This document shows positions 1 to 64,000 of a stretch of DNA of 64,000 nt, piece by piece. Within the stretch, counting starts at the first letter, position 1, and each line of letters starts with the position of its first letter. A program made the position numbers and the translations under genes. The notes beneath the pieces were generated by a model, which was given only the letters and a program-made list of their open reading frames with translations, was not told the origin of the DNA and made no database searches. Source of the DNA: Bradyrhizobium cytisi (GTDB lineage Bacteria; Pseudomonadota; Alphaproteobacteria; Rhizobiales; Xanthobacteraceae); assembly GCF_008123515.1 (NCBI RefSeq), contig NZ_VSSR01000016.1, forward strand, positions 1 through 64,000, read 5' to 3'.

Positions 1-9
1 TCCCCATGT

Positions 10-70
10 GAGCAATCCAGAGTCCCTCCGCGGAAAGATTCTGGATTGCTTCGCTATGCTCGCAATGACG
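10..70. repeat. dispersed palindromic repeat, GCAATCCAGA family
   Basis: Inverted arms meeting as GCAATCCAGA and TCTGGATTGC, ending in CGCAATGACG. Two fuller relatives occur at 37721-37807 and 46154-46233, always between genes. The window starts inside or next to this copy. The rest of the stretch up to 143 holds nothing I recognise. Confidence 0.8.
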
Positions 71-143
71 ACGCGGAGAGAGCTGGCTCTCGTCCATCCG
101 CATCAACGCGCGGATGTACCCGCAAGCGAGGCGCGCAGACTGC

Positions 144-707
144 TCACGCCTCGCCGCGCAGCCAGGCCCGCACCTTTTGCAGCAGGCCGTGCCGCAGCTC
201 ATCGACGGAGGCAGCCTCGGCGGGCGTCAGGGTCTGCAAGGCCCCGTCGATATCGTCGGCCGCGAGCGTCGGCTCCGGCGCGGGTGACGATGCGAGGCCG
301 GCCGCGGCGATCGCGATCGGGCCAACCTGGGTGAGGAAGGCGCGCTCGTATTCGCGCGACAGGCGCGCGAGCGCGTCGTCCAGCGTCAGCCAGTCGACGG
401 CCTTGATGTCGTTCATGAGCTTGCGGACGGGACCGGCCCCAGCCTCCATCCGCCAGAAATGCACGATCTTGATGGGGCCGCCGGACTGGTAGGCGATCGT
501 GCCCAGAAACTCTTGCACGACCACGTCGTGGCCGGTCTCCTCCAACACCTCGCGATGCGCGGCTTGCTTCGGCGTCTCGCCATCGTCGAGCTTGCCCTTG
601 GGCAAAACCCATTCATTGCGCTTGCGTTGGCGCACAACCGCGATCAGCGGCGTGTCGCCACGCCGCAGCACAATACCACCCGCCGCCATCACCGGCGCCC
701 GCGCCAT
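144..707 (-). CDS. Nudix hydrolase
   Basis: Predicted pyrophosphohydrolase of the Nudix superfamily, 187 aa, cytoplasmic. The Nudix box fits G-x5-E-x7-R-E-U-x-E-E-x-G: G38, E44, R52, E53, E56, E57 and G59, with the metal-binding REVLEE core visible. The N-terminal part (AAGGIVLRR, then WVLPKGKL) is typical of the diadenosine-polyphosphate/diphosphoinositol type branch, but the substrate cannot be told from sequence. The C-terminal 60 residues are an Ala/Leu-rich extension outside the domain. ATG at 707 is chosen; an in-frame GTG lies one codon upstream. It is followed downstream by a 66-bp gap to the decarboxylase gene, both on the minus strand. Confidence 0.9.
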   Translation of the reverse strand: MARAPVMAAGGIVLRRGDTPLIAVVRQRKRNEWVLPKGKLDDGETPKQAAHREVLEETGHDVVVQEFLGTIAYQSGGPIKIVHFWRMEAGAGPVRKLMNDIKAVDWLTLDDALARLSREYERAFLTQVGPIAIAAAGLASSPAPEPTLAADDIDGALQTLTPAEAASVDELRHGLLQKVRAWLRGEA

Positions 708-774
708 CACAAGATCCGTGTCGATCGAATTGTCCCGGCGGACGATATAGGCGGCCGAGACGGCGGATTGAAGG

Positions 775-1638
775 CTAGTTTTTCCTCAGCAGCGCTTGAC
801 CGGCGCGGATGCGCGTCCCCTCAGTGATACCGTCGCAGAACGAAAAATCACCGGGCGCCAGGATGATGATGGTCGACCCGTGCTCGAACCAGCCGAGCTC
901 CTCGCCCTTGGTCACACTGACGTCGCAGGGGAAGTTGACGGGACCGCGTGTCTGCGCATTCAGCACCATGTCGAGGAAATGCAAGCGGATGCTGGCGACC
1001 AGGATCGCGGCGACCGGCACCAGCGTCACGGCCTCGCCGGTCGACAAATGCGTGCGGATCACCGCGCGCTCGTTCTTGCAAAACAGCCGCTCGACCCGCT
1101 TCAGCGCGATCGGGTTGACGTTCCAGACGTCGCCATGGATCAGCGTGACGCGCTCGATATGCGCATCGAACGGTGCGTGGAAGCGGTGATACATGCTCGA
1201 GGTCAGCCGCAGCGTCACGAAGCTTCCGTTGCGGTGCTGCTCGACCAGCGCGGGATCGCCAAGCAGGTCGAGCAGCGAATAGGGCGCGCCCTTGACCTGG
1301 AACAGTTCGGTGTCGGCGATACGGCCATGGGCGCCGACAATGCCGTCCGAGGGACTGGCGACCACCGACGGATCCGGATCAAACGGCCGTAGGCCCGGCT
1401 TGAGCTCACGGGTGAAGCAGTCGTGCAGACTGCTGAAACGGTCTTTCTTCGCCTCCGACAGATCGAGGTCGGAGAACAGCTTCCACAGCGCGATGGAGCC
1501 GTCCCGCACCAGCGGGTTCTCGATCTTGGAGAACCACCCCATGAAGCGGGTCAAGCCTGCGCGGGGGATGCGGTTGGTCAACAGGAAGTTGAGGTCTTCC
1601 TGCTGGGTGAAAGAGGCGATGAGGGCTTTGACTGTCAT
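775..1638 (-). CDS. phosphatidylserine decarboxylase-type enzyme
   Basis: Predicted membrane-associated pyruvoyl enzyme converting phosphatidylserine to phosphatidylethanolamine, 287 aa, close to the classical long PSD length. The N-terminal half carries CFTRELKPGLRPF and SPSDGIV, hallmarks of the family. The C-terminal self-cleavage triad is HGST with the nucleophilic Ser at about residue 255, where the pyruvoyl group would form. Together with pmtA at 4984 it would feed phosphatidylcholine synthesis. Bradyrhizobia also usually carry a shorter Psd elsewhere, so this may be the second, long-type copy. It is divergent from the aminotransferase gene with a 35-bp spacer. Confidence 0.87.
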   Translation of the reverse strand: MTVKALIASFTQQEDLNFLLTNRIPRAGLTRFMGWFSKIENPLVRDGSIALWKLFSDLDLSEAKKDRFSSLHDCFTRELKPGLRPFDPDPSVVASPSDGIVGAHGRIADTELFQVKGAPYSLLDLLGDPALVEQHRNGSFVTLRLTSSMYHRFHAPFDAHIERVTLIHGDVWNVNPIALKRVERLFCKNERAVIRTHLSTGEAVTLVPVAAILVASIRLHFLDMVLNAQTRGPVNFPCDVSVTKGEELGWFEHGSTIIILAPGDFSFCDGITEGTRIRAGQALLRKN

Positions 1639-1673
1639 GAATCTGTCAGCTCGCAGTATTAGCGCTTGTTGTC

Positions 1674-3338
1674 ATGGAAACGACACTCCCGATTCTCTCA
1701 TTTTCCGTGGCCGCCGCAGCGTCCGCTGCCGCCGCCCTCCCGAAGCTGAAGGCGCGGATCGAACTGTCCCGCGCCAAGCACCGCTCGCTCGCCGGGCACT
1801 CCAAGATGTCGCGCCGGGTGGCAAAGCTGCTGCCGTTCTACGAGTTCGAGGGCGACAAGTATTTCGGCTGCGACGGCGCGCCTGACGACGTGGTGATGCA
1901 GCGCAAGGAGGCCTTCTTCCGCCTCGCAGCTCTCTACGCCGATCGCTACCCCAAGGGCCGCGCGATGACGAAGGAAGCGGCCGAGACGATCTCCGACCTG
2001 CATTTCACTGAAACCTACCGCGTGCCGTTCCAGTTCTCGCGTCTCGTCCGCGAGCATCTCGGCACCTCGACCTTCATGGAATCGTCGAGCGGCGTTACCG
2101 TCACGGATGTCGACGGCAACACCTCCTACGACCTCACCGGGTCCTATGGCGTCAACATCTTCGGCAACGATTTCTACAAGGAATGCATCGAGGGCTCCCA
2201 GAAGCGGGCGCACGTGCTCGGCCCGGTGCTCGGCCCCTATCATCCCGTCATCCTCGAGAACGTGCAGCGGCTCTGCCAGATCTCGGGTCTCGACGAGGTC
2301 TCGTTCCACATGTCCGGCACCGAAGCGGTGATGCAGGCGGTGCGGCTCGCGCGCTACCACACCAAGCGCACCCATCTGGTTCGCTTCGCCGGCGCCTATC
2401 ACGGCTGGTGGGGCGACGTGCAGCCGGGTGTCGGCAATCCGATCAATGCGCACGAGACCTACACCCTCTCCGAGATGTCGGAGAAGACGCTGCACGTGCT
2501 GCGCACGCGCAAGGACATCGCCTGCGTGCTGGTCAATCCGCTGCAAGGGCTGCATCCGAACGCCAACGCGCCCGGCGATTCCTCGCTGGTCGACTCGTCG
2601 CGCGGCGGCAATTTCGATCGCGTGGCCTACACCGAGTGGCTGAAGCAGCTGCGCGAGGTTTGCACCGAGCGCGGCATCGTGCTGATCTTCGACGAGGTCT
2701 TCGTCGGCTTCCGGCTCGCCGCCGGCGGCGCCCAGGAATATTTTGGCGTCAAGGCCGACATGGTGACCTACGGCAAGAGCCTCGCGGGCGGCCTGCCGGT
2801 CGGCGTGGTCTGCGGCAGACACGAGCTGATGCGCCGCTTCCGCGACGACCGTCCCGCCGACATCTGCTTCGCCCGCGGCACCTTCAACTCGCATCCCTAT
2901 GTCATGACGGCCATGGACGAGTTTTTGAGCCGGCTCGCCAGCCCGAACTTCCGCGCCATCTATGACGGGCTGGACGCGACCTGGAACGGCCGCGCGCAAA
3001 AACTCAACCAGATGATGACCGACGCCAAGCTGCCGGTGGAGTTCGCAAACTTCTCGTCGATCTGGACGGTGAAATACACCACCCCGTCCCGCTACAACTG
3101 GATGCTGCAATATTACCTTCGCGCCGAAGGCCTGTCGCTGAGCTGGGTCGGTACCGGCCGGCTGATCTTCAGCCTGAACTACACCGACGCCGACTTCACT
3201 GAGGTCGCCGTCCGCTTCGTCCGCGCCGCCGGGAAGATGAAGGCCGACGGCTTCTGGTGGCACGATGGCGCGCTCACCAACAAGAACATCAAGCGGCAGA
3301 TCCTGAAAGAGATGCTGGCCAAGCGCTTCGGGCGCTGA
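1674..3338 (+). CDS. class III PLP-dependent aminotransferase
   Basis: 554-aa fold-type I PLP enzyme of the glutamate-1-semialdehyde aminomutase/acyl-carrier-linked aminotransferase group. Visible landmarks: MSGTEAVMQAVRLAR (cofactor phosphate region), GAYHGWWGD, LIFDEVFVGFR (Asp contacting the pyridine N) and TYGKSLAGGLP, where Lys at about 368 should form the Schiff base. The protein is about 100 residues longer at the N-terminus than a typical HemL, and it has an Ala-rich start followed by a basic segment, so it is not HemL itself; the substrate is unknown. The start at 1674 is the first ATG after the divergent spacer; an internal Met at 1806 is possible. Confidence 0.85.
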   Translation: METTLPILSFSVAAAASAAAALPKLKARIELSRAKHRSLAGHSKMSRRVAKLLPFYEFEGDKYFGCDGAPDDVVMQRKEAFFRLAALYADRYPKGRAMTKEAAETISDLHFTETYRVPFQFSRLVREHLGTSTFMESSSGVTVTDVDGNTSYDLTGSYGVNIFGNDFYKECIEGSQKRAHVLGPVLGPYHPVILENVQRLCQISGLDEVSFHMSGTEAVMQAVRLARYHTKRTHLVRFAGAYHGWWGDVQPGVGNPINAHETYTLSEMSEKTLHVLRTRKDIACVLVNPLQGLHPNANAPGDSSLVDSSRGGNFDRVAYTEWLKQLREVCTERGIVLIFDEVFVGFRLAAGGAQEYFGVKADMVTYGKSLAGGLPVGVVCGRHELMRRFRDDRPADICFARGTFNSHPYVMTAMDEFLSRLASPNFRAIYDGLDATWNGRAQKLNQMMTDAKLPVEFANFSSIWTVKYTTPSRYNWMLQYYLRAEGLSLSWVGTGRLIFSLNYTDADFTEVAVRFVRAAGKMKADGFWWHDGALTNKNIKRQILKEMLAKRFGR

Positions 3339-3356
3339 GGCTAGTTCCTCCAACGC

Positions 3357-3444
3357 CGTCATGGCCGGGCTTGTCCCGGCCATCCACGCGCTTCTGCACG
3401 AAACTTCCAAGACGTGGATGCCCGGGACGAGCCCGGGCATGACG
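3357..3444. repeat. dispersed palindromic repeat, CATGGCCGGGC family
   Basis: Two hairpins in tandem (TGGCCGGG..CCCGGCCA and TGCCCGGG..CCCGGGCA) whose outer ends, CGTCATG and CATGACG, are also complementary. A near-identical copy lies at 63769-63850. It separates two convergent genes and could act as a transcription barrier. Confidence 0.85.
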
Positions 3445-3484
3445 TAACCATCAGACATCGGAGTGGTCGGTGTGCGCAGCGCGT

Positions 3485-4144
3485 TCAGGCGTGCTGCTCT
3501 TCGAGCGTGGGCTCGGAGATCAGGCCCAGCGTGTGCTCGGGGTTGAGGTGCAGGCCGGGGTCCATCAGCTCGCCGCGCATCAAGGCGAGCGGGGCGCTGC
3601 GATAGAGCATCAAATCGTGGAAGGGGTCGGTCAGGATCTTGGTCATCCAGACCAGGCCGGTCTCGACGTCGCGGATGAAGAACAGGTGCACGGTGCGGAA
3701 CAGGAGACCGCCGCCGCCGATCACGAGCCAGATCTTGGCGACCTGCCGCATGAAATCGGTCGCGCTCGCCCAGGGGGTAAACAGGCCGAACAGCGTGGGG
3801 TCGACGAACAGCACTAGCGGGGATGCCGCCCAGATCGCCATCAGCACCACCTTGCGCTGAAGGTTGTAGCCGACCTTAATGTCTTCCTTGTACTCATGCG
3901 TCGCCTGGTTGATGTGGTCGTAATCATGCGGCTCGAAGAAGAAGTGACCGGCCTGGCGCGAGGTCATCGAGACCAGCCAGCCGACCAGCGCCGAGATCAT
4001 GGGATCGACGAACAGCCAGACATAGGCAAAGAGAAAGCTCAGCGCGCTGACGAAGTGCAGGCTCTGATTGATGCGGCTGTGGTGATAGTAGCGATGGTCG
4101 TCCCAGCGCTGGATCCGCAGCTGCTCGATATAATTCTTGATCAT
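3485..4144 (-). CDS. multi-pass membrane protein, histidine-containing
   Basis: 219-aa integral membrane protein with four probable membrane segments (near SLHFVSALSFLFAYVWLFV, ISALVGWLVSM, VLMAIWAASPLVLFV and IWLVIGGGGLLF). Clustered His residues (HRYYHHSRINQSLH, QAGHFFFEPHDYDH) resemble the metal-binding His pattern of the DUF962/Mpo1-like lipid dioxygenase family, but I would not assign that function on this alone. ATG at 4144 has a strong GGGGGAG ribosome site; the longer in-frame ORF to 4249 has none. It is 150 bp from pmtA on the same strand, so a lipid role is plausible by context. Confidence 0.75.
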   Translation of the reverse strand: MIKNYIEQLRIQRWDDHRYYHHSRINQSLHFVSALSFLFAYVWLFVDPMISALVGWLVSMTSRQAGHFFFEPHDYDHINQATHEYKEDIKVGYNLQRKVVLMAIWAASPLVLFVDPTLFGLFTPWASATDFMRQVAKIWLVIGGGGLLFRTVHLFFIRDVETGLVWMTKILTDPFHDLMLYRSAPLALMRGELMDPGLHLNPEHTLGLISEPTLEEQHA

Positions 4145-4294
4145 GCTCTCCCCCAAAATGCTTTCGGGTTCAGGATTTACAGGGATTCGATGTAGGCCGT
4201 GTGACATCATGATTTTGTCATGTGACGATGCAGCGACGCGATGACGCACGCGAACGCGTGAGCGGCGGATCGCGCCGCTCCGACGCAGACTTGC

Positions 4295-4984
4295 TCAGGC
4301 TGCCTTGGCGACGTCGACCTTGCGGAAGCGCACCAGCGAGAAATGACCGAGCGGCGGAATCAGGCGGCGCTCGGCAAGCTCGATGCCCTTGGCGCCAGCC
4401 AGCCACTTCGCATAGCGCGACCAGGCGAACTCGGCGGTGCGGAAGCCGAGCGGACGCACCACCGGCTGGAGCTTCTGCTCGATGAAGCGGCGCATGCCGG
4501 TGTCGGCGCTGACGCGGGTGAGGATGATCAGCTCGCCGCCCGGACGCAGCACGCGAGCGAATTCATCGAGCGCGACTTCCGGATTCGGCACTGCGGTGAC
4601 GACATACTGCGCCATCACGACGTCGAAGGAATTGTCGGGGAATTCGAGCTTCTCGGCGTCCATCACCGCGAGGCCTTCGACGTTCTTCAGGTTGCCCTCG
4701 GTGACGCGCTGGCGTGCCTTGTCGAGCATCGCTTCCGAAATGTCGGTGCCGAAGATGCGCAAGTTCGGGGCATAAAGCGGCAGCGAGATGCCGGTGCCGA
4801 CGCCGACCTCGAGCACGCGGCCGCCGATCTTGTTGGTGGCTGCGATCGCGGCCTGACGGCCCTTGGCGAATACGCCGCCGAACACGAGATCGTAGACCGG
4901 CGCCCAGCGATCATAGGCCTGCTCGACCGTGCCGCGGGTGAGATCGAGCTGCTGGGTGCCGTCAAGGTTCATGATCTTAGCCAT
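4295..4984 (-). CDS. pmtA: phospholipid N-methyltransferase (PmtA type)
   Basis: 229-aa class I SAM-dependent methyltransferase. The family start WAPVYDLVFGGVFAKGR precedes motif I VLEVGVGTG; GTDISEAML, FDVVMAQYVVTAVPNP and RVLRPGGELIILTR follow as motifs II to post-III. This is the Rhodobacter/Bradyrhizobium-type enzyme that methylates phosphatidylethanolamine toward phosphatidylcholine at the inner membrane. The nearby PSD-type gene makes its substrate, which supports the call. A ubiquinone/menaquinone-type UbiE methyltransferase is the main alternative; the N-terminal VYDLVFG-GR motif argues for PmtA. Confidence 0.78.
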   Translation of the reverse strand: MAKIMNLDGTQQLDLTRGTVEQAYDRWAPVYDLVFGGVFAKGRQAAIAATNKIGGRVLEVGVGTGISLPLYAPNLRIFGTDISEAMLDKARQRVTEGNLKNVEGLAVMDAEKLEFPDNSFDVVMAQYVVTAVPNPEVALDEFARVLRPGGELIILTRVSADTGMRRFIEQKLQPVVRPLGFRTAEFAWSRYAKWLAGAKGIELAERRLIPPLGHFSLVRFRKVDVAKAA

Positions 4985-5016
4985 CGATGAGGTTCTCGCT
5001 GTGGGTCAAAGTATGA

Positions 5017-6069
5017 TCAGCCGCGCACCGGCCGCCGCGCCATGCGAGGCGAGGCGCGCAGGATGCGGCTGGGCTGGAGTGAGGTGAGATTGCCGACGAA
5101 CTGGCGCGCGCTGTTCTCCCAGGAACGCTCCAGCGCGAAGTTGCGGCAGGTCTCGCGCGACATGGTGAGTGCGCGCAAGCAGGCGGCGCGCAGATCGTTG
5201 TCGATCGCGCCGATCGGATGATCGGCGATGACGTCCTTCGGTCCCGTCACCGGAAACGCCGCAACCGGCGTGCCGCAGGCGAGCGCTTCGAGCTGCACCA
5301 CGCCGAACGTGTCGGTGAGGCTCGGGAACACGAAGACGTCGGCGGCGGCGAGATGCGCGGTCAGATCCGCGCCCTTCTTCTCGCCGAGGAAGACGACATC
5401 GGGATATTTCTTCTCGAGCGCCGCCTTCTGCGGGCCGTCGCCGACGACGACCTTGGTGCCGGGCAGATCGAGCGCGAGGAACGCCTCGAGATTCTTCTCC
5501 ACCGCAACGCGGCCCATGGTCATGAAGATAGGACCCGGCAGGTCGAGCCTGGCCGGAGCGTCCGGATGAAACAGCTCGGTGTTGACGCCGCGCCCCCAGA
5601 AGCCGAGCCGCTTGAAGCCGCGCCCCGACAGCTCCTGCCGCAGCGACGGCGTCGCCACCATGGTCATGGCGGCGGCATCGTGGAAGTGGCGCAGCACGGC
5701 ATAGCCGACGGCATCAGGGATGCCGGTCCGCACCGAGACGTATTCCGGAAAGCGCGTCGTGTAGGAGGTGGTGAAGGCGAACCCGTTGCGGCGGCAATAG
5801 GCGCGCGCCGCCCAGCCGATCGGGCCTTCGGTTGCGATATGCAGCGCTTCGGGCGCGGCCTTCTCGATTCGCCGCGCGATCTCCTTACCCGCAGGCAGCG
5901 CCACGCGCAGGCCCGGATAGGTCGGCAGCGGCCACGACCGGAAGCCGTCCGGCGTCAGGAAGTCGATCTCGACATCGAGGGCCTTGGCGGCGGCCGCCAG
6001 CGAGGTCAGCGTCCGGACCACACCGTTGACCTGCGGATGCCAGGCGTCAGTCGCGATTAATACCCGCAT
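5017..6069 (-). CDS. GT4-family glycosyltransferase
   Basis: 350-aa GT-B fold enzyme. The N-terminus shows TDAWHPQVNGVVRTL, the classic acceptor-side glycine loop of GT4 alpha-mannosyl/glucosyltransferases acting on lipids; the middle has GRGVNTELFHPD; the C-terminal nucleotide-sugar part has FVFPSLTDTFGVVQLEALACGTP with the EX7E-like Glu pair. Probably transfers a hexose to a membrane lipid. Start at 6069 (MRVLIATDAW) is preferred over the longer ORF to 6114 because the family begins there. It lies 32 bp upstream of pmtA on the same strand, so a shared transcript is likely. Confidence 0.82.
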   Translation of the reverse strand: MRVLIATDAWHPQVNGVVRTLTSLAAAAKALDVEIDFLTPDGFRSWPLPTYPGLRVALPAGKEIARRIEKAAPEALHIATEGPIGWAARAYCRRNGFAFTTSYTTRFPEYVSVRTGIPDAVGYAVLRHFHDAAAMTMVATPSLRQELSGRGFKRLGFWGRGVNTELFHPDAPARLDLPGPIFMTMGRVAVEKNLEAFLALDLPGTKVVVGDGPQKAALEKKYPDVVFLGEKKGADLTAHLAAADVFVFPSLTDTFGVVQLEALACGTPVAAFPVTGPKDVIADHPIGAIDNDLRAACLRALTMSRETCRNFALERSWENSARQFVGNLTSLQPSRILRASPRMARRPVRG

Positions 6070-6343
6070 GGGGAAATCCCGAGAGTTTGATGATTCTCGG
6101 CTTAGGACCATCAACCACGGATATTTCAGGCGTGTGACGTCACATAAGTGTCGGCGCGCTGTTTTGTTCGTTAACAGCCCGGCCGGGCCACGAAACTGTC
6201 ATGAAACAATCCTTGCCGCGACGAAACCGTTTTCGGTTTTCCGTGCAAACGTCCCGAAACTTCTTGTCGTTAGTGATTGACGCAACGGAGCACCGAAACG
6301 GTGCCGGGGTGACCAAGAAACACCACGCAGACAGGGGCGATCA

Positions 6344-7048
6344 ATGTTCAATCTGGACACGTTCAAGACGTTTTCGCGTGCCGTTGCCGTCGGTGCAGTG
6401 GCTGTGACCGCAATCGCATTTGCCGGCCCGGCCAAAGCCGCGCCCGTGCAGCTCTTCCCGTTCTTCCAGCCGCTGCCGACGATGACTGCGCCGCAGCCGC
6501 TTCAGCCGTACCAGCCCTATCAGGCGCCGACCTATCAGACCGCACCGTCCGAGGATCAGGACGCGGTCGAGACGCCGGCCCGCTTCCGCCGCCAGACCGT
6601 CAGCTACGCAACACGTGAAGCCCCGGGCACCATCATCATCGATACGCCCAACACCTATCTTTATTACGTGCTCGGCAACGGCCAGGCGATCCGCTACGGC
6701 ATCGGCGTGGGCCGCGATGGCTTCACCTGGTCCGGCACGCAGGCGGTGACCAAGAAGGCCGAGTGGCCGGACTGGACCCCGCCGCCGGAAATGATCCAGC
6801 GTCAGCCCTATCTGCCGCGCCACATGGCCGGCGGCCCCGGCAACCCGCTCGGCGCCCGCGCCATGTATCTCGGCGGCACCGTCTACCGCATCCACGGCAC
6901 CAACGCCCCCGACACGATCGGCAAGCACGTCTCCTCCGGCTGCATCCGCCTGACCAATGACGACGTCTCCGACCTCTACGCCCGCGTCAACGTCGGCACC
7001 AAGGTGATCGTGCTGCCGATGACCGAGCGGAGAGCGGAGCTTCGGTAG
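6344..7048 (+). CDS. secreted L,D-transpeptidase (YkuD domain)
   Basis: 234 aa: signal peptide (about residues 1-35, ending in GPAKAAP), a Pro/Tyr/Gln-rich linker, then a YkuD domain from GTIIIDTPNTYLYYVL. The catalytic region reads IHGTNAPDTIG..SSGCIRL, with the active Cys in SSGC. It should make 3-3 peptidoglycan cross-links or attach proteins in the periplasm. The domain is closely similar to that of the larger paralogue at 60567-61748 (shared VGRDGFTW, KAEWPDW, GNPLGARAMYLG). A strong terminator follows. The 274-bp spacer upstream, shared with the divergent glycosyltransferase, must hold both promoters; I could not define them. Confidence 0.92.
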   Translation: MFNLDTFKTFSRAVAVGAVAVTAIAFAGPAKAAPVQLFPFFQPLPTMTAPQPLQPYQPYQAPTYQTAPSEDQDAVETPARFRRQTVSYATREAPGTIIIDTPNTYLYYVLGNGQAIRYGIGVGRDGFTWSGTQAVTKKAEWPDWTPPPEMIQRQPYLPRHMAGGPGNPLGARAMYLGGTVYRIHGTNAPDTIGKHVSSGCIRLTNDDVSDLYARVNVGTKVIVLPMTERRAELR

Positions 7049-7083
7049 CGCGAGGCGTAAGCTGCGAACGAGATTAGGATGCG

Positions 7084-7117
7084 AACAGCCCCGGCGACGC
7101 CGGGGCTGTTTTCGTTT
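7084..7117 (+). terminator. intrinsic terminator after L,D-transpeptidase gene
   Basis: AGCCCCGGCG and CGCCGGGGCT pair around a single A, followed by GTTTTCGTTT. It lies 36 bp after the stop codon. Confidence 0.85.
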
Positions 7118-7135
7118 GAGGCCGGTGATCGTGGC

Positions 7136-7277
7136 CATCCTTCGAGACGCCCGCCTTCGGCAGGCTCCTCAGGATGAGGACGGAGTGCGCCGCGGCTCCG
7201 CAGCGCTTGCGCTACATCGCCGATGCCAGTTAACCTCATCCGGGGAGCGCGCCCTTGCGCGCGTCTCAAATGATGGG
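7136..7277. repeat. dispersed palindromic repeats, CTCGAAGGATGAGG family (pair)
   Basis: First unit 7136-7179 runs from CATCCTTCGAGACG to CTCAGGATGAGG around a CCCGCC..GGC stem. A degenerate second unit follows at 7234-7277, ending 9 bp before the GIY-YIG start codon. Relatives occur at 7578, 7703, 12593, 12683, 15140 and 15228. Confidence 0.8.
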
Positions 7278-7286
7278 GCGTTCACG

Positions 7287-7625
7287 ATGACCGAAGGCGC
7301 CTACCTCTACATTCTCAGATGCGCCGATGGCAGCTACTACATCGGCACGACGCGGACCGAGCTCGAAATCAGAGTTGCGCAGCACAACGCTGGCACTTTT
7401 GCCGGCTACACAAAGTCACGCAGACCCGTAACGCTAGCCTTCTCCCAATGGTTCGACCGCATCACCGATGCGATCGAATGCGAACGCAAACTCAAGAAAT
7501 GGAGCCGCGCCAAGAAGGAAGCCTTCATGCGCGGCGACTTTGCTGAACTCCATGAACTAGCGAAGCGCGGCTCTCATCATCCTTCGAGACGCCCGCCGTC
7601 GGCGGGCCCTCGGGATGAGGGCTGA
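7287..7625 (+). CDS. GIY-YIG domain protein (UPF0213/YhbQ-like)
   Basis: 112 aa. LYILRCADGSYYIGTT at residues 7-22 is the GIY-YIG core, followed by RVAQHNAG and EKKLKKW-like ECERKLKKWSR with the conserved Glu; this is the single-domain endonuclease-fold branch whose cellular role is unclear. ATG at 7287 is the family start, with no good ribosome site visible. The last 16 residues (HHPSRRPPSAGPRDEG) are encoded by a dispersed intergenic repeat, so the native protein end was probably replaced. The gene sits between repeat units on both sides. Confidence 0.85.
   Translation: MTEGAYLYILRCADGSYYIGTTRTELEIRVAQHNAGTFAGYTKSRRPVTLAFSQWFDRITDAIECERKLKKWSRAKKEAFMRGDFAELHELAKRGSHHPSRRPPSAGPRDEG
7578..7620. 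repeat. dispersed palindromic repeat overlapping the 3' end of the GIY-YIG gene
   Basis: CATCCTTCGAGACG, a GCCCGCCG..CGGCGGGC stem, then CTCGGGATGAGG. It is the same family as 7136 and supplies coding sequence to the preceding ORF. Confidence 0.8.
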
Positions 7626-7702
7626 GGCCGGCGCGAACAAAAACCAGGTTGCCGCAAAACCGGCGCGCGCTAATCCCATGCTACGCCGCAGATGCAAGTT
7701 AG

Positions 7703-7747
7703 CCTCATCCTGAGGAGACCGCGAAGCGGTCGTCTCGAAGGACGAGG
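7703..7747. repeat. dispersed palindromic repeat, CTCGAAGGATGAGG family
   Basis: CCTCATCCTGAGGAG arm, CGCGAAGCG stem, CGTCTCGAAGGACGAGG arm. It lies between convergent genes. Confidence 0.8.
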
Positions 7748-7787
7748 CGTTCACGCGGGCGGAGGCCCCTCACCTCTCGCCCACGCG

Positions 7788-8060
7788 TCACCGCTCCGTT
7801 ATCAATCGCAGCCACGCCGCCGCGTGAAACGCGCTCATCAGCAGATACATCGGCACCATCCCGCCGAGCATCGAGCCGTGCCCGGCGGCGCAGAGCATGT
7901 CCGCCGGACCACCGCCGAGAACCGCCGTCAGCAGGGCCATGACCGCGAAGGTCGGGGTAGCCGCAAGACCCAGCCATCTGGCGACGTGGGATGCGGTCAC
8001 CACCTCTCCGCCAGCACGGCCGGCGTCGGCAGCCGCGCCGGCGGGATGGGCCTCGGTCAC
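7788..8060 (-). CDS. small membrane protein, coupled to the DUF899 gene
   Basis: 90 aa with two hydrophobic segments (LGLAATPTFAVMALLTAVLGG and MLGGMVPMYLLMSAFHAAAWL). GTG at 8060 is chosen because it overlaps the upstream TGA as GTGA, the usual sign of translational coupling. I do not recognise a family. An origin of its function in the same task as the DUF899 protein is inferred only from the coupling. Confidence 0.65.
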   Translation of the reverse strand: MTEAHPAGAAADAGRAGGEVVTASHVARWLGLAATPTFAVMALLTAVLGGGPADMLCAAGHGSMLGGMVPMYLLMSAFHAAAWLRLITER

Positions 8061-8842
8061 TGCGCGCCCTTCTCGCGAAGCGCCTTTTCTCCGGCATCGG
8101 ACACCTCGACCCACTTCTTGTCGGGCGCGCTACCGTCCTCGTAGCTGTCGTGCCAGTTCCACCATTTGTAGGTCGGCGTCTGCGGATAGCCGGCCGGCGA
8201 GTCCTCCCAGACCTCCTGGCGGCCGAGCGGGGTGATGTCGAGATAGTTCCAGGTGCCGCCCATCTGCTCGTCGCCGCGGCTCTTGATCAGATAGGTGCGG
8301 AAGATGCGCTTGCCGTCGCGGTAGAACACGTTGGTCCCGTGCCATTCGCCGACACCGAAATCGGCATCAAAACTGTCGGTGATGGTGACCCACGGGATGT
8401 TCCAGCCCATCCGCGCCTTCAGCCGCGCGATATCCGGCTGCGGGGCGCGCGAGGCGAACACCAGCGTGGTGTCGCGGGCGTTCAAATGCGCGACATGGGC
8501 GACCTGGTCGGCCACCATGGAGCAGCCGCGGCAGGCATGGTCGGGCCAGCCGAACACGCCCGGCTCGAAGAAGGCCCGGTACAGGATCAGTTGCCTTCGG
8601 CCCTGGAACAGATCGAGCAGACTGGCCTTGCCCGAAGGCGTCTCGAATGCGTAGGTTTTGTCGACTTCCATCCACGGCATGCGCCGGCGTTCGGCGGCGA
8701 GTGCGTCGCGGGCACGGGTATGCGCCTTTTCCTTCACGAGCAGTTGCTGACGGGCTGCCTCCCAGTCCTGCGGCGACACCACTGGTGGTGTTTGCATGGC
8801 GGGCTGTCCGTTGGTTCCTGCTTTTTCTGCTGATGTCATCAT
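8057..8842 (-). CDS. DUF899 family thioredoxin-fold protein
   Basis: 261 aa. The family core is visible: RRRMPWMEVDKTYAFETPSG, LLDLFQGRRQLILYRAFF and the WPDHACRGCSMVADQV segment with two Cys (C-R-G-C), placed where thioredoxins carry the CxxC. DUF899 proteins are thioredoxin-fold proteins of uncertain, probably redox, role. Start at 8842 follows GGAGAGCC; the preceding in-frame codons lack a ribosome site. It is divergent from the regulator gene at 8942 with a 99-bp spacer and overlaps the small membrane protein gene by four bases. Confidence 0.88.
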   Translation of the reverse strand: MMTSAEKAGTNGQPAMQTPPVVSPQDWEAARQQLLVKEKAHTRARDALAAERRRMPWMEVDKTYAFETPSGKASLLDLFQGRRQLILYRAFFEPGVFGWPDHACRGCSMVADQVAHVAHLNARDTTLVFASRAPQPDIARLKARMGWNIPWVTITDSFDADFGVGEWHGTNVFYRDGKRIFRTYLIKSRGDEQMGGTWNYLDITPLGRQEVWEDSPAGYPQTPTYKWWNWHDSYEDGSAPDKKWVEVSDAGEKALREKGAQ

Positions 8843-8941
8843 GGCTCTCCAAACTTCTTGCTCACCGCACATTGTCGGCCGTCAACGACTTCTGGCACCG
8901 GACGGTTGCCTGGTGGGAGTAACAAGTGTGGCGGGATTTTC

Positions 8942-10162
8942 ATGGAATCGCTGATCACGGCCGCCGCCCGCGCGCTCGAAGCCGGCGATCCGCTCGGCGC
9001 CCTGAACCGCGTCGCGTTGCGCAACGATGCGCCCTCGCTGGCGCTGCGCGGCATCGCGATGGCGCAGCTCGGCGATCTCGCGAAAGCGAAGACGCTGCTG
9101 CGCAGCGCCGCGCGCGCGTTCGGGCCGAGAGAGGCGGTCGCGCGCGCCAGATGTGTGGTGGCCGAGGCCGAGATCGCGCTCGTCTCGCGCGACCTGAGCT
9201 GGCCGGCGCCGTCGCTCGCAAGCGCGCGGGCGACGCTCGCAAGCCATGGCGATCTCGCCAATGCCGCCCATGCCGGCCATATCGAGGCCCGCCGTCTTCT
9301 CCTGCTCGGACGCGTCGACGAGGCCGAGCGCACGCTGGCCGAGATCGGCATCTCCCCGCTCCCGCCTGCCTCTCTCGTCGTTCGCGAGCTGGTGGTTGCC
9401 GGCATCGCCATCAGGCGGTTGAAAACAAGAGATGCGCGTACAGCCCTCGACCGCGCAGGCAAGGCAGCGCAGCTGGCCAAAATCCCGGCGCTCGCCGCCG
9501 AGGTCGACGCAGCGAGCCTGATCCTGAACACGCCGGCCGCGCGCCTGATCGCGCGCGGCAGCGAGCACCCGCTGCTGCTCGGCGAGGTCGAGAGACTGGC
9601 GACCTCGACAGCGCTCGTCGTCGACACCTTCCATCATGTCGTGCGCAGGCAAGGCACGGCCGTGTCGCTCGGAACGCGACCCGTGCTGTTCGCGCTCGCC
9701 CGCCTGCTGGCGCAGGCATGGCCTGCGGATGTCTCGCGCGAGGCGTTGATATCAGGCGCGTTCCGGGCAAGGCATGTCGACGAGTCGCACCGCGCGCGAT
9801 TGCGCGTCGAGATCGGGCGGCTGCGCACCCAGCTCAAGCCGCTGGCCGAGATCAGCGCGACCAGGCAGGGTTTTGAGCTGGCGCCGCGCAAGACGCGCGA
9901 CGTCATCGTGCTGGCCCGGCCCGTCGAGGAGAAGCACGCCGCGGTCCTCGCCATTCTCGCCGACGGCGAGCCGTGGTCGAGCTCGGCGCTCGCGCTCGCA
10001 CTTGCCATGAGCGCGCGCACGGTGCAGCGGGCCCTCGAGGAGCTGGCGCGGTCGAACAAGGTGCAGTCGTTCGGCCACGGCAGGGCGCGCCGCTGGGTGA
10101 CCCCGCCCGTCCCCGGATTCCCGACAGGCTTGTTACTCCCGGGACCGCTATTAAAGGCTTAG
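8942..10162 (+). CDS. TPR-like/winged-helix regulator
   Basis: 406 aa, soluble. Residues 1-170 are Ala/Leu-rich helical repeats (LALRGIAMAQLGDLAKAKTLL) resembling TPR units. The middle has a helical transcriptional-regulator-like segment (SHRARLRVEIGRLRTQLKPLAEI) comparable to the OmpR-type domain of SARP/BTAD regulators. The C-terminus has a helix-turn-helix (SSSALALALAMSARTVQRALEELARSNKV). Divergence from the DUF899 operon suggests it controls that operon. No phosphoacceptor domain is present. ATG at 8942 is the first one after the 99-bp spacer. Confidence 0.7.
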   Translation: MESLITAAARALEAGDPLGALNRVALRNDAPSLALRGIAMAQLGDLAKAKTLLRSAARAFGPREAVARARCVVAEAEIALVSRDLSWPAPSLASARATLASHGDLANAAHAGHIEARRLLLLGRVDEAERTLAEIGISPLPPASLVVRELVVAGIAIRRLKTRDARTALDRAGKAAQLAKIPALAAEVDAASLILNTPAARLIARGSEHPLLLGEVERLATSTALVVDTFHHVVRRQGTAVSLGTRPVLFALARLLAQAWPADVSREALISGAFRARHVDESHRARLRVEIGRLRTQLKPLAEISATRQGFELAPRKTRDVIVLARPVEEKHAAVLAILADGEPWSSSALALALAMSARTVQRALEELARSNKVQSFGHGRARRWVTPPVPGFPTGLLLPGPLLKA

Positions 10163-10189
10163 GTTGGTCGCATCACAGGGATCGAGCAG

Positions 10190-10828
10190 ATGAAACGTTC
10201 CGCCGCAGAGATCGTCAAGGAGTACGGGCCGTTTCCGGGCGTCGAGGCCGTGCATGGCATCACCTATGACGGCACCCATGTCTGGTTCGCATCGGGCGAC
10301 AAATTGAATGGCCTCGATCCGGCCAACGGCAAGATCACGCGCTCGCTCGATGTCGCCGCACATGCGGGCACGGCGTTCGACGGCCGCCACCTGTTCCAGA
10401 TCGCGGAGGATCGCATCCAGAAGATCGACGCCGCGACAGGCAAGGTGCTCACCACGATCCCCGCGCCCGGCGGCGGCGGCGATTCCGGGTTGGCCTGGGC
10501 CGAAGGCTCGCTCTGGGTCGGTCAATATCGCGAGCGCAAGATCCATCAGATCGATCCGGACACCGGCACCGTGCTTCGCACCATCGAGAGCAAGCGTTTC
10601 GTGACCGGGGTCACCTGGGTCGACGGCGAGCTCTGGCATGGCACCTGGGAAGGTGAGGACAGCGACATCAGGCGGATCGACCCTGAAACGGGCAAGGTGC
10701 TCGAGCAGCTCGACCTGCCGGCCGCGACGATGGTTTCAGGATTGGAATCCGACGGCGGCGATCGCCTGTTCTGCGGCGGCGGCGCCGCCGGCAAGGTGAG
10801 AGCGGTCCGCCGTCCCAGGCGCAGTTAG
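10190..10828 (+). CDS. beta-propeller protein (glutamine cyclotransferase/Vgb-like)
   Basis: 212 aa built from about five repeats of the form G-x-WxG..I.-.IDP-x-TGKVL (for example NGLDPANGKITRSL, QKIDAATGKVL, HQIDPDTGTVL, RRIDPETGKVL), typical of a small YVTN/PQQ-like propeller. No signal peptide. It starts 27 bp after the regulator gene and may share its transcript. Enzyme activity cannot be inferred; glutamine cyclotransferase or a simple binding scaffold are possible. Confidence 0.75.
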   Translation: MKRSAAEIVKEYGPFPGVEAVHGITYDGTHVWFASGDKLNGLDPANGKITRSLDVAAHAGTAFDGRHLFQIAEDRIQKIDAATGKVLTTIPAPGGGGDSGLAWAEGSLWVGQYRERKIHQIDPDTGTVLRTIESKRFVTGVTWVDGELWHGTWEGEDSDIRRIDPETGKVLEQLDLPAATMVSGLESDGGDRLFCGGGAAGKVRAVRRPRRS

Positions 10829-10958
10829 CTGTGCACTGAGGGCCTGGATCGACGGAAACAGCCGTTAACCGATTTGCCGCAATTCCACCCCATCGGTGCG
10901 CTCTAGCGCCCTGCTCGCCTGCCCTGTAAAATCCCCGTCGGGGCGGCTTGGGGGATCG

Positions 10959-12527
10959 ATGCGACTAACCTTGAACTTGAAGACTGTCCTGATCGCCGTT
11001 GTGGTGCTAGCTGCGTCGTTTTTCATCAGCCTGAAGGCGATGGACTTGCTGTCGCCGCGCGCGACCAATTCGGCGCCGCCGGTCGCGCAACTGCCGCCGC
11101 TGCCGCCAGTGTCCAAGAGCTCGATCGTGGTGGCGCCCGTGGCGATCGCGCTGTCGGCGATCCGGGACCAGGCCGAGAAGGCATCACCGCGCAACTTCGC
11201 CGGCAAGGCCGAAAATCCGATCTCGCAGATCCTGCAGGACGCCGATATCGGCTGGGCCGCCGTCCGCGGGCCGATGTCGGCGACCGGCGACAAGGACGTG
11301 CTGACGCTGTCGACGCCGATCAGCGGCAAGCTGAACGTGACGGGGTCGCTGTCGGCGAAAGCGACCGGCGCGCTCGGCGATGCACTAGGCAGCGTGCTCG
11401 GCGGCGACGCGGCGAAACGGATCGGCGCGGTCAACATCAAGAACTTGAACGCCAGCGCCGAGATCAAGGGCAATGTGGTCGTCACCTCGCGCCCGAAGCT
11501 CGCGGCCGCCTGGCATCTCGAGCCGAATTTGGGCGCACAGGTCAATCTCGGCGACACCAACCTCAACGTCGCCGGCGCCAAGGTCAACGTGCCCGCGCAG
11601 GTGAAGCCGCTGATCGACAAGACGGTCGGCGATCAGCTCAACGTCGTCTCGGAGCGCATCCGCAACGATCCCAGCCTGCGCGAGAACGCCAAGGTGCAAT
11701 GGGCCAAGGCCTGCCGCTCGATCCCGCTGCAAGGTAGCGGTTCCTCGGCCGCGCTGCCGCCGCTCTGGCTCGAGATGAAGCCGACCCGCGCGATTGCAGC
11801 GCAGCCGCGCGTCGACGCGCAGAACGTGACGCTGCTGCTCGGCCTCGAGGCCGAGACGCGCGTGACCTCGACGCAGACCAAGCCGGACTGCCCGTTCCCC
11901 GACAAGATCTCGATCGTGCCGCCGACCGGCACCGGCGTGAACATCGGCGTTCCCATCGACGTTCCCTTCACCGAGATCAACAAGCTGATCGCAGCCCAGA
12001 TGGTCGGCCACACCTATCCAGAGGACGGCTCCGGTCCGGTCGAGGTCACGGTGAAAAGCGTCAACGTCGTCCCCTCCGGCGAGCGGCTTCTGATCTCGCT
12101 GCTGGTGCGCGCCAAGGAGAAGAAGAGCTGGCTCGGGCTCGACGCCGAGGCGACCGTGCACATCTGGGGCCGGCCGATGCTCGACCAGGCGCAGCAGACG
12201 CTGCGGCTCGCCGACATCCAGCTCGCGGTGGAGTCCGAGGCGGCCTTCGGTCTGCTCGGCGCCGCGGCCCGCGCGGTGGTGCCTCAAATGCAGCAGGCGC
12301 TGGTGCAAAAAGCGACACTCGACCTGAAGCCGATCGCCGCCAACGCGCGCGAGAAAATCGCAGGCGTCATTGCCGACTTCCAGAAGAGCGAGGACGGCGT
12401 CAAGGTCGAGGCCAATATCAGCAGCCTCACGCTGGCCGATATCGCCTTCGATTCCAGGACGCTGCGCGTGGTCGCCGAAGCCGGCGGAACGCTGAATGTG
12501 TATGTGACCAGGCTGTCGGGGATGTAG
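10959..12527 (+). CDS. DUF4403 family membrane-anchored periplasmic protein
   Basis: 522 aa. One N-terminal membrane segment (VLIAVVVLAASFFISLKAM) followed by a Pro-rich linker and a long periplasmic part typical of DUF4403: SSIVVAPVAIALSAIRDQAEKASP near the start, WHLEPNLGAQVNLGDTNL, then LWLEMKPTRAIAAQPRV. The family is related by fold to lipid-binding SMP/BPI-like proteins, so a role at the envelope is plausible. GGGGGAT precedes the ATG at 10959. Confidence 0.8.
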   Translation: MRLTLNLKTVLIAVVVLAASFFISLKAMDLLSPRATNSAPPVAQLPPLPPVSKSSIVVAPVAIALSAIRDQAEKASPRNFAGKAENPISQILQDADIGWAAVRGPMSATGDKDVLTLSTPISGKLNVTGSLSAKATGALGDALGSVLGGDAAKRIGAVNIKNLNASAEIKGNVVVTSRPKLAAAWHLEPNLGAQVNLGDTNLNVAGAKVNVPAQVKPLIDKTVGDQLNVVSERIRNDPSLRENAKVQWAKACRSIPLQGSGSSAALPPLWLEMKPTRAIAAQPRVDAQNVTLLLGLEAETRVTSTQTKPDCPFPDKISIVPPTGTGVNIGVPIDVPFTEINKLIAAQMVGHTYPEDGSGPVEVTVKSVNVVPSGERLLISLLVRAKEKKSWLGLDAEATVHIWGRPMLDQAQQTLRLADIQLAVESEAAFGLLGAAARAVVPQMQQALVQKATLDLKPIAANAREKIAGVIADFQKSEDGVKVEANISSLTLADIAFDSRTLRVVAEAGGTLNVYVTRLSGM

Positions 12528-12837
12528 AGCGCCTTCGCGCACCTGCCCCCGCAGGGCGATCGCGTATGGCATTTTGCACAACCTGAGTGGCGCCTCGTCC
12601 TTCGAGACGACCGCTTCGCGGTCTCCTCAGGATGAGGCTTAAGCAACATCGGTGCTCGTCAAAACTACAGCCGCACACTCGGTCCTCATCCTGAGGGCCC
12701 GCCAACGGCGGGCGTCTCGAAGGATAGCCACAGGGGAATCACTCCCATGCGACTGCCCTGCCGCGCGCCGCTGGCGTTCTCGTCGGAGGGTGCTAAGCTG
12801 TTTCTCGATAGCATCGTAGGGGACACGCGAGGACAAC
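12528..12837. other. intergenic region with two dispersed repeats
   Basis: Contains two units of the CTCGAAGGATGAGG palindromic repeat, 12593-12638 and 12683-12726, in opposite orientation, followed by about 110 bp that should hold the promoter of the transporter operon. No gene is seen. Confidence 0.75.
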
Positions 12838-13962
12838 ATGGAAGCCGGCCTGGTCACGCCTGCGCCGGCACTGGTGCGCTTTTCCGGCATTCAGAAGACC
12901 TATGATGGCGAGCATCTCGTGGTGAAGAACCTCGATCTCGACATCAGGAAGGGCGAGTTCATCACCCTGCTCGGCCCCTCGGGCTCGGGCAAGACGACCA
13001 CGCTGATGATGCTGGCCGGCTTCGAGGTTCCGACCCAGGGCGAGATCTACCTCGCGGACCGGCCGATCAAGAACATGCCGCCGCACCAGCGCGACATCGG
13101 CATGGTGTTCCAGAACTATGCCCTGTTTCCGCACCTGACGATCGAGGAGAACGTCGCCTTTCCGCTGTCCGTGCGCAAGATCAACAAGGCGGAAACGCAA
13201 GCGCGCGTCAAAGCGGCGCTGCGCATGATCAAGATGGAAACGCTGGCGCAGCGGCGGCCCGGGCAACTGTCCGGCGGCCAGCAGCAGCGCGTGGCGCTGG
13301 CCCGCGCGCTGGTCTTCAACCCGCAGCTCGTGCTGATGGACGAGCCCCTGGGCGCCCTGGACAAGCGCCTGCGCGAGCAGATGCAGCTCGAAATCAAGCA
13401 ATTGCACGAGACGATGGGCATCACCGTCGTCTATGTCACCCATGACCAGAGCGAAGCACTCACCATGTCGGACCGCATCGCCGTGTTCAACGACGGCATC
13501 GTGCAGCAAATCGACCGGCCCGACGCGCTGTATGAGCATCCGGTCAACAGCTTCGTCGCCAACTTCGTCGGCGAGAGCAACGTGCTGGCCGGCACCGTGG
13601 AGACGATCGAGAAGGACTATTGCCGCGTCGCGCTGGCGGCCGGCGGCTCCGTCATGGCCCGTGCGGTCAACATAGCAGGCGCAGGTGCTTCGACCTCGTT
13701 GTCGGTGCGGCCGGAGCGGATCGCCATTATCCCTGATGGCGCCTCCAGCGACGGACCGAACCGGCTGCCGGCCAAAGTGCAGAACACGATTTATCTCGGC
13801 GACCACGCGCTGGCCGTGCTCGATGTCGCAGGGAACGCCGAGTTCATGGTCAAGCTCCAGCCGGGGGCGCATGATAGCCTGCGGCATAGCAGCCTAAGAC
13901 CTGGCGAAAACGTGTTCATCACCTTCCGCCCCGAGGACTGCCTCGCCCTCGATCCCGTCTGA
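12838..13962 (+). CDS. spermidine/putrescine-type ABC transporter ATPase (PotA-like)
   Basis: 374 aa ABC ATPase that energises import at the inner membrane. Walker A GPSGSGKTT, Q-loop NYALFPHLTIEENV, signature LSGGQQQR, Walker B LVLMDEPLGALD and the H-loop YVTHDQ are intact. The C-terminal 120 residues form a TOBE domain (SLSVRPERIAI..NTIYLGDHALAVL) as in PotA/FbpC/PotG. First gene of a four-gene set with binding protein and two permeases; substrate most likely a polyamine or related cation. Confidence 0.92.
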   Translation: MEAGLVTPAPALVRFSGIQKTYDGEHLVVKNLDLDIRKGEFITLLGPSGSGKTTTLMMLAGFEVPTQGEIYLADRPIKNMPPHQRDIGMVFQNYALFPHLTIEENVAFPLSVRKINKAETQARVKAALRMIKMETLAQRRPGQLSGGQQQRVALARALVFNPQLVLMDEPLGALDKRLREQMQLEIKQLHETMGITVVYVTHDQSEALTMSDRIAVFNDGIVQQIDRPDALYEHPVNSFVANFVGESNVLAGTVETIEKDYCRVALAAGGSVMARAVNIAGAGASTSLSVRPERIAIIPDGASSDGPNRLPAKVQNTIYLGDHALAVLDVAGNAEFMVKLQPGAHDSLRHSSLRPGENVFITFRPEDCLALDPV

Positions 13963-14029
13963 TCCCGATGCGAGTGGCACCTGCATCGATCAACCTCAAC
14001 GCAACGCAGATGAAGAAGGAACAAGGACC

Positions 14030-15088
14030 ATGCTGAAGCGCAAGATTGGCAAGATTGCTCTGGGTTTCGCCGCGGCGTTCAGCGCCAGCGCCGCGCTGGC
14101 CACGGTCGCGCAGGCGCGTGACCTCACCGTCGTGTCATGGGGCGGCGCGTATCAGGATGCCCAGAAGAAGGTCTATTTCGAGCCGTTCAAGAAGGCGGCC
14201 GGTGTTGCCATGAACGATGAGTCCTGGGACGGCGGCGTCGGCGTGTTGCGCGCCAAGGTCCAGGGCGGCGCCGCCACCTGGGACCTCGTCCAGGTCGAGA
14301 GCGACGAGCTCGCGGTCGGCTGCGAGGAAGGGCTGTTCGAGAAGCTGGACTATTCCAAGATCGGCGGCGAGGCCGCTTACATACCACCGTCGGTCAATCC
14401 CTGCGGCGTCGGCGCCATCCTCTACGATTTCGTGCTCGGCTACGACAAGGACAAGCTGAAGGATGCGCCCAAGGGCTGGGCCGACTTCTTCGACACCAAG
14501 AAGATTCCGGGCAAGCGCGCCCTGCGTCAGGGCCCGAAGACCACGCTCGAGATCGCCCTCATGGCCGACGGCGTCGCACCGAAGGACGTCTACAAGGTGC
14601 TGGCGACCGACGAGGGCGTCGATCGCGCATTCAAGAAGCTGGACACCATCAAGGGCGACCTCGTCTGGTGGAAGGCCGGCGCCCAGCCGCCGCAATTGCT
14701 CGCCTCCGGCGAGGTGGCGATGACCTCGGTCTATAACGGCCGCATCGACACCGCGAACAAGAACGAGAAGAAGAACTTTGGCATGGTGTGGGACGGCGCG
14801 CTCTTCACCCTCGACAGCTGGGTCATCCTGAAGGGCAGCCCGAACAAGGACGCCGCCTACAAGTTCCTGGACTTCGCCGGCAAGGCCGAGAACCAGTCCA
14901 AATTGTCGGAGAATATTGCCTATGGCACCTCGAACAAGGACGCCGCCGCGCTGATCCAGCCGGCCGTCCTGAAGGATCTGCCGACCGCGCCCGACAACAT
15001 CAAGAACGCTGTCGAGATCAACGTCGCCTTCTGGCTCGAGAACATCGATCGCCTGACCGAGCGCTTCAACAAATGGGCCGCGAAATAA
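14030..15088 (+). CDS. ABC transporter periplasmic binding protein (PotD-like)
   Basis: 352 aa with a signal peptide cleaved after about residue 29 (ATVAQA-RDL). The mature start LTVVSWGGAYQDAQKKVYFEPF is the hallmark of the PotD/extracellular solute-binding family 1-type polyamine binders; WKAGAQPPQLLASGEVAM and YNGR are the ligand-domain signatures. It captures the substrate for the permeases encoded 217 bp downstream, past a repeat block, and follows its ATPase by 67 bp. Confidence 0.92.
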   Translation: MLKRKIGKIALGFAAAFSASAALATVAQARDLTVVSWGGAYQDAQKKVYFEPFKKAAGVAMNDESWDGGVGVLRAKVQGGAATWDLVQVESDELAVGCEEGLFEKLDYSKIGGEAAYIPPSVNPCGVGAILYDFVLGYDKDKLKDAPKGWADFFDTKKIPGKRALRQGPKTTLEIALMADGVAPKDVYKVLATDEGVDRAFKKLDTIKGDLVWWKAGAQPPQLLASGEVAMTSVYNGRIDTANKNEKKNFGMVWDGALFTLDSWVILKGSPNKDAAYKFLDFAGKAENQSKLSENIAYGTSNKDAAALIQPAVLKDLPTAPDNIKNAVEINVAFWLENIDRLTERFNKWAAK

Positions 15089-15139
15089 CGCGCCGGCGAA
15101 ACGGCGTGCGGCGCGCATTCAGAGCATCTTCGTTGCGGC

Positions 15140-15272
15140 CATCCTTCGAGACGCCCGCTTTAGGCGGGCTCCTCAGGATGAGGACGGAGTGTGCGGCGGC
15201 CATTTCGCAGGAACTGGTGTTGATGAGCCTCATCCTGAGGAGACCGCGAAGCGGTCGTCTCGAAGGACGAGG
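15140..15272. repeat. two dispersed palindromic repeats inside the transporter operon
   Basis: Units 15140-15183 and 15228-15272, inverted relative to each other, of the CTCGAAGGATGAGG family. They sit between the binding-protein gene and the first permease gene, where a stable hairpin could lower expression of the permeases relative to the binding protein. Confidence 0.8.
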
Positions 15273-15305
15273 CGCGCGCTCAGACCGATCGAAGAGGCTC
15301 TCCAC

Positions 15306-16568
15306 ATGACGGCAACTTCCTTGACCGGCGCCAATGCGTTGACCGAGGTGCCACTCAAGCGCCGATTGCGGCGTGCAGAGCGGACACGCCAGGTCAAGGC
15401 ATTGGCGCTGGTGCTGCCGCTTCTCGTCTTCCTGCTCTTCACCTTCGCGGGCCCGATCGCCGGCATGCTGTGGCGCGCGATCGATGACCGCGAGGTACGT
15501 CAGGCTCTGCCCCAAACCGTCGCGGCTCTCGCCAGCTGGGACGGCAAGGACCTGCCGGATGAAAAGGCCTACGCGGCGCTGGCCAGCGACATCCTGGCGG
15601 CGCGCGCCTCCGGCACCATTGCCATCGCAGCCAAGCGGCTCAATTACGCCCTGAACGGCTTTCGCACGATCCTGACCAGCACCGCACGCAATCTGAAGGC
15701 GGTGCCGGAGCCCGGCACGGCCAGGGAGACGCTGGGCAAGATCAACCCGGCCTGGCGTGAGCGCACCACCTGGACGACGATCAAGGATGCCGGTGGCCCG
15801 GTCACGGGCTTCTATCTATTGGCGGCACTCGACCTGACGCGGAACGTGGACGGCGCGATCGTCGCGGCCCCGCCGGATCAGGCCATCTACCGCGATGTCT
15901 TCGGACGCACCTTCCTCATCAGTCTCGGTGTCACCGTACTCTGCCTGCTCCTCGGCTTCCCGGTCGCGTACCTGCTGGCGACGCTGCCGCCCGGCCGGTC
16001 GAACCTCTTGATGATCTTCGTGCTGCTGCCGTTCTGGACATCGCTTCTGGTGCGCACCTGCGCCTGGATCGTGCTGCTGCAGAGCAAAGGCGTCGTGAAC
16101 GACAGCCTGCACTGGCTTGGCATCATCGACGAGCCGTTGCGCCTGATCTACAACCGCTTCGGTGTCTGCGTGGCCATGACCCATGTGCTGCTGCCGTTCA
16201 TGATCCTGCCGCTGTACAGCAGCATGAAGGCGATCTCGCCGGCTTACATGCGTGCCGCCGCCTCGCTCGGCGCGCCACCCCTCACCGCTTTCCTGCGAAT
16301 CTACCTGCCGCAAACCCTGCCCGGCATCGGCGCGGGAGGCCTGCTCGTCTTCATCCTCGCGCTCGGCTACTACATCACGCCGGCCCTGGTCGGCGGCGCC
16401 GCCGATCAGATGATCAGCTACTTCATCGCGCTCTACACGACCGAGACCGCCAATTGGGGCCTTGCGTCGGCGCTGGGGGCGGTGCTGCTGCTGGCTACGA
16501 TTCTGCTCGCTCTCGTCTACGGCAAGCTGGTGCAGGGCCAGCAGGTCACGGGAGGGATGAAGAATTGA
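15306..16568 (+). CDS. ABC transporter permease (PotB-like)
   Basis: 420 aa. First membrane helix ALALVLPLLVFLLFTFAGP, then a periplasmic insertion of about 170 residues before the binding-protein-dependent permease domain (residues about 195-410), longer than classic PotB (~280 aa) because of that loop. The coupling EAA motif reads AAASLGAPPLTAFLRIYLP. Start ATG at 15306. Its TGA overlaps the TTG start of the partner permease. Confidence 0.92.
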   Translation: MTATSLTGANALTEVPLKRRLRRAERTRQVKALALVLPLLVFLLFTFAGPIAGMLWRAIDDREVRQALPQTVAALASWDGKDLPDEKAYAALASDILAARASGTIAIAAKRLNYALNGFRTILTSTARNLKAVPEPGTARETLGKINPAWRERTTWTTIKDAGGPVTGFYLLAALDLTRNVDGAIVAAPPDQAIYRDVFGRTFLISLGVTVLCLLLGFPVAYLLATLPPGRSNLLMIFVLLPFWTSLLVRTCAWIVLLQSKGVVNDSLHWLGIIDEPLRLIYNRFGVCVAMTHVLLPFMILPLYSSMKAISPAYMRAAASLGAPPLTAFLRIYLPQTLPGIGAGGLLVFILALGYYITPALVGGAADQMISYFIALYTTETANWGLASALGAVLLLATILLALVYGKLVQGQQVTGGMKN

Positions 16569-17395
16569 GCGACAATGCTTCCCTCCGCACGCCCAGCCAG
16601 CGCATCGCGTGGACCGCGACCATCGTCATCTCGACGCTGGTGTTCATCTTCCTGATCGCGCCGATTCTCGCAATCATGCCGCTGTCCGTCAGCTCGGGCT
16701 CGTACCTCACCTACCCGCTGCCCGGCCTCTCCTTGCGCTGGTACGACGACTTCATCAACTCGCCGCGCTGGATGAATTCGCTGAAGAACAGCATGATCAT
16801 CGGCGTCGCTTCGACGCTTCTGTCCATGGTTCTCGGCACGCTGGCCGCATTGGGGCTCGCGCAGTGGAAAAGCCGGTTCAAGCCGCTGGCGCTGGCTTTC
16901 GTGCTGTCGCCGGTCGTCGTGCCCGGTGTCATCACCGCGGTCGGTCTCTATTTCTTTTTCGCGCCGATCGGACTGACCGGCAGCTATCTCGGCTTGATCC
17001 TGGCTCACACCGCGCTGGCGACACCCTTCGTGGTGATCACGGTCGGCGCGACGCTGCAAAGCTTTGACACCAACCTCGCGCGCGCCGCCGCCTCGCTCGG
17101 CGCCTCGCCGCTTCAAGCGTTCCGCCGCGTGATCCTGCCGCTGATCCTGCCCGGCGTGGCGTCGGGCGCGCTGTTCGCCTTCGCGACCAGCTTCGACGAG
17201 GTGGTGATCGTGCTGTTCATGGCAGGGCCAGAGCAGCGCACCCTGCCGCGGGAGATGTTCAGCGGCATCCGCGAGAACATCAGCCCGACCATCACGGCAG
17301 CGGCGGTGATCCTGACGACGGTCTCGGTCATCCTCCTCGCCACCCTGGAAGGCCTGCGCCGGCGCAACGAACGGCTCAAGGGCAGCAGCGCCTGA
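16565..17395 (+). CDS. ABC transporter permease (PotC-like)
   Basis: 276 aa with six predicted membrane helices and the EAA loop AAASLGASPLQAFRRVILP. TTG at 16565 is the start: it overlaps the previous stop codon as TTGA and is preceded by GGAGGGATG; in-frame ATGs upstream lie inside the partner gene. Last gene of the import system. The host sequence ends soon after it, at the left boundary of the integrated element. Confidence 0.9.
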   Translation: MSDNASLRTPSQRIAWTATIVISTLVFIFLIAPILAIMPLSVSSGSYLTYPLPGLSLRWYDDFINSPRWMNSLKNSMIIGVASTLLSMVLGTLAALGLAQWKSRFKPLALAFVLSPVVVPGVITAVGLYFFFAPIGLTGSYLGLILAHTALATPFVVITVGATLQSFDTNLARAAASLGASPLQAFRRVILPLILPGVASGALFAFATSFDEVVIVLFMAGPEQRTLPREMFSGIRENISPTITAAAVILTTVSVILLATLEGLRRRNERLKGSSA

Positions 17396-17411
17396 GCGGG
17401 GACCTCCTTCC

Positions 17412-17431
17412 TTCTCCCCTTGTGGGAGAAG
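17412..17431. repeat. attL candidate (20-bp direct repeat)
   Basis: Identical over 20 bp to 28673-28692. It is the CTCCCC..GGGAG hairpin of a dispersed host repeat, located 17 bp after the permease stop. Confidence 0.7.
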
Positions 17432-17471
17432 TATTGCGTTGATCTTATTGGCCTTTTTTGGCCAGTGTCCA

Positions 17472-17488
17472 GCCGGTGTAAAAAACAG
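17472..17488. repeat. sub-terminal repeat, possible integrase arm site (left)
   Basis: GCCGGTGTAAAAAACAG; matches 28544-28560 at 16 of 17 positions in the same orientation. It lies 41 bp inside attL; the right copy lies 112 bp inside attR. A short palindrome TGGCCTTTTTTGGCCA lies just before it at 17449-17465. Confidence 0.5.
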
Positions 17489-17558
17489 ATTTATTTGCTG
17501 GAAGGTGCCCGAAAGGCCGGCGAGCGACCGAAGCCGCTCGCCGAGTCGCGATTGATCT

Positions 17559-17777
17559 TTACGCCGTGCGCCCGATGCGCTGGGCGGCTTCGTCCTTGCT
17601 GCCGGCGTGCGTGATGCCCTTGAGCACATGGTTCACGGCGCGCGGGTTGATCACATAGGCCGCTGCGATCTCGTGCTGGTACTGCCCGCTCCAGCGGCGC
17701 AGCCACACGTCAACAGCTTCTTCGAATGTGAACTTGGTTTTGCGGGGTTGGTTGTCTTGAACGACCGGACTAGCCAC
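17559..17777 (-). CDS. small helix-turn-helix protein of the element
   Basis: 72 aa. The C-terminal half (GQYQHEIAAAYVINPRAVNHVLKG) fits a helix-turn-helix of the kind found in small phage regulators and next to homing endonucleases. GTG at 17777 has AAGGAG eight bases upstream and is clearly better than the earlier starts in this frame. It is the last gene before the left att site. It could regulate the element; no partner is obvious. Confidence 0.65.
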   Translation of the reverse strand: MASPVVQDNQPRKTKFTFEEAVDVWLRRWSGQYQHEIAAAYVINPRAVNHVLKGITHAGSKDEAAQRIGRTA

Positions 17778-18073
17778 GCTAGGGTCTCCTTGTGGTTGAT
17801 GGACATGCGAAAGCATTTTCAGCGACAAAAGCCACGGAAAGCCGAGCCCGCGTGCAAAGTGTGCTCGGCTTTTCCATGCGTGATTCGGGATCACGTCCCC
17901 CAGTAGGCCAAAGCCGTTGGGGTCGCGCAAGGTGGCGCGGAAAGCCATCCGTTTCAAGGGATTGGGGACTGGTTCCCCACGATTTACAGGCATAAGCCAA
18001 TAGCGCCGCCCCGGTCAAAATGACCTATCCCCAAAAGATCACCTTCGGCGAGATGGCGCGAAGTCGGCGCGCC

Positions 18074-18835
18074 TTAGTCGTTTTGAGCCGCCAGCCGTGC
18101 GGCTTCCGCTCGCTGCCATCGTTCGGTGGCCTTCATCTCATCCATGAGGGCGACCACCCTGTTTTCCAGCGTCGTTAAGTGGCCGTCGAAGCCTTCGATG
18201 AACTCAATGACGTTGCGCCCTTGGTTGACTTCCCGGAAGAGCTTCATCACGTCGAGTGCGACGGCCGCCGCTAGCCATAGATCAAGCTTGACGTGATATT
18301 CGTCTTCAACGTCGAAAAATGGCGCATGAGCCTGATCGCCTTCAACGCGGAAGACGCCGTGCGATGCGACGACGTTCGCGTGAGTCTGCGACTCGTTGAG
18401 CATGTCCTTTTTAGCCTTGATCGCGTCGGAAAATGGTTTGTGGTTTTGCGCCAACCAATCGTAACGCTTGCCGGGAAGTTTTGGCGGAAGAACGAGCAGG
18501 CCATTTTCCCATTTAAAGAAATGTTCGTCGCCGGGATTGGCGATAGCGAAAGCGGCGTGCGCGCCAGCTTCGAGAACTTGGCGCAGATTCCACATTGCTT
18601 GCGACTTGTGCAAGCGAACTGCCGACATGATCGCTAGCAGATGATGCTTTTTCAGGATCGCAGTAAAGCGGCCGACGTGCATCCGGTCGTGGTCTATCGC
18701 AACAATGCAACGCGAAAGAAAAATCGAACTCGCGCGGGCTTCGACCCAGTGCTTCCCGAAGCGAGCTTCGGCCTCCAGCACCATTTGCCGTTCGCTTTCC
18801 GCCAGCTCCTGAAGCGTAGATTGAGGATAGGTCAT
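18074..18835 (-). CDS. unknown alpha-helical protein, possible cargo
   Basis: 253 aa, no signal peptide or membrane segment, mostly helical. The segment AVRLHKSQAMWNLRQVLEAGAHAAFAI resembles the central helix of DUF5677/HEPN-like proteins, but this is weak. C-terminal about 60 residues look like a coiled coil (LTTLENRVVALMDEMKATERWQR). Its place near the attachment site, flanked by 296-bp and 207-bp spacers with its own likely promoter, is where satellites keep accessory (often anti-phage) genes. Function unknown. ATG at 18835 chosen over the longer ORF because of the coding start MTYPQSTLQELAESE. Confidence 0.6.
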   Translation of the reverse strand: MTYPQSTLQELAESERQMVLEAEARFGKHWVEARASSIFLSRCIVAIDHDRMHVGRFTAILKKHHLLAIMSAVRLHKSQAMWNLRQVLEAGAHAAFAIANPGDEHFFKWENGLLVLPPKLPGKRYDWLAQNHKPFSDAIKAKKDMLNESQTHANVVASHGVFRVEGDQAHAPFFDVEDEYHVKLDLWLAAAVALDVMKLFREVNQGRNVIEFIEGFDGHLTTLENRVVALMDEMKATERWQRAEAARLAAQND

Positions 18836-19042
18836 GCGAATCGCCTTTGTCGCGCGTTTATAACACGGTCCGCGCCACGCTGGCCGCAGCGTCATCCGAG
18901 GGAAGGTGCGGCCGAAGTCTCCTTCGCCGGCATGAACGAGCACGACCGGCAGCGCGTCACCGCCGCTCCACTAACGGATCGTTCATGCGATGGGGTGAAG
19001 GTCAGAGCTGATGCCATCTCCCGCTAGGAAGGACCAACCACT

Positions 19043-19171
19043 GTGACCGATGAACAATTCGACGAGATAGCGACCGCGTGGGAAAACTTTGAGGACGAAC
19101 CTAATCCTCGGACGGCTTGCGCGCTGTTGGAAGCAAACAACCCGGACCGCTATCGCCAGCGCGACCGATAA
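19043..19171 (+). CDS. small acidic protein
   Basis: 42 aa starting at GTG 19043, with AGGAAGGA nine bases upstream. The product is acidic (about 11 Asp/Glu) with sequence EQFDEIATAWENFEDEPNP and a basic end RYRQRDR. It is the only plus-strand gene suspected inside the element and its 3' end overlaps the 3' end of the zinc-finger-like gene on the other strand by 22 bases. I do not recognise it. Confidence 0.4.
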   Translation: MTDEQFDEIATAWENFEDEPNPRTACALLEANNPDRYRQRDR

Positions 19172-19494
19172 CGTGCCTGCCGACAAGCGTCGCTGCATGA
19201 CTGCGCGTCGGAGCGGCGCGGCGTGAAGCTCTTGCCGCATCCTGCGCATTTGCGTGGCTTGACGACGGTGCGCAGCTTGGCACGGCGGTGACGCCAGTAG
19301 CACGCCTTGGAGCAATGATAGACCAGCGGTCGCCCGATTGCCGACGCACACCCACCCACGCCGCACTGCCAGCGTCGTCGAAGGCGGTCGTAACCGGAGC
19401 TGAGGTCGATGCAGGGGTCGCCGCAGTGGATGGCCGCGCCGCACTTCAGGCAGCGAACGGGCTTGCAGGCTTCGGCGTGCTTCACTCGTGGCAT
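19150..19494 (-). CDS. cysteine-rich, zinc-finger-like protein
   Basis: 114 aa. Two Cys clusters: CLKCGAAIHCGDPC near the N-terminus and CAGCGKSFTPRRSDAQSCSDACRQARYR at the C-terminus; the latter fits a CxxC-x13-CxxxC zinc ribbon common in small phage proteins. A central C/H pair (YHCSKACYW) may add a third site. Strongly basic, so nucleic-acid binding is likely. The start is uncertain: ATG 19494 is used, GTG 19512 is possible. Confidence 0.6.
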   Translation of the reverse strand: MPRVKHAEACKPVRCLKCGAAIHCGDPCIDLSSGYDRLRRRWQCGVGGCASAIGRPLVYHCSKACYWRHRRAKLRTVVKPRKCAGCGKSFTPRRSDAQSCSDACRQARYRSRWR

Positions 19495-19527
19495 AGCACT
19501 CAAGTGTAACACGCCAGCATGCGCAGA

Positions 19528-19620
19528 TCATCCCGCCATCATCACCGCCAGCACGACCAAGATCGAGACGATGGCCACGAAGGCCAGCGCCTCGATGTTC
19601 GACAGTCGCCACACCGTCAC
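19528..19620 (-). CDS. 30-residue single-pass membrane peptide
   Basis: GTG at 19620 overlaps the stop codon of the upstream gene as GTGA. The product is VTVWRLSNIEA followed by an 18-residue hydrophobic run ending VLAVMMAG. The size and topology would fit a small holin-like or regulatory membrane peptide, but nothing else supports a function. Confidence 0.45.
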   Translation of the reverse strand: MTVWRLSNIEALAFVAIVSILVVLAVMMAG

Positions 19621-19838
19621 CAGCCGAACTTGCTGACGCCGTGGTGGTGCAGTCGCGACGGGTTGAGATGTTCGCGCTGCACCTCGCGCACGACGCGACC
19701 GATCAGGCCGGCGCCGATCTCCGGATGGCGCGCCAGCTCGGCGGCGACATCGCGCAAGAACTGGCTGCGCTGGTGCGGCTGCAGCGGCGCGGCGGCGGCC
19801 ATGACGGTTTGCAATTCGGTGTCGGTGAGCGAGATCAC
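19617..19838 (-). CDS. small conserved protein of rhizobial elements
   Basis: 73 aa: VISLTDTELQTVMAAAAPLQPHQRSQFLRDVAAELARHPEIG. I recall closely similar small proteins of unknown function in Bradyrhizobium islands. GTG at 19838 with GGAG ten bases upstream is preferred over a TTG eight codons earlier. It is preceded by three identical-core palindromes (19865-19957) and is the first gene of a short leftward run including the membrane peptide. Confidence 0.65.
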   Translation of the reverse strand: MISLTDTELQTVMAAAAPLQPHQRSQFLRDVAAELARHPEIGAGLIGRVVREVQREHLNPSRLHHHGVSKFGW

Positions 19839-19864
19839 GGGTGCGGCACTCCAGATTTCCAAAA

Positions 19865-19957
19865 TTACCTCGCGCGGTAATTTGGGATTTTCATTTACCC
19901 TGCGCGGTAAATCGTTTTCGGTCGCCTCGCGGCCTAATCTCTTACCGCGCGCGGTAA
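19865..19957. promoter_or_regulatory. three TTACC-N6-GGTAA palindromes (operator candidates)
   Basis: 16-bp dyads at 19865-19880, 19895-19910 and 19942-19957, all TTACC-NNGCGC-GGTAA (N2 = TC, CT, GC), with starts 30 and 47 bp apart. They lie between the stop of the gene ending at 19963 and the start at 19838, so they could control the leftward genes. Confidence 0.6.
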
Positions 19958-19962
19958 GAGAT

Positions 19963-20328
19963 TCACTTCACCGCCTGCCGCTGCCCGGCCTCGACACGCG
20001 CAATCGCGGCCAACGGGTCGGCCTCGTAGATGCTCAAACCGAGCGACCGCAATTTCCGGACGATCTCGGCGCCTTCGCGGCGGCCGGACGCATCGCTGAA
20101 CGGCACGCGCAAGGCGTCGTCGAGATGGTTGGCGATGGTGGGCGAGCACGGCGGAAGTTGCCACGGCTTCAGATTCAGCGCGGCCGATTGGCAATGACAG
20201 GCGCAGGATCTCGCGGCACTTTCCCAGCCGCGCTCGGCGAGCCATCGATCAACGCGACCGTGCAGCGCCGGATCATGGCGCGCGAGGTCGAAGGCGCGCT
20301 GCAGGGCGTCGCGGTCATTGTCGTCCAT
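19963..20328 (-). CDS. unknown element protein
   Basis: 121 aa; MDDNDRDALQRAFDLARHDP start, then LAERGWESAARSCACHCQSAALNLKPWQLPPC and a C-terminal DPLAAIARVEAG. I recall this pattern (CxxHxQxxALNLKPWxxPPC) from rhizobial phage-like islands; no function is known to me. ATG 20328 follows GGAGG at ten bases. It overlaps the terminase small subunit gene by 14 bp, so the two are likely co-translated and may both serve packaging. Confidence 0.65.
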   Translation of the reverse strand: MDDNDRDALQRAFDLARHDPALHGRVDRWLAERGWESAARSCACHCQSAALNLKPWQLPPCSPTIANHLDDALRVPFSDASGRREGAEIVRKLRSLGLSIYEADPLAAIARVEAGQRQAVK

Positions 20329-20731
20329 CGCGCGCGGCCTCCAACGCGAATTTCTCATAGCCGCTGATCAGCTCGGGCTCCGACGACGGCGACGGCACCA
20401 GCAGACGCGCGGAGGGATTCAAGCGCAACATTCTCGAATAGGTGCTGATGGTCCGCTTCGCGTCCGCCAGCACGTTGAGCCAGCCGCTCGGCTTGCCATC
20501 CGCCATGACATAGCCGTCAGCCGCGAGTCCCGCGCTGGCGGCCTTCTCCTGCACGATGGCGCGGCAAAAGACGGCCAGCGTCGGCGCATCGCTCGCGTTG
20601 AAATGATCGGCCCTCGTGGCGATCACCAGATCGCAGAACACGCTCCTCGCGGCGCCGGCCAAATCGTCGGGCGGCTGAATGCGGGTGGTGGGTTCGGAGA
20701 ACGGCAGGGTGGCACTGGATCGGCGGGGCAT
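20315..20731 (-). CDS. phage terminase small subunit (P27-like)
   Basis: 138 aa. RSSATLPF.., a central helical part (LAVFCRAIVQEKAASAGLA) and the tail WLNVLADAKRTISTYSRMLRLNPSARL match the P27-type terminase small subunit, which recognises the packaging site on phage DNA. No large terminase gene is found nearby, so packaging would need a helper phage, or the gene is a relic. Start at 20731 lacks a clear ribosome site. Confidence 0.65.
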   Translation of the reverse strand: MPRRSSATLPFSEPTTRIQPPDDLAGAARSVFCDLVIATRADHFNASDAPTLAVFCRAIVQEKAASAGLAADGYVMADGKPSGWLNVLADAKRTISTYSRMLRLNPSARLLVPSPSSEPELISGYEKFALEAARDGRQ

Positions 20732-21411
20732 CAGCTCGGCTCCGGTTGGACGGCGGTTCGCTGGCGGTCCGGGCGGCCCCCAGCGATTTGGACCGGCGGC
20801 CAGCCCCAGACACCGGGCGGGAGCGAACGGCGCTCCAGCGGGCTCCGGACGGCTTTTCCGGGTCGGGTGCGATCATGAGCACTATCGCGGCGGTTGAAAA
20901 GGGGTCGAAACGGCTGGAACCGGGCTCGTAGCATAAATCTACTGCCGTTCCGACAAAGTTCCATCGGCACAACCGCCAAGTGTTCCACGTAGGGTTCCAA
21001 CTGTGCATCCGCGTTGGAGGATATGGAACCCGGCAAAAAGTGGACCTGCCCCTCAGCCCCCAAAGACGATCAGACGGCCTTGCGGGCCTTAACTGGTGCG
21101 TTTGCCCTTGCCAGATGGCCTTTGCCAGCTCGCCAGCCGATCCAACGCATGGGCGGGCTTTGTAGGGCCTCGCACCTTGTGGGCCTTAACCCGCTGATCT
21201 AATTGGGCTCTTAGCAGCCTGACACGCATCTCTAACCTTTTGATTTCGCTACATTATTTCTAGAAAAATCTCGAGCGGCGATCACACGGGCCGGTTGCGG
21301 TTCCGGAGAAGGACTTTCCAAAAGCCAGCACCGGGTTCCATTGCAGCCGGTGCGCGTCCGATGCCTTTGAGACTGGTCATTTCAGTTTACAACCTGAGAT
21401 CAGCATCGCGG
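20732..21411. other. 680-bp non-coding or uncertain stretch of the element
   Basis: No convincing gene. A plus-strand ORF of 60 codons from ATG 21020 (MEPGKKWTCPSAPKD..) has GGAGG only four bases upstream and no recognisable family. The stretch 21180-21330 is AT-richer (CTACATTATTTCTAGAAAAATC) and could hold a promoter for the minus-strand genes or a packaging or recognition site for the terminase small subunit, which starts at its left edge. Confidence 0.4.
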
Positions 21412-21636
21412 TCAGGCCACCAAACCGAGCGCCCTGAGCGCGTTGGCCTGCAGATTTTGCAGCAGGACGTGGAAATAGACCTCGCGCGGGCTCGCCGTCT
21501 CCGGCAGCTTCGGCAGTGGCGCCGCGATCTCCTCGACCAGCCGCGCGAAGTAGCGACCATCATCGATCATGGCGTCGCCGACCAGCGACTGATGCAGCTT
21601 GCGGATCACCTTGGCGGGCTCGTCGTCATCACGCAC
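21412..21636 (-). CDS. small acidic helical protein of the element
   Basis: 74 aa: VRDDDEPAKVIRKLHQSLVGD..RYFARLVEEIAAPLPKLPETASPREVYFHVLLQNLQANALRALGLVA. GTG at 21636 overlaps the end of the upstream gene by eight bases. Predicted soluble and helical. Function unknown. Confidence 0.55.
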   Translation of the reverse strand: MRDDDEPAKVIRKLHQSLVGDAMIDDGRYFARLVEEIAAPLPKLPETASPREVYFHVLLQNLQANALRALGLVA

Positions 21637-22171
21637 GGCGGCCTCGCAGCGGGTTCGGCAGATCGATGATGCGCGCGGACCGCGCTCGCTTGGCCTTCTG
21701 CTCGGCCAGCCACTTTGCGCGGTTGCGCGCTCGGATCGGCCCCATGATGGTTTCGTCAACCGGGTGATCGACGGCGCGGAGGATCGGGCCATGCAAATCG
21801 GCGTCCTGCTTCGTGCCGTCGTCATCGAGGTAAAAGAATTCCTCGGCCGGTTGCGGCTGCGCCTTCGCCATTTCGGCGCGCAGCTCGGCCACCAGACCCT
21901 TGAGCACCGCGCGCGTCACCGGGCGCATCTGCTTGCTCTCGTGATAGCCGACGACGGCGGCAATGATCCGGTCGTCGATCCACTTTTGCCATCGCAGCGT
22001 TTCGGAATCGGTCAGCGAAGGCGCTGCGCGCTCAGGCTCAGGCACGGGTTCGGGCTCGGGCCGCTTCCAATATTCAGTGGAGTGATCGCGGTGCTCGACC
22101 GTGATGCCGGCAGTGCGCGCCAGTGTCGCGCGGGCTTCTGCGAAAATTCTGCGGCCACGTTCATCCATCAC
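21629..22171 (-). CDS. unknown element protein with Pro/Glu linker
   Basis: 180 aa. N-terminal helical part (FAEARATLARTAGITVEHRDHSTEYWKRP), a PEPEPVPEPE linker at about residues 36-45, then WQKWIDDRIIAAVVGYHESKQ and a basic C-terminus ARNRAKWLAEQKAKRARSARI. Starts just after the capsid stop codon (GTG 22171 or ATG 22168). Its place right after the capsid gene suggests a structural or assembly role; unproven. Confidence 0.55.
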   Translation of the reverse strand: MMDERGRRIFAEARATLARTAGITVEHRDHSTEYWKRPEPEPVPEPERAAPSLTDSETLRWQKWIDDRIIAAVVGYHESKQMRPVTRAVLKGLVAELRAEMAKAQPQPAEEFFYLDDDGTKQDADLHGPILRAVDHPVDETIMGPIRARNRAKWLAEQKAKRARSARIIDLPNPLRGRRA

Positions 22172-22172
22172 G

Positions 22173-23273
22173 TCACCATGCCGTTGTCGTCAACCATGCC
22201 ACCGCGCGCGGGTCGCGCTTCGCCCACGTCACCGGCCAACGTACCCTGAGCCCCAGCATATCGGTCTGGAATAGCGATTGCGACGTTGCTGCGACGAGCG
22301 GCGGCGTGCCGTCCGTGCTGATGTTCGTCGGCATGTCGTCCATGTGGATCAGGGACTCGGTTGACTCACTGATTTGCGGCGTCGTGCCTGTCGCGCTGAC
22401 GATGGCAGGAGGCGCGACCGCGATCAGATCATCGGCGGCGATTCCATTGGTCGGCAGGATGACGAACGATGAATTGAGCGCAAGGCCGATAGCGTCCAGC
22501 GGCATCGTCCGGGCGCGGGCCGGTTCGGCGAGAAGAACAATCGGCTCGGTCCTGCTCACAGCAGCCACGACACGGGTCAGCGTCTTGATGTCGGCGATCA
22601 TCGCGGCGGTCGGATCGCTCGCCGCGCTGGCGGTGCTGGCCGCGACGCCGTTGCGTAGACCGGCCGGACGTTCGTCCGCGATGGCAGGATTGCTGTCGAA
22701 CAGCGCTACGTCGAGCGCGAGGCCGACGCTTTGCACTAGAGCATCGCCAACCATCTTCTGCGCATTGCCAGCGCTGGCGTTGCAAACTTCGTTGCTCAAA
22801 ATGGTGAGGGTGGCGAATTTGTTCGGCTCCAGCTTGAGTGACGAGGCCAGCAACATGCGGACCGGGATCGGCGCACGTTCACGGACAAAACCCACAAGAC
22901 CAGCATCGGCGATGAACGACGGCACGCTGATCGTTTCGTACCTGTTGAATTTCAGTTGCAGCGTCTTGTCGAGCAGGATCGATCCAGCCGAGACGGCCGC
23001 GAGCGCGGCGATGACGTATTCCGTCAAAGTCTGGGTCAACGCAGGCGCGTCCGACGTACTGGTCGGATCGACCGCCGCCTTGACCACCAATCCGACTTTC
23101 GTGTCTTTCGGCCACATCCGCGCGGCGACTTCAATCGGATTTTGCTTGGGCGAATCGCGACGCTCGGCGGCGAGAACATGCGCGGTCGCGGCGCGCGTGA
23201 AGATCGCGAGTCCAGCGCGGCGCGTGGCATCGCGGTCGGGTCGGAGCGGAATTGGTTCAAGGTCTGGGCTCAT
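22173..23273 (-). CDS. HK97-type phage major capsid protein
   Basis: 366 aa. Pattern matches HK97-fold capsids: PSFIADAGLVGFVRERAPIPV (P-domain entry), SSLKLEPNKFATLTILSNEVCNAS (the conserved K..vs-E motif), GDALVQSVGLALDVALF and GLRNGV (glycine-rich loop). There is no long N-terminal delta domain and no separate protease gene. ATG at 23273 is used; the ORF stays open 119 codons further upstream but that part is low-complexity Ser/Arg and opposite to another gene. Without portal and tail genes the capsid may be used only for a small satellite head. Confidence 0.68.
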   Translation of the reverse strand: MSPDLEPIPLRPDRDATRRAGLAIFTRAATAHVLAAERRDSPKQNPIEVAARMWPKDTKVGLVVKAAVDPTSTSDAPALTQTLTEYVIAALAAVSAGSILLDKTLQLKFNRYETISVPSFIADAGLVGFVRERAPIPVRMLLASSLKLEPNKFATLTILSNEVCNASAGNAQKMVGDALVQSVGLALDVALFDSNPAIADERPAGLRNGVAASTASAASDPTAAMIADIKTLTRVVAAVSRTEPIVLLAEPARARTMPLDAIGLALNSSFVILPTNGIAADDLIAVAPPAIVSATGTTPQISESTESLIHMDDMPTNISTDGTPPLVAATSQSLFQTDMLGLRVRWPVTWAKRDPRAVAWLTTTAW

Positions 23274-23337
23274 GGCCGGCAGGATGGCACGGCTTCCGGT
23301 TGGCCGATGAAGTAGGGTCACGGTTTTTTTCGTCAGC

Positions 23338-23817
23338 TCACGTCGGAGGCCGATACGGCTTGTGCTCGATGGGCGGGAATCGGAGAGCAGCGGCCGACGC
23401 CTTGACCTGTTCGATGCTCGCCTCATGCTCTTCCCGCGAAAGCCGGGGCACCTTGAGAGCGACGGATGCCTCGATGCGCTGCCGATCATCAATCGAGATG
23501 CGGTTACCGAGCTGATCGAGTCGCTCGTAGGCCGCATCCCAGAAGTAGCGGCGCTGGTGATCAATTTCGATTCTGCTCTCGGTGATGCTCGCGAGCCATG
23601 CCACATGCTTTTGGCGCGGCTTGCCGTCAATCCTCACGCTCTCGACGATGACGGCAGTCCATCGCACATCCTGCCCGACCGATCCGTCAGCGCGATGTCG
23701 CGTGCGCAGATAACTCCCGCGCGCGTTGCGAACGAGGCCAAACTCGTCGCGCAACTGTGGCCCATAGTCGCCAATGTCCGGCTGCTGCCGCTTTCGACTC
23801 TGCCATCGCACATACAT
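23338..23817 (-). CDS. unknown element protein
   Basis: 159 aa, basic. Contains YGPQLRDEFGLVRNARGSYLRTRHRADGSVGQDVRW, GKPRQKHVAWLASI, and a helical C-terminus RQRIEASVALKVPRLSREEHEASIEQV. I recall such proteins next to the small Arg-rich gene that follows in rhizobial islands but no function. ATG 23817. Confidence 0.6.
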   Translation of the reverse strand: MYVRWQSRKRQQPDIGDYGPQLRDEFGLVRNARGSYLRTRHRADGSVGQDVRWTAVIVESVRIDGKPRQKHVAWLASITESRIEIDHQRRYFWDAAYERLDQLGNRISIDDRQRIEASVALKVPRLSREEHEASIEQVKASAAALRFPPIEHKPYRPPT

Positions 23818-23871
23818 GGCCGTAGTGTCCCAACTTCGTCCAATGTGATCAAGTTAATGCACTACGCTTTC

Positions 23872-24126
23872 TCACCGCTTCGCCGCGTCCGCCGCTTCCG
23901 TCAGCCCGCGCGTGATCGCCTCGCCCATCTTGCCCGCATCGTCGGCGTCGGCCTCGTCGAGCCAGTGCACGCCGCGCACCAGATAATCGAGCAGCATTTC
24001 GCCGACCCTCACGGGCGCGATGGCAACGCGATCTTTCTTGTTCTGCCGGTAGCGTCGCTGCGCCAGCCGCCGACGCTCGCGCTTGGCGGCGCGGCTGCGG
24101 CGGCAGGATGGTGGGCGGGTGAGCAT
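23872..24126 (-). CDS. small Arg-rich protein
   Basis: 84 aa. The N-terminal third is strongly basic (RRSRAAKRERRRLAQRRYR), followed by VAIAPVRVGEMLLDYLVRGVHWLDEADADD. The pattern of a basic RxxRYRxR stretch followed by a short beta/helix unit recurs in small island proteins. Nucleic-acid binding is likely from charge. Its ATG overlaps the previous stop as TGATG, so it is coupled to the upstream gene. Confidence 0.6.
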   Translation of the reverse strand: MLTRPPSCRRSRAAKRERRRLAQRRYRQNKKDRVAIAPVRVGEMLLDYLVRGVHWLDEADADDAGKMGEAITRGLTEAADAAKR

Positions 24127-24602
24127 CAGTGCAGCGTGCTACGCGCGGCTGGCGGCTCGGTGAGGCGGTGCGAGTGCTTTTCGAGAAACGCTCTCGCGCG
24201 CTCCTGAACCGCATGCACACTTTCGAGGATCGCATCACTCGCCGCTCGCCGATCTAAATCAAACTCGGCGCGGAATTCATCGTCGATCCGGCGGAGAGCG
24301 GTGGCGTCGGCCTCGTCCATCCGCGCGCGCACCCACGGCGCATCGTTGGCATGACCTTGTGCGAACGCCTTGGCCTCCTGCAGGCTCTTCAGGCGAACAT
24401 TGTGGATGTATCTCACGTACCATTTCCCCGATGATCGACCGACCGCGAAGCGGGCGATGTGATACCCAATGACGCCGGTCGGACGGCCGCCGGGGCCGCG
24501 AGTTTCCCATCGATGAATTTCATATCGGCGCTTGGCTGCGGTCTGGGATTTCCAACCGTCCTTGCTCGTGCGCCGCCACTTCAGTTTGGTTTGCCGGATC
24601 AT
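24126..24602 (-). CDS. unknown element protein
   Basis: 158 aa, basic N-terminus (MIRQTKLKWRRTSKDGWKSQTAAKRRYEIHRWETRG), then a beta-rich unit (YHIARFAVGRSSGKWYVRYIHN) and a helical C-terminus. The beta unit with GKWYVRYIHNVRLKSLQEAKAFA resembles small nucleic-acid-binding or DNA-transaction domains (WxVxxxxx..G.F.s.~eAk.~A), but this is weak. First gene of a four-gene leftward run; the iteron-like cluster is upstream of it. Confidence 0.6.
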   Translation of the reverse strand: MIRQTKLKWRRTSKDGWKSQTAAKRRYEIHRWETRGPGGRPTGVIGYHIARFAVGRSSGKWYVRYIHNVRLKSLQEAKAFAQGHANDAPWVRARMDEADATALRRIDDEFRAEFDLDRRAASDAILESVHAVQERARAFLEKHSHRLTEPPAARSTLH

Positions 24603-24744
24603 GGATCATCTCCGCTGCGCGTTGCCGGCATCCGGCCGGCGCGGGTTAAGTTTCTGAACCTAGCTTCGTCCGCCGCATCGCCTCCTGCGCGCTCCAACGC
24701 GGTGCCGGCGGCGCGTGCTTGGTTTGGATGTCGCGGCCCCAAAT

Positions 24745-24838
24745 CCCCTGCATGCATGCAGCCTGCACGCTGCATGCAGGGGTTATAGGGGGGGCGCGTA
24801 CAGGGGAGCGTGCAGGAAGCGTGCAGGGAGCGTGCAGG
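24745..24838. promoter_or_regulatory. iteron-like repeats and large inverted repeat (replication origin candidate)
   Basis: Inverted arms CCCCTGCATGCA (24745-24756) and TGCATGCAGGGG (24771-24782), then GGTTATAGGGGGGG, then three direct copies of AGCGTGCAGG at 24807-24816, 24818-24827 and 24829-24838, spaced exactly 11 bp. They end two bases before the stop codon of the RepA-like ATPase gene. Confidence 0.6.
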
Positions 24839-24839
24839 G

Positions 24840-26228
24840 TCATGGGGACCACCCCCTTCGCACGATGCGGCTGGTGCCGCGCGAGGCGGCGCCGTACGGT
24901 TCCACGGCGACCTTGGCGGCGGCTATCAGCCGGTCGAGGGCGTCGGCGAAATGGCCGGTGGTGAACTTTGCCGCCTTGCCTTCGGTGGTCTTGGCGAACA
25001 GCGTCGGCGCGTAGTTGTTCGCGTTCTGCTTCGGGCTGACGTTCTCGCCCTTCGCCGTGAACCTGTCGAGCAATTGCAGGAAGAGCGCATCGGCCGCCGC
25101 GTTCCTTGCCGCCTGCTCGGGCGCACTCGGTGCGCGCACCGGCACATACAGGCCGTTCGCCCATTGCAGCTCCACGCGCTCGGACAGTGCCGAGTAATTG
25201 CTCTTCATGAACTCCAGCACGCGGGTGCCGCTGCGGTCGTCGCTCTCGATGTGCATGTACGCGCGGGCGCGCATCGAATTGTGCCATTGCGTGCTTCCGC
25301 TCAGCCCGGTCTTGCTGGCGATGCCCGCGACGCTGGGATGGCTCGACATGATGACGTAGCCATTGGCCGCGATGGCGATCTGCCTCATCAGCGCGACGAA
25401 TTGCCGAACCTGACTGCGGTCAATCTCGCTGCCGCCGTACACGTCGGCGACGTTGTCGATCACGGTGCAGATCGGCTGCACGGCGCGCGCTCGCTCCAGC
25501 AATTGGGCATAGAGCGGCGTCGGCACGATGCGCCCGCTGCGATCAGGCAGCGCCAGCAACGGGTCTTGGTTGGCCAGCGAGAACACATGCAAGTCAGCCG
25601 CGATGTCGCTGAATTTCGCACGATAATTTTTCAGGATGGGATCGAGGCGGCGCACCAGCTCGTCGCCTTCGTCCTCGCAATTGACGAGCAGCACCGGCCC
25701 TTGCTCGGGCATCGAGCGCAGCCAATCGCGACCCAGCGCATGGGCGACGGCCAGTTGCAGCAGCGTGATCGATTTACCGACTGCGCCTTCGCCAGACAAC
25801 AGACAGACGGCACGTCGCGGGAAGCGGTCGCGCACGCCCCATTCGCGCTCCGGGATCGGCGCGGTGTCGTACTTAGCCAGATCGATCCGCGCCAGTTCGG
25901 GCGGCGGTGCGGGGTCGGTCGGCGGTTGCTGCTCGCGCCCACGATCCGTGCCACGCGCTGACGCACTTCCATCATCGTTAGCGCGGCGAAGTGGGATCGC
26001 GGCTTCGGCCTTGGCAAGCGCGAGCTGGTCTTCGAGAGCCTCGCAGAAGCGAAGCTCGGGTGGCTGCAGTCTGGTGATGCCGTATGATTTGTGGCGATAC
26101 TCGTGCAGCAATTGTGCCTGCTGAAAAGAAAGCTGCGGCGCTTCCTGTCGAATGCAGGCGATCTCGTATCGATCAGAGTCGGTCAGGGTGAAGCGCGAGC
26201 CGTCGAATTGGGTGTCGGTGATCTTCAT
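24840..26228 (-). CDS. RepA-like AAA/RecA-fold ATPase of the element
   Basis: 462 aa. Residues about 120-380 form a RecA-type hexameric-helicase fold: Walker A LLSGEGAVGKS (about 143-153), PVLLVNCEDEGDEL, Walker B region PICTVIDNVADVYGG and SHPSVAGI downstream, as in RSF1010 RepA and satellite replication ATPases. The N-terminal 110 residues and C-terminal KNSNYSALSERVELQWANGLY region fit. Role by homology: helicase for replication of the excised element. Adjacent iteron-like repeats support this. Its ATG at 26228 has no clear ribosome site. Confidence 0.78.
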   Translation of the reverse strand: MKITDTQFDGSRFTLTDSDRYEIACIRQEAPQLSFQQAQLLHEYRHKSYGITRLQPPELRFCEALEDQLALAKAEAAIPLRRANDDGSASARGTDRGREQQPPTDPAPPPELARIDLAKYDTAPIPEREWGVRDRFPRRAVCLLSGEGAVGKSITLLQLAVAHALGRDWLRSMPEQGPVLLVNCEDEGDELVRRLDPILKNYRAKFSDIAADLHVFSLANQDPLLALPDRSGRIVPTPLYAQLLERARAVQPICTVIDNVADVYGGSEIDRSQVRQFVALMRQIAIAANGYVIMSSHPSVAGIASKTGLSGSTQWHNSMRARAYMHIESDDRSGTRVLEFMKSNYSALSERVELQWANGLYVPVRAPSAPEQAARNAAADALFLQLLDRFTAKGENVSPKQNANNYAPTLFAKTTEGKAAKFTTGHFADALDRLIAAAKVAVEPYGAASRGTSRIVRRGWSP

Positions 26229-26317
26229 ATTGCGAAGCCCGATGGATTCGCGCTACACGTCACCCGCTCTTTGCTGGAGCAACACTCAGGTGACAATCTC
26301 CATTGTTGTCGGTTGCG

Positions 26318-26341
26318 CCGCCCCGGTCTCCACCGGGGCGG
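26318..26341. other. hairpin upstream of the ATPase gene
   Basis: Perfect 9-bp stem CCGCCCCGG/CCGGGGCGG with a six-base loop, in the 236-bp spacer between the split ORF and the ATPase gene. It lacks a T-tract on either strand, so it is not an ordinary terminator. Confidence 0.45.
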
Positions 26342-26464
26342 TCGCGCATCGGCAACAGTGAAAGGCGCGAAGGCGGTGCCTGATCTCGGTCAGGTCCGCG
26401 CAGTGGGTTTCGGCTTGCCCGCCGGTTTGCAGCTCAGCACGGACATTGCGGTCCGTGGTCGTTC

Positions 26465-26680
26465 TTAACTGTTCACCTCGACGTTCTCCGGCGTGGCGTA
26501 GACTCCAATCGCTTCGCCGTTCGGAAGCAGAATGTCGATTTCCTATGCGCCATCTTGCAAGACGAGCGTGACGCTGCACCCGGTGGCGCAGACCGCTGGC
26601 GCGTTCTTGTCCTTCGTGAAGCCGAGCCGCACGAGTTGGGCGAAACCGTTGATTCCGGAATCCGTGATGTGGGTATCCAT
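26465..26680 (-). pseudogene. small element gene split by one in-frame amber codon
   Basis: From ATG 26680 the frame encodes 45 residues (MDTHITDSGINGFAQLVRLG.. ending VTLVLQDGA), then TAG at 26545-26543, and continues in the same frame for 25 residues EIDILLPNGEAIGVYATPENVEVNS to TAA at 26465. The two parts read as one coherent small domain. A single-base change of CAG or similar to TAG explains it. It starts four bases after the excisionase-like gene ends, so they are likely co-transcribed. Family unknown. Confidence 0.6.
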
Positions 26681-26684
26681 GGGC

Positions 26685-26996
26685 TCAGGCCTCCGCGCTC
26701 GCGGCTTGAGAGGCAGTGCTCTCTTTCTGCGTCGTGGCCTTTCCGCCCTCGCGCCACGCCTTGGCAGCTTCGACGCTGATCCGGGTGGCGTGTCCGATCT
26801 TCTTGATCTCCGGCCCGGTGCCGGTGCGCGCCATGCGGTAATAGGTTTCGAGGCTGATGTTGTGCGCCTCGCAGAACTGCGGGATCGTGTACATCGTCGA
26901 TTCAACCGGCAGCTTCGCCTGCTCGGCCTTCGCCTTCTTAAGTTTTTCCTTCGCGGTGACGCGGGGTTTTTTTGGGCCGGTCTTTTTGCGAGCCAT
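26685..26996 (-). CDS. AlpA/excisionase-like MerR-fold DNA-binding protein
   Basis: 103 aa. Lys-rich N-terminus (KKTGPKKPRVTAKEKLKKAKAEQAK), then a winged helix-turn-helix MYTIPQFCEAHNISLETYYRMARTGTGPEIKKIGHATRISVEAAKAWRE, the excisionase/AlpA pattern (PQF..ISx..YYRM..G.GP..xKIG..~RIS~.~~..W). It probably directs excision with the integrase and may regulate the replication gene downstream. The long basic N-terminus is unusual for AlpA. Confidence 0.8.
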   Translation of the reverse strand: MARKKTGPKKPRVTAKEKLKKAKAEQAKLPVESTMYTIPQFCEAHNISLETYYRMARTGTGPEIKKIGHATRISVEAAKAWREGGKATTQKESTASQAASAEA

Positions 26997-27208
26997 GGCG
27001 GCGACTCCACTCGATGGATACTGCCGCTAAGCTACCGCTCGTGTTGTTGCGCGCGCAAACCAGCGCACAGCCGCGCGCTTTCCTTAAGCCAGCTTTTTAG
27101 GCCGAGTTTTATTGAAAGGCCTGACAGAATCCGTTTTGAGATTTTTTTTCGAGCGACGGCGCGATGCCGGCCGGCGGCACCGAAACGGCGCGGCGAATCA
27201 TGGGAACT

Positions 27209-27250
27209 GGCAAAAGAAAACCCGGCGCCGCGAACGACACCGGGTCTAGG
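27209..27250 (-). terminator. intrinsic terminator after the integrase gene
   Basis: On the minus strand ACCCGGTG..CGCCGGGT (8 bp, one G-T pair, ten-base loop; plus-strand arms 27220-27227 and 27238-27245) followed by TTTTCTTTT. It lies 28 bp after the integrase stop codon. Confidence 0.75.
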
Positions 27251-27272
27251 TTCAGATGTTCTGAAGGTGGCC

Positions 27273-28520
27273 TCAGCTCGCCATCGCCATGTCGGCATCG
27301 TCGTGATGCAGCAGCGCCCGGCGGCTGATGTCGTCAGCGTGTTCAACGATGAACTTCGAATAGTGCCGCTCAATCGCCGCGACGGATGTGTCGTGCGAGG
27401 CCGCGACGATCCGCACCGGGACGTTGAGCAGCAACGCGCGCACGATGCTGCTGTGCCGCAAGGCGTACATCGACACCGTGTCGGGGTCCTCCCCGATGGC
27501 GGTGACGACGGCGCGGATGTCCTCGCGGTAATTGTCGCTCGGCCGCTCGCCCCATGGCGCGCCATCGGCCTGCAGCAACAGCGGCGCATCCGGCGCCCGG
27601 CCCTTTGCGGCGGCCTTCAGCTTCAGCGCCAGCGCCGCAGTGATCGCCACCGAGAAGCGCTCAGCCTTGCGCGCAGCGCGGTTCTTGGAGCCGCCCTTGC
27701 CGCTCTTCGGCATCCGCAACCGTGGCGCCTTCGGATGCACCACCAGATCGGCGACCAGCAGCCGCGACGCCTGCGACGGTCGCGCGCCGGTCACCGCCAG
27801 CGTATCGACGTACAGGCCGAGCGCGCCGTCGCGCACATAGGACGCGCGGACGAAGGCGCTCACCTGCTTGTCGGCCAAGATGACGTTGCGGTCGTTGTCG
27901 GCGTCGGGCAGGCTTTCGAGGCCAACCTCCCAAGCGTCCGCGTTGACGATGCGCGGATCGTGCCGCGCCGCCAGCTTCAACGCGGTGCGCAGACACTTCA
28001 GCATCCGGTTGATCGATGAATCCGCCAGCGCGCCCCCGATCAGGCTGTCGCGCCATTTTTTCAGCTCGGTCGCGGACAACATCGCCACCGGCTTCATCAG
28101 CAGCGCGACGCTCAAATGCTTGCGCGGCATCCGCGCGTTGTAGATCGAACCTTGGCGCGCTTCGAGATCGCGCTCATAAGCGGTCAACGCCTGATCGACG
28201 TTGACCGGCGCGAAACTACTCGCGGTCTCGGTGTCGCTGTCGCCGCGTGCCACCGTGCGCGCCTGCTTGATCGCCTGATCGTAGTTGAACACGCGCTTGT
28301 CGTCGGCGGGCTCCATGTCGTCGGCGATGCCGAATTTGCGCATCCAGCCATTCGGACTGCCATCAGCGAAGCGCACGCTCCACGTTCCGAAGCCGCTCGC
28401 ATTGCGCCGATAGCCGAGCGCGATGTGCGGCGCGACGCGAACGAAATAGGACGCCTTGCGCGGCGTGAGCTTGGCGCGCGCGGTCGGAGTCTCCAGCGCG
28501 ATCTTGCGGGGCTTGGGCAT
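27273..28520 (-). CDS. tyrosine recombinase/integrase
   Basis: 415 aa. N-terminal arm-binding part, core-binding SAM-like helices (VDQALTAYERDLEARQG..), then a catalytic domain with box I TGARPSQASRL (catalytic Arg), a Lys in the beta hairpin (MPKSGKGGSKN), box II YALRHSSIVRALL, ASHDTSVAAIERHYSKFI with His and the nucleophilic Tyr. In box II the usual first His of H-x-x-R is Tyr (MYALRHSS); the Arg is kept. The gene is the last one before the right att site, and the start at 28520 is the first ATG. It is the enzyme expected to have inserted the element. Confidence 0.9.
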   Translation of the reverse strand: MPKPRKIALETPTARAKLTPRKASYFVRVAPHIALGYRRNASGFGTWSVRFADGSPNGWMRKFGIADDMEPADDKRVFNYDQAIKQARTVARGDSDTETASSFAPVNVDQALTAYERDLEARQGSIYNARMPRKHLSVALLMKPVAMLSATELKKWRDSLIGGALADSSINRMLKCLRTALKLAARHDPRIVNADAWEVGLESLPDADNDRNVILADKQVSAFVRASYVRDGALGLYVDTLAVTGARPSQASRLLVADLVVHPKAPRLRMPKSGKGGSKNRAARKAERFSVAITAALALKLKAAAKGRAPDAPLLLQADGAPWGERPSDNYREDIRAVVTAIGEDPDTVSMYALRHSSIVRALLLNVPVRIVAASHDTSVAAIERHYSKFIVEHADDISRRALLHHDDADMAMAS

Positions 28521-28543
28521 GGCGGAAGCGTCCTCGGTTTTAA

Positions 28544-28560
28544 GCCAGTGTAAAAAACAG
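28544..28560. repeat. sub-terminal repeat, possible integrase arm site (right)
   Basis: GCCAGTGTAAAAAACAG, 16 of 17 identical to 17472-17488. A shorter TTAAGCCAG overlap (28540-28548) recurs at 27084-27092 upstream of the excisionase-like gene. Confidence 0.5.
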
Positions 28561-28963
28561 CGGTAGCCTAGTGGCAGATAAGCACCAGCATAGCGTCAGC
28601 TAGTTTCACATGGCATTTCAAGGGGTTACGCGCAAGTCTAGCACCGTCCAGCGCTACGCTACAACTTGCAAATTCTCCCCTTGTGGGAGAAGGTGGCGCG
28701 AAGCGCCGGATGATGGGTTCTCTCAGCACGCTCGACTGCAAGAGGCGGACTCGCGGAGACAACCCCTCACCCGTCTCGCCGCTATCGCGGCGAGCCACCC
28801 TCTCCCACAGGGGGCCCACAGGGGGAGAGGGTAAAAATACCGCAGCTCCCTACTTATTTCTCACCCCTCTTCACCCGTCCCCTGCTTTGCGACCGCGACC
28901 GTTTCTCGCTAGAACAGTCCCCGCAACAAAGCCCCAAACAACAATGCTGAGGGAGAAAACGAC
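28561..28963. other. intergenic region with attR and a dispersed repeat
   Basis: 28561-28672 is the right end of the element and carries no gene. 28673-28692 is the attR candidate and begins a dispersed repeat (TTCTCCCC..GTGGCGCGAAGCGCCGGATGATGG) whose inverted counterpart CACCCTCTCCCACAGGGGG..GGGGAGAGGG ends near 28830. 28831-28963 should hold the promoter of the binding-protein gene. Confidence 0.7.
28673..28692. repeat. attR candidate (20-bp direct repeat)
   Basis: TTCTCCCCTTGTGGGAGAAG, identical to 17412-17431, continuing directly into the GTGGCGCGAAGCGCC part of a host repeat. Confidence 0.7.
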
Positions 28964-30172
28964 ATGCAAAAACTCATCGCCGCCGTCGCGGCCAGCTTCG
29001 CTATCGCCGCGACCTGCGGCGCAGCGCAGGCGCAGATTTCCGACAACGTCGTCAAGCTCGGCGTGCTCACGGACATGTCGAGCCTTTATGCCGACGCGAC
29101 CGGCAAGGGGTCGCTGGCCGCCGTCGAGATGGCCGTCGCCGATTACGGCGGCAAGGTCGCTGGCGTTCCGATCCAGATCGTTTCCGCCGACCATCAGAAC
29201 AAGCCCGACGTCGGCGTCAATATCGCCCGCAACTGGTACGACAACGAGAAGGTGGACGCGGTCCTCGACGTGCCGACCTCTTCGGTCGCACTGCCGATTT
29301 CGGCGCTGACGCGCGAGAAGAACAAGATCAACATCAACTCCGGCGGCGGCTCATCGGACATCACCGGCACCGCCTGCTCGCCCAACACGGTGCACTGGAC
29401 CTACGACACCTACGCGCTGTCGAACGTCGCCGGCAAGGCGATGGTCAAGCGCGGCGAGGACACCTGGTTCTTCATCACGGCAGACTACGCCTTCGGCATG
29501 GCGCTGCAGCGCGACGCCGCCAATGTCGTCAAGGAGAGCGGCGGCAAGGTGCTCGGCGAGGTCCGCCATCCGCTCAACTCGTCGGACTTCTCGTCCTTCC
29601 TGCTGCAGGCCCAGGCCTCGAAGGCCAAGGTGGTTGCGCTCGCGAACGCCGGCGGCGACACCACCAACGCGCTGAAGCAGGCGGCCGAATTCGGCCTGAC
29701 GCAAGGCGGGCAGAAGATGATCGCGCTGCTCATGGAGATCACCGACGTTCACTCGCTCGGCATCAAGGCGACACAAGGCCTGATCATCACCGATGCGTTC
29801 TACTGGGACACGAACGACGAAACCCGTGCCTTCTCCAAGCGCTTCAACGAGAAGGTCGGCCACATGCCGACCATGATCCAGGCCGGGCTCTATTCGGCGA
29901 CCATGCACTATCTGAAGGCGATCGAGGCCATCAAGACCGATGAGGCGCCGAAGGTGATGGAGCAGATGCGCAAGACGCCGATCAACGACTTCTTCGCCAG
30001 GAACGGCAAGATCCGCATCGACGGCCGCATGGTCCACGACATGTATCTGTTCGAGGTGAAGAAGCCGGAAGAGTCCAAGGGCGAGTGGGACCTCTACAAG
30101 CTGATCGCCACCGTGCCCGGCGACGAAGCTTTCCGCCCGCTCGACAAGGGCGGCTGCCCGCTGGTGAAGTGA
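28964..30172 (+). CDS. branched-chain amino-acid/amide-type periplasmic binding protein
   Basis: 402 aa, signal peptide cleaved after about residue 24 (GAAQAQ-ISDNV). Type I periplasmic-binding fold of the LivJ/AmiC group: VVKLGVLTDMSSLYADATGKGSLAAVEMAVADYG, then TVHWTYDTYALSNV and FITADYAFG. Orphan: no permease or ATPase genes follow, so it must work with a transporter encoded elsewhere. It is followed by a perfect terminator. Confidence 0.9.
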   Translation: MQKLIAAVAASFAIAATCGAAQAQISDNVVKLGVLTDMSSLYADATGKGSLAAVEMAVADYGGKVAGVPIQIVSADHQNKPDVGVNIARNWYDNEKVDAVLDVPTSSVALPISALTREKNKININSGGGSSDITGTACSPNTVHWTYDTYALSNVAGKAMVKRGEDTWFFITADYAFGMALQRDAANVVKESGGKVLGEVRHPLNSSDFSSFLLQAQASKAKVVALANAGGDTTNALKQAAEFGLTQGGQKMIALLMEITDVHSLGIKATQGLIITDAFYWDTNDETRAFSKRFNEKVGHMPTMIQAGLYSATMHYLKAIEAIKTDEAPKVMEQMRKTPINDFFARNGKIRIDGRMVHDMYLFEVKKPEESKGEWDLYKLIATVPGDEAFRPLDKGGCPLVK

Positions 30173-30180
30173 ACTCGACA

Positions 30181-30213
30181 GCGCGCCCGGTGAAAACCGG
30201 GCGCGCTTCGTTT
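30181..30213 (+). terminator. intrinsic terminator after the binding-protein gene
   Basis: Perfect 11-bp stem GCGCGCCCGGT/ACCGGGCGCGC with a GAAA loop, then TTCGTTT. It lies nine bases after the stop. Confidence 0.9.
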
Positions 30214-30230
30214 AGGAGGTCAGAAGCGCA

Positions 30231-30785
30231 TTACTCCGAGTACTTGAACTCGGGCATCTTCTTCAGATCGTCCTTGCTGGCATTGAACACGGCGTGGTCC
30301 GGATACCACTTCGAGCCAGACGACGCCGTCGCAGTCTTGTCGGTGCCGGTCGCCGCGCCCGTGGTGGTGGTCGACTTGCTCATGGTGCCGGGTCCGCCTG
30401 GGCTCATGCCGGGCGCGCCGGGAGCCGTACCGCCGCCAGAATAGGCCACCGCCTCATTGGTGAATTTCAACTTGTCGTAGGGAACGGCGACCAGATGCTC
30501 GCCCATGCCGAGGAAGCCGCCGACGCCGATCACGGCGGTCTTGATCGCACCGCTCTTGTCCATCAGGAGGTCGTTGATCGAGCCGATGTTCTCGTTGGCG
30601 TCGTTGTAGATCCTCAGGCCGGCCATCTTCGATGCGCGCCAATCACCCGACGCGCTCGTGGTTGTGGTGGTCGCGGTAGATGCGTTTGGCGACTTGTCGG
30701 TGGTGGCCGTCGGGTTTTGTGCAACCGCAACGGTCGCAAGCAGTGCCGTGCCGGCAAGGCCGGCGGCGATTGATTTCATCAACAT
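30231..30785 (-). CDS. secreted PRC-barrel domain protein
   Basis: 184 aa. Signal peptide (AGLAGTALLATVAVAQ), a Thr/Ser-rich linker, then a PRC-barrel (residues about 45-110): WRASKMAGLRIYNDANENIGSINDLLMDKSG..VIGVGGFLGMGEHLVAVPYDKLKF. The C-terminal part is Gly/Pro/Thr-rich followed by KWYPDHAVF..SKDDLKKMPEF, a usual rhizobial extension. Envelope stress or structural role is inferred from family context. ATG 30785 with GGAGAGG upstream; an in-frame ATG two codons downstream is possible. Confidence 0.85.
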   Translation of the reverse strand: MLMKSIAAGLAGTALLATVAVAQNPTATTDKSPNASTATTTTTSASGDWRASKMAGLRIYNDANENIGSINDLLMDKSGAIKTAVIGVGGFLGMGEHLVAVPYDKLKFTNEAVAYSGGGTAPGAPGMSPGGPGTMSKSTTTTGAATGTDKTATASSGSKWYPDHAVFNASKDDLKKMPEFKYSE

Positions 30786-30998
30786 GGTTGTCCTCTCCTT
30801 CAGCAGAAACTTGTGCGGAGAGAACAAACACGATCAGCGGCAGTTCCTGTGCTGCGGCAATTTCGTTGCGCAGTTGCGCTGCGTTGCGAGGAAGGTTCCT
30901 GCGTCACGCAGAACGTTGTGCGGTTCCCCGCCGACGATCTTGCGCCCTGGGATGTAGCTCGATCGCGGCGAGGAACGCGCCGACCTGCGTCGATCAGG

Positions 30999-31571
30999 TC
31001 AGCTCTGGTAATCGATCAGCAGCGCCGAAAAATCCGAACTGCTCGACGAGCTCGTGGTGCCATTGGCACCGTAGGACGAGCTCGATGACTGCGACTGCTG
31101 CAGGGCCTGGAGGAACTGCTCGAGGACCTTGGCCGTGCTGGACTCGGTCGAGCTGCTGCTCGTCGAGTCCGTCGACGACGCGGAATCCGAAGCGCCGTCA
31201 TCCGACGGCGGCGGACCGGGAGGCGGGCCACCCGCGCCGCCGGGACCGCCGGGGCCCCTGGCGAAGGCGGACTGAAACACGCCCTTCAGCTCGTCGGCCT
31301 GGTCCGACGTCAGCGTCCCGTTCGAGACCTCGCTGGAGATGAGATCGTCGATCTTCGATTTCAGGCCGTCCTTGGACGGCTTGGTGCCGCCGGACTGATC
31401 GCTGGAGCGGCTCTGCTGAAGCGCCGTGTCGATGTCCTGCAGCGCGCTCGTGAGCGCCGACTGGTCCGAGGACGAGATCGTGCCGTCCGACACTTCCGAT
31501 TGCAATTCCTGCTGCAGCTTCTGCAGCGGCGACTGGTAATGACCGGCGGAGGCCGCCGAAATCGAGGTCAT
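30999..31571 (-). CDS. Ser-rich protein with two calcium-loop-like repeats
   Basis: 190 aa, no signal peptide. Two similar units, LQSEVSDGTISSSDQSALTSALQ (about 23-45) and ISSEVSNGTLTSDQADELKGVFQ (about 77-99), have the D/N-x-x-G-x-[IL] arrangement of an EF-hand-like loop followed by a helix. A Gly/Pro-rich middle and a Ser/Thr-rich tail (SSSSSTESST.., SSSSSSDF) follow. Function unknown; secretion by a non-Sec route is conceivable. Divergent from the two-component genes, 179 bp apart. Confidence 0.7.
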   Translation of the reverse strand: MTSISAASAGHYQSPLQKLQQELQSEVSDGTISSSDQSALTSALQDIDTALQQSRSSDQSGGTKPSKDGLKSKIDDLISSEVSNGTLTSDQADELKGVFQSAFARGPGGPGGAGGPPPGPPPSDDGASDSASSTDSTSSSSTESSTAKVLEQFLQALQQSQSSSSSYGANGTTSSSSSSDFSALLIDYQS

Positions 31572-31750
31572 GATGGCACCGTGGTTTTTGCGGGTTTCGT
31601 ATCCAACTGCGCCACGGTATGGTTAACGGGCTTAACGAGACCTTGCCGTATGACGACCCGGTCGTTGCGGGGTGTTGCGGACATACATTTGGAAACAATC
31701 TGAAACAAAAATCTTCGCCTTTTGGCCCGAATCTTGGACAAACAAGGCTC

Positions 31751-32491
31751 ATGGCCATTTCTTCTCCCAACATCCTGGTCGTCGAGGACGACCGCGAGAC
31801 CCGGACGTTGATTGCGAAATATCTCCGCAACAACTCCTGCAACGTTACCGCTGTGAGCGACGGCCGCGAGATGTCGCGCGCCATGGCCGACCACCGCGTT
31901 GATCTCATCATCCTGGACGTCATGCTGCCGGGCGAGGACGGTCTCAGCTTGTGCCGCAAGGTGCGCGCGGAAGCACAGACGCCGATCATCATGCTGACCG
32001 CGCGCGGCGAGGACGTCGACCGCATCGTCGGCCTCGAGATGGGCGCGGACGATTATCTGCCGAAGCCGTTCAACCCGCGCGAGCTGCTCGCCCGCATCAA
32101 CGCGGTGCTGCGGCGCCAGGCCTCCGCGCAGGCCGCGAGCTCGATCGAGGGCGCCTCCACGCTCGCCTTCGAAGGCTGGCGCATCGACCTGCGGCTGCGC
32201 GAGCTGCGCAATCCGGAAGGCGCGCGCGTCGCGGTGACCAGCGCCGAGTTCGACCTGCTCAGGACGTTCTGCGAGCGTCCCGGCCGTGTGCTCTCGCGCG
32301 ACAGCCTGCTCGACCTCACGCAGGGCCGCAACACCGGCTCGTTCGAGCGCTCGATCGACGTGCTGGTCAGCCGCATCCGCCGCAAGATCGAGCCCAATCC
32401 GGCCGATCCCACCATCATCAAGACGGTGCGCTCCGGCGGTTACCTGTTTACGCCCAGAACGGAAGCGGTTACGACGCCCCTGAGCAACTGA
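31751..32491 (+). CDS. OmpR-family response regulator
   Basis: 246 aa. Receiver domain with acidic pocket E12/D13/D14, phosphoacceptor D56 in IILDVMLP, Thr and Lys in MLTARG and YLPKPF; C-terminal winged helix (FDLLRTFCERPGRVLSRDSLLDLTQGR..ERSIDVLVSRIRRKIE). Start ATG 31751 chosen because the receiver begins at residue 7; the longer ORF to 31619 has no family support. It lies 15 bp upstream of its kinase gene. The signal is unknown. Confidence 0.95.
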   Translation: MAISSPNILVVEDDRETRTLIAKYLRNNSCNVTAVSDGREMSRAMADHRVDLIILDVMLPGEDGLSLCRKVRAEAQTPIIMLTARGEDVDRIVGLEMGADDYLPKPFNPRELLARINAVLRRQASAQAASSIEGASTLAFEGWRIDLRLRELRNPEGARVAVTSAEFDLLRTFCERPGRVLSRDSLLDLTQGRNTGSFERSIDVLVSRIRRKIEPNPADPTIIKTVRSGGYLFTPRTEAVTTPLSN

Positions 32492-32506
32492 CGGGGCGTT
32501 AAGACG

Positions 32507-33832
32507 ATGAGGCCGTTCGGGTTCTTCCACCTCAAGGGCATCGGCGGGCAGATCGCAGCACTGGTGCTGGCCTCGACCGTCGCGCTGCATCTCGTCGTCA
32601 CCACCGCGTTCCTGATCAGCCGGCCCGACCGCCCGGACACGCCGCCGGACGGCGCACCCCAACTGGCGGATGCCGCGCTGCTGCTCGGCTCGGCCAAGCC
32701 GGACGAGCGGCCGCGCCTGATCGCCGATCTCACGCGCGCCTTTCCGAAGCTCAACATCGAGACATCAGCACCAGGCACCGCGACGGTGATCGAGGACAGC
32801 GAAAGTCAGCACCTGCACGGGCTCCGCCGCCATCTCGGCCGCGGCTACAAGGTGGTGCAGCTCGCGCCCGAGGGCGGCGCCCACCGCATCGGCGTGGTCC
32901 TGCCTGACGGCACCATGATCGCCGGCCATGTCGACGGCGGTCCGCGTCCCTGGTTCTGGGGCGCGCCGTGGCTGGTGACGCTGCTGACCGCCTTCATCTC
33001 CATCAGCGTGCTCGGCCTGTGGGCGGCGCGCGCGCTGGCGACGCCGTTGTCGTCCTTTGCCAAGGCGGCTGAGGATTTCAGCCTCGACGGCACCTCCGAG
33101 CCGCTGCCCGAACGTGGCCCGGAGGAGATCCGCCTGGTCGCCCGCGCGCTCAACCGCATGCATGAGCGGATCGGGCGGCTGATGGCTGATCGCACCCGGA
33201 TGCTGGCTGCGATCAGCCACGATCTGCGCACCCCGATCACGCGGCTGCGCCTGCGCGCCGAGTTCATCGAGGACGAGGGCAACCGCAAGCGCATGCTGAT
33301 CGACCTCGACCAGATGCGCTCGATGCTGGAGAGCGTGCTGTCGCTGCTGCGCAACGATCGCAAGATCGAGGCGATCACGCTGGTCGACATCGCGAGCACA
33401 TTGCAGCTGATCGCCGACCAGTTCGGCGACATGGGCCATGTCGTGCACTACGAGGGCCCGCTATCTGCGACCGCCGCGGCGCGTCCCGACGATCTGCATC
33501 GCGGCGTCACGAACCTGGTCGAGAACGCTGTGCGCTTCGGCGCCGAGGTGACGATCCGTCTCGATGTGTCAGGCACAAAGCTCGTCATCGACGTCGAGGA
33601 TGACGGCCCCGGCATTTCCGATGCGCGCAAGCAGGAGATGCTGGAGCCGTTCGTGCGCGGCGACGACGCGCGCACCATGGACGAGTCCACCGGCTTCGGC
33701 CTCGGCCTGTCGATCGCGCGCGCGATCGCGCTCGCCCATGGCGGCGAGCTGTCGCTGCACGACCGCCCGCCGCACGGGCTGATCGTGCGGATGCAATTGC
33801 CGGTGTGGCAACAGCCGCGGCTGGCGGCGTAG
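32507..33832 (+). CDS. sensor histidine kinase (EnvZ-like)
   Basis: 441 aa. Membrane helices at about 12-36 and 151-174 enclose a periplasmic sensor of about 115 residues; a HAMP domain follows (ALATPLSSFAKAAEDFSLD), then the H-box AAISHDLRTPITRL with H238, N-box NLVENAVRFGA, G1 DVEDDGPGIS and G2 GFGLGLSIARAI. It phosphorylates the regulator encoded just upstream. Ligand unknown. Confidence 0.93.
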   Translation: MRPFGFFHLKGIGGQIAALVLASTVALHLVVTTAFLISRPDRPDTPPDGAPQLADAALLLGSAKPDERPRLIADLTRAFPKLNIETSAPGTATVIEDSESQHLHGLRRHLGRGYKVVQLAPEGGAHRIGVVLPDGTMIAGHVDGGPRPWFWGAPWLVTLLTAFISISVLGLWAARALATPLSSFAKAAEDFSLDGTSEPLPERGPEEIRLVARALNRMHERIGRLMADRTRMLAAISHDLRTPITRLRLRAEFIEDEGNRKRMLIDLDQMRSMLESVLSLLRNDRKIEAITLVDIASTLQLIADQFGDMGHVVHYEGPLSATAAARPDDLHRGVTNLVENAVRFGAEVTIRLDVSGTKLVIDVEDDGPGISDARKQEMLEPFVRGDDARTMDESTGFGLGLSIARAIALAHGGELSLHDRPPHGLIVRMQLPVWQQPRLAA

Positions 33833-33834
33833 CT

Positions 33835-34050
33835 TCAGGCTGCGAGCGGCGGGTGCTCGACTTCCATCTCGTCAAAGATCGCGATCGCCTCGAAGCGATA
33901 GCCGCAGGCGCTGCAATTCCAGAGATATGAGATGCGTCCCTCGCCCGGTTCGATCCAATCAGGTTGCGGGATCGGCGTCCCGCATTGCGCACAGGGATTT
34001 CGCCTGGGGATGTCGCCGATGTGTGCCTTCACCACGTTTGCTTTTGTCAT
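33835..34050 (-). CDS. small zinc-ribbon protein
   Basis: 71 aa. C-A-Q-C and C-S-A-C pairs (NPCAQCGTPIPQPDW..YLWNCSACGYRFEAI) form a four-Cys zinc ribbon. ATG 34050 follows GGGAGAGGTGCC. Overlaps no neighbour; its stop lies two bases after that of the kinase gene on the other strand. Role unknown. Confidence 0.78.
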   Translation of the reverse strand: MTKANVVKAHIGDIPRRNPCAQCGTPIPQPDWIEPGEGRISYLWNCSACGYRFEAIAIFDEMEVEHPPLAA

Positions 34051-34289
34051 GGCACCTCTCCCGATTTGCAGCGTTTTGATACTCGCTTTCGCGTCTGCGC
34101 GCGAATAGACAGGCTCGTTGTCACGAGCTGCGGTCTTCCACCCGAGGTGAACCCTTACGGCGGCATTGCGTCGTAACAGCGGCTCTGCGTCGCAAAAATC
34201 GTGATCGGCGACGTTTCGCCACATCATCGCCGCGTTCAAGGGTCCTAACGGTTCCAGTGCAGGTCGCCCAGGAACCGCGGGGATATCCG

Positions 34290-34736
34290 ATGAAAATTTT
34301 ACGGGTTGTCGCGCTCATCGCGGCCGGGCTGGTATCACCGCAGGCCGCATTTGCGGGCCAGGCCGAATATGCCGAGATGGTCGCCATGCATGCGCGCACC
34401 AACGGCGTGCCGGAGGCGCTGGTGCATCGCGTCATCATGCGCGAGAGCCGCTATCAGCCCGGCCTGGTCGGCCATGGCGGCACCATCGGGCTGATGCAGA
34501 TCAAGCTCGCGACCGCCCGCGGCCTCGGCTACACCGGCGATGCCGCCGGCCTGCGCGACCCCAACACCAACCTCACCTATGCCGTAAAATACCTCGCCGG
34601 CGCCTATCAAGCCGCCAACGGCGACCACGACCGCGCCGTGCGTTATTTCGCGGGCGGCTATTACTACGTTGCAAAGCAGCAGCGCCAACAAATGGTGCAG
34701 CACGTCCGCAACGCGCGGGCGCAGGCACTCAAGTAA
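34290..34736 (+). CDS. small secreted lytic transglycosylase (SLT fold)
   Basis: 148 aa: signal peptide (about 1-22, QAAFAGQ), then an SLT domain with catalytic Glu in MRESRYQPG, GTIGLMQIKLATARGLG (GLMQ signature), DPNTNLTYAVKYLAGAYQ and YFAGGYYY. It cleaves peptidoglycan glycan strands in the periplasm. ATG 34290 with GGGGAT upstream is the start. Related to the IalB/VirB1-type short transglycosylases. Confidence 0.88.
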   Translation: MKILRVVALIAAGLVSPQAAFAGQAEYAEMVAMHARTNGVPEALVHRVIMRESRYQPGLVGHGGTIGLMQIKLATARGLGYTGDAAGLRDPNTNLTYAVKYLAGAYQAANGDHDRAVRYFAGGYYYVAKQQRQQMVQHVRNARAQALK

Positions 34737-34797
34737 TCCCCTGTTCCGGGCCAAACGCGTTGACCACCCCGCCCCGCTGGCCTACATTAGAGCCGTT

Positions 34798-34922
34798 CCG
34801 AGGGGTGCTCCGAGGAGGAGCTGAGATACCGCTAAATGGGCAAAGCCTGCAATTCAGCAAGCCTGCCCAGGACCGCGGTGACCCTTTGAACCTGATCCGG
34901 GTCATGCCGGCGAAGGGACAGG
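34798..34922 (+). promoter_or_regulatory. TPP riboswitch upstream of thiO
   Basis: Carries the THI-box landmarks: AGGGGTGC at the 5' side, GCTGAGATA, and CCCTTTGAACCTGATCCGG followed by GTCATGCCGGCGAAGGGA. The thiO start is at 34924, so the expression platform probably controls ribosome access. Ligand by homology: thiamine pyrophosphate, which should shut the operon down. Confidence 0.93.
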
Positions 34923-34923
34923 G

Positions 34924-35943
34924 ATGTTACAGACGACCAAGCGACCGGATTCTCCGGTATCCATCATCGGAGCAGGCATAGCCGGAGCCTGGCAAGCGCT
35001 GTTGTTCGCGCAGGCCGGCCATGCCGTGACGCTACACGAGCGCAGTGACGCAGGAATGACCGATGCCACCAGCCATTGGGCCGGCGGCATGCTCGCGCCT
35101 TATTGCGAGGCGGAGGTCGCCGAGCCCATCATCAGCCGCCTGGGGCTACGCTCGCTCGACATCTGGCGGCGCGAATTGCCTGATACCCCCTTCAATGGCT
35201 CGCTCGTCGTGGCCCATCCGCGCGAGCGCAACGATTTTGAGCGCTTTGCAGGGATGACCGAGGGCCACCGCCGGCTCGATGCAGCGGCTTTAACCGCGCT
35301 CGAACCGTCGCTCGAGGGCCGCTTCCGCGACGCGCTGTTCTTCCCGACCGAAGGCCATGTCGAGCCGCGCCGCGTGCTGCCGAAACTGCACGCGCGCATC
35401 GTTGCCGCCGGCGGCACCATCAAGTTCGGAAGCGATATCACCGCCCAAGATCTGCAAGGCCTCGATGGCATCGTGATCGACTGCCGCGGCCTGACCGCGC
35501 GCGAGGAACAAGGCGAGCTGCGCGGCGTCAAGGGCGAGATGATTTTGATCGAGACCAGCGAGGTCAGGCTTTCGCGCCCGGTGCGGCTGATCCATCCGCG
35601 CTGGCCGCTCTACGTGATCCCGCGCGAGGGCAATCTGTTCATGCTGGGCGCGACCTCGATCGAGGCAGAGGACACCGGCGTCAGCGTCCGCTCGGCGCTG
35701 GAGCTGCTGGGCGCGGCCTATGCCGTGCATCCGGCCTTTGGCGAGGCCCGCATCGTCGAATTCGGCTCGGGCCTGCGCCCCGCGTATCCCGACAATCTGC
35801 CGCGCATCGGCGTGCGCGGCGGCAAGATCAGCGTCAACGGGCTCTACCGCCACGGCTTCCTGCTCGCGCCGGCCCTCGCCGAGCTGACGCTCAGCTATGT
35901 CGAGCGCGGTCAGATCGACAATGAGGTGATGCAATGCGCGTGA
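34924..35943 (+). CDS. thiO: glycine oxidase ThiO
   Basis: 339 aa FAD-dependent amine oxidase oxidising glycine to iminoglycine for thiazole synthesis. N-terminal dinucleotide-binding motif SIIGAGIAGAWQALLFAQAGHAVTLHER; the C-terminal FAD motif is GSGLRPAYPDNLPRIG..NGLYRHGFLLAPALA. First gene after the TPP riboswitch; its stop overlaps the thiS start by ten bases. Confidence 0.93.
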   Translation: MLQTTKRPDSPVSIIGAGIAGAWQALLFAQAGHAVTLHERSDAGMTDATSHWAGGMLAPYCEAEVAEPIISRLGLRSLDIWRRELPDTPFNGSLVVAHPRERNDFERFAGMTEGHRRLDAAALTALEPSLEGRFRDALFFPTEGHVEPRRVLPKLHARIVAAGGTIKFGSDITAQDLQGLDGIVIDCRGLTAREEQGELRGVKGEMILIETSEVRLSRPVRLIHPRWPLYVIPREGNLFMLGATSIEAEDTGVSVRSALELLGAAYAVHPAFGEARIVEFGSGLRPAYPDNLPRIGVRGGKISVNGLYRHGFLLAPALAELTLSYVERGQIDNEVMQCA

Positions 35944-36131
35944 TCGTTAACGGCGAGCAGCGCGAGATCAATGCGGCAAGCGTGGACGCGTTGCTCAGCG
36001 AGCTCGACTACGAGGGCACGCATTTCGCCATCGCGCTCAACTACGATGTCGTGCCGAAAAGCCGCTGGGCCGAGACGGCGCTGAACGCGGGCGACGAGAT
36101 CGAGATCATCACGCCGCGGCAGGGAGGGTGA
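35934..36131 (+). CDS. thiS: sulfur carrier protein ThiS
   Basis: 65 aa, ubiquitin-like fold, ending in the required Gly-Gly (TPRQGG). As thiocarboxylate it donates sulfur to ThiG. Overlaps thiO. A dispersed repeat separates it from thiG. Confidence 0.93.
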   Translation: MRVIVNGEQREINAASVDALLSELDYEGTHFAIALNYDVVPKSRWAETALNAGDEIEIITPRQGG

Positions 36132-36178
36132 AGTGATGTCACTCCATTTATCGCCTCGGCGCGCGCCACACACTCCGC

Positions 36179-36280
36179 CGTCATCGCCCGGCTTGACCGG
36201 GCGATCCAGTACGCCGCGGCTCCTCGTTTCCAGCCGCACTGCCGCGGAGTACTGGATCCCCGCTTTCGCGGGGATGACAG
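36179..36280. repeat. dispersed palindromic repeat between thiS and thiG
   Basis: CGTCATCGCCCGG..CCGGGCGATCCAGTAC and GTACTGGATCCCCGC..GCGGGGATGACAG: outer arms complementary, two internal hairpins. A relative of the CATGGCCGGGC family. Confidence 0.8.
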
Positions 36281-36305
36281 CATCAATTGAGGAGACACCT
36301 CGGAC

Positions 36306-37088
36306 ATGGTGACCTTCTACGGCAAAACCTTCCCCTCCCGTCTCCTCATCGGCAGCGCGCTCTATCCCTCGCCCGCGATCATGCAGGACGCGATCCGCGC
36401 CTCCGGCTCGAACATCGTCACGGTGTCGCTGCGGCGCGAATCCGCCGGTGGCAAGACCGGTGACGCCTTCTGGAAGCTGATCCGCGAGCTCGATGTCACC
36501 GTACTGCCGAACACCGCCGGCTGCCGCAGCGTGCGCGAGGCCGTGACCACCGCAAAGCTCGCGCGCGAATTGTTCGGCACCAGCTGGATCAAGCTCGAGG
36601 TCATCGCCGACAACGACACGCTGCAGCCCGATGTCGTCGGCCTGGTCGAGGCCGCGACCATCCTGATCAAGGACGGTTTTGAGGTGTTCCCCTATTGCAC
36701 CGAGGATCTCTCGGTCGCCAACCGCCTGGTCGACGCCGGCTGCAAGGTGGTGATGCCGTGGGCCGCCCCGATCGGCTCGGCCCGCGGCATCACCAACCGC
36801 GACGCACTCAAGCTGATGCGCGAGCGGCTGCCCGACATCACGCTGGTGGTCGATGCCGGCATCGGCGCGCCCTCGCACGCGGCCGAGGCGCTCGAGCTCG
36901 GCTACGACGCCGTGCTGCTCAACACGGCGATCGCAAAGGCCGCCGATCCCGTCGCCATGGCCAACGCCTTCCGCCTCGGCTGTGATGCCGGCCGCACCGC
37001 ATTTGAAGCCGGGCTGATGAACGCCCGCGACTTCGCCTCTCCTTCAACCCCTGTCGTTGGGACCCCGTTCTGGCATGCCGTATCCTGA
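36306..37088 (+). CDS. thiG: thiazole synthase ThiG
   Basis: 260 aa TIM barrel. [24 protein letters not shown].., Schiff-base Lys in [10 protein letters not shown], phosphate loops [12 protein letters not shown] and [17 protein letters not shown]. Joins the DXP carbon chain, dehydroglycine and ThiS sulfur into thiazole phosphate. Ends 14 bp inside thiE. Confidence 0.95.
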
Positions 37089-37701
37089 TCGCAACGCGTA
37101 TCCTGATCGATTTTACCCCGTCGTCGACAGCCTCAAATGGGTCGAGCGCCTGACAAAGCTCGGCGTCGGCACCATTCAGCTGCGCACGAAAGACCTCAAC
37201 GACGCCGACGCGCTGCAGGTCGTCACCGACGCGCTGGCGATCACCAAGGGCACGCAGGCCAAGCTGGTCGTGAACGACTATTGGCGCGCCGCGATCGTCG
37301 CCGGCGCAAAATACCTGCATCTCGGCCAGGAGGATCTCGCCGACGCCGACCTCAAGGCGATCCGCGAGGCCGGCCTGTCGCTCGGCGTCTCCACGCATGA
37401 CGAGGCGGAGCTTGAAGCCGCGCTTGCGGCCAAGCCGGATTACGTCGCGCTCGGCCCGATCTTCTTCACCACGCTCAAATCGATGCGCTTCGAACCGCAG
37501 GGCATTCCAAAGATCACGGAATGGAAGAAGCGCTTAGGCCACATCCCGCTGGTCGCGATCGGCGGCATCAAGTTCGAGCACGCCGCGGAGATCTTTGCCG
37601 CAGGCGCGGATTCCATCGCCGTCGTCAGCGACGTCACCCAGAACGCCGACCCGGACGCCCGCGTGCGGCAGTGGCTCGGCCAGTCGAAGGAGGCTGCGTG
37701 A
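37075..37701 (+). CDS. thiE: thiamine-phosphate synthase ThiE
   Basis: 208 aa TIM barrel: [55 protein letters not shown] and VAIGGI. Couples thiazole phosphate and HMP-PP. ATG 37075 overlaps thiG; the ORF runs further upstream inside thiG and is ignored. The N-terminus is short relative to some ThiE. Confidence 0.93.
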
Positions 37702-37720
37702 TGGCCCCACTCTCACCACT

Positions 37721-37807
37721 CGTCATTGCGAGGAGCCCTTGCGACGAAGCAATCCAGAATCCCTCCACGGATGCAGTCTGGATTGCTTCGCTGCGCTCGC
37801 AATGACG
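37721..37807. repeat. dispersed palindromic repeat between thiE and thiC
   Basis: CGTCATTGCGAGG..GAAGCAATCCAGA and TCTGGATTGCTTCG..CGCAATGACG. Same family as at 10-70 and 46154-46233. Confidence 0.85.
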
Positions 37808-37855
37808 GAGCAAGAATTCACCGCCGTCGCTCAAACGCACGCGCACCGAAATTAA

Positions 37856-39766
<1,911 letters not shown>

Positions 39767-39930
39767 GTCATCCCTTTCAAGACACACACGTCCATAAGAA
39801 GCCGGGCTATTGCCCGGCTTCTTTTTATCCGCTGGACACCAACGACTCAACGCGACATATTCTATCTAAGGTAGATTATACTTTCCAACAGGACTTTTGT
39901 TTCAAGCACCTTGAGATTTGGAGCGAGACA

Positions 39931-40344
39931 ATGGGAAACGATGGTGAAGGCTCATTGGTCGAACAATGGACACGAAGGCTCAAGAACCGCCCCTTAGTCG
40001 CCGCGATAACAATATTTGCGACGGTGGTTGCGGGAGTCGGCTCGTTCACCAATTCGATCAACGATTTTCTTGGTCTCTTCAGGGAGAGCCAAAAATCGCC
40101 GCCTGTAGTTCTGACTCTTCCATCACCGTTGCCTCAGCCGCCCAAACGGATTTCGTTTAACGAAGACTTTCAGTTGGGAGAGGTCGCCGCATATTCTTCG
40201 ACACACGGCGTGTCCGTCCGCACGCAGTTTATCACACCTGACGCGGCGCAAATTGGCGCATCGGCGGACGGCCAGTCAATTCGCTACAGCAACACACAAG
40301 AGGCGACCAGATGTCTCTGTACAGACAAGACTGCGATCGCTTGA
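39931..40344 (+). CDS. unknown single-pass membrane protein, AT-richer
   Basis: 137 aa. N-terminal cytoplasmic part, one membrane helix (VAAITIFATVVAGVGSF), then SINDFLGLFRESQ and a soluble C-terminal part. ATG 39931 with GGAG eight bases upstream. The base composition is clearly lower in GC than the neighbours, a sign of transfer. Overlaps the next ORF by 34 bp in another frame. Family unknown. Confidence 0.55.
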   Translation: MGNDGEGSLVEQWTRRLKNRPLVAAITIFATVVAGVGSFTNSINDFLGLFRESQKSPPVVLTLPSPLPQPPKRISFNEDFQLGEVAAYSSTHGVSVRTQFITPDAAQIGASADGQSIRYSNTQEATRCLCTDKTAIA

Positions 40345-40481
40345 TCGTCACTATCAGGGTTATCTCTTTTGAAATCAAAGGTGGATTGACTCTTGAGGAG
40401 GTGCAGAAGCTTGGCCGGGCGGGCGAGATGCTTGTCGACAGAAAGGTCGTTGGAAGCATTTCCGGAAAATGTGAAGAGTAG
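40311..40481 (+). CDS. small unknown ORF overlapping the previous gene
   Basis: 56 aa from ATG 40311: MSLYRQDCDRLIVTIRVISFEIKGGLTLEEVQKLGRAGEMLVDRK. AGAGG lies six bases upstream. It is either a separate gene coupled to 39931 or the frame-shifted continuation of it. Unknown family. Confidence 0.35.
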   Translation: MSLYRQDCDRLIVTIRVISFEIKGGLTLEEVQKLGRAGEMLVDRKVVGSISGKCEE

Positions 40482-40537
40482 CAAGTATGGGCAAGTGAAG
40501 CGACATTCGGGATTGACGGTCGCGCCGAATATCGCCG

Positions 40538-41095
40538 ATGGTCTCGCTGACTATGTCACTGCGGACGATTGATTTGCCAAGCTCCATCCGCACCCGCCTT
40601 CCCGACCAGCTCTGTCCCAACCTGCGCCTCGTCTTCGTCGGCACCGCCGCCAGCACGCGTTCGGCCGAGCTCGGGCACTATTACGCCCATCCCGGCAACC
40701 GCTTCTGGCGCGCGATCCATGAGGCCGGGATCACGCCGCGGCGCTATCAGCCGGGCGAGTTCGCCGCGCTGACCGAACTCGGGATCGGCTTCACCGACCT
40801 TTCCAAGTCGGGCGCTGGGATGGATCATCAGATCGCGGCTGAAGCAATCGACGTGCCGGGGTTCAGGACCAAGATCGACAAGTATCGGCCGCGGACGATT
40901 GCGTTCACGAGCAAGAAGGCGGCGAGCTTGTTTTATGGCAGGCCGTCGAGCGGGATTGCGCTCGGGCGGCAGCCGCGCGACGAGAGCCTGCCGGAGATAT
41001 TTGTGTTGCCGTCGCCGTCCGGCGCTGCGTCCGGGCATTGGACGCTGGAGCCGTGGCGGGAGCTGGCGGAGTGGATCGCTGCGGAGGGTGGCTAA
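40538..41095 (+). CDS. mismatch-specific uracil DNA glycosylase-like protein
   Basis: 185 aa (or 179 aa from ATG 40556) of the Mug/TDG branch of the uracil-DNA glycosylase superfamily. Family pattern LRLVFVGTAASTRSAELGHYYAHPGNRFWRAIHEAG, then ELGIGFTDLSKSGAGMD, AFTSKKAASLFYGR and the C-terminal VLPSPSGAASGHW. In E. coli Mug the first motif GINPG holds the catalytic Asn; here GTAAS has none. Substrate range is therefore unclear. Member of base excision repair by family. Confidence 0.78.
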   Translation: MVSLTMSLRTIDLPSSIRTRLPDQLCPNLRLVFVGTAASTRSAELGHYYAHPGNRFWRAIHEAGITPRRYQPGEFAALTELGIGFTDLSKSGAGMDHQIAAEAIDVPGFRTKIDKYRPRTIAFTSKKAASLFYGRPSSGIALGRQPRDESLPEIFVLPSPSGAASGHWTLEPWRELAEWIAAEGG

Positions 41096-41120
41096 TCAAT
41101 AGCGCCCCAGACGCAGTGCC

Positions 41121-41224
41121 GTAGGGTGGGCAAAGGCGCCCCTGCGCCGTGCCCACCATCTCTCCACCAATCCGCTAGAACGGTGGGCACGGCTCGCGAA
41201 CGGCGCGCCTTTGCCCACCCTACG
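41121..41224. repeat. dispersed palindromic repeat, GTAGGGTGGGC family
   Basis: Outer arms GTAGGGTGGGCAAAGGCGCC and its near-complement GGCGCGCCTTTGCCCACCCTACG enclose CGTGCCCACC..GGTGGGCACG. Relatives: 42747-42850, 43493-43590 and 45458-45554. Confidence 0.85.
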
Positions 41225-41291
41225 AGACTGTCGGAATCCGCACCAGTCGTTCGTCCTCTGCACACCGACCTGATCAACACGGAGACCTCAA

Positions 41292-41948
41292 TTGCCCCCC
41301 ACCATCACCGCCTTCGCAAACTCACCCGACCGCGGCAGGGGACACGCGCGCGACATGCGGGTGCGCTGGGCACTCGAGGAGGTCGGCCAGCCCTACGATG
41401 TTCGCCTGGTGTCGTTCGAGGCCATGAAGCAGCCGGGGCATCTTGCGCTGCATCCGTTCGGGCAAATCCCGACTTTCGAGGACGGCGATCTCGCCCTGTT
41501 CGAGACCGGCGCAATCGTGCTCCATATCGCCGAGCATCATGACGGGCTGCTGCCGGCCGGGACGAACGCCAGGGCGCGCGCCATCGCGTGGATGTTTGCC
41601 GCGCTCAACACCCTGGAGCCGCCGATCGTCGAGCTTGGAATGGCGATGCTGCTTGAACGCGACAAGAGCTGGTATGACGAGCGCCTGACTGTCCTCAACC
41701 ATCGCGTCCGTGTCCGGCTCGGCGAATTGTCGGTCCGACTCGGCGACGCCGACTGGCTCGACGGCGCGTTCAGCGCCGGCGATCTCCTGATGGTGACCGT
41801 GCTACGCAGGCTGAATGCCTCGCATATCCTCGGCGACTATCCGACCCTTTCATCCTATGTTGCCCGCGGCGAAGCACGCCCGGCCTTCCGCCGCGCGTTC
41901 GAGGCGCAGCTGACGGTTTTCACAGCGGCGTCGAAGCACGCGCCTTAA
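41292..41948 (+). CDS. glutathione S-transferase family protein
   Basis: 218 aa. Thioredoxin-fold N-terminal half (ITAFANSPDRGRGHARDMRVRWALEEVGQPY..HPFGQIPTFEDGDLALFETGAIVLHIAE, with the QIP cis-Pro and FETGAI glutathione motifs), helical C-terminal half. TTG at 41292 is the start, with GGAG upstream. No catalytic Ser/Tyr is assigned. Overlaps the convergent short-chain dehydrogenase gene by four bases. Confidence 0.88.
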   Translation: MPPTITAFANSPDRGRGHARDMRVRWALEEVGQPYDVRLVSFEAMKQPGHLALHPFGQIPTFEDGDLALFETGAIVLHIAEHHDGLLPAGTNARARAIAWMFAALNTLEPPIVELGMAMLLERDKSWYDERLTVLNHRVRVRLGELSVRLGDADWLDGAFSAGDLLMVTVLRRLNASHILGDYPTLSSYVARGEARPAFRRAFEAQLTVFTAASKHAP

Positions 41949-42673
41949 AGATCGAAATTGGTCGGCAGCATGACCACGTCACGAATGGTCATGCCGCGCG
42001 GCCGGGTCAGCATGAACATCACCACGTCAGCCACTTGGCTGGCCTCCAGCAGGCTGCCGGAGTCTCTGGCTTCCTGCAGCTTCTCGGGCGGCCAGTCCGC
42101 GAGCAGCGAGGTGACGACCGGGCCGGGCGAGATCGAGCCGACGCGAATGCCGTGCTTGAAGACCTGGCGCCGCACCGTCTGGACAAAGCAGTTGATCGCC
42201 CATTTGGACGACGCATAGACCGGCTCCCACGGCGTCGGAAAATGCGCGGCAAGAGAACTCGTGACGATGATGTCGCCGGTCCGGCGCGCGATCATGTGCG
42301 GCAGCACGTCGTGCACATTCTTCATCACGACGTTGACATTGAGGTTCAGCATCCGGTCGATCGCCATATTGTCGGCATCGACCAGATCGCCACCGACATA
42401 GGTGCCCGCATTCGCATGCAGGATGTCGAGCTGCCCTGCCGTCTCCAGAACGCGCGGCAGCAGCGTTGCGCAGTCTTTGGGATCCAGGAGGTCGACGACC
42501 AGCGGGATCACCGCGTCGCCATGCTTGTTGCCAACCGCCTTCAGCGCGGCCTCGTCGCGGTCGAGCATCACCACGCGCGCGCCCGCGGCCAGCATCGCCT
42601 CGGCACTCGCCAACCCGATGCCCGACGCGGCCCCGGTCACGGCGGCAACCTTGCCCGCCAATTCGCTTCCCAT
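41945..42673 (-). CDS. short-chain dehydrogenase/reductase
   Basis: 242 aa Rossmann oxidoreductase: TGAASGIG cofactor motif, NAG (HANAG), Ser in VTSSLAA, YASSK active site, then PGPVVT. Serves an NAD(P)H-dependent reduction of an unknown alcohol or carbonyl. ATG 42673. The C-terminal TRPRGMTIRDVVMLPTNFDL is the common end of the classical SDR subgroup. Confidence 0.9.
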   Translation of the reverse strand: MGSELAGKVAAVTGAASGIGLASAEAMLAAGARVVMLDRDEAALKAVGNKHGDAVIPLVVDLLDPKDCATLLPRVLETAGQLDILHANAGTYVGGDLVDADNMAIDRMLNLNVNVVMKNVHDVLPHMIARRTGDIIVTSSLAAHFPTPWEPVYASSKWAINCFVQTVRRQVFKHGIRVGSISPGPVVTSLLADWPPEKLQEARDSGSLLEASQVADVVMFMLTRPRGMTIRDVVMLPTNFDL

Positions 42674-42746
42674 GAGATCACCATTCAGCCGATGGTCGGC
42701 AGTATAGTGATTCAAAGGCGAGTTGGCGAAGCGGATCGCCGGCTTC

Positions 42747-42850
42747 GTAGGGTGGGCAAAGGCGCCCTTGCGCCGTGCCCACCATCTCTCCACAAATCCG
42801 CCAGAACGGTGGGCACGGCGCGCGAACAGCGCGCCTTTGCCCACCCTACC
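42747..42850. repeat. dispersed palindromic repeat, GTAGGGTGGGC family
   Basis: GTAGGGTGGGCAAAGGCGCC to TTTGCCCACCCTAC; same structure as 41121. It lies between the SDR gene (minus) and the VOC gene (minus). Confidence 0.85.
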
Positions 42851-42863
42851 GCACCGTCAGCCC

Positions 42864-43301
42864 TCACCCTGCATACGCCTTGTCCAAATCGGCAACCACG
42901 ATCTTCTTCATCCCCATCATGGCCTGCATGACGCGGTTGGCCTTGGTCCGGTCGGGGTCGCCGAGATAGCGGCCAAGCGCTGTCGGAACCACCTGCCAGG
43001 AGAGCCCAAATTTATCCTTGAGCCAGCCGCATTTGGATTCCGCACCGCCGTCGGCGGTGAGGCGGCTCCAGAAATAGTCCACCTCGCCTTGCGTCTCCAC
43101 GCTGATGAAGAACGACACCGCCTCGTTGAAGCGGTGCTGCGGCCCGCCGTTGAGCGCGTTGAAGCGCTGCCCTTCCAGCTCGAACACCGCCATGAAGTCG
43201 CTGACGGTCTCGACCTTGGCGTTGGGGAACACCGATTTGTAGAAGGCGACGGCCTCCGGAACGTTGTTGTCGAACCAGAGAAACGGCGTGATGGACGTCA
43301 T
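42864..43301 (-). CDS. VOC-superfamily protein (PhnB/3-demethylubiquinone methyltransferase-like)
   Basis: 145 aa. ITPFLWFDNNVPEAVAFYKSVFPNAKV start, FMALNGG-like FNALNGGPQHRF, SFFISVETQGEVDYFW, GWLKDKFGLSWQVVP and the end RVMQAMMGMKKIVVADLDKAY define the PF06983-type VOC group. Activity unknown. Confidence 0.9.
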   Translation of the reverse strand: MTSITPFLWFDNNVPEAVAFYKSVFPNAKVETVSDFMAVFELEGQRFNALNGGPQHRFNEAVSFFISVETQGEVDYFWSRLTADGGAESKCGWLKDKFGLSWQVVPTALGRYLGDPDRTKANRVMQAMMGMKKIVVADLDKAYAG

Positions 43302-43620
43302 GTGCGGATATCCTTCTGCGAAACCGGACGCGCACGCGCGCGCCGTCGCTCGAAGGACGAACGCGCGGCCGGTGATCCGACAGGCGGAACAGCACTTTTT
43401 TCGATCCCGAGAGGTTGCCTGGCCTCCGCCAAACCGTTGATGCCGGGCATCCTCCGATTAATCGACGTCGCGCGCGGATTATTGCAAGTCTCGTAGGGTG
43501 GGCAAAGCGGAAACGTGCCCACCAACTTTCTCGCGTACCACTGACACCGATGGTGGGCACGGCGCTTGCGCGCCTTTGCCCAGCCTACGGCACCTTTTGC
43601 GACCACGCTGGATCAGCCTC
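43302..43620. other. intergenic stretch with a repeat and a partly duplicated segment
   Basis: No gene. 43446-43488 is a 43-bp imperfect duplicate of 44209-44251; 43493-43590 is a GTAGGGTGGGC-family repeat. The region upstream of 43446 should carry the promoter of the VOC gene. Confidence 0.6.
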
Positions 43621-44106
43621 TCACGAAAGCGGCCGCAACAGCGGCTGATGATCCTTCAGCCGCGCATCGCATCCAGCCTCCCATGGAAACCGCCCGTCCT
43701 GATCCGGCCACACGATCTGGAGGCAGGGAAACGGCCGCGGCAGCTTTGCATAGAACCAGATCGCCGTGCCCAGATAGGCATCGTAGACCTCGAGCGGCAC
43801 CTCGACGAAGCAGACCTTCCGATCGAGCGGAAGGTCGTCGCAGACGTCGCCGGCGACGTAGCGCTGTCCCGCAGCAGCGCGGTCGCGAACGGCGTTGATA
43901 ACAGCGCAAGCGTCTGTTGGGTCGAGCCCGAACAAGACCAGTTCGGCGTGCGCGTAATTGAGGTAGAGACCGATCGAGAAAACATAAGCCGGGGCCTGCG
44001 CCTCAGCGGCGATGCCCATCAGATGACAGCCGTGTTCGCGGACGTTGCGGAACAGTATCTCGTCGGGAGCCCCGTCAGGCTCGGGCCATACGAAACTGTC
44101 GAGCAT
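43621..44106 (-). CDS. DUF4262 domain protein
   Basis: 161 aa. EHGCHLMGIAAEAQAPAYVFSIGLYLNYAHAELVLFGLD, then GQRYVAGDVCDDLPLDRKVCFVEVP and QIVWPDQDGRFPWEAGCD match DUF4262 (AYTVGL..HPELIVFGL..VWPD..GrFPW). Function unknown. ATG 44106 is used; the frame stays open to GTG 44163. Confidence 0.82.
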   Translation of the reverse strand: MLDSFVWPEPDGAPDEILFRNVREHGCHLMGIAAEAQAPAYVFSIGLYLNYAHAELVLFGLDPTDACAVINAVRDRAAAGQRYVAGDVCDDLPLDRKVCFVEVPLEVYDAYLGTAIWFYAKLPRPFPCLQIVWPDQDGRFPWEAGCDARLKDHQPLLRPLS

Positions 44107-44345
44107 GCGCAGCTCTCGCGACGGGGTGAGGAAATCAGCATCAATGTACCAGCTTCCGGCCACAGTGCTACAGCGATTGCCTCTCCAAATTCCGCCCGCC
44201 GAACGGTTGGCATCCTCCGATCGATCGACGTCGCGTGCGGACTATTGCAAGGGCGTGATGGCGGCGATACGACTTGGAGCGGAAGAACGTGGGACGGAAC
44301 AGCCGGGCCTCAACCGGCGCTCATCATGTCGAGGAAGCCACTGCT

Positions 44346-44741
44346 GTGAGCGACGATCTCTCCGGTGTCTGGGACGGCACTTACATCCAACCCGGCACGG
44401 GAATGGTCACCTTCACGGCGACGCTGGTCGAGGCCGGCGGCGCGATCGAAGGCCACGTCACCGAACCCTGCTCGAATCCGCGCTGCCCCTTACGCACCCA
44501 CAGCGCCTCGGTCACGGGCCATCGCGCCGGTAGCGTCGTGTCCTTTGTCAAGCGCTACGAGCCGCCGGGTTACGGCTTCGACATTGTCCAGTACGACGGC
44601 ATCATGAACGGAGAGGCAACCGAGATCGACGGTCGCTGGCGGCTGCCGGGCACATCAGGATCGTTCCTGATGATCCGCGCCAGCAAGCGCGCACAGGCGA
44701 ACATCACCGGCACACGGGCGGACGAACCGGCCCGCGAATAA
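44346..44741 (+). CDS. unknown protein
   Basis: 131 aa, beta-rich: LSGVWDGTYIQPGTGMVTFTATLVEAGGAIEGHVTEP..RSASVTGHRAGSVVSFVKRYE..HDIVQYDGIMNGEATEIDGRWRL-like segments. It resembles a single-domain lipocalin-like or GRAM-type beta barrel of unknown function. GTG 44346 with GAGGAAG upstream. 11 bp before the GST-like gene, likely one transcript. Confidence 0.65.
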   Translation: MSDDLSGVWDGTYIQPGTGMVTFTATLVEAGGAIEGHVTEPCSNPRCPLRTHSASVTGHRAGSVVSFVKRYEPPGYGFDIVQYDGIMNGEATEIDGRWRLPGTSGSFLMIRASKRAQANITGTRADEPARE

Positions 44742-44752
44742 ACGGAGCCACC

Positions 44753-45445
44753 ATGCTGACCCTCTATTCCTACCCGCAATTGTTCGGCGTCGCCGACAAC
44801 AACGGCTACGGGCTCAAGGTCTATGCCTTCCTGAAGCTCGCCGGCGTCACGTTCGTGCACGAGCACGTGTTCGATGCCTCCACAGCCCCACGCGGGCAGC
44901 TGCCTTATGTCGTCGATGACGGCGAGACCATCGGCGACAGCGAGACGATCATCGCGCACGCGATTGCGAAGTATCATCTGACCATCGATGCCGCGCTGTC
45001 GCCTGCGCAGCGCCGCACCCATCATTTCGTCACGCGCATGCTGGATGATCTCTACTGGGTGATGTCCTATTCGCGCTGGAAGGACGAGCGTTATTATCCC
45101 GCATTTCGCGACGGCTTCATCGCGCAGCATCCGCAGATCGATGCCGCCGGGTTCGAGAAGGCGAAGGCCTACAATGCGCAGCGCTATCACTACCAGGGCA
45201 TCGGCCGCTACGCGCCCGAGCAGGCTTATGCGCGAGGGCTGGCTGACTTGCAGGTGCTGGCCGAGATCGTGCCCGCGAACGGCTTTGTGGATGGCGAGCG
45301 GCCGACCAGCTGCGATGCCGGCATCTACGGCTTCATCGCGAACATCTATTACTTTCCGATTCCGACGCCGCTGAAGGCGTTCGTCGATGCGCAGAACAAC
45401 CTCGTCGCGCATTGCGAGCGGGTTCATGCGATGGTGAGCGCGTAG
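44753..45445 (+). CDS. glutathione S-transferase-like protein (Fax/metaxin branch)
   Basis: 230 aa. Thioredoxin-like N-terminus LTLYSYPQLFGVADNNGYGLKVYAFLKLAGVTF, GQLPYVVDDGETIGDSETII, then helical C-terminus with DDLYWVMSYSRWKDERYYP and TSCDAGIYGFIANIYYFPIPTPLKAFV. This is the 'failed axon connections'/metaxin type of GST-like protein, which often has no glutathione transferase activity. Function unknown. Confidence 0.85.
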   Translation: MLTLYSYPQLFGVADNNGYGLKVYAFLKLAGVTFVHEHVFDASTAPRGQLPYVVDDGETIGDSETIIAHAIAKYHLTIDAALSPAQRRTHHFVTRMLDDLYWVMSYSRWKDERYYPAFRDGFIAQHPQIDAAGFEKAKAYNAQRYHYQGIGRYAPEQAYARGLADLQVLAEIVPANGFVDGERPTSCDAGIYGFIANIYYFPIPTPLKAFVDAQNNLVAHCERVHAMVSA

Positions 45446-45457
45446 TCCGCAGGTCCT

Positions 45458-45554
45458 GTAGGGTGGGCAAAGCGGAAGCGTGCCCACCAACTTTTTCGTA
45501 TGTCGCGGACACCGATGGTGGGCACGGCGCTTGCGCGCCTTTGCCCACCCTACG
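45458..45554. repeat. dispersed palindromic repeat, GTAGGGTGGGC family
   Basis: GTAGGGTGGGCAAAGCGGAAGC to GCGCGCCTTTGCCCACCCTACGG. It lies between convergent genes. Confidence 0.85.
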
Positions 45555-45579
45555 GCACCGAGTCCTGCGACACCGTCCT

Positions 45580-46014
45580 CTACCGCATCGTAATCGCAAG
45601 CCCGCTCAGATCCGCGTTCGCCATCAGGCCGGTCTGGTAGCCCGACAGCTCCAGCACCGCGCCCTTCTGGTTGGTCAGCACGATGGCGCGGGCGCCGCGG
45701 CCGACGGCGAGGCCGGCACCGGCGGCGCCGTAGACGCCGGCGACATCGGAAGGACGGTTGATGTTGGAGACGCGGCCGCGCAGCACGGTCTTGGAGCCGC
45801 CGAAGACCAGCCCGTAATCGAGCCCGCCGGTCGAGAGCGAATAGGAACGGCCGCGGAAGTTCAGCACGCCGCTCCCGCCAGAACCGCCGATGAACCAGCC
45901 CGCCTTGTAGATCGTCAGCACCACGGTGCCGCCATCGGCCTGCGCCGCGGTCGAGAGGCCGGCCAGCGCGGCAATGGCGACGAGCGCGGCACGCAAGGTG
46001 GAAGCAATCTTCAT
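45580..46014 (-). CDS. secreted Gly-rich protein of unknown function
   Basis: 144 aa. Signal peptide (AALVAIAALAGLSTAAQA) then GTVVLTIYKAGWFIGGSGGSGVLNFRGRSYSLSTGGLDYGLVFGGSKTVL..SDVAGVYGAAGAGLAVGRGARAIVL. The repeated beta-Gly units suggest a small beta-sandwich or lipid-binding fold (SYLF- or DUF1134-like by feel, not secure). ATG 46014. Confidence 0.65.
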   Translation of the reverse strand: MKIASTLRAALVAIAALAGLSTAAQADGGTVVLTIYKAGWFIGGSGGSGVLNFRGRSYSLSTGGLDYGLVFGGSKTVLRGRVSNINRPSDVAGVYGAAGAGLAVGRGARAIVLTNQKGAVLELSGYQTGLMANADLSGLAITMR

Positions 46015-46448
46015 GGGGCGTCTCCGGGGGCTATTTTTCAAGGGGAATGCGAATCAGATGCTGCAATCTATCCGATCGATCGCGGCGGCAACATGATGGG
46101 GGGAGTTTCTGCAAGTGCGGTGGCGACTGGACTCGCGGAAGGTCCGCATCCTCCGTCATTGCGAGCGGAGCGAAGCAATCCAGAATCTTTCCGCGGAGGC
46201 AGTCTGGATTGCTTCGCTGCGCTCGCAATGACGGGTGGATGGATTCCGGCCTCTCGGGCATGATCGCCACCATGCCATCCTGCCGGTGTTTTGCCCGACG
46301 GGTCAAGCGATATTTCTTCCTTCCCGAATTCCAATTCCGCCAATCATTTCTACTGTGCATGGGGTTGTTTTCGCGTTTCCTGTTGGAGCAAGCCCCGCAT
46401 GCCGCTACGCTTCCTGCGAACGCCATCAATGTTACATCCGAGGTCCCC
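46015..46448. other. 434-bp intergenic region with a dispersed repeat
   Basis: Contains 46154-46233, a GCAATCCAGA-family repeat. The remaining 200 bp before RidA holds no recognisable gene; frames there are shadows. Confidence 0.6.
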
Positions 46449-46832
46449 ATGCCGATCCAGCATTTCGCGCCCCCGCCGCATGTCAAGGCGCCGCCGCTCT
46501 CGTTCGCGACCCGCGTCGGCGACCTGCTGTTCGTCTCCGGCATTCCCGGCTTCGACGCCAACGGTGCGCTGCCCGACGGCTTCGAGGCGCAGTTCGCCAA
46601 TGTCGTCGTCAACATCAAGCGCGTGCTCGACGAGGCCGGCGTCACGACGCGCGACCTCGCCAAGGTCAACGTGCTCTTGACCCGCGCCTCAGACGTTGCC
46701 GCGATGAATGCGCTCTATGCCGGCGCGTTCGGCCCGCCGCCTTTTCCTGCACGCACCACCTGCGTGGTGCAGGCACTGCCCGATCCAAAGATGCTGATCG
46801 AGATCGAGGCGGTGGCCTCGCTGGCGAAGTGA
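46449..46832 (+). CDS. RidA family protein
   Basis: 127 aa. PPLSFATRVGDLLFVSGIPGFDANG.., ANVVVNIKRVLDEAGVT..LAKVNVLLTRASDVAAMNALYAGAFGPPPFPARTTCVVQALPDPKMLIEIEAVA is the RidA/YjgF pattern with the key Arg (PARTT) and Glu. Deaminates reactive enamine/imine intermediates. ATG 46449 with GAGG upstream. Confidence 0.9.
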   Translation: MPIQHFAPPPHVKAPPLSFATRVGDLLFVSGIPGFDANGALPDGFEAQFANVVVNIKRVLDEAGVTTRDLAKVNVLLTRASDVAAMNALYAGAFGPPPFPARTTCVVQALPDPKMLIEIEAVASLAK

Positions 46833-46986
46833 GCCATGCTGAGCGCGTGTGTCTTGCCGGGCACTCGGCCGAACCAAGTGCACGACTCCATCTGACATAT
46901 CCGTGAACGGCCGCTCCTCGGCTTGCAAAGGACCTGCTTTTACCGCACGAATTTTCAGGTCACACTTCCCCATCAGGAGATTTTGC

Positions 46987-47247
46987 ATGCGTCGCGTTCT
47001 CGCCCTCTGTGCCGTTGCCGGCATCGCCACCTCCGTGTTTGCCGTGCCGGCCTCCGCGGCGGTCGGCTATTACGTGATCCGCTGGGACAACACCGGCATC
47101 TGCCAGGTCTGGAACGAAGACCTCCGCTACAAGCCGTTCCAGTGGGGCGCCTCGACTTACAAGGTCGTCAGCAAGCCGGTCCCGACCTTCACGGCCGCCT
47201 CCGAGCTCCAGATCAAGCTGCGCGCCGAGCGCCGCTGCACGCTCTGA
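46987..47247 (+). CDS. small secreted protein
   Basis: 86 aa. Signal peptide (AGIATSVFAVPASA), then VGYYVIRWDNTGICQVWNEDLRYKPFQWGASTYKVVSKPVPTF and two Cys. I recall it as a conserved rhizobial hypothetical. CAGGAG upstream of the ATG. Confidence 0.75.
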   Translation: MRRVLALCAVAGIATSVFAVPASAAVGYYVIRWDNTGICQVWNEDLRYKPFQWGASTYKVVSKPVPTFTAASELQIKLRAERRCTL

Positions 47248-47337
47248 GCCGATCCGCCAGTCCGCTCGCCCTGAAGGATCACGCGTTGAAGGCCGGTCAC
47301 TGCAGCTGGTAAGAATTCGATTGGCGGACGACAAGGG

Positions 47338-47382
47338 CCGGGCAAGGATGCGATGCCAGCATCCTTGCCCGGTCGTTTTTTT
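47338..47382 (+). terminator. intrinsic terminator upstream of the frameshifted gene
   Basis: Perfect 14-bp stem CCGGGCAAGGATGC/GCATCCTTGCCCGG with a seven-base loop, then TCGTTTTTTT. It ends 25 bp before the next start codon. Confidence 0.9.
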
Positions 47383-47406
47383 AACCCGGATTTTTGGAGC
47401 AGGCCG

Positions 47407-48035
47407 ATGCGCGCACGGACGATGATGCTAGCCGCTCTCACCGCATCGCTCCTGCTCGCCGCAACGGCGCAGGCGCAGGCTCCGCAATCCCTTCGCGTGA
47501 TCTCGCCGATCTTCAGCCAGCTCGTCAGTTTCGCGATGCCGTCGACTTTCGCGGCCGTGTTCGAGAACACCAAAGGCGGCCACTACATCCGCGAAGCCGT
47601 GCTCACGGGCGAGACGCCCGAGCGCTGGACGCAGATGATCACGGTCACCGGCGAGAAGGGCATGACGCTGACGCCAGGCGCATCGCCGCAGATCTTCGCA
47701 GGCACCATCGCAGGCCGGTTCAAGACGGCCTGTCCCGACAGCTTTGCCGCCAGGCCGCTGGGCGCCACCACGTTCGGCCGCTTCGAGGGCTTTGTTGCCG
47801 TGATCGGATGCGGCCGCATCGACAGCGGCCCGACGCGGCACAGCGAAACCGCGCTGCTGATCACGCTCAAGGGCGCGACCGACTATTACACCATCCAATG
47901 GGCCGAGCGCGGCCCCGAAAGCGACGAGCCGCCGGTCAACGACGACCGCTGGGAAGCCCGCCTGCGCGATCTGAGCCCGATCGACCTCTGCCCGATCACG
48001 CCGCGCCCTATCCGAGCTGCGTCAACAAGAGCTGA
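47407..48035 (+). CDS. secreted protein with a 3'-terminal frameshift
   Basis: Signal peptide (ALTASLLLAATAQA) then SLRVISPIFSQLVSFAMPSTFAAVFENTKGGHYIREAVLTGET..and IDLCPITPRP. Family unknown (about 209 aa expected). In the open frame the protein runs on to 48315, adding about 93 residues antisense to the DnaJ-like gene. In the frame shifted by one, the natural end PYPSCVNKS then stop (48035) follows directly after PRP. One C missing from the CCC run near 48004-48008 explains it. Confidence 0.7.
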
Positions 48036-48042
48036 GGCGCCC

Positions 48043-48528
48043 TCACGCGTCCTTGTGCGCGCCGGGATGAATCAAAACGTCGCGCGCGGTGGAAAGGTCG
48101 ATGAAGGCCTGCGCGCTGCCGCCCTGGTCGGGATGTATGCCCTTGGCGGCGCGGCGATAGGCCTGGTTGATGTCGTCGCAGGTGAGCTGCACGGCGAGCG
48201 GCAGGCCCAGCATCTTGCGCGCGCGATCCTCGCTGGACAGTTTCTTCGGCGCCGCGTTGCGGCGGCCGAAGCGCGGCGCGGTCAGATCATGGACGACATC
48301 AAGGATCACGCCTAGGCGGCGCCGGGCCGCCAGCGTGACGCCGTGGTCGTCATTGTCCGCGGCTTGGCGCAGCACGGGCAGCGCCTGCTCGGCGGCCTGC
48401 CGCAGCGTGGCGTCGCTGCTCATCCGCACGATCTCGGCCACCAGCCGCCCTACCTCGGCCCAGTCGGCGAATTCCGCCGACCGCAGGCGCTCGAGCGCCA
48501 ATTTCCAGGATTCAAGTCGTTCCATCAT
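48043..48528 (-). CDS. DnaJ-like protein with C-terminal J-domain
   Basis: 161 aa. N-terminal helical part (MMERLESWKLALERLRSAEFADWAEVGRL), a linker KLSSEDRARKMLGLPL, and a J-type helical unit LTCDDINQAYRRAAKGIHPDQGGSAQAFIDLSTARDVLIHP with the HPD motif. It may serve a specific client rather than general folding. ATG 48528 used; the next Met is directly after. Confidence 0.8.
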   Translation of the reverse strand: MMERLESWKLALERLRSAEFADWAEVGRLVAEIVRMSSDATLRQAAEQALPVLRQAADNDDHGVTLAARRRLGVILDVVHDLTAPRFGRRNAAPKKLSSEDRARKMLGLPLAVQLTCDDINQAYRRAAKGIHPDQGGSAQAFIDLSTARDVLIHPGAHKDA

Positions 48529-48639
48529 GCGCGCAACGTTTAGCAATGGGAATCAGTATGCCAAGGCGGCCGTTTCCGACCCCTTAATTTCGAGTTAGCC
48601 TTTCATGAAACTTAGAAACGAATCCGGGAGGAAAATGTC

Positions 48640-49407
48640 ATGGCATTGCTTGCAAACCACATCGCTGTCGTCACGGGCGCGGGTTCCGGCATCGGCCGGG
48701 CGATCGCCGCCGGCTATGCGCGCGAGGGTGCGCAGGTCGTGCTGCTCGACGTCAATGCCGAAACGGTCGCGGAGGCGGCCCAAGAGATCCGCAAGGCCGG
48801 CGGCAAGGCCGAGAGCTTTGCGCTCGACGTCACCAGGCGCGACGATTGCTTTGCGCTGGCAAAGACCGTCGCCGACAAGGTCGGGCAGGTCTCGATCCTC
48901 GTCAACAATGCCGGCATCACCCGCCGCAACCCCTTCACCGCGGAGACGGAGACCGTGGCGAAGGACTGGAACGACATCATCTCGCTCAACCTCAACGGCG
49001 TCTTCAATACGACGCAGGCCTTTCTCGCGCCGTTGCGCGCGAGCAAGGGCCGCATTGTCAATATCGGCTCGATCCAGTCTTTCGTGCATCTGCGCACGCC
49101 AAGCTCGGCGGCGTACACGACCTCGAAGCATGGCGTGCTCGGCTTCACCAAGGCGCTCGCGGTCGAGCTCGGCAAGGAGGGCGTGCGCGTCAACGCGATC
49201 GGGCCGGGCTTCATCGAGACCAATCTCAACGCCAATGTACGCGCCACCAATCCCGCGCTGGTGCAGGCCTTCGTCGATCACACTCCGCTCGCGCGCGCCG
49301 GCAAGCCCGAGGACATCGTCGGCCCCGCGATCTTCCTCGCCTCGGACCTGTCGTCCTACGTCACGGGAACAATCGTGATGGTGGACGGCGGATATCGCAC
49401 AGTGTGA
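48640..49407 (+). CDS. short-chain dehydrogenase/reductase
   Basis: 255 aa. TGAGSGIGRAIA cofactor motif, LDVNAET acidic residue (NAD preference), LVNNAG, IGSIQS (Ser), YTTSKHG (Tyr-x3-Lys), PGFIETNLN, then YVTGTIVMVDGGY. FabG/gluconate-type subgroup. Substrate unknown. Start ATG 48640. Confidence 0.93.
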   Translation: MALLANHIAVVTGAGSGIGRAIAAGYAREGAQVVLLDVNAETVAEAAQEIRKAGGKAESFALDVTRRDDCFALAKTVADKVGQVSILVNNAGITRRNPFTAETETVAKDWNDIISLNLNGVFNTTQAFLAPLRASKGRIVNIGSIQSFVHLRTPSSAAYTTSKHGVLGFTKALAVELGKEGVRVNAIGPGFIETNLNANVRATNPALVQAFVDHTPLARAGKPEDIVGPAIFLASDLSSYVTGTIVMVDGGYRTV

Positions 49408-49498
49408 GAGGCGAGATCGGTCCGCATCGCTATGCATCTCGTGCCAATCGCGGCGGCGCGGCGGCATTCCCAAGGTCAATTCGTGCGATGGCGCGCGA

Positions 49499-49513
49499 TT
49501 AACCTTTCATTAA
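49499..49513. promoter_or_regulatory. CtrA-type box (TTAA-N7-TTAA)
   Basis: TTAACCTTTCATTAA; a full CtrA consensus site, 93 bp upstream of the HTH gene. Suggests cell-cycle or motility-linked control; binding is inferred. Confidence 0.6.
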
Positions 49514-49606
49514 CCAAACCCGGCCACCGTAGATCTACGGCTTGGGGGTCGTTGTTCTCGATCCGCTTCCAACGATGGAAGCGGGCGTTGATCGGGGAGT
49601 ATGTTG

Positions 49607-49855
49607 ATGACCACTGTTCACGTCGCGGCGCCCGAGCAAGGCGCGCAATTCCTTGCACCCAACGAGATCGTTCCACTTTTGATCGGCGCGACCGTCGGCG
49701 AGGTCGAGCGTGAGCTCGTGCTTCAGACGCTCGCGCGCTGCGACGGCAACCGCACGCGCGCCTCGCGCGTGCTCGGCCTGTCGGTGCGCACGCTGCGCAA
49801 TAAGATCAGGCTGTACGCGGCCTCCGGCATCGAGGTGCCGGCGTATCACGATTGA
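49607..49855 (+). CDS. Fis-type helix-turn-helix protein (FlbD C-terminal domain-like)
   Basis: 82 aa. Two segments: APNEIVPLLIGATVGEVERELVLQTLARCDGNRTRASRVLGLSVRTLRNKIRLYA, the C-terminal Fis domain of NtrC-type regulators, closest in pattern to FlbD. Neither AAA nor receiver domain is present. ATG 49607 has GGGGAG seven bases upstream; ATG 49601 would be too close. DNA-binding protein, probably regulating a flagellar or cell-cycle gene. Confidence 0.8.
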   Translation: MTTVHVAAPEQGAQFLAPNEIVPLLIGATVGEVERELVLQTLARCDGNRTRASRVLGLSVRTLRNKIRLYAASGIEVPAYHD

Positions 49856-49977
49856 CGCGTGGGGCCGTGCCCCGTCGGGCCGATTGATGTTAATCAAGCC
49901 CGGCATCATGCGCGGGCGGAATTGCTGCTGTCGTCAAACGCCGCTAAGTAGCTTGCGTGCGCAGAAGGAGCAGCGGC

Positions 49978-50496
49978 GTGGCAGACGATCAGCGACGGCA
50001 GGGATCTCAGGGTCCGCGCGGACGGCAGGGCGAGCCGGGACGGCCGGGGCCGCAGGGTCATCCGGGCAAGCGGGGCCCCGACGGCGCACGCGGCAAGCCG
50101 GGACCGCAGGGCAAGCCGGGACCGGCCGGAAAGGCCGGAGCGCAGGGCAAGGCCGGTCTGCCGGGCAAGCCGGGCGAAGCCGGTGCGCGTGGCACAGCCG
50201 GACCGCAGGGCGCCGTGGGTCCGCAAGGCCCCGCCGGCCCTCAAGGCCCGCGCGGCGAGGCCGGTCCGCCCGGCCAATTGCCGTCGATCGAGCAGGTGCT
50301 GCCGTGGCTCGAGCAGTTGTTCGACGCCTGGGACGAGCGTCGCCGCCAGCGCGAGCAGGAGGCCGCGGAGCGCGCCGCGTTAGAGGCCGCCGTGCACGAG
50401 GCTGAAGATGCGTCCTCCGACGACGACGCCGAGAGCGACGATGCCGAAGGCGACGCGCACAAGAAAAAGAAGAAAAAGAAGAAGCACGGCCACTAG
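49978..50496 (+). CDS. collagen-like protein with charged C-terminal tail
   Basis: 172 aa, no signal peptide. Residues 9-101 are 31 uninterrupted Gly-X-Y triplets, rich in Pro, Gln, Lys and Arg ([12 protein letters not shown]). Then a helical/coiled part [39 protein letters not shown], an acidic stretch ([16 protein letters not shown]) and a Lys-rich end ([11 protein letters not shown]). GTG 49978 with AAGGAG seven bases upstream. It probably trimerises; location unclear without a leader. Possibly intracellular or released by another route. Confidence 0.85.
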
Positions 50497-50509
50497 GACC
50501 AGCAGGCGC

Positions 50510-50725
50510 CTACTTCGCCTGATCCTCACGCCGCGGCAGCATGCCCATGCGCTCGAATTGCCAGCGCATGGCGCGGTACCAGAGATAACCCACCGCTGCG
50601 CCGCAAACGGCCAGGATCACCACATTCGCGCTCGAGAACGAGCCGCTCCACCACATCATCCACGCGGTCCACAACAGCGTGAAAACGATGGCACCTGCTT
50701 TCAGTGGAATAAGGCGGCGGCTCAT
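50510..50725 (-). CDS. small membrane protein
   Basis: 71 aa with two membrane helices (AGAIVFTLLWTAWMMWW and VVILAVCGAAVGYLWY) and a basic C-terminus. ATG 50725 follows GGAG. Unknown family. Convergent with the collagen-like gene. Confidence 0.6.
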   Translation of the reverse strand: MSRRLIPLKAGAIVFTLLWTAWMMWWSGSFSSANVVILAVCGAAVGYLWYRAMRWQFERMGMLPRREDQAK

Positions 50726-50821
50726 GATCGTGCTCCGGGTTGTCAAAACCCCGGCGAACATCATCGCGCGTGATGGGCATCGCTTCCGTGAGCCAGATCA
50801 CGGTCGTGCCCGGCGGAACCG

Positions 50822-51088
50822 CTAACCGAAGCGCAGCCGCGAACGTTCCTTCGCTTTTTCCGCCTCGACCTCGCGGTCGCGCGTCGGTGCATGGGTGTGC
50901 AGCGAGGTCAGCAGTTTTCGCGCAGCCTCCGAGACCTCGGCGACCGCGCGGTCGAATGCCGCCTCATTGGCCTGCGACGGCTTGTTGAAGCCGGAGAGCT
51001 TTCGCACGAACTGGAGCGCGCTGGCATGAATCTCGTCCTCGGTCGCGGGCGGCTCGAAATTGAACAGCGTCTTGATGTTGCGGCACAT
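50822..51088 (-). CDS. DUF2277 protein
   Basis: 88 aa. MCRNIKTLFNFEPPATEDEIHASALQFVRKLSGFNKPSQANEAAFDRAVAEV is the full DUF2277 signature. Helical; function unknown. Confidence 0.92.
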   Translation of the reverse strand: MCRNIKTLFNFEPPATEDEIHASALQFVRKLSGFNKPSQANEAAFDRAVAEVSEAARKLLTSLHTHAPTRDREVEAEKAKERSRLRFG

Positions 51089-51322
51089 GCAGTCTCTCCC
51101 GTAGAAGCCCGATTTGATCCAAGGACGGATGGAGAAGCCGAAATTCTACATCGCATGCAGCCGCATGTCACAGGGGTCCGAATATTCCACTTGCGCGCCG
51201 CAACATCGAGGGAATGTTTTTCAGGGGGTGAGCAGCGGTCCGCTCTCGATCCCAGGCGGCCTGCTGATAAGATCGCGCGCAACGCGGCCACGAGCCATGA
51301 GCCGCACATTTGGGAGACAAAC

Positions 51323-52384
51323 ATGAAAGTTTCTTGCGCGGCGCTGTCGGCCGTTGTGCTGTCCATCTCGACATCGGTATTCGCCGCCGACTATCCGGCG
51401 CCGAAACAAGGCGATTGGGTCGCCAGGGATTTCAAGTTCCACACCGGCGAAGTCATGCCGGAGCTGAAGCTGCATTACACCACTGTCGGTGAACCGACCG
51501 GACAACCGGTGCTGGTGCTGCACGGCACCGGCGGCTCGGGCGCGAGCATGCTGACACCCGCCTTCGCCGGCGAGATGTTCGGCGCCGGACAGCCGCTCGA
51601 TGCGTCCAAATATTACATCATCATTCCCGACGCGATCGGCCACGGCAAATCGTCAAAGCCGTCCGACGGCATGAAGACGAGCTTCCCGAAATACAATTAC
51701 GACGACATGGTCGAGGCGCAGCATCGCCTCGTAACCGAAGGCCTCGGCGTCAAGCATCTGCGGCTCGTGATCGGCAATTCCATGGGCGGAATGCAGACCT
51801 GGCTGTGGGGCGAGGCATATCCCAAGGACATGGACGCGCTGGTGCCGATGGCCTCGCAGCCGAGCGAAATGGCGTCGCGCAACTGGATGATGCGGCGGAT
51901 CATGCTCGACACCATCCGCAACGATCCCGATTACAATGGCGGCAATTACGCCAGCCAGCCGCGCATGATGAAGTACGCCATCACGGCCTACGGCATCGCC
52001 AGCATCGGCGGCACACTCGCCTATCAGCAACAGGCGCCGACCGCGGCGAAGGCGGACAAGATCGTCGACGAACGGCTGGCGACGCCGATCACGGCGGATG
52101 CCAACGACTTCGTCTACCAGTGGGAGTCCTCGCACGACTACAATGCCGCCGAAAAGCTGGAGGAAATCGAGGCCTCGCTGTTGCTGGTCAATTCCGCCGA
52201 CGACGAGCGCAACCCGCCAGAGACCGGCGTGACGGACGCTGCGATGAAGCGGGTCAAGAACGGCAAGCTGTATCTCATCCCCGCAACCACCGAGACGCGC
52301 GGCCACGGCACCACCGGCAACGCAAAATTCTACAGCGAGCAGGTTCGGCAACTGCTGCAAACCGCGCCGCAGCGCACGATGTAG
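51323..52384 (+). CDS. secreted alpha/beta hydrolase (MetX-like)
   Basis: 353 aa. Signal peptide (AVVLSISTSVFAADYPAP), then alpha/beta hydrolase with the nucleophile in GNSMGGMQTWLW, related to homoserine O-acetyltransferase (HGTGGSG, YPKDMDALVPMASQP). The catalytic Asp is around LVNSADDERN and the His in RGHGTTG. Probably an esterase with an unknown periplasmic substrate, since MetX itself is cytosolic. TTTGGGAGAC precedes the ATG. Confidence 0.87.
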   Translation: MKVSCAALSAVVLSISTSVFAADYPAPKQGDWVARDFKFHTGEVMPELKLHYTTVGEPTGQPVLVLHGTGGSGASMLTPAFAGEMFGAGQPLDASKYYIIIPDAIGHGKSSKPSDGMKTSFPKYNYDDMVEAQHRLVTEGLGVKHLRLVIGNSMGGMQTWLWGEAYPKDMDALVPMASQPSEMASRNWMMRRIMLDTIRNDPDYNGGNYASQPRMMKYAITAYGIASIGGTLAYQQQAPTAAKADKIVDERLATPITADANDFVYQWESSHDYNAAEKLEEIEASLLLVNSADDERNPPETGVTDAAMKRVKNGKLYLIPATTETRGHGTTGNAKFYSEQVRQLLQTAPQRTM

Positions 52385-52524
52385 GCATCGCCAGAGCTGC
52401 CCCGATATCGCAACGCATCATATGCGGCGCCTCGGCGCCGCATATTATTTGAGCATGCAATGAGCCGACGGCTCGGGCTTAATCGCGTCAACGATACGAA
52501 TCGACACGCGATGAGGAGGATCGC

Positions 52525-52869
52525 ATGCACAGGCTTGCGCTGTGCGTTTGGCTCGCCGCGATGACGAGCGCCGCGTTCGCGTTCGACAACGGCCAGTACG
52601 ACAACGTTTCGCCCGACATCCGCGCCTGGTTCAAGAGTGTAATCGCGCCGAACGGCGTACCTTGCTGCGACATCTCCGATGGCCATCGCACCGACTACGA
52701 CGTGCGCAAAGGCACGTATTGGGTGCCGATCGAGGGACAATGGATGGAGGTGCCCGAGCGCGCCATCATCCGCGATCGCGGCAATCCGGTCGGCCAGGCC
52801 GTGGTGTGGTACGTCCACCACCGCGGCACCATCATCATCAATTGCTTCGTGCCCGCCGACGCAGTTTAA
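52525..52869 (+). CDS. secreted unknown protein
   Basis: 114 aa. Signal peptide (WLAAMTSAAFAF), then FDNGQYDNVSPDIRAWFKSVIAPNGVPCCDISDGHRTDYDVR..WVPIEGQWMEVPERAIIRDRGNPVGQAVVWYVHHRGTIIINCFVP. Adjacent Cys pair (PCC) and a Cys at the end. Conserved rhizobial type; function unknown. GAGGAGGATCGC precedes the ATG. Confidence 0.75.
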   Translation: MHRLALCVWLAAMTSAAFAFDNGQYDNVSPDIRAWFKSVIAPNGVPCCDISDGHRTDYDVRKGTYWVPIEGQWMEVPERAIIRDRGNPVGQAVVWYVHHRGTIIINCFVPADAV

Positions 52870-52939
52870 CGTCTTAAGATAGATATCGTTGGCGGACATG
52901 GCCCGATCGGGTAGTTTGACGCCGAACCGATCTGGAGGC

Positions 52940-53548
52940 ATGCCGTTGACCGACCTTTGCGCCGAAGACCTCGCCACCATCTATGCGAAGCCGACCCCGC
53001 GCGTGATCGCAAAGGCGCGTCCCGCGATCGACGTGCATGCGAAGAAGTTCATCGAGATGTCGCCGTTCTGCGTGCTCGCGACATCAGGCACCGACGGCAG
53101 CGTCGACGCCTCGCCGCGCGGCGGCAGCATCGGCTTCGTCCACGTCGCCGGCCCCAATCAACTACTGATGCCCGACCGTGCCGGCAACAACCGCATCGAC
53201 AGTTTCCGCAACGTCGTCGAGGGCTCGGGCTTCGTGCATCTGCTGTTCTTCGTGCCGGGCATCGACGAGACGCTGCGCGTCGGTGGGCGCGGCGCGCTGT
53301 CGGCCGACCCGGATTTGCTCGCTTCGATGGTCGAGTTCGGCAAGCCGCCGCGCGCGGTGCTGAGCGTTGCTGTCAACGAAGTTTATTTCCACTGCGGCAA
53401 GGCGCTGATGCGCTCAAAGCTCTGGGCGCCGGAGAAGGTGCAGCGCTCGGTGATGCCGAGCATCAGCCAGGTCATCCACGACCAGACCAGCCTCGGCGAG
53501 CCGGAGAGCCAGGAGATCGTGGAAGAGCGCTACAAGACGCAGCTCTAG
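52940..53548 (+). CDS. pyridoxamine phosphate oxidase-related FMN-binding protein
   Basis: 202 aa. HAKKFIEMSPFCVLATSGTDGSVDASPRGGSIGFVHVAGPNQLLMPDRAGNNRIDSFRNVVEGSGFVHLLFFVPG is the split-barrel flavin-reductase-like pattern (MSMEG_1061 type). FMN likely; substrate unknown. ATG 52940 lies two bases after GGAGG; TTG 52946 has the better spacing. Confidence 0.85.
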   Translation: MPLTDLCAEDLATIYAKPTPRVIAKARPAIDVHAKKFIEMSPFCVLATSGTDGSVDASPRGGSIGFVHVAGPNQLLMPDRAGNNRIDSFRNVVEGSGFVHLLFFVPGIDETLRVGGRGALSADPDLLASMVEFGKPPRAVLSVAVNEVYFHCGKALMRSKLWAPEKVQRSVMPSISQVIHDQTSLGEPESQEIVEERYKTQL

Positions 53549-53609
53549 ATCACAGCGTCGTCGCGGCCTTCGCCGGGACGACGTTGGAGTGCGCGGCTGC
53601 CGCCGGAGC

Positions 53610-54098
53610 TTAGTGCCCCTCGCCCTCGAGCCCGCCGACGTGCTTCTGGGTGTAGAGCTCGAGGCCGATGCGGCCGATCAGGTCGAGCTGGGTTTCGAGG
53701 AAGTCGATGTGATGCTCCTCGTCGCTCATCAGCTTCTCGAACAGGTCGCGCGTGACGTAGTCTTTGACGCTGTGGCAGTAGGTCGCCGCCTCCTGGTAGA
53801 GCGCCCGCGCGCTCATCTCGGCGGCGAGATCGCACTCGATGATCTCCTTGACGTTCTGACCGATGCGCAGGGGATCGAGCACCTGCATGTTCGGGAAGCC
53901 GTCGAAGAACAAAATCCGCTCAGTGAGCTTGTCGGCGTGCTCCATCTCCTCGATGGACTCTTTGCGCCAGACCTTGGCCATGTCGCGGAGACCCCAATTG
54001 TCGAGAAAGCGGTAGTGCAGCCAGTACTGGTTGATCGCAGTCAGTTCGTGACGCAGCGCCTTGTTGAGATAGTCGATAACTTTTGCGTCGCCCTGCAT
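53610..54098 (-). CDS. bfr: bacterioferritin
   Basis: 162 aa 24-mer iron-storage subunit. MQGDAKVIDYLNKALRHELTAINQYWLHYRFLDNWGL is canonical; ferroxidase ligands Glu18 (RHELTAINQY), Glu51 and His54 (EEMEHAD), Glu94, Glu127, and haem-axial Met52 in IEEMEHAD are kept. Stores iron as ferric mineral. Preceded by a perfect Irr-type iron control element at 54142-54158. Confidence 0.97.
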   Translation of the reverse strand: MQGDAKVIDYLNKALRHELTAINQYWLHYRFLDNWGLRDMAKVWRKESIEEMEHADKLTERILFFDGFPNMQVLDPLRIGQNVKEIIECDLAAEMSARALYQEAATYCHSVKDYVTRDLFEKLMSDEEHHIDFLETQLDLIGRIGLELYTQKHVGGLEGEGH

Positions 54099-54141
54099 GG
54101 TTCACTCCAGCTCTTGCAGTCCAAATCGGTCCTAAACCGAG

Positions 54142-54158
54142 TTTAGAACGCTTCTAAA
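54142..54158. promoter_or_regulatory. iron control element (Irr box) at bfr
   Basis: TTTAGAACGCTTCTAAA, a perfect palindrome with three-base centre, 44 bp upstream of the bfr start. Known consensus of rhizobial Irr sites; Irr should repress bfr when iron is low. Confidence 0.85.
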
Positions 54159-54230
54159 TGAGTTTACGAGCGAGGGCAACCGGCTACGGAGACGCGGCCG
54201 GGGAAAGCTCAGCCAAATTTGCGGAAGTTT

Positions 54231-54503
54231 TCAGCAGGCCGCGAGGGCGAACTGGGCAGGCTGGGCCGCCTCGTCATTGGCGGCCACGGTGTGGCTGTGC
54301 GGACAGCCGGAGCAGCACGACTTGGCACAGGGGCCGAGCGCTTCGTCGATAATGGTCTTGATGGTGCGGGCGCAGCGGCCGCATTCGGCGCTGCAGCCGA
54401 GGCATCCATAGATCTGCTTGGCATGACGCACGGCATCGTCGGACTCGGCGACGGCGGCGCGGATGTCGTCATCGCTCAGCACGTTACAGGAACAAACGAT
54501 CAT
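54231..54503 (-). CDS. bfd: bacterioferritin-associated ferredoxin
   Basis: 90 aa. The four Cys of a [2Fe-2S] BFD domain: CSCNVLSDDDIRAAV and YGCLGCSAECGRCARTI. Delivers electrons to Bfr for iron release. The C-terminus has an extra Cys cluster (CAKSCCSGCPHSH) outside the domain. Same strand as bfr, 127 bp upstream of it, with its own imperfect iron control element. Confidence 0.93.
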   Translation of the reverse strand: MIVCSCNVLSDDDIRAAVAESDDAVRHAKQIYGCLGCSAECGRCARTIKTIIDEALGPCAKSCCSGCPHSHTVAANDEAAQPAQFALAAC

Positions 54504-54613
54504 GGAAGCGGTAGGCCCTTCGGTGATGCGCCATCATCGATATTTAAGGAGCCGTCCGGATGCAAAAGGAAAAACCGGTATTTCAAGCTATTCCAAACTG
54601 GCCCGGAAACAGG

Positions 54614-54630
54614 CCTAGAACGGCTCTAAA
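54614..54630. promoter_or_regulatory. imperfect iron control element at bfd
   Basis: CCTAGAACGGCTCTAAA; compared with the consensus TTTAGAANNNTTCTAAA it differs at three positions. 111 bp upstream of the bfd start. Confidence 0.55.
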
Positions 54631-54670
54631 ATAGAGAGTTGCGCTGGATCAAGATGATGTCTGATCGGGC

Positions 54671-54964
54671 CTAATCGCTGCTCCCGCCTCCCCCACCATC
54701 GCTCCCGCCTCCGCAATCTCCACCCCCGCCGCTATCGCTCGTGGAGCAGCCTCCGCTGTCGGTTGAGCTTCCGGAACTGTCGCTGGAGAACCAGCTTCCG
54801 AGCGAGACGCCCTCATTCGTGGTATCCGAATAAGTATCGCTTCCGCCGTCGCCGCCTGCCCGGGCGCGCGGGCGTGGGGCGCGGCTCTGTAAATGGCTCA
54901 TCAGGGCATAGCCGACCACGCCGACGGCCGCGACGGCGATCAGGGCATTGGTCAGGATGTTCAT
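54671..54964 (-). CDS. membrane-anchored Gly/Ser/Asp-rich protein
   Basis: 97 aa. One membrane helix (LIAVAAVGVVGYALM), a short basic linker (RAPRPRARA), then low-complexity Gly/Ser/Asp ending CGGGSDGGGGGSSD with Cys residues. GGGAGG precedes ATG 54964. Function unknown. Confidence 0.65.
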   Translation of the reverse strand: MNILTNALIAVAAVGVVGYALMSHLQSRAPRPRARAGGDGGSDTYSDTTNEGVSLGSWFSSDSSGSSTDSGGCSTSDSGGGGDCGGGSDGGGGGSSD

Positions 54965-55100
54965 GTTCGCCTCCCAGGCATGAAATCGGCCATTTCTACC
55001 AATTGGTCGCACCCGGCCGATGCGCCGTTCATTGATCGTTCAAACGAAGTATGGAACTTTGGCCGCAAGAGTTCCGCATTCGCTGTGAAAGGTCGCCCAA

Positions 55101-55439
55101 ATGAAGAAGTCGGTTATGGCGGTCGCTGCCGCCGCCACCTTGGTTTTGGCTGCAGGTATGCCGGCCCATGCACAGCGTGGTGTCGCTGCCGGCGTCGCTG
55201 CCGGGATCATCGGCGGCGCCATCGTCGGTGGCGCGCTAGCCTCTCCGTATTATTACGGACCAGGTCCCGGCTACGCGTATGGTCCGGGCTACGGCCCCGG
55301 CTACTATCCGCCCCGTTATTACGCGCCGGGTCCCGGCTACGTCGCCGACGACTATTACGGCGATGGCTGTGTCTGGCAGAAGCAGCGCTTCTGGGACGGC
55401 TACGCCTGGCGCATCCGTCGCGTCCGAGTCTGTGGCTGA
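55101..55439 (+). CDS. small secreted Gly/Tyr-rich protein
   Basis: 112 aa. Signal peptide (AVAAAATLVLAAGMPAHA), a glycine-zipper-like segment (GVAAGVAAGIIGGAIVGGALA), a Tyr/Gly/Pro stretch, and a C-terminal unit CVWQKQRFWDGYAWRIRRVRVCG. The last unit is shared with the next gene. Likely envelope-associated; function unknown. Confidence 0.78.
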   Translation: MKKSVMAVAAAATLVLAAGMPAHAQRGVAAGVAAGIIGGAIVGGALASPYYYGPGPGYAYGPGYGPGYYPPRYYAPGPGYVADDYYGDGCVWQKQRFWDGYAWRIRRVRVCG

Positions 55440-55679
55440 GGCGCGTTAGCGCCGGTTCGATTCAGTCGACTGAGTTGAGCCGGTTCACAACGGATGCGCC
55501 GTTCATCTCCGGGCCCGAAAAAGACCGCTTTTTCTCGTCACAGCTCTGTGTGCGTTTACCGTGGATTGACCATTTGCGCGCTTCCTAGCTGCAAGGCCAA
55601 TTCCATCAGCGTGTGCGTGAACCTTTCAAACCCGGACGCTCCTAACGAGATGCGTCCATCTCCCAGGAGAGCCAAGAGC

Positions 55680-55964
55680 ATGAAGAAGACTATTGTTGCC
55701 GCCCTCACGGTTGCGACGGTCGCCGGTTCGCTGGTGACCGCCACTCCGTCCGCGCAGGCCCATGACGGCGTCGGTGTCGGCATCGCGGCCGGCCTGCTCG
55801 GCGGCGCGATCATCGGCGGCGCCATCGCGTCGAGCCGTCCCGCTTACGGCGGACCGGTGTACGTGGCCGAGCCCGGCCCGCCGCCCCCGCCCTGCTACTG
55901 GCAGCGCCAGCGCTATTGGGACGGCTATGGCTGGACCGTTCGTCCGGTTCGCGTCTGCTACTGA
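55680..55964 (+). CDS. small secreted Gly-rich protein, paralogue of the preceding gene
   Basis: 94 aa. Signal peptide ending in SAQA, glycine zipper GVGVGIAAGLLGGAIIGGAIA, and the C-terminal CYWQRQRYWDGYGWTVRPVRVC. AGGAGAGCC precedes the ATG. A tandem duplicate of 55101 that has diverged and lost the Tyr-rich middle. Confidence 0.78.
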   Translation: MKKTIVAALTVATVAGSLVTATPSAQAHDGVGVGIAAGLLGGAIIGGAIASSRPAYGGPVYVAEPGPPPPPCYWQRQRYWDGYGWTVRPVRVCY

Positions 55965-55999
55965 TCTGATCGCAAGGCGCTCATGAGCGCCGCGATCGA

Positions 56000-56036
56000 A
56001 GCCCGGCCGCGACCATCGGCCGGGCTTTTTCTTTTT
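56000..56036 (+). terminator. intrinsic terminator after the paralogue pair
   Basis: AGCCCGGCCG/CGGCCGGGCT stem with seven-base loop, then TTTTCTTTTTT. The convergent mltB-type gene begins 12 bp further. Confidence 0.88.
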
Positions 56037-56047
56037 TGGCGGCTTTG

Positions 56048-57274
56048 TTAGCGCGCCGCCTGGATCGAACGCAGCACCTCTTCGCTCGGCCAGCAATCGA
56101 CCTTGAGCCCGGCCGACTTCTGATAGGCGCCGAGAGCTGCGCGCGTCTGCATGCCGGCCTTGCCGTCGATCTTGTCCTTGTAGAGCCCGGCGCGCGTCAG
56201 CCCGCGCTGCATCGTCTCGACGTCCTTGGTGCGCAATTGCTTCGACGCGGACCACGGCGTCGCGAACGGGAGCGGGCTCGTCATGCGGTCGCTCAGATGA
56301 CCGACGAACAGCACATAGAGATCGGAGAAATTATATTCCTTGATGACGAAGTAGTTCTTCGTGGTCAGGAACGCCGGACCATAGATGCCCTCCGGCTGGA
56401 GCAGTGATGCCGGCTGCGCCTGCTCCGCCGCGCTGAGCCGCTCGCCGCGCACCGGCACAAAGCCTTCACGCAACCACTGGCCGATCGGCTTCGTCACCTC
56501 GGGCACGCCGGTGGTGCAGTCGACCTTCGCCGGCGCCTTCACCTCATAGGCCCAGCGCACACCGCCCTGCCAGCCCTTGTTGACGAGCTGCTGCGCAGCA
56601 GAGGCCAGCGCATCCGGCACCGAGTGCCAGATGTCGATGCGGCCGTCGCCGTCGAAATCGACGCCGTGCTTGTAATATTCGGACGGCAGGAACTGCGTGA
56701 GCCCGGTGGCGCCGGCCCAGGACGAGCGCATGTCCTTGCGCGTCACCACGCCCTCGCCGAGGATCTTCAGCGAGAGGATGAACTCGTTGCGATAGGTGTC
56801 CTTGCGCCGGCCGACATAGGCCTGCGTCGCCAGCACGCGAACGAGATCGTAGGGCAGCGTGTAGCGGCCGTAGTCGGTCTCGCGGCCCCAGATCGCGAGC
56901 ATGACGGTGGCCGGCACGCCGGAATTCTTCTCGATCTTCGTCAGCGCGGCATTGTATTTCTGCAGCAACCGCTGCCCCTCGCCCGCGAGATTCGCAATCG
57001 AGCCTTCCCTGACATAGTCCGCCGGCACCTGCACGAACTCGGCCTGCGATGGCGCGCCGGTCGCGGGCCGCCCGGGCAGGATCAGATCAGGCAGCTTGTA
57101 ATCCGGCTCGAGCCCGCGCGTCTGTTGATCGAACGTCGCGCGCGAGACGCCGGCCTCTTGCGCTTCCGGCCAGAGCGAGGCGATGAATTGCGTGAAGGCT
57201 GCATCGGCGGCCTGGGCGGACGACCAGCCACAGGTGATCACGATCACCGCAGCGATGAGCGCCCGCCGCATCAT
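56048..57274 (-). CDS. lytic murein transglycosylase, MltB family
   Basis: 408 aa. Signal peptide (ALIAAVIVITCGWSSAQA), SLT_2/MltB domain with catalytic Glu in AIWGRETDYGRYTLPYD, DMRSSWAGATGLTQFLPSEYYKHGVDFDGDGRIDIW, and a C-terminal peptidoglycan-binding domain (residues about 345-400, VETMQRGLTRAGLYKDKIDGKAGMQTRAALGAYQ). Secreted or membrane-associated. ATG 57274 is used; a GTG and ATG nearby are alternatives. Lies seven bases downstream of ettA. Confidence 0.92.
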   Translation of the reverse strand: MMRRALIAAVIVITCGWSSAQAADAAFTQFIASLWPEAQEAGVSRATFDQQTRGLEPDYKLPDLILPGRPATGAPSQAEFVQVPADYVREGSIANLAGEGQRLLQKYNAALTKIEKNSGVPATVMLAIWGRETDYGRYTLPYDLVRVLATQAYVGRRKDTYRNEFILSLKILGEGVVTRKDMRSSWAGATGLTQFLPSEYYKHGVDFDGDGRIDIWHSVPDALASAAQQLVNKGWQGGVRWAYEVKAPAKVDCTTGVPEVTKPIGQWLREGFVPVRGERLSAAEQAQPASLLQPEGIYGPAFLTTKNYFVIKEYNFSDLYVLFVGHLSDRMTSPLPFATPWSASKQLRTKDVETMQRGLTRAGLYKDKIDGKAGMQTRAALGAYQKSAGLKVDCWPSEEVLRSIQAAR

Positions 57275-57281
57275 CACGCAG

Positions 57282-58931
<1,650 letters not shown>

Positions 58932-59164
58932 CGGTCCCGTGAAACCTTCAATTTGAGGATATTTGCTTGCTGCCGATGTAGCGATCCCGCCCCCAAAGGG
59001 CAATGTTTTCCCCCCGTTCACCACGGATGAATACTGGGCAGATACCATCCGGAGCCCGATCCGGACAATTGAAACCATTTTTTAATAAAGCAGGCCAAAG
59101 CTCGGTTTCGCGCGGCAACAGCGCCACCCGCTCAGAATGAACGGGGAGCACAGCGAGGCCCATC

Positions 59165-59380
59165 ATGGCTCTGATCGAGACCCATTCCCTTCCTGTTCCG
59201 GCACAAGCCGGCCGCACCTCTGCGCTCGTCTCGGAGATCAAGGGCTTCTGGAAGCGCTTCTTCGCCACCGCTTTCAACCCCTACCGGCCCGAACTGCACT
59301 ACATGCGTGGCCCCGGCCCTGCCTGGCGCGCCAAGCACGGCATGGATGCGCCGATCCGGCTGAAGCCCCGCAAGGTCTGA
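59165..59380 (+). CDS. small conserved protein
   Basis: 71 aa. MALIETHSLPVPAQAGRTSALVSEIKGFWKRFFATAFNPYRPELHYMRGPGPAWRAKHGMDAPIRLKPRKV. No signal peptide; amphipathic helix in the middle (EIKGFWKRFFATAF). I recall it as a Bradyrhizobium conserved small protein. GAGG six bases upstream. Confidence 0.65.
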   Translation: MALIETHSLPVPAQAGRTSALVSEIKGFWKRFFATAFNPYRPELHYMRGPGPAWRAKHGMDAPIRLKPRKV

Positions 59381-59530
59381 GCCGCCGCTCTCTCTCTCTC
59401 GGATTTTGCCTACGGATTTTTGAAGACCCAGACTGCTTGCACGCAAGCATGATTGCGCGCAACCATGGCCCGGTTCCGACGGTGGCGCCCCTCCGACTGA
59501 CGCGCCACCTCTCGCCATGGATGAACGCTG

Positions 59531-60493
59531 ATGACGCGGCTGCGCTGTGCAATTCTCGACGACTATTTCAACCTCGCCCTCGACGTCGCCGACTGGGCGA
59601 AACTATCCGACCGCGTCGATGTCACCGTGTTCGGCCATCCCTTTGCCTCGGAGCAGGCCGCAGCCAGCGCGCTGGCCGATTTCGAGATCGTCTGCGCGAT
59701 GCGTGAGCGCACCGCGTTCCCTAGGAGCCTGTTCGACAAGTTGCCGAGGCTGAAGCTGCTGCTTACCTCCGGAATGCGCAATGCCGCGATAGACATCGAG
59801 GCCGCGAAGGCGCGCGGCGTCGCCATCGGCGGCACGCAATATTCCCGCGATCCGACCGCGCCGCTCACCATGGGCCTGATCCTGGAACTGACCCGCGGCA
59901 TCGGCCGCGAGAATGCGCGCATGCATGCGGGCGAGCCCTGGCAGACTTTTGCCGGCGTCGAGATCGAGGGCCTCACGCTCGGCATCGTCGGCCTCGGCAA
60001 GCTCGGCACCAAGATGGCCGGCATCGCCAAGACATTCGGCATGAACGTGATCGCCTGGAGCCCCAACCTCACGCCGGAGAAGTGCGCGGCGGTCGGCGTC
60101 GGCTACGCCACCAAGGAGGAGCTGTTCGCCAAGGCCGATATCGTCACCATCCATGTGGTGCTGAGCGACCGCTCACGCGGCCTCGTCAGCCGCGCGGACC
60201 TCGCGCGGATGAAGCCGACCGCCTTCCTCGTCAACACTGCGCGTGGGCCGATCGTGGACGAGCAGGCACTGCTCGAAGCCTTGCAGCAACGGAAGATCGC
60301 GGGCGCCGGCATCGACGTGTTCTCGGTCGAGCCGCTGCCGGTCGACCATCCCTTCCGCAAGCTCGACAATCTCGTGCTGACGCCGCATCTCGGCTACGCG
60401 ACCGAGGACGGCCTGCGTATCCATTACGGCCAGATGGTCGAGGCGATCGACGCCTTCACTGAGGGTAATGAGCTGCCGCGCAAGCTCGCCTGA
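59531..60493 (+). CDS. D-2-hydroxyacid dehydrogenase
   Basis: 320 aa. Rossmann motif GIVGLGKLGTKMAGIAKTFG, catalytic Arg in NTARGPIVDE, Glu in DVFSVEPLP, His in LTPHLGYATEDG. Acts on an unknown 2-hydroxy/2-keto acid with NAD(P)H. Confidence 0.93.
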   Translation: MTRLRCAILDDYFNLALDVADWAKLSDRVDVTVFGHPFASEQAAASALADFEIVCAMRERTAFPRSLFDKLPRLKLLLTSGMRNAAIDIEAAKARGVAIGGTQYSRDPTAPLTMGLILELTRGIGRENARMHAGEPWQTFAGVEIEGLTLGIVGLGKLGTKMAGIAKTFGMNVIAWSPNLTPEKCAAVGVGYATKEELFAKADIVTIHVVLSDRSRGLVSRADLARMKPTAFLVNTARGPIVDEQALLEALQQRKIAGAGIDVFSVEPLPVDHPFRKLDNLVLTPHLGYATEDGLRIHYGQMVEAIDAFTEGNELPRKLA

Positions 60494-60515
60494 AGCGACG
60501 CAGATCTCGAACGAC

Positions 60516-60542
60516 GAAGGGCGTGCCGATGGCACGCCCTTC
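60516..60542. terminator. bidirectional hairpin between the dehydrogenase and L,D-transpeptidase genes
   Basis: Perfect 12-bp stem GAAGGGCGTGCC/GGCACGCCCTTC with a three-base loop; T-rich tail is weak on both sides. Confidence 0.6.
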
Positions 60543-60566
60543 TCGATCTCAATTGTCGCTTAGCGC

Positions 60567-61748
60567 TTAGCGCACGGTGACCGGTGCGGGCAGCGGCGGC
60601 ACCACCGTCGGCTGCGTGCCGGGGACCGGACCTGCCTGGGCGGCCATCGGAGCGGGACCGGGCGCAGGCGCCGCCGACGCAGTCGCGGTGCCCGGCGGCG
60701 GACTACCCTGCATCACCACCACGCGGGTCCCGACCTTGGCGCGGTCGAACAGATCCGAGACGTCCTCATTCAGCATGCCGATACAGCCGGAGGAGACGAA
60801 CTTGCCGATCGTCGAAGGCTGGTTGGTGCCGTGGATGCGATAGACGGTCGAGCCAAGATACATGGCGCGGGCACCGAGCGGATTGCCTTCGCCGCCGGCC
60901 ATGAAGCGCGGCAGATAGGGCTGGCGCTCGATCATTTCCACCGGCGGATGCCAATCCGGCCACTCGGCCTTGCGGGTGATCTTCTGCACGCCGGTCCAGG
61001 TGAAGCCGTCGCGGCCGACGCGGACGCCGTAGCGGATCGCACGGCCATTGCCGAGGACGTAATAGAGGTAGGTGTTCGGAGTATCGACCACGATGGTGCC
61101 AGCCGGCTCCTTGGTCTGGAACGCGACTTCCTGGCGGCGCAGGTTCGCCGCCAGCTGCGCCGGTGCTGCGTCAGGCTGCTCCTCGGGCGGCAGTGACGCC
61201 ACCGACATCGGCCGGCCACCGGCACCAGGCTGCGGCGACATCGCTCCGGTCGCGGCCGGGCCACCAACGGCTTCCGGCGGACGCATGCCATCACTGGCGG
61301 GCGCCTGGCCCGGACGGTCGGCATAGATCACCGCGGGCGGGCCGGCAGGGCGGCCGTAGCGGGGATCATCGGGTGACATCACCGGGCCCTGCGGCGGCGC
61401 GGCGGAATAGACGGGCGGAGCGCCAGCCGGACGGCCGTAACGCGGATCATCGGGCGACATCACCGGACCCTGCGGCGGGGCAGCCGAATAGACCGGGGGA
61501 GCGCCGGCCGGGCGGCCGTAGCGCGGATCGTCAGCCGGACCCGGCGGCGGCAGCGAGGCCTGCGGCATCGCGTCGTCGTCATCCTCCAGCGCGTCGAAAT
61601 TCGGGGTGCGGTCGCCGGGCCGATATTCGGCCGGAGCGCCGTAGCTCGGCGCCTGCTGAACCGGATAGCTCTGGGCCTGTGCGAGCGAGGTTCCCGCCGC
61701 AGCGACTGTTGCGGCAGCGCATATCGTCAGAAAATGTTTGATCATCAT
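60567..61748 (-). CDS. secreted L,D-transpeptidase with 27-residue repeats
   Basis: 393 aa. Signal peptide (ICAAATVAAAGTSLAQA), Pro/Gly-rich linker with two full copies of a 27-residue unit DDPRYGRPAGAPPVYSAAPP.. and a third partial one (residues about 70-135), then the YkuD domain from GTIVVDTPNTYLYYVL with IHGTNQPSTIG..SSGCIGML. The second domain part is closely related to the gene at 6344. The C-terminus is Pro/Ala-rich. Start ATG 61748, the first Met of MMIKHFL. Confidence 0.9.
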   Translation of the reverse strand: MMIKHFLTICAAATVAAAGTSLAQAQSYPVQQAPSYGAPAEYRPGDRTPNFDALEDDDDAMPQASLPPPGPADDPRYGRPAGAPPVYSAAPPQGPVMSPDDPRYGRPAGAPPVYSAAPPQGPVMSPDDPRYGRPAGPPAVIYADRPGQAPASDGMRPPEAVGGPAATGAMSPQPGAGGRPMSVASLPPEEQPDAAPAQLAANLRRQEVAFQTKEPAGTIVVDTPNTYLYYVLGNGRAIRYGVRVGRDGFTWTGVQKITRKAEWPDWHPPVEMIERQPYLPRFMAGGEGNPLGARAMYLGSTVYRIHGTNQPSTIGKFVSSGCIGMLNEDVSDLFDRAKVGTRVVVMQGSPPPGTATASAAPAPGPAPMAAQAGPVPGTQPTVVPPLPAPVTVR

Positions 61749-62108
61749 CGCTCTTGTATAGCCCCCGGGCCCCGTCCGAGCCGTTAACGGCCACATGACC
61801 GAAGATAGCGGCACATTCAAGACATGGCAGGCTGATTTGTGCCTGATTTAGCGATTTGTGATGCAATCGCACACAGTTGCTCCGTTGCATCACGGGGATG
61901 GAAATCGCATCGCGCCGTAGATTGCCGGAGTTATCAGCCCGATTTTTACGGAACGGCGCGGAGACGTTGCGATATGGTCGAATCAGCCTGATTCGCCACC
62001 GATTTGAGCTCGGATCCAGCGTGGCGAACGCGGCAATCGGTATCGTCACCGCGTTCAGATGGCTCGTGGGCCCTGGCCAGCCGCCGGGGCGGAATTCGTA
62101 ACCCGTCA
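61749..62108. other. 360-bp intergenic region with an inverted repeat
   Basis: No gene. Arms GTGATGCAA (61858-61866) and TTGCATCAC (61885-61893) form a perfect 9-bp inverted repeat with an 18-bp spacer, possibly an operator between two divergent genes. Short ORFs are shadows. Confidence 0.5.
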
Positions 62109-62888
62109 ATGCTTCCCGGCTTTCGCTTCCTGCTTGCCGCGATCCTGCTGTCTGCCTCCATCCTGGTGTTCGGCCTGGGAGCCGCCTCACTGCTGCGGGC
62201 GAGCCACGAGCAGTATGTCAGCAACCCGTCCTGGCGGAGCGGCCCGCAGGAGCAGGTGTTCGCGCAAGCCTCCGAGCCGGCCCAGCCGGTGCTCGCGGCG
62301 CTCCGCGTGGAGCCGGTCGCACCTGATGCCAACGAGGCGGCGCCCGCAATGCAGGACCAGGTCCCGAGCATCGGTCTGCCCGCGGTCCAGACCGCGCCCG
62401 AGCAGATGGCCGCAGTGACGCTCGAGGCCAAGGTCCAGCCTGAGCCTCAGATCGCCGTCGCGTCACCCGCAGAGCCGGCTGCGCCCGTCACCGACGTGAC
62501 AGCCCCCGAGCAAGCCAGGATCCAGGCTGCGGCTCCTGCGCCCGCCGACACACTCACCCTGGCCGACACGAGTGCTTCCATCACCACCACGACGCCGGCC
62601 CCGGCGATGAGCGCCACCGACGTGCCGCGAACCGCGACACCGGCGCTGGCATCGCGCGTGAGCGACATTGCAGCAGCCAGGGTGGCTGCGCTGAACGACC
62701 TCGCGCCGACGAAGTCCAAAGCCGGCAGCGCGACGCAAGCGAGCAAGCCGCGCGCGCACAAGCCGAAGAAGCGTCACCGCATCGTACGGCGTCCGCCGCC
62801 TCAGCAGTTACAACGATCACTCGATCCGTTCGGCCAGCAGCAGCAGCAGCAGCAGACGCTCGCCACGACCGCCACGCGCACGCGCTGA
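62109..62888 (+). CDS. membrane-anchored Pro/Ala-rich protein
   Basis: 259 aa. N-terminal membrane helix (FLLAAILLSASILVFGLGAASLL), a long Pro/Ala/Val-rich part (residues about 50-190), a basic segment (SKPRAHKPKKRHRIVRR) and a Gln run (FGQQQQQQQ). No catalytic domain. Possibly a periplasmic spacer or wall-spanning protein; function unknown. ATG 62109 without a good ribosome site. Confidence 0.6.
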   Translation: MLPGFRFLLAAILLSASILVFGLGAASLLRASHEQYVSNPSWRSGPQEQVFAQASEPAQPVLAALRVEPVAPDANEAAPAMQDQVPSIGLPAVQTAPEQMAAVTLEAKVQPEPQIAVASPAEPAAPVTDVTAPEQARIQAAAPAPADTLTLADTSASITTTTPAPAMSATDVPRTATPALASRVSDIAAARVAALNDLAPTKSKAGSATQASKPRAHKPKKRHRIVRRPPPQQLQRSLDPFGQQQQQQQTLATTATRTR

Positions 62889-62890
62889 CC

Positions 62891-63742
62891 TTAGGCCGGC
62901 CCTGTCGCGATCGGCGGGCCTTTCTCCTGGCCCCATTCCGACCACGAGCCGTCATAGAGTGCGGTGTCGGTAATCCCGAGGCGATAGAGCGCGAGCGTCA
63001 GCACGCCGGCCGACACGCCGGAGCCGCAGCTCGTCACGATCGGCGCATCGAGCTTGACACCGGCGCCGGTGAAGGCGGCGCGAAGCTCCTCGAGCGGCTT
63101 CATCGTGCCGGCCGCGGCATCGAACAGCTGATTGTAAGGCACGTTGCGCGCACCGGGGATGTGACCGGAGCGGATGCCCGCGCGCGGCTCGGGCGCGCGG
63201 CCTTCGAAGCGATCGGCGGCGCGGGCGTCGATCACCTGCTCGGCGCGGCTTTCGACATTGGCGATCAGCTGCTGCATGCTGCGCACGCGCTTCGGATCGT
63301 AGCTCGCCTTGAAGCTTGCAGGCTTCGGCTTCACCTCGCCGCTCTCGACCGGACGCCCCTCGGCGCGCCACTTCTTCAGGCCGCCATTGAGGATGCGCAC
63401 ATTGCTGTGGCCGAACGCCAAAAACATCCACCACGCGCGCGGCGCAGCGACCCAGCCGCCGGCATCGTAGAGCACGACGGTATCGGCATTGGAGATGCCG
63501 AGATTGCCGACATCGCGGCCGAACTGCTCGGCGCTCGGATACATGTGCGGCAGGGGGTTGGAATGGTCAGACACCGCATCGACGTCGAAGAACACCGCGC
63601 CCGGCAGATGCGCGGCGAGATAGTCATCCTTCGGCAGCGGCAGCACGCCCGGCAGCTTGAAGCTGGCGTCGAGCACTTTGACGTTGGCATCGTTGATGTG
63701 GGCGGCGAGCCATTCGGTGGAGACGAGGGGGTCGGTGGTCAT
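62891..63742 (-). CDS. sseA: 3-mercaptopyruvate sulfurtransferase
   Basis: 283 aa with two rhodanese domains. The active-site Cys sits in SCGSGVSAGV (CG-S-G-V-[ST]-[AV] loop of the mercaptopyruvate type); WVAAPRAWWMFLAFGH closes the first domain. Transfers sulfur from mercaptopyruvate to thiols. Its stop lies two bases after that of the preceding gene on the opposite strand. Confidence 0.92.
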   Translation of the reverse strand: MTTDPLVSTEWLAAHINDANVKVLDASFKLPGVLPLPKDDYLAAHLPGAVFFDVDAVSDHSNPLPHMYPSAEQFGRDVGNLGISNADTVVLYDAGGWVAAPRAWWMFLAFGHSNVRILNGGLKKWRAEGRPVESGEVKPKPASFKASYDPKRVRSMQQLIANVESRAEQVIDARAADRFEGRAPEPRAGIRSGHIPGARNVPYNQLFDAAAGTMKPLEELRAAFTGAGVKLDAPIVTSCGSGVSAGVLTLALYRLGITDTALYDGSWSEWGQEKGPPIATGPA

Positions 63743-63768
63743 TGCATGCTCCGGCAGTTGTTCCAGTC

Positions 63769-63850
63769 GTCATGGCCGGGCTTGTCCCGGCCATCCACGT
63801 TCTTCGTCGCAGCAAAGACGTGGATGCCCGGGTCAAGCCCGGGCATGACG
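63769..63850. repeat. dispersed palindromic repeat, CATGGCCGGGC family
   Basis: CGTCATGGCCGGGCTTGTCCCGG to GCCCGGGCATGACG; nearly identical to 3357-3444. Lies between two minus-strand genes. Confidence 0.85.
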
Positions 63851-63877
63851 GAGTGTGTGGTGAGGGAGGTGTTTTCC

Positions 63878-64000
63878 TCACCCCTTCTTCTTCGGCTCCC
63901 ACTGCTCGGTCGGGCCGCCTGCATCGCGCCAGGCCGCGTAGCCGCCGGCGATGTGGGCGACGGGCTTGAGGCCCATGTCCTTTGCGGTCTTGGCCGCGAG
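63878..64000 (-). CDS. rhodanese-like domain protein, 3' end only
   Basis: Last 40 residues visible: LAAKTAKDMGLKPVAHIAGGYAAWRDAGGPTEQWEPKKKG then TGA. The pattern hIAGGYAAWR and a Lys-rich end are typical of a single rhodanese-domain protein or the C-terminal domain of a fused one. The rest lies outside the window. Confidence 0.75.
   Translation of the reverse strand, partial: LAAKTAKDMGLKPVAHIAGGYAAWRDAGGPTEQWEPKKKG

Follow-up and report, generated by a model that had tools for sequence, protein, structure and literature searches.

The window, i.e. the whole 64-kb stretch of DNA analysed here, contains an integrated element. One of its genes encodes a predicted helicase and is immediately followed by a block of short repeats. 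The features are:

17,432-28,692, no strand: integrated element of about 11.3 kb; in relatives the flanks adjoin without it
17412-17431 (left) and 28673-28692 (right): 20-bp direct repeat TTCTCCCCTTGTGGGAGAAG at the element ends; a single copy at the unoccupied site in relatives
20315-20731, minus: terminase small subunit, TerS (phrog_83, 3.1e-11; Terminase_4, 6.5e-6)
22173-23273, minus: HK97-type major capsid protein P0004 (phrog_617, 1.1e-16)
24745-24782, no strand: palindrome with arms CCCCTGCATGCA (24745-24756) and TGCATGCAGGGG (24771-24782)
24762-24771, plus: exact inverted copy of the iteron, beyond the core and inside the palindrome
24779-24794, minus: C-run/TATAA/C-run core, GGGGTTATAGGGGGGG; in gene sense CCCCCCCTATAACCCC
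24796-24806, minus: degenerate fourth iteron, GCGTACAGGGG on the plus strand, recognised by eye
24807-24816, 24818-24827 and 24829-24838, minus: three exact iterons AGCGTGCAGG (gene sense CCTGCACGCT), 11 bp from start to start
24840-26228, minus: predicted RSF1010-RepA-type helicase P0001, 462 aa (Pfam AAA_25, 2.3e-30)
24843-25133, minus: likely winged-helix domain at the C-terminus of P0001, residues 366-462, the proposed reader of the iterons (pLDDT 90.9 when modelled alone)
24870-24893, minus: wing loop, residues 446-453, covarying with the iterons (residue 452 above all)
26685-26996, minus: excisionase-like HTH protein P0003 (phrog_66, 1.9e-8)
27273-28520, minus: integrase P0002 (phrog_1, 3.9e-11)

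In all eleven relatives compared, the DNA to the left of about 17.4 kb adjoins the DNA to the right of about 28.7-28.85 kb, and the insertion is absent. The aligned flanks overlap by exactly the 20-bp TTCTCCCCTTGTGGGAGAAG in five of these relatives (L266, L268, L269, L274, L276) and by 16 bp in L270; in the remaining five the flank alignment begins only further in. Thus the empty-site overlaps delimit the element to about 17,432-28,692. The insertion site TTCTCCCCTTGTGGGAGAAG is itself part of a repeat dispersed through the genus. Within the element, both ends also contain GTGTAAAAAACAG, at positions of approximately 17476 and 28548 as counted by eye; these copies are perhaps integrase arm sites.

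Capsid-forming satellites have their own capsid and packaging genes and no tail genes. The element looks like a phage satellite: it encodes a capsid protein and TerS, and no large terminase, portal or tail gene was matched among the 14 element ORFs compared with PHROGs and the 12 compared with Pfam. No primase was recognised in the element among the ORFs searched against these two collections. The small ORFs between the repeat block and the capsid gene have no family matches. A 289-aa ORF at 18074-18943 within the element has no Pfam or PHROGs match.

In the sense of the gene (minus strand), the ATPase stop codon (24840-24842) is followed by three copies of CCTGCACGCT, the degenerate unit, CCCCCCCTATAACCCC, and the palindrome with one inverted unit. 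The preliminary description had reported three direct 10-bp units at 11-bp spacing and a GC-rich inverted repeat; indeed, the units at 24807-24838 are exact copies, and the arms are perfectly complementary over 12 bp. The distance to the ATPase stop codon, given there as two bases, is a single base (24839). Exact AGCGTGCAGG occurs four times in the window, always within the block. When one mismatch is allowed, there are 13 matches in the window compared with 8.2 expected, and 11 of 100 shuffles reach 13. Thus the notable feature is the exact, phased clustering. The array in the window is short (three exact units) and the DNA is GC-rich, as would be the case for chance or low-complexity repeats devoid of function. 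However, the probability of that explanation is negligible, as the tandem pair GCGTGCAGGNNGCGTGCAGG has only two overlapping matches in the 8.85-Mb genome, both inside the block, and the layout recurs in relatives far above controls (see below).

The protein had initially been called RepA-like, and this agrees with two comparisons. The best solved relative in a family profile search is RSF1010 RepA (3e-18), and the four best Foldseek matches of the AlphaFold2 model of P0001 (mean pLDDT 87) are RSF1010 RepA chains. From sequence and model, the ATPase core is assigned to the RecA fold of the RSF1010-RepA type, with predicted helicase activity. The C-terminal domain is likely a winged helix. A Foldseek search with this domain alone (the last 97 residues) yielded no match under E 0.001. 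In a VIA-align search with the same residues the best rows are largely winged-helix proteins, and the top row is the winged helix of DNA-bound SAMD1 (Z 9.6, rmsd 1.8, 71 aligned). The assignment is based on VIA-align and predicted secondary structure; as the VIA-align Z values are modest, the modelled fold is graded as likely, not proven.

Related loci were gathered by protein searches blind to the downstream DNA. This produced 261 loci, two of them being a plasmid and a phage record. After 67 loci had been dropped (no C-terminal domain, no closed frame or less than 260 nt downstream), 194 were left, and removal of 37 near-duplicates resulted in 157 non-redundant relatives. The open frame is at least 600 codons long in 32 of the 157. 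Ten long relatives were scanned for domains: Prim-Pol was found in five (two of them also with PriCT_2), PriCT_2 alone in one, Toprim matches in two (one below the Pfam cut-offs), and neither domain type in two.

An array, defined as at least three copies of one 7-mer in the 240 nt past the stop codon, is present in 126 of the 157 relatives. The rates in controls are 3-12%: 8/152 upstream of the gene, 8/156 at 240-480 nt, 19/154 at 600-840 nt, 16/157 within the ORF, and 24/785 in shuffled sequences. The C-run/ATA/C-run motif was found in the same 240 nt in 106 of 157 relatives (controls in the same order: 1/152, 0/156, 0/154, 0/157 and 29/785). The distances between repeats peak at 10, 11 and 12 bp (208, 625 and 310 counts), then at about 22 and at 32-35. 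An inverted copy of the locus's own unit lies beyond the core in 58 of 94 relatives, compared with 111/1880 in shuffles and 155/773 with units taken from other loci. A stricter joint criterion recovered the module within 260 nt in 118 of the 157 relatives and further on in three, and did not detect it in 36. This tally scores L230 as inverted despite a TTCCAAC-type array in sense orientation, and L088, scored as far, is a weak match; no conclusion is based on these two loci. Two controls for this criterion gave 0/148 and 0/88. Among the 36 are evident arrays that lack the standard core (L002, L217) and loci in which nothing could be recognised (L030, L040).

The layout is kept among the relatives and the repeat letters vary. 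Conservation of the iterons beside related ATPases had been set in advance as the point on which the idea of an origin would stand or fall; in most relatives it holds for the geometry of the array, and it does not hold for its letters. The 126 arrays have 69 different top 7-mers, the most frequent being TTCCAAC (22 loci). The number of distinct units is lower than 69, since register shifts of one unit are counted separately (TTCCAAC, CTTCCAA, CCTTCCA). The most conserved DNA feature of the block among relatives is the core stretch GGTTATAGGGG, with C-rich variants containing ATA, TTATA or TATAA. In L168, L185, L217 and L239 the C-run/ATA/C-run core is replaced by a short TATA palindrome, e.g. 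CCCTATACTACGTATAGG in L168.

The position of the module relative to the gene is not fixed. It is inverted relative to the ATPase gene in L179 and L184, and it lies about 1 kb downstream in L087 and L159. In four loci (L207, L153, L235, L175; perhaps also L148), the array and core are within the 3' end of the reading frame, and the proteins have proline-rich tails. Inverted modules in two loci and modules inside the frame in four are what would be expected of a DNA site. They argue against the block working at the RNA level (a terminator or a 3' structure in the ATPase transcript), which its position directly 3' of the stop codon and a possible hairpin would allow. No terminator-like site was found, and Rfam produced three weak microRNA matches only, far under the gathering scores. 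Besides, such a role would leave the covariation described below unexplained, and we consider it extremely unlikely.

The covariation of protein and DNA was analysed in the 98 of 157 loci that have both an array and a core; 88 of these were used for units, and the automatic assignment of units is off register in a few rows. Array similarity, measured by 5-mer spectra, follows the identity of the winged helix when ATPase identity is corrected for (partial rank correlation 0.32, 0/500 permutations); the correlation with ATPase identity corrected for the winged helix is 0.08 (38/500 permutations). In a scan of 315 protein columns, the top four are 452, 451, 447 and 449, all in the wing. Their scores were equalled or exceeded by the permutation maximum in 0, 3, 12 and 18 of 300 permutations, respectively. 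The fifth column, 319, belongs to the ATPase domain (22/300). Thus columns 452 and 451 stand out, and the others are suggestive.

To lessen the effect of relatedness, 44 disjoint nearest pairs of loci were taken. Of the 27 pairs with different residues at 452, 25 also have different units, compared with 5 of the 17 pairs that share the residue (p 2e-5). Residue 452 is the best of 347 columns, the next column having p 0.0027. Position 451 shows no significant association with the unit in the disjoint pairs (p 0.61). In the whole set, G451 is found with CTG-type units in 7 of 10 loci, compared with 19 of 78 others (p 0.006). The pair in the window, wing SRGTSR and unit CCTGCAC, fits this G451/CTGC pattern by eye. 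Arginine at 452 accompanies CTnnC units, mainly CTTCC, in 45 of 50 loci, compared with 9 of 38 without arginine. V452 is mostly found with CTTCA types, and Y452 with CTTCGAAC in two of three loci (by eye).

The rule that R452 occurs with TTCC was framed after the column scan and the pair test and was then tried on unused loci. Of 51 loci from new genomes, seven repeats of earlier loci having been excluded beforehand, 28 were dropped (no C-terminal domain, closed frame or 240 nt downstream), as was one near-duplicate. The 22 new loci contain an array in 19 cases and a core in 12. At least three copies of TTCC are present in 11 of 13 new loci with R452 and in one of six without it (p 0.0095). 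The leftover set, from which L043 and L254 were excluded, gave 7/10 and 2/18, respectively (p 0.003). Thus there are exceptions on both sides: 2/13 and 1/6 in the new genomes, 3/10 and 2/18 in the leftover set. One of the 11 agreeing new loci, L331, probably agrees by chance, since its top unit is different (TGCGGCG). The new locus L318, with wing SRGWTR, has CCTGCAC units like the window. A second ATPase of the same family is encoded in the genome of the window (L019/L026, G000:C143, at about 109-110 kb); its array is TGCGATC/TTCTATC and its wing is SKGTKC.

Since the array follows the winged helix and wing residue 452 covaries with it, the helicase itself probably binds the array. Another conceivable role of the block is that of a packaging (cos or pac) site recognised by the terminase. 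The element does have TerS and a capsid gene, and in the viral locus L199 terS comes soon after the ATPase gene; however, the repeats covary with the winged helix of the ATPase, and a packaging site is very unlikely. Covariation of the letters with the winged helix is what is expected of an initiator and its binding sites, and thus the architecture of a small replicon origin suggested at the outset now appears well supported by the comparison of the 157 relatives.

The analysis itself demonstrates the repeats and their conserved layout, the kinship of the helicase, the prediction of a winged-helix fold, the covariation of iterons and wing, and the element boundaries. On this basis, the block is probably the replication origin of the 11.3-kb integrated, phage-satellite-like element, recognised by the element's own RecA-fold helicase via its winged helix; we estimate the probability of this reading at about 0.78. 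The C-terminal winged helix would read the iterons through the wing and place the helicase beside the C-run/ATA/C-run core, where the latter would assemble. The initiator would thus load itself, the helicase carrying its own origin-recognition domain, and replication of the excised element would start at the core. Synthesis would be started by a primase, attached in some relatives and perhaps supplied by the host or helper in the element of the window. The iteron sequence would be particular to each element, and the wing would match it. In this scheme we infer that the helicase forms a hexamer and binds the iterons directly, that the DNA opens at the core, that the element replicates once excised, and from where primase and polymerase are supplied.

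The opening step is the weakest part of the mechanism, because no consistent AT-rich stretch that could serve as an unwinding region was found across 88 loci. The 30-mer with the lowest GC content is within the array in 21 of them and near the core in 24; in the other 43 it is found at a greater distance. In 22 of the 88, a long spacer between iterons contains four or more consecutive A/T bases. The ATA of the core is a candidate opening site only.

A different role of the array is conceivable: the ATPase may act on it to regulate copy number, partition or the expression of its own gene, replication starting elsewhere in the element or depending on helper-phage machinery. Recognition of the array by the protein is the most that the covariation can demonstrate, a search for an AT-rich opening site at the array found none, and there is a second candidate replicon on a plasmid that has a similar block (see below). 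On the other hand, the array follows the gene and not the promoter region (upstream arrays in 8 of 152), the protein is a predicted helicase that in some relatives is fused to primase domains, and the known analogues with such a layout are origins (PMC6092414, PMC7581432). A control site is therefore unlikely, and an origin remains the preferred reading.

The closest precedents come from other satellites and mobile elements. SaPI Rep and SCCmec Cch2 use their C-terminal domains to recognise iterons that directly follow their own genes (PMC7581432). According to PMC6092414, a PICI rep-ori segment is sufficient to drive plasmid maintenance, and PICI origins consist of two iteron sets on either side of an AT-rich region; the P4 alpha protein and its cognate ori are mentioned there as well. 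SaPIs and PICIs, as described in these two papers, are integrated satellites with int, xis and a helicase-type initiator, whose gene has an iteron origin immediately on its 3' side. In the window, the element has int, xis, terS and a putative origin in the same position. Unlike in these PICI origins, there usually is one direct array and an inverted copy around a C-rich core, not two sets flanking an AT-rich region, and the helicase is RSF1010-RepA-like. SCCmec Cch2 is described in PMC7581432 as an MCM-like 3'-to-5' helicase; on its own, the C-terminal domain binds direct repeats located immediately behind the gene, which is analogous to the arrangement proposed here; however, the origin region is highly similar among SCCmec elements there, whereas here the unit varies widely. 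Thus three features set the module apart from the SaPI and SCCmec precedents: the class of helicase, a core rich in C and a unit that varies strongly.

The likeness to RSF1010 concerns the ATPase domain, RepA-like by both profile and predicted fold. In RSF1010 the iterons also adjoin the replication genes, a separate RepC protein binds them and a separate primase acts. The difference is that here the likely winged helix is attached to the helicase. In satellite phage P4, the alpha protein combines helicase (and primase) with origin recognition. The P4 helicase differs from the RSF1010-RepA type seen here, and we know of no ori array of such type 3' of its gene. In kind, an iteron origin beside its initiator is ordinary; the parts and the visible link between wing and iterons are unusual.

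A broader reading is that the modules form a widespread replicon family of alphaproteobacterial mobile elements, in which a RecA-fold helicase finds its own origin and the winged helix reads hypervariable iterons, spaced by 10-12 bp, by a simple residue-to-base code of a few wing residues (452 above all, perhaps 451, 447 and 449). Opening would occur at the C-rich ATA core and not at an AT-rich region, and origins could diverge independently via the loop and the repeat. We offer this as a tentative proposal whose chances are slightly below even. If it is true, the elements could evolve mutually independent origins by changing one loop and a short repeat.

Joint change of specificity in an origin and its initiator is hard to study. 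About a hundred natural initiator-origin pairs with one layout, differing repeats and few candidate residues in one loop make the recognition code directly testable, and such a code could yield compatible small replicons. The layout also is a sequence signature for finding such elements and origins in Alphaproteobacteria. In the literature searched, we found no description of this iteron/core/helicase module and little on satellites in Alphaproteobacteria.

Relatives of the ATPase are common in these bacteria. For profile A1, distant ATPases included, genomes with matches number 128 of 265 at the genus level and 105 of 397 at the order level; for profile A5, they number 111 of 296 at the family level and 69 of 385 at the class level. 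The named hosts include Prosthecomicrobium, Paracoccus, Devosia, Mesorhizobium, Rhizobium, Bosea and many Rhodobacteraceae (in one search, among the best 80 of 219 matches). Gene content shared with the element in the window was sought by tblastn in 86 long loci: an integrase-like gene was found in one, a xis-like gene in one, and the capsid protein, P0005 and TerS in none. Thus the elements around the module differ.

In a 12.3-kb viral contig from IMG/VR (L199), the ATPase and a primase form one fusion protein; the compact gene set recognised with it comprises TerS, TerL, portal, head protease, head decoration and integrase. No tail match was found among the ten proteins searched, and the gene set is as in a capsid-forming satellite. 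Tail genes are present near L107 and L172, and thus prophages probably use the module too. Terminal direct repeats, as a sign of circular forms, were absent in all 33 viral contigs examined end to end, and a viral-contig scan with the P0001 sequence alone found no relative. Few members are found among annotated plasmids and phages: queries for plasmids produced 3, 1 and 1 records, and those for phages 14 and 22, mostly distant helicases.

The circular 39.7-kb plasmid pR24_3 of Microvirga terrae (L264) has a distant AAA_25 ATPase beside a toprim gene, and a similar block 3' of it. At 25932-27400, near five ATCAAGG repeats, the same plasmid encodes an HTH protein of 424 aa that weakly matches phage replication-initiation families. 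The GC skew points to neither candidate replicon. With a second candidate replicon and an uninformative skew, the plasmid is ambiguous as independent proof of the origin and was set aside.

Distant AAA_25 ATPases without the C-terminal domain (L010, L013, L020-L023, L044-L051 and similar loci) are outside the counts given above. Judged by eye, short repeats and a palindromic C-run/G-run site often lie 3' of their genes as well, e.g. CCCCTAGAGGGG in L021.
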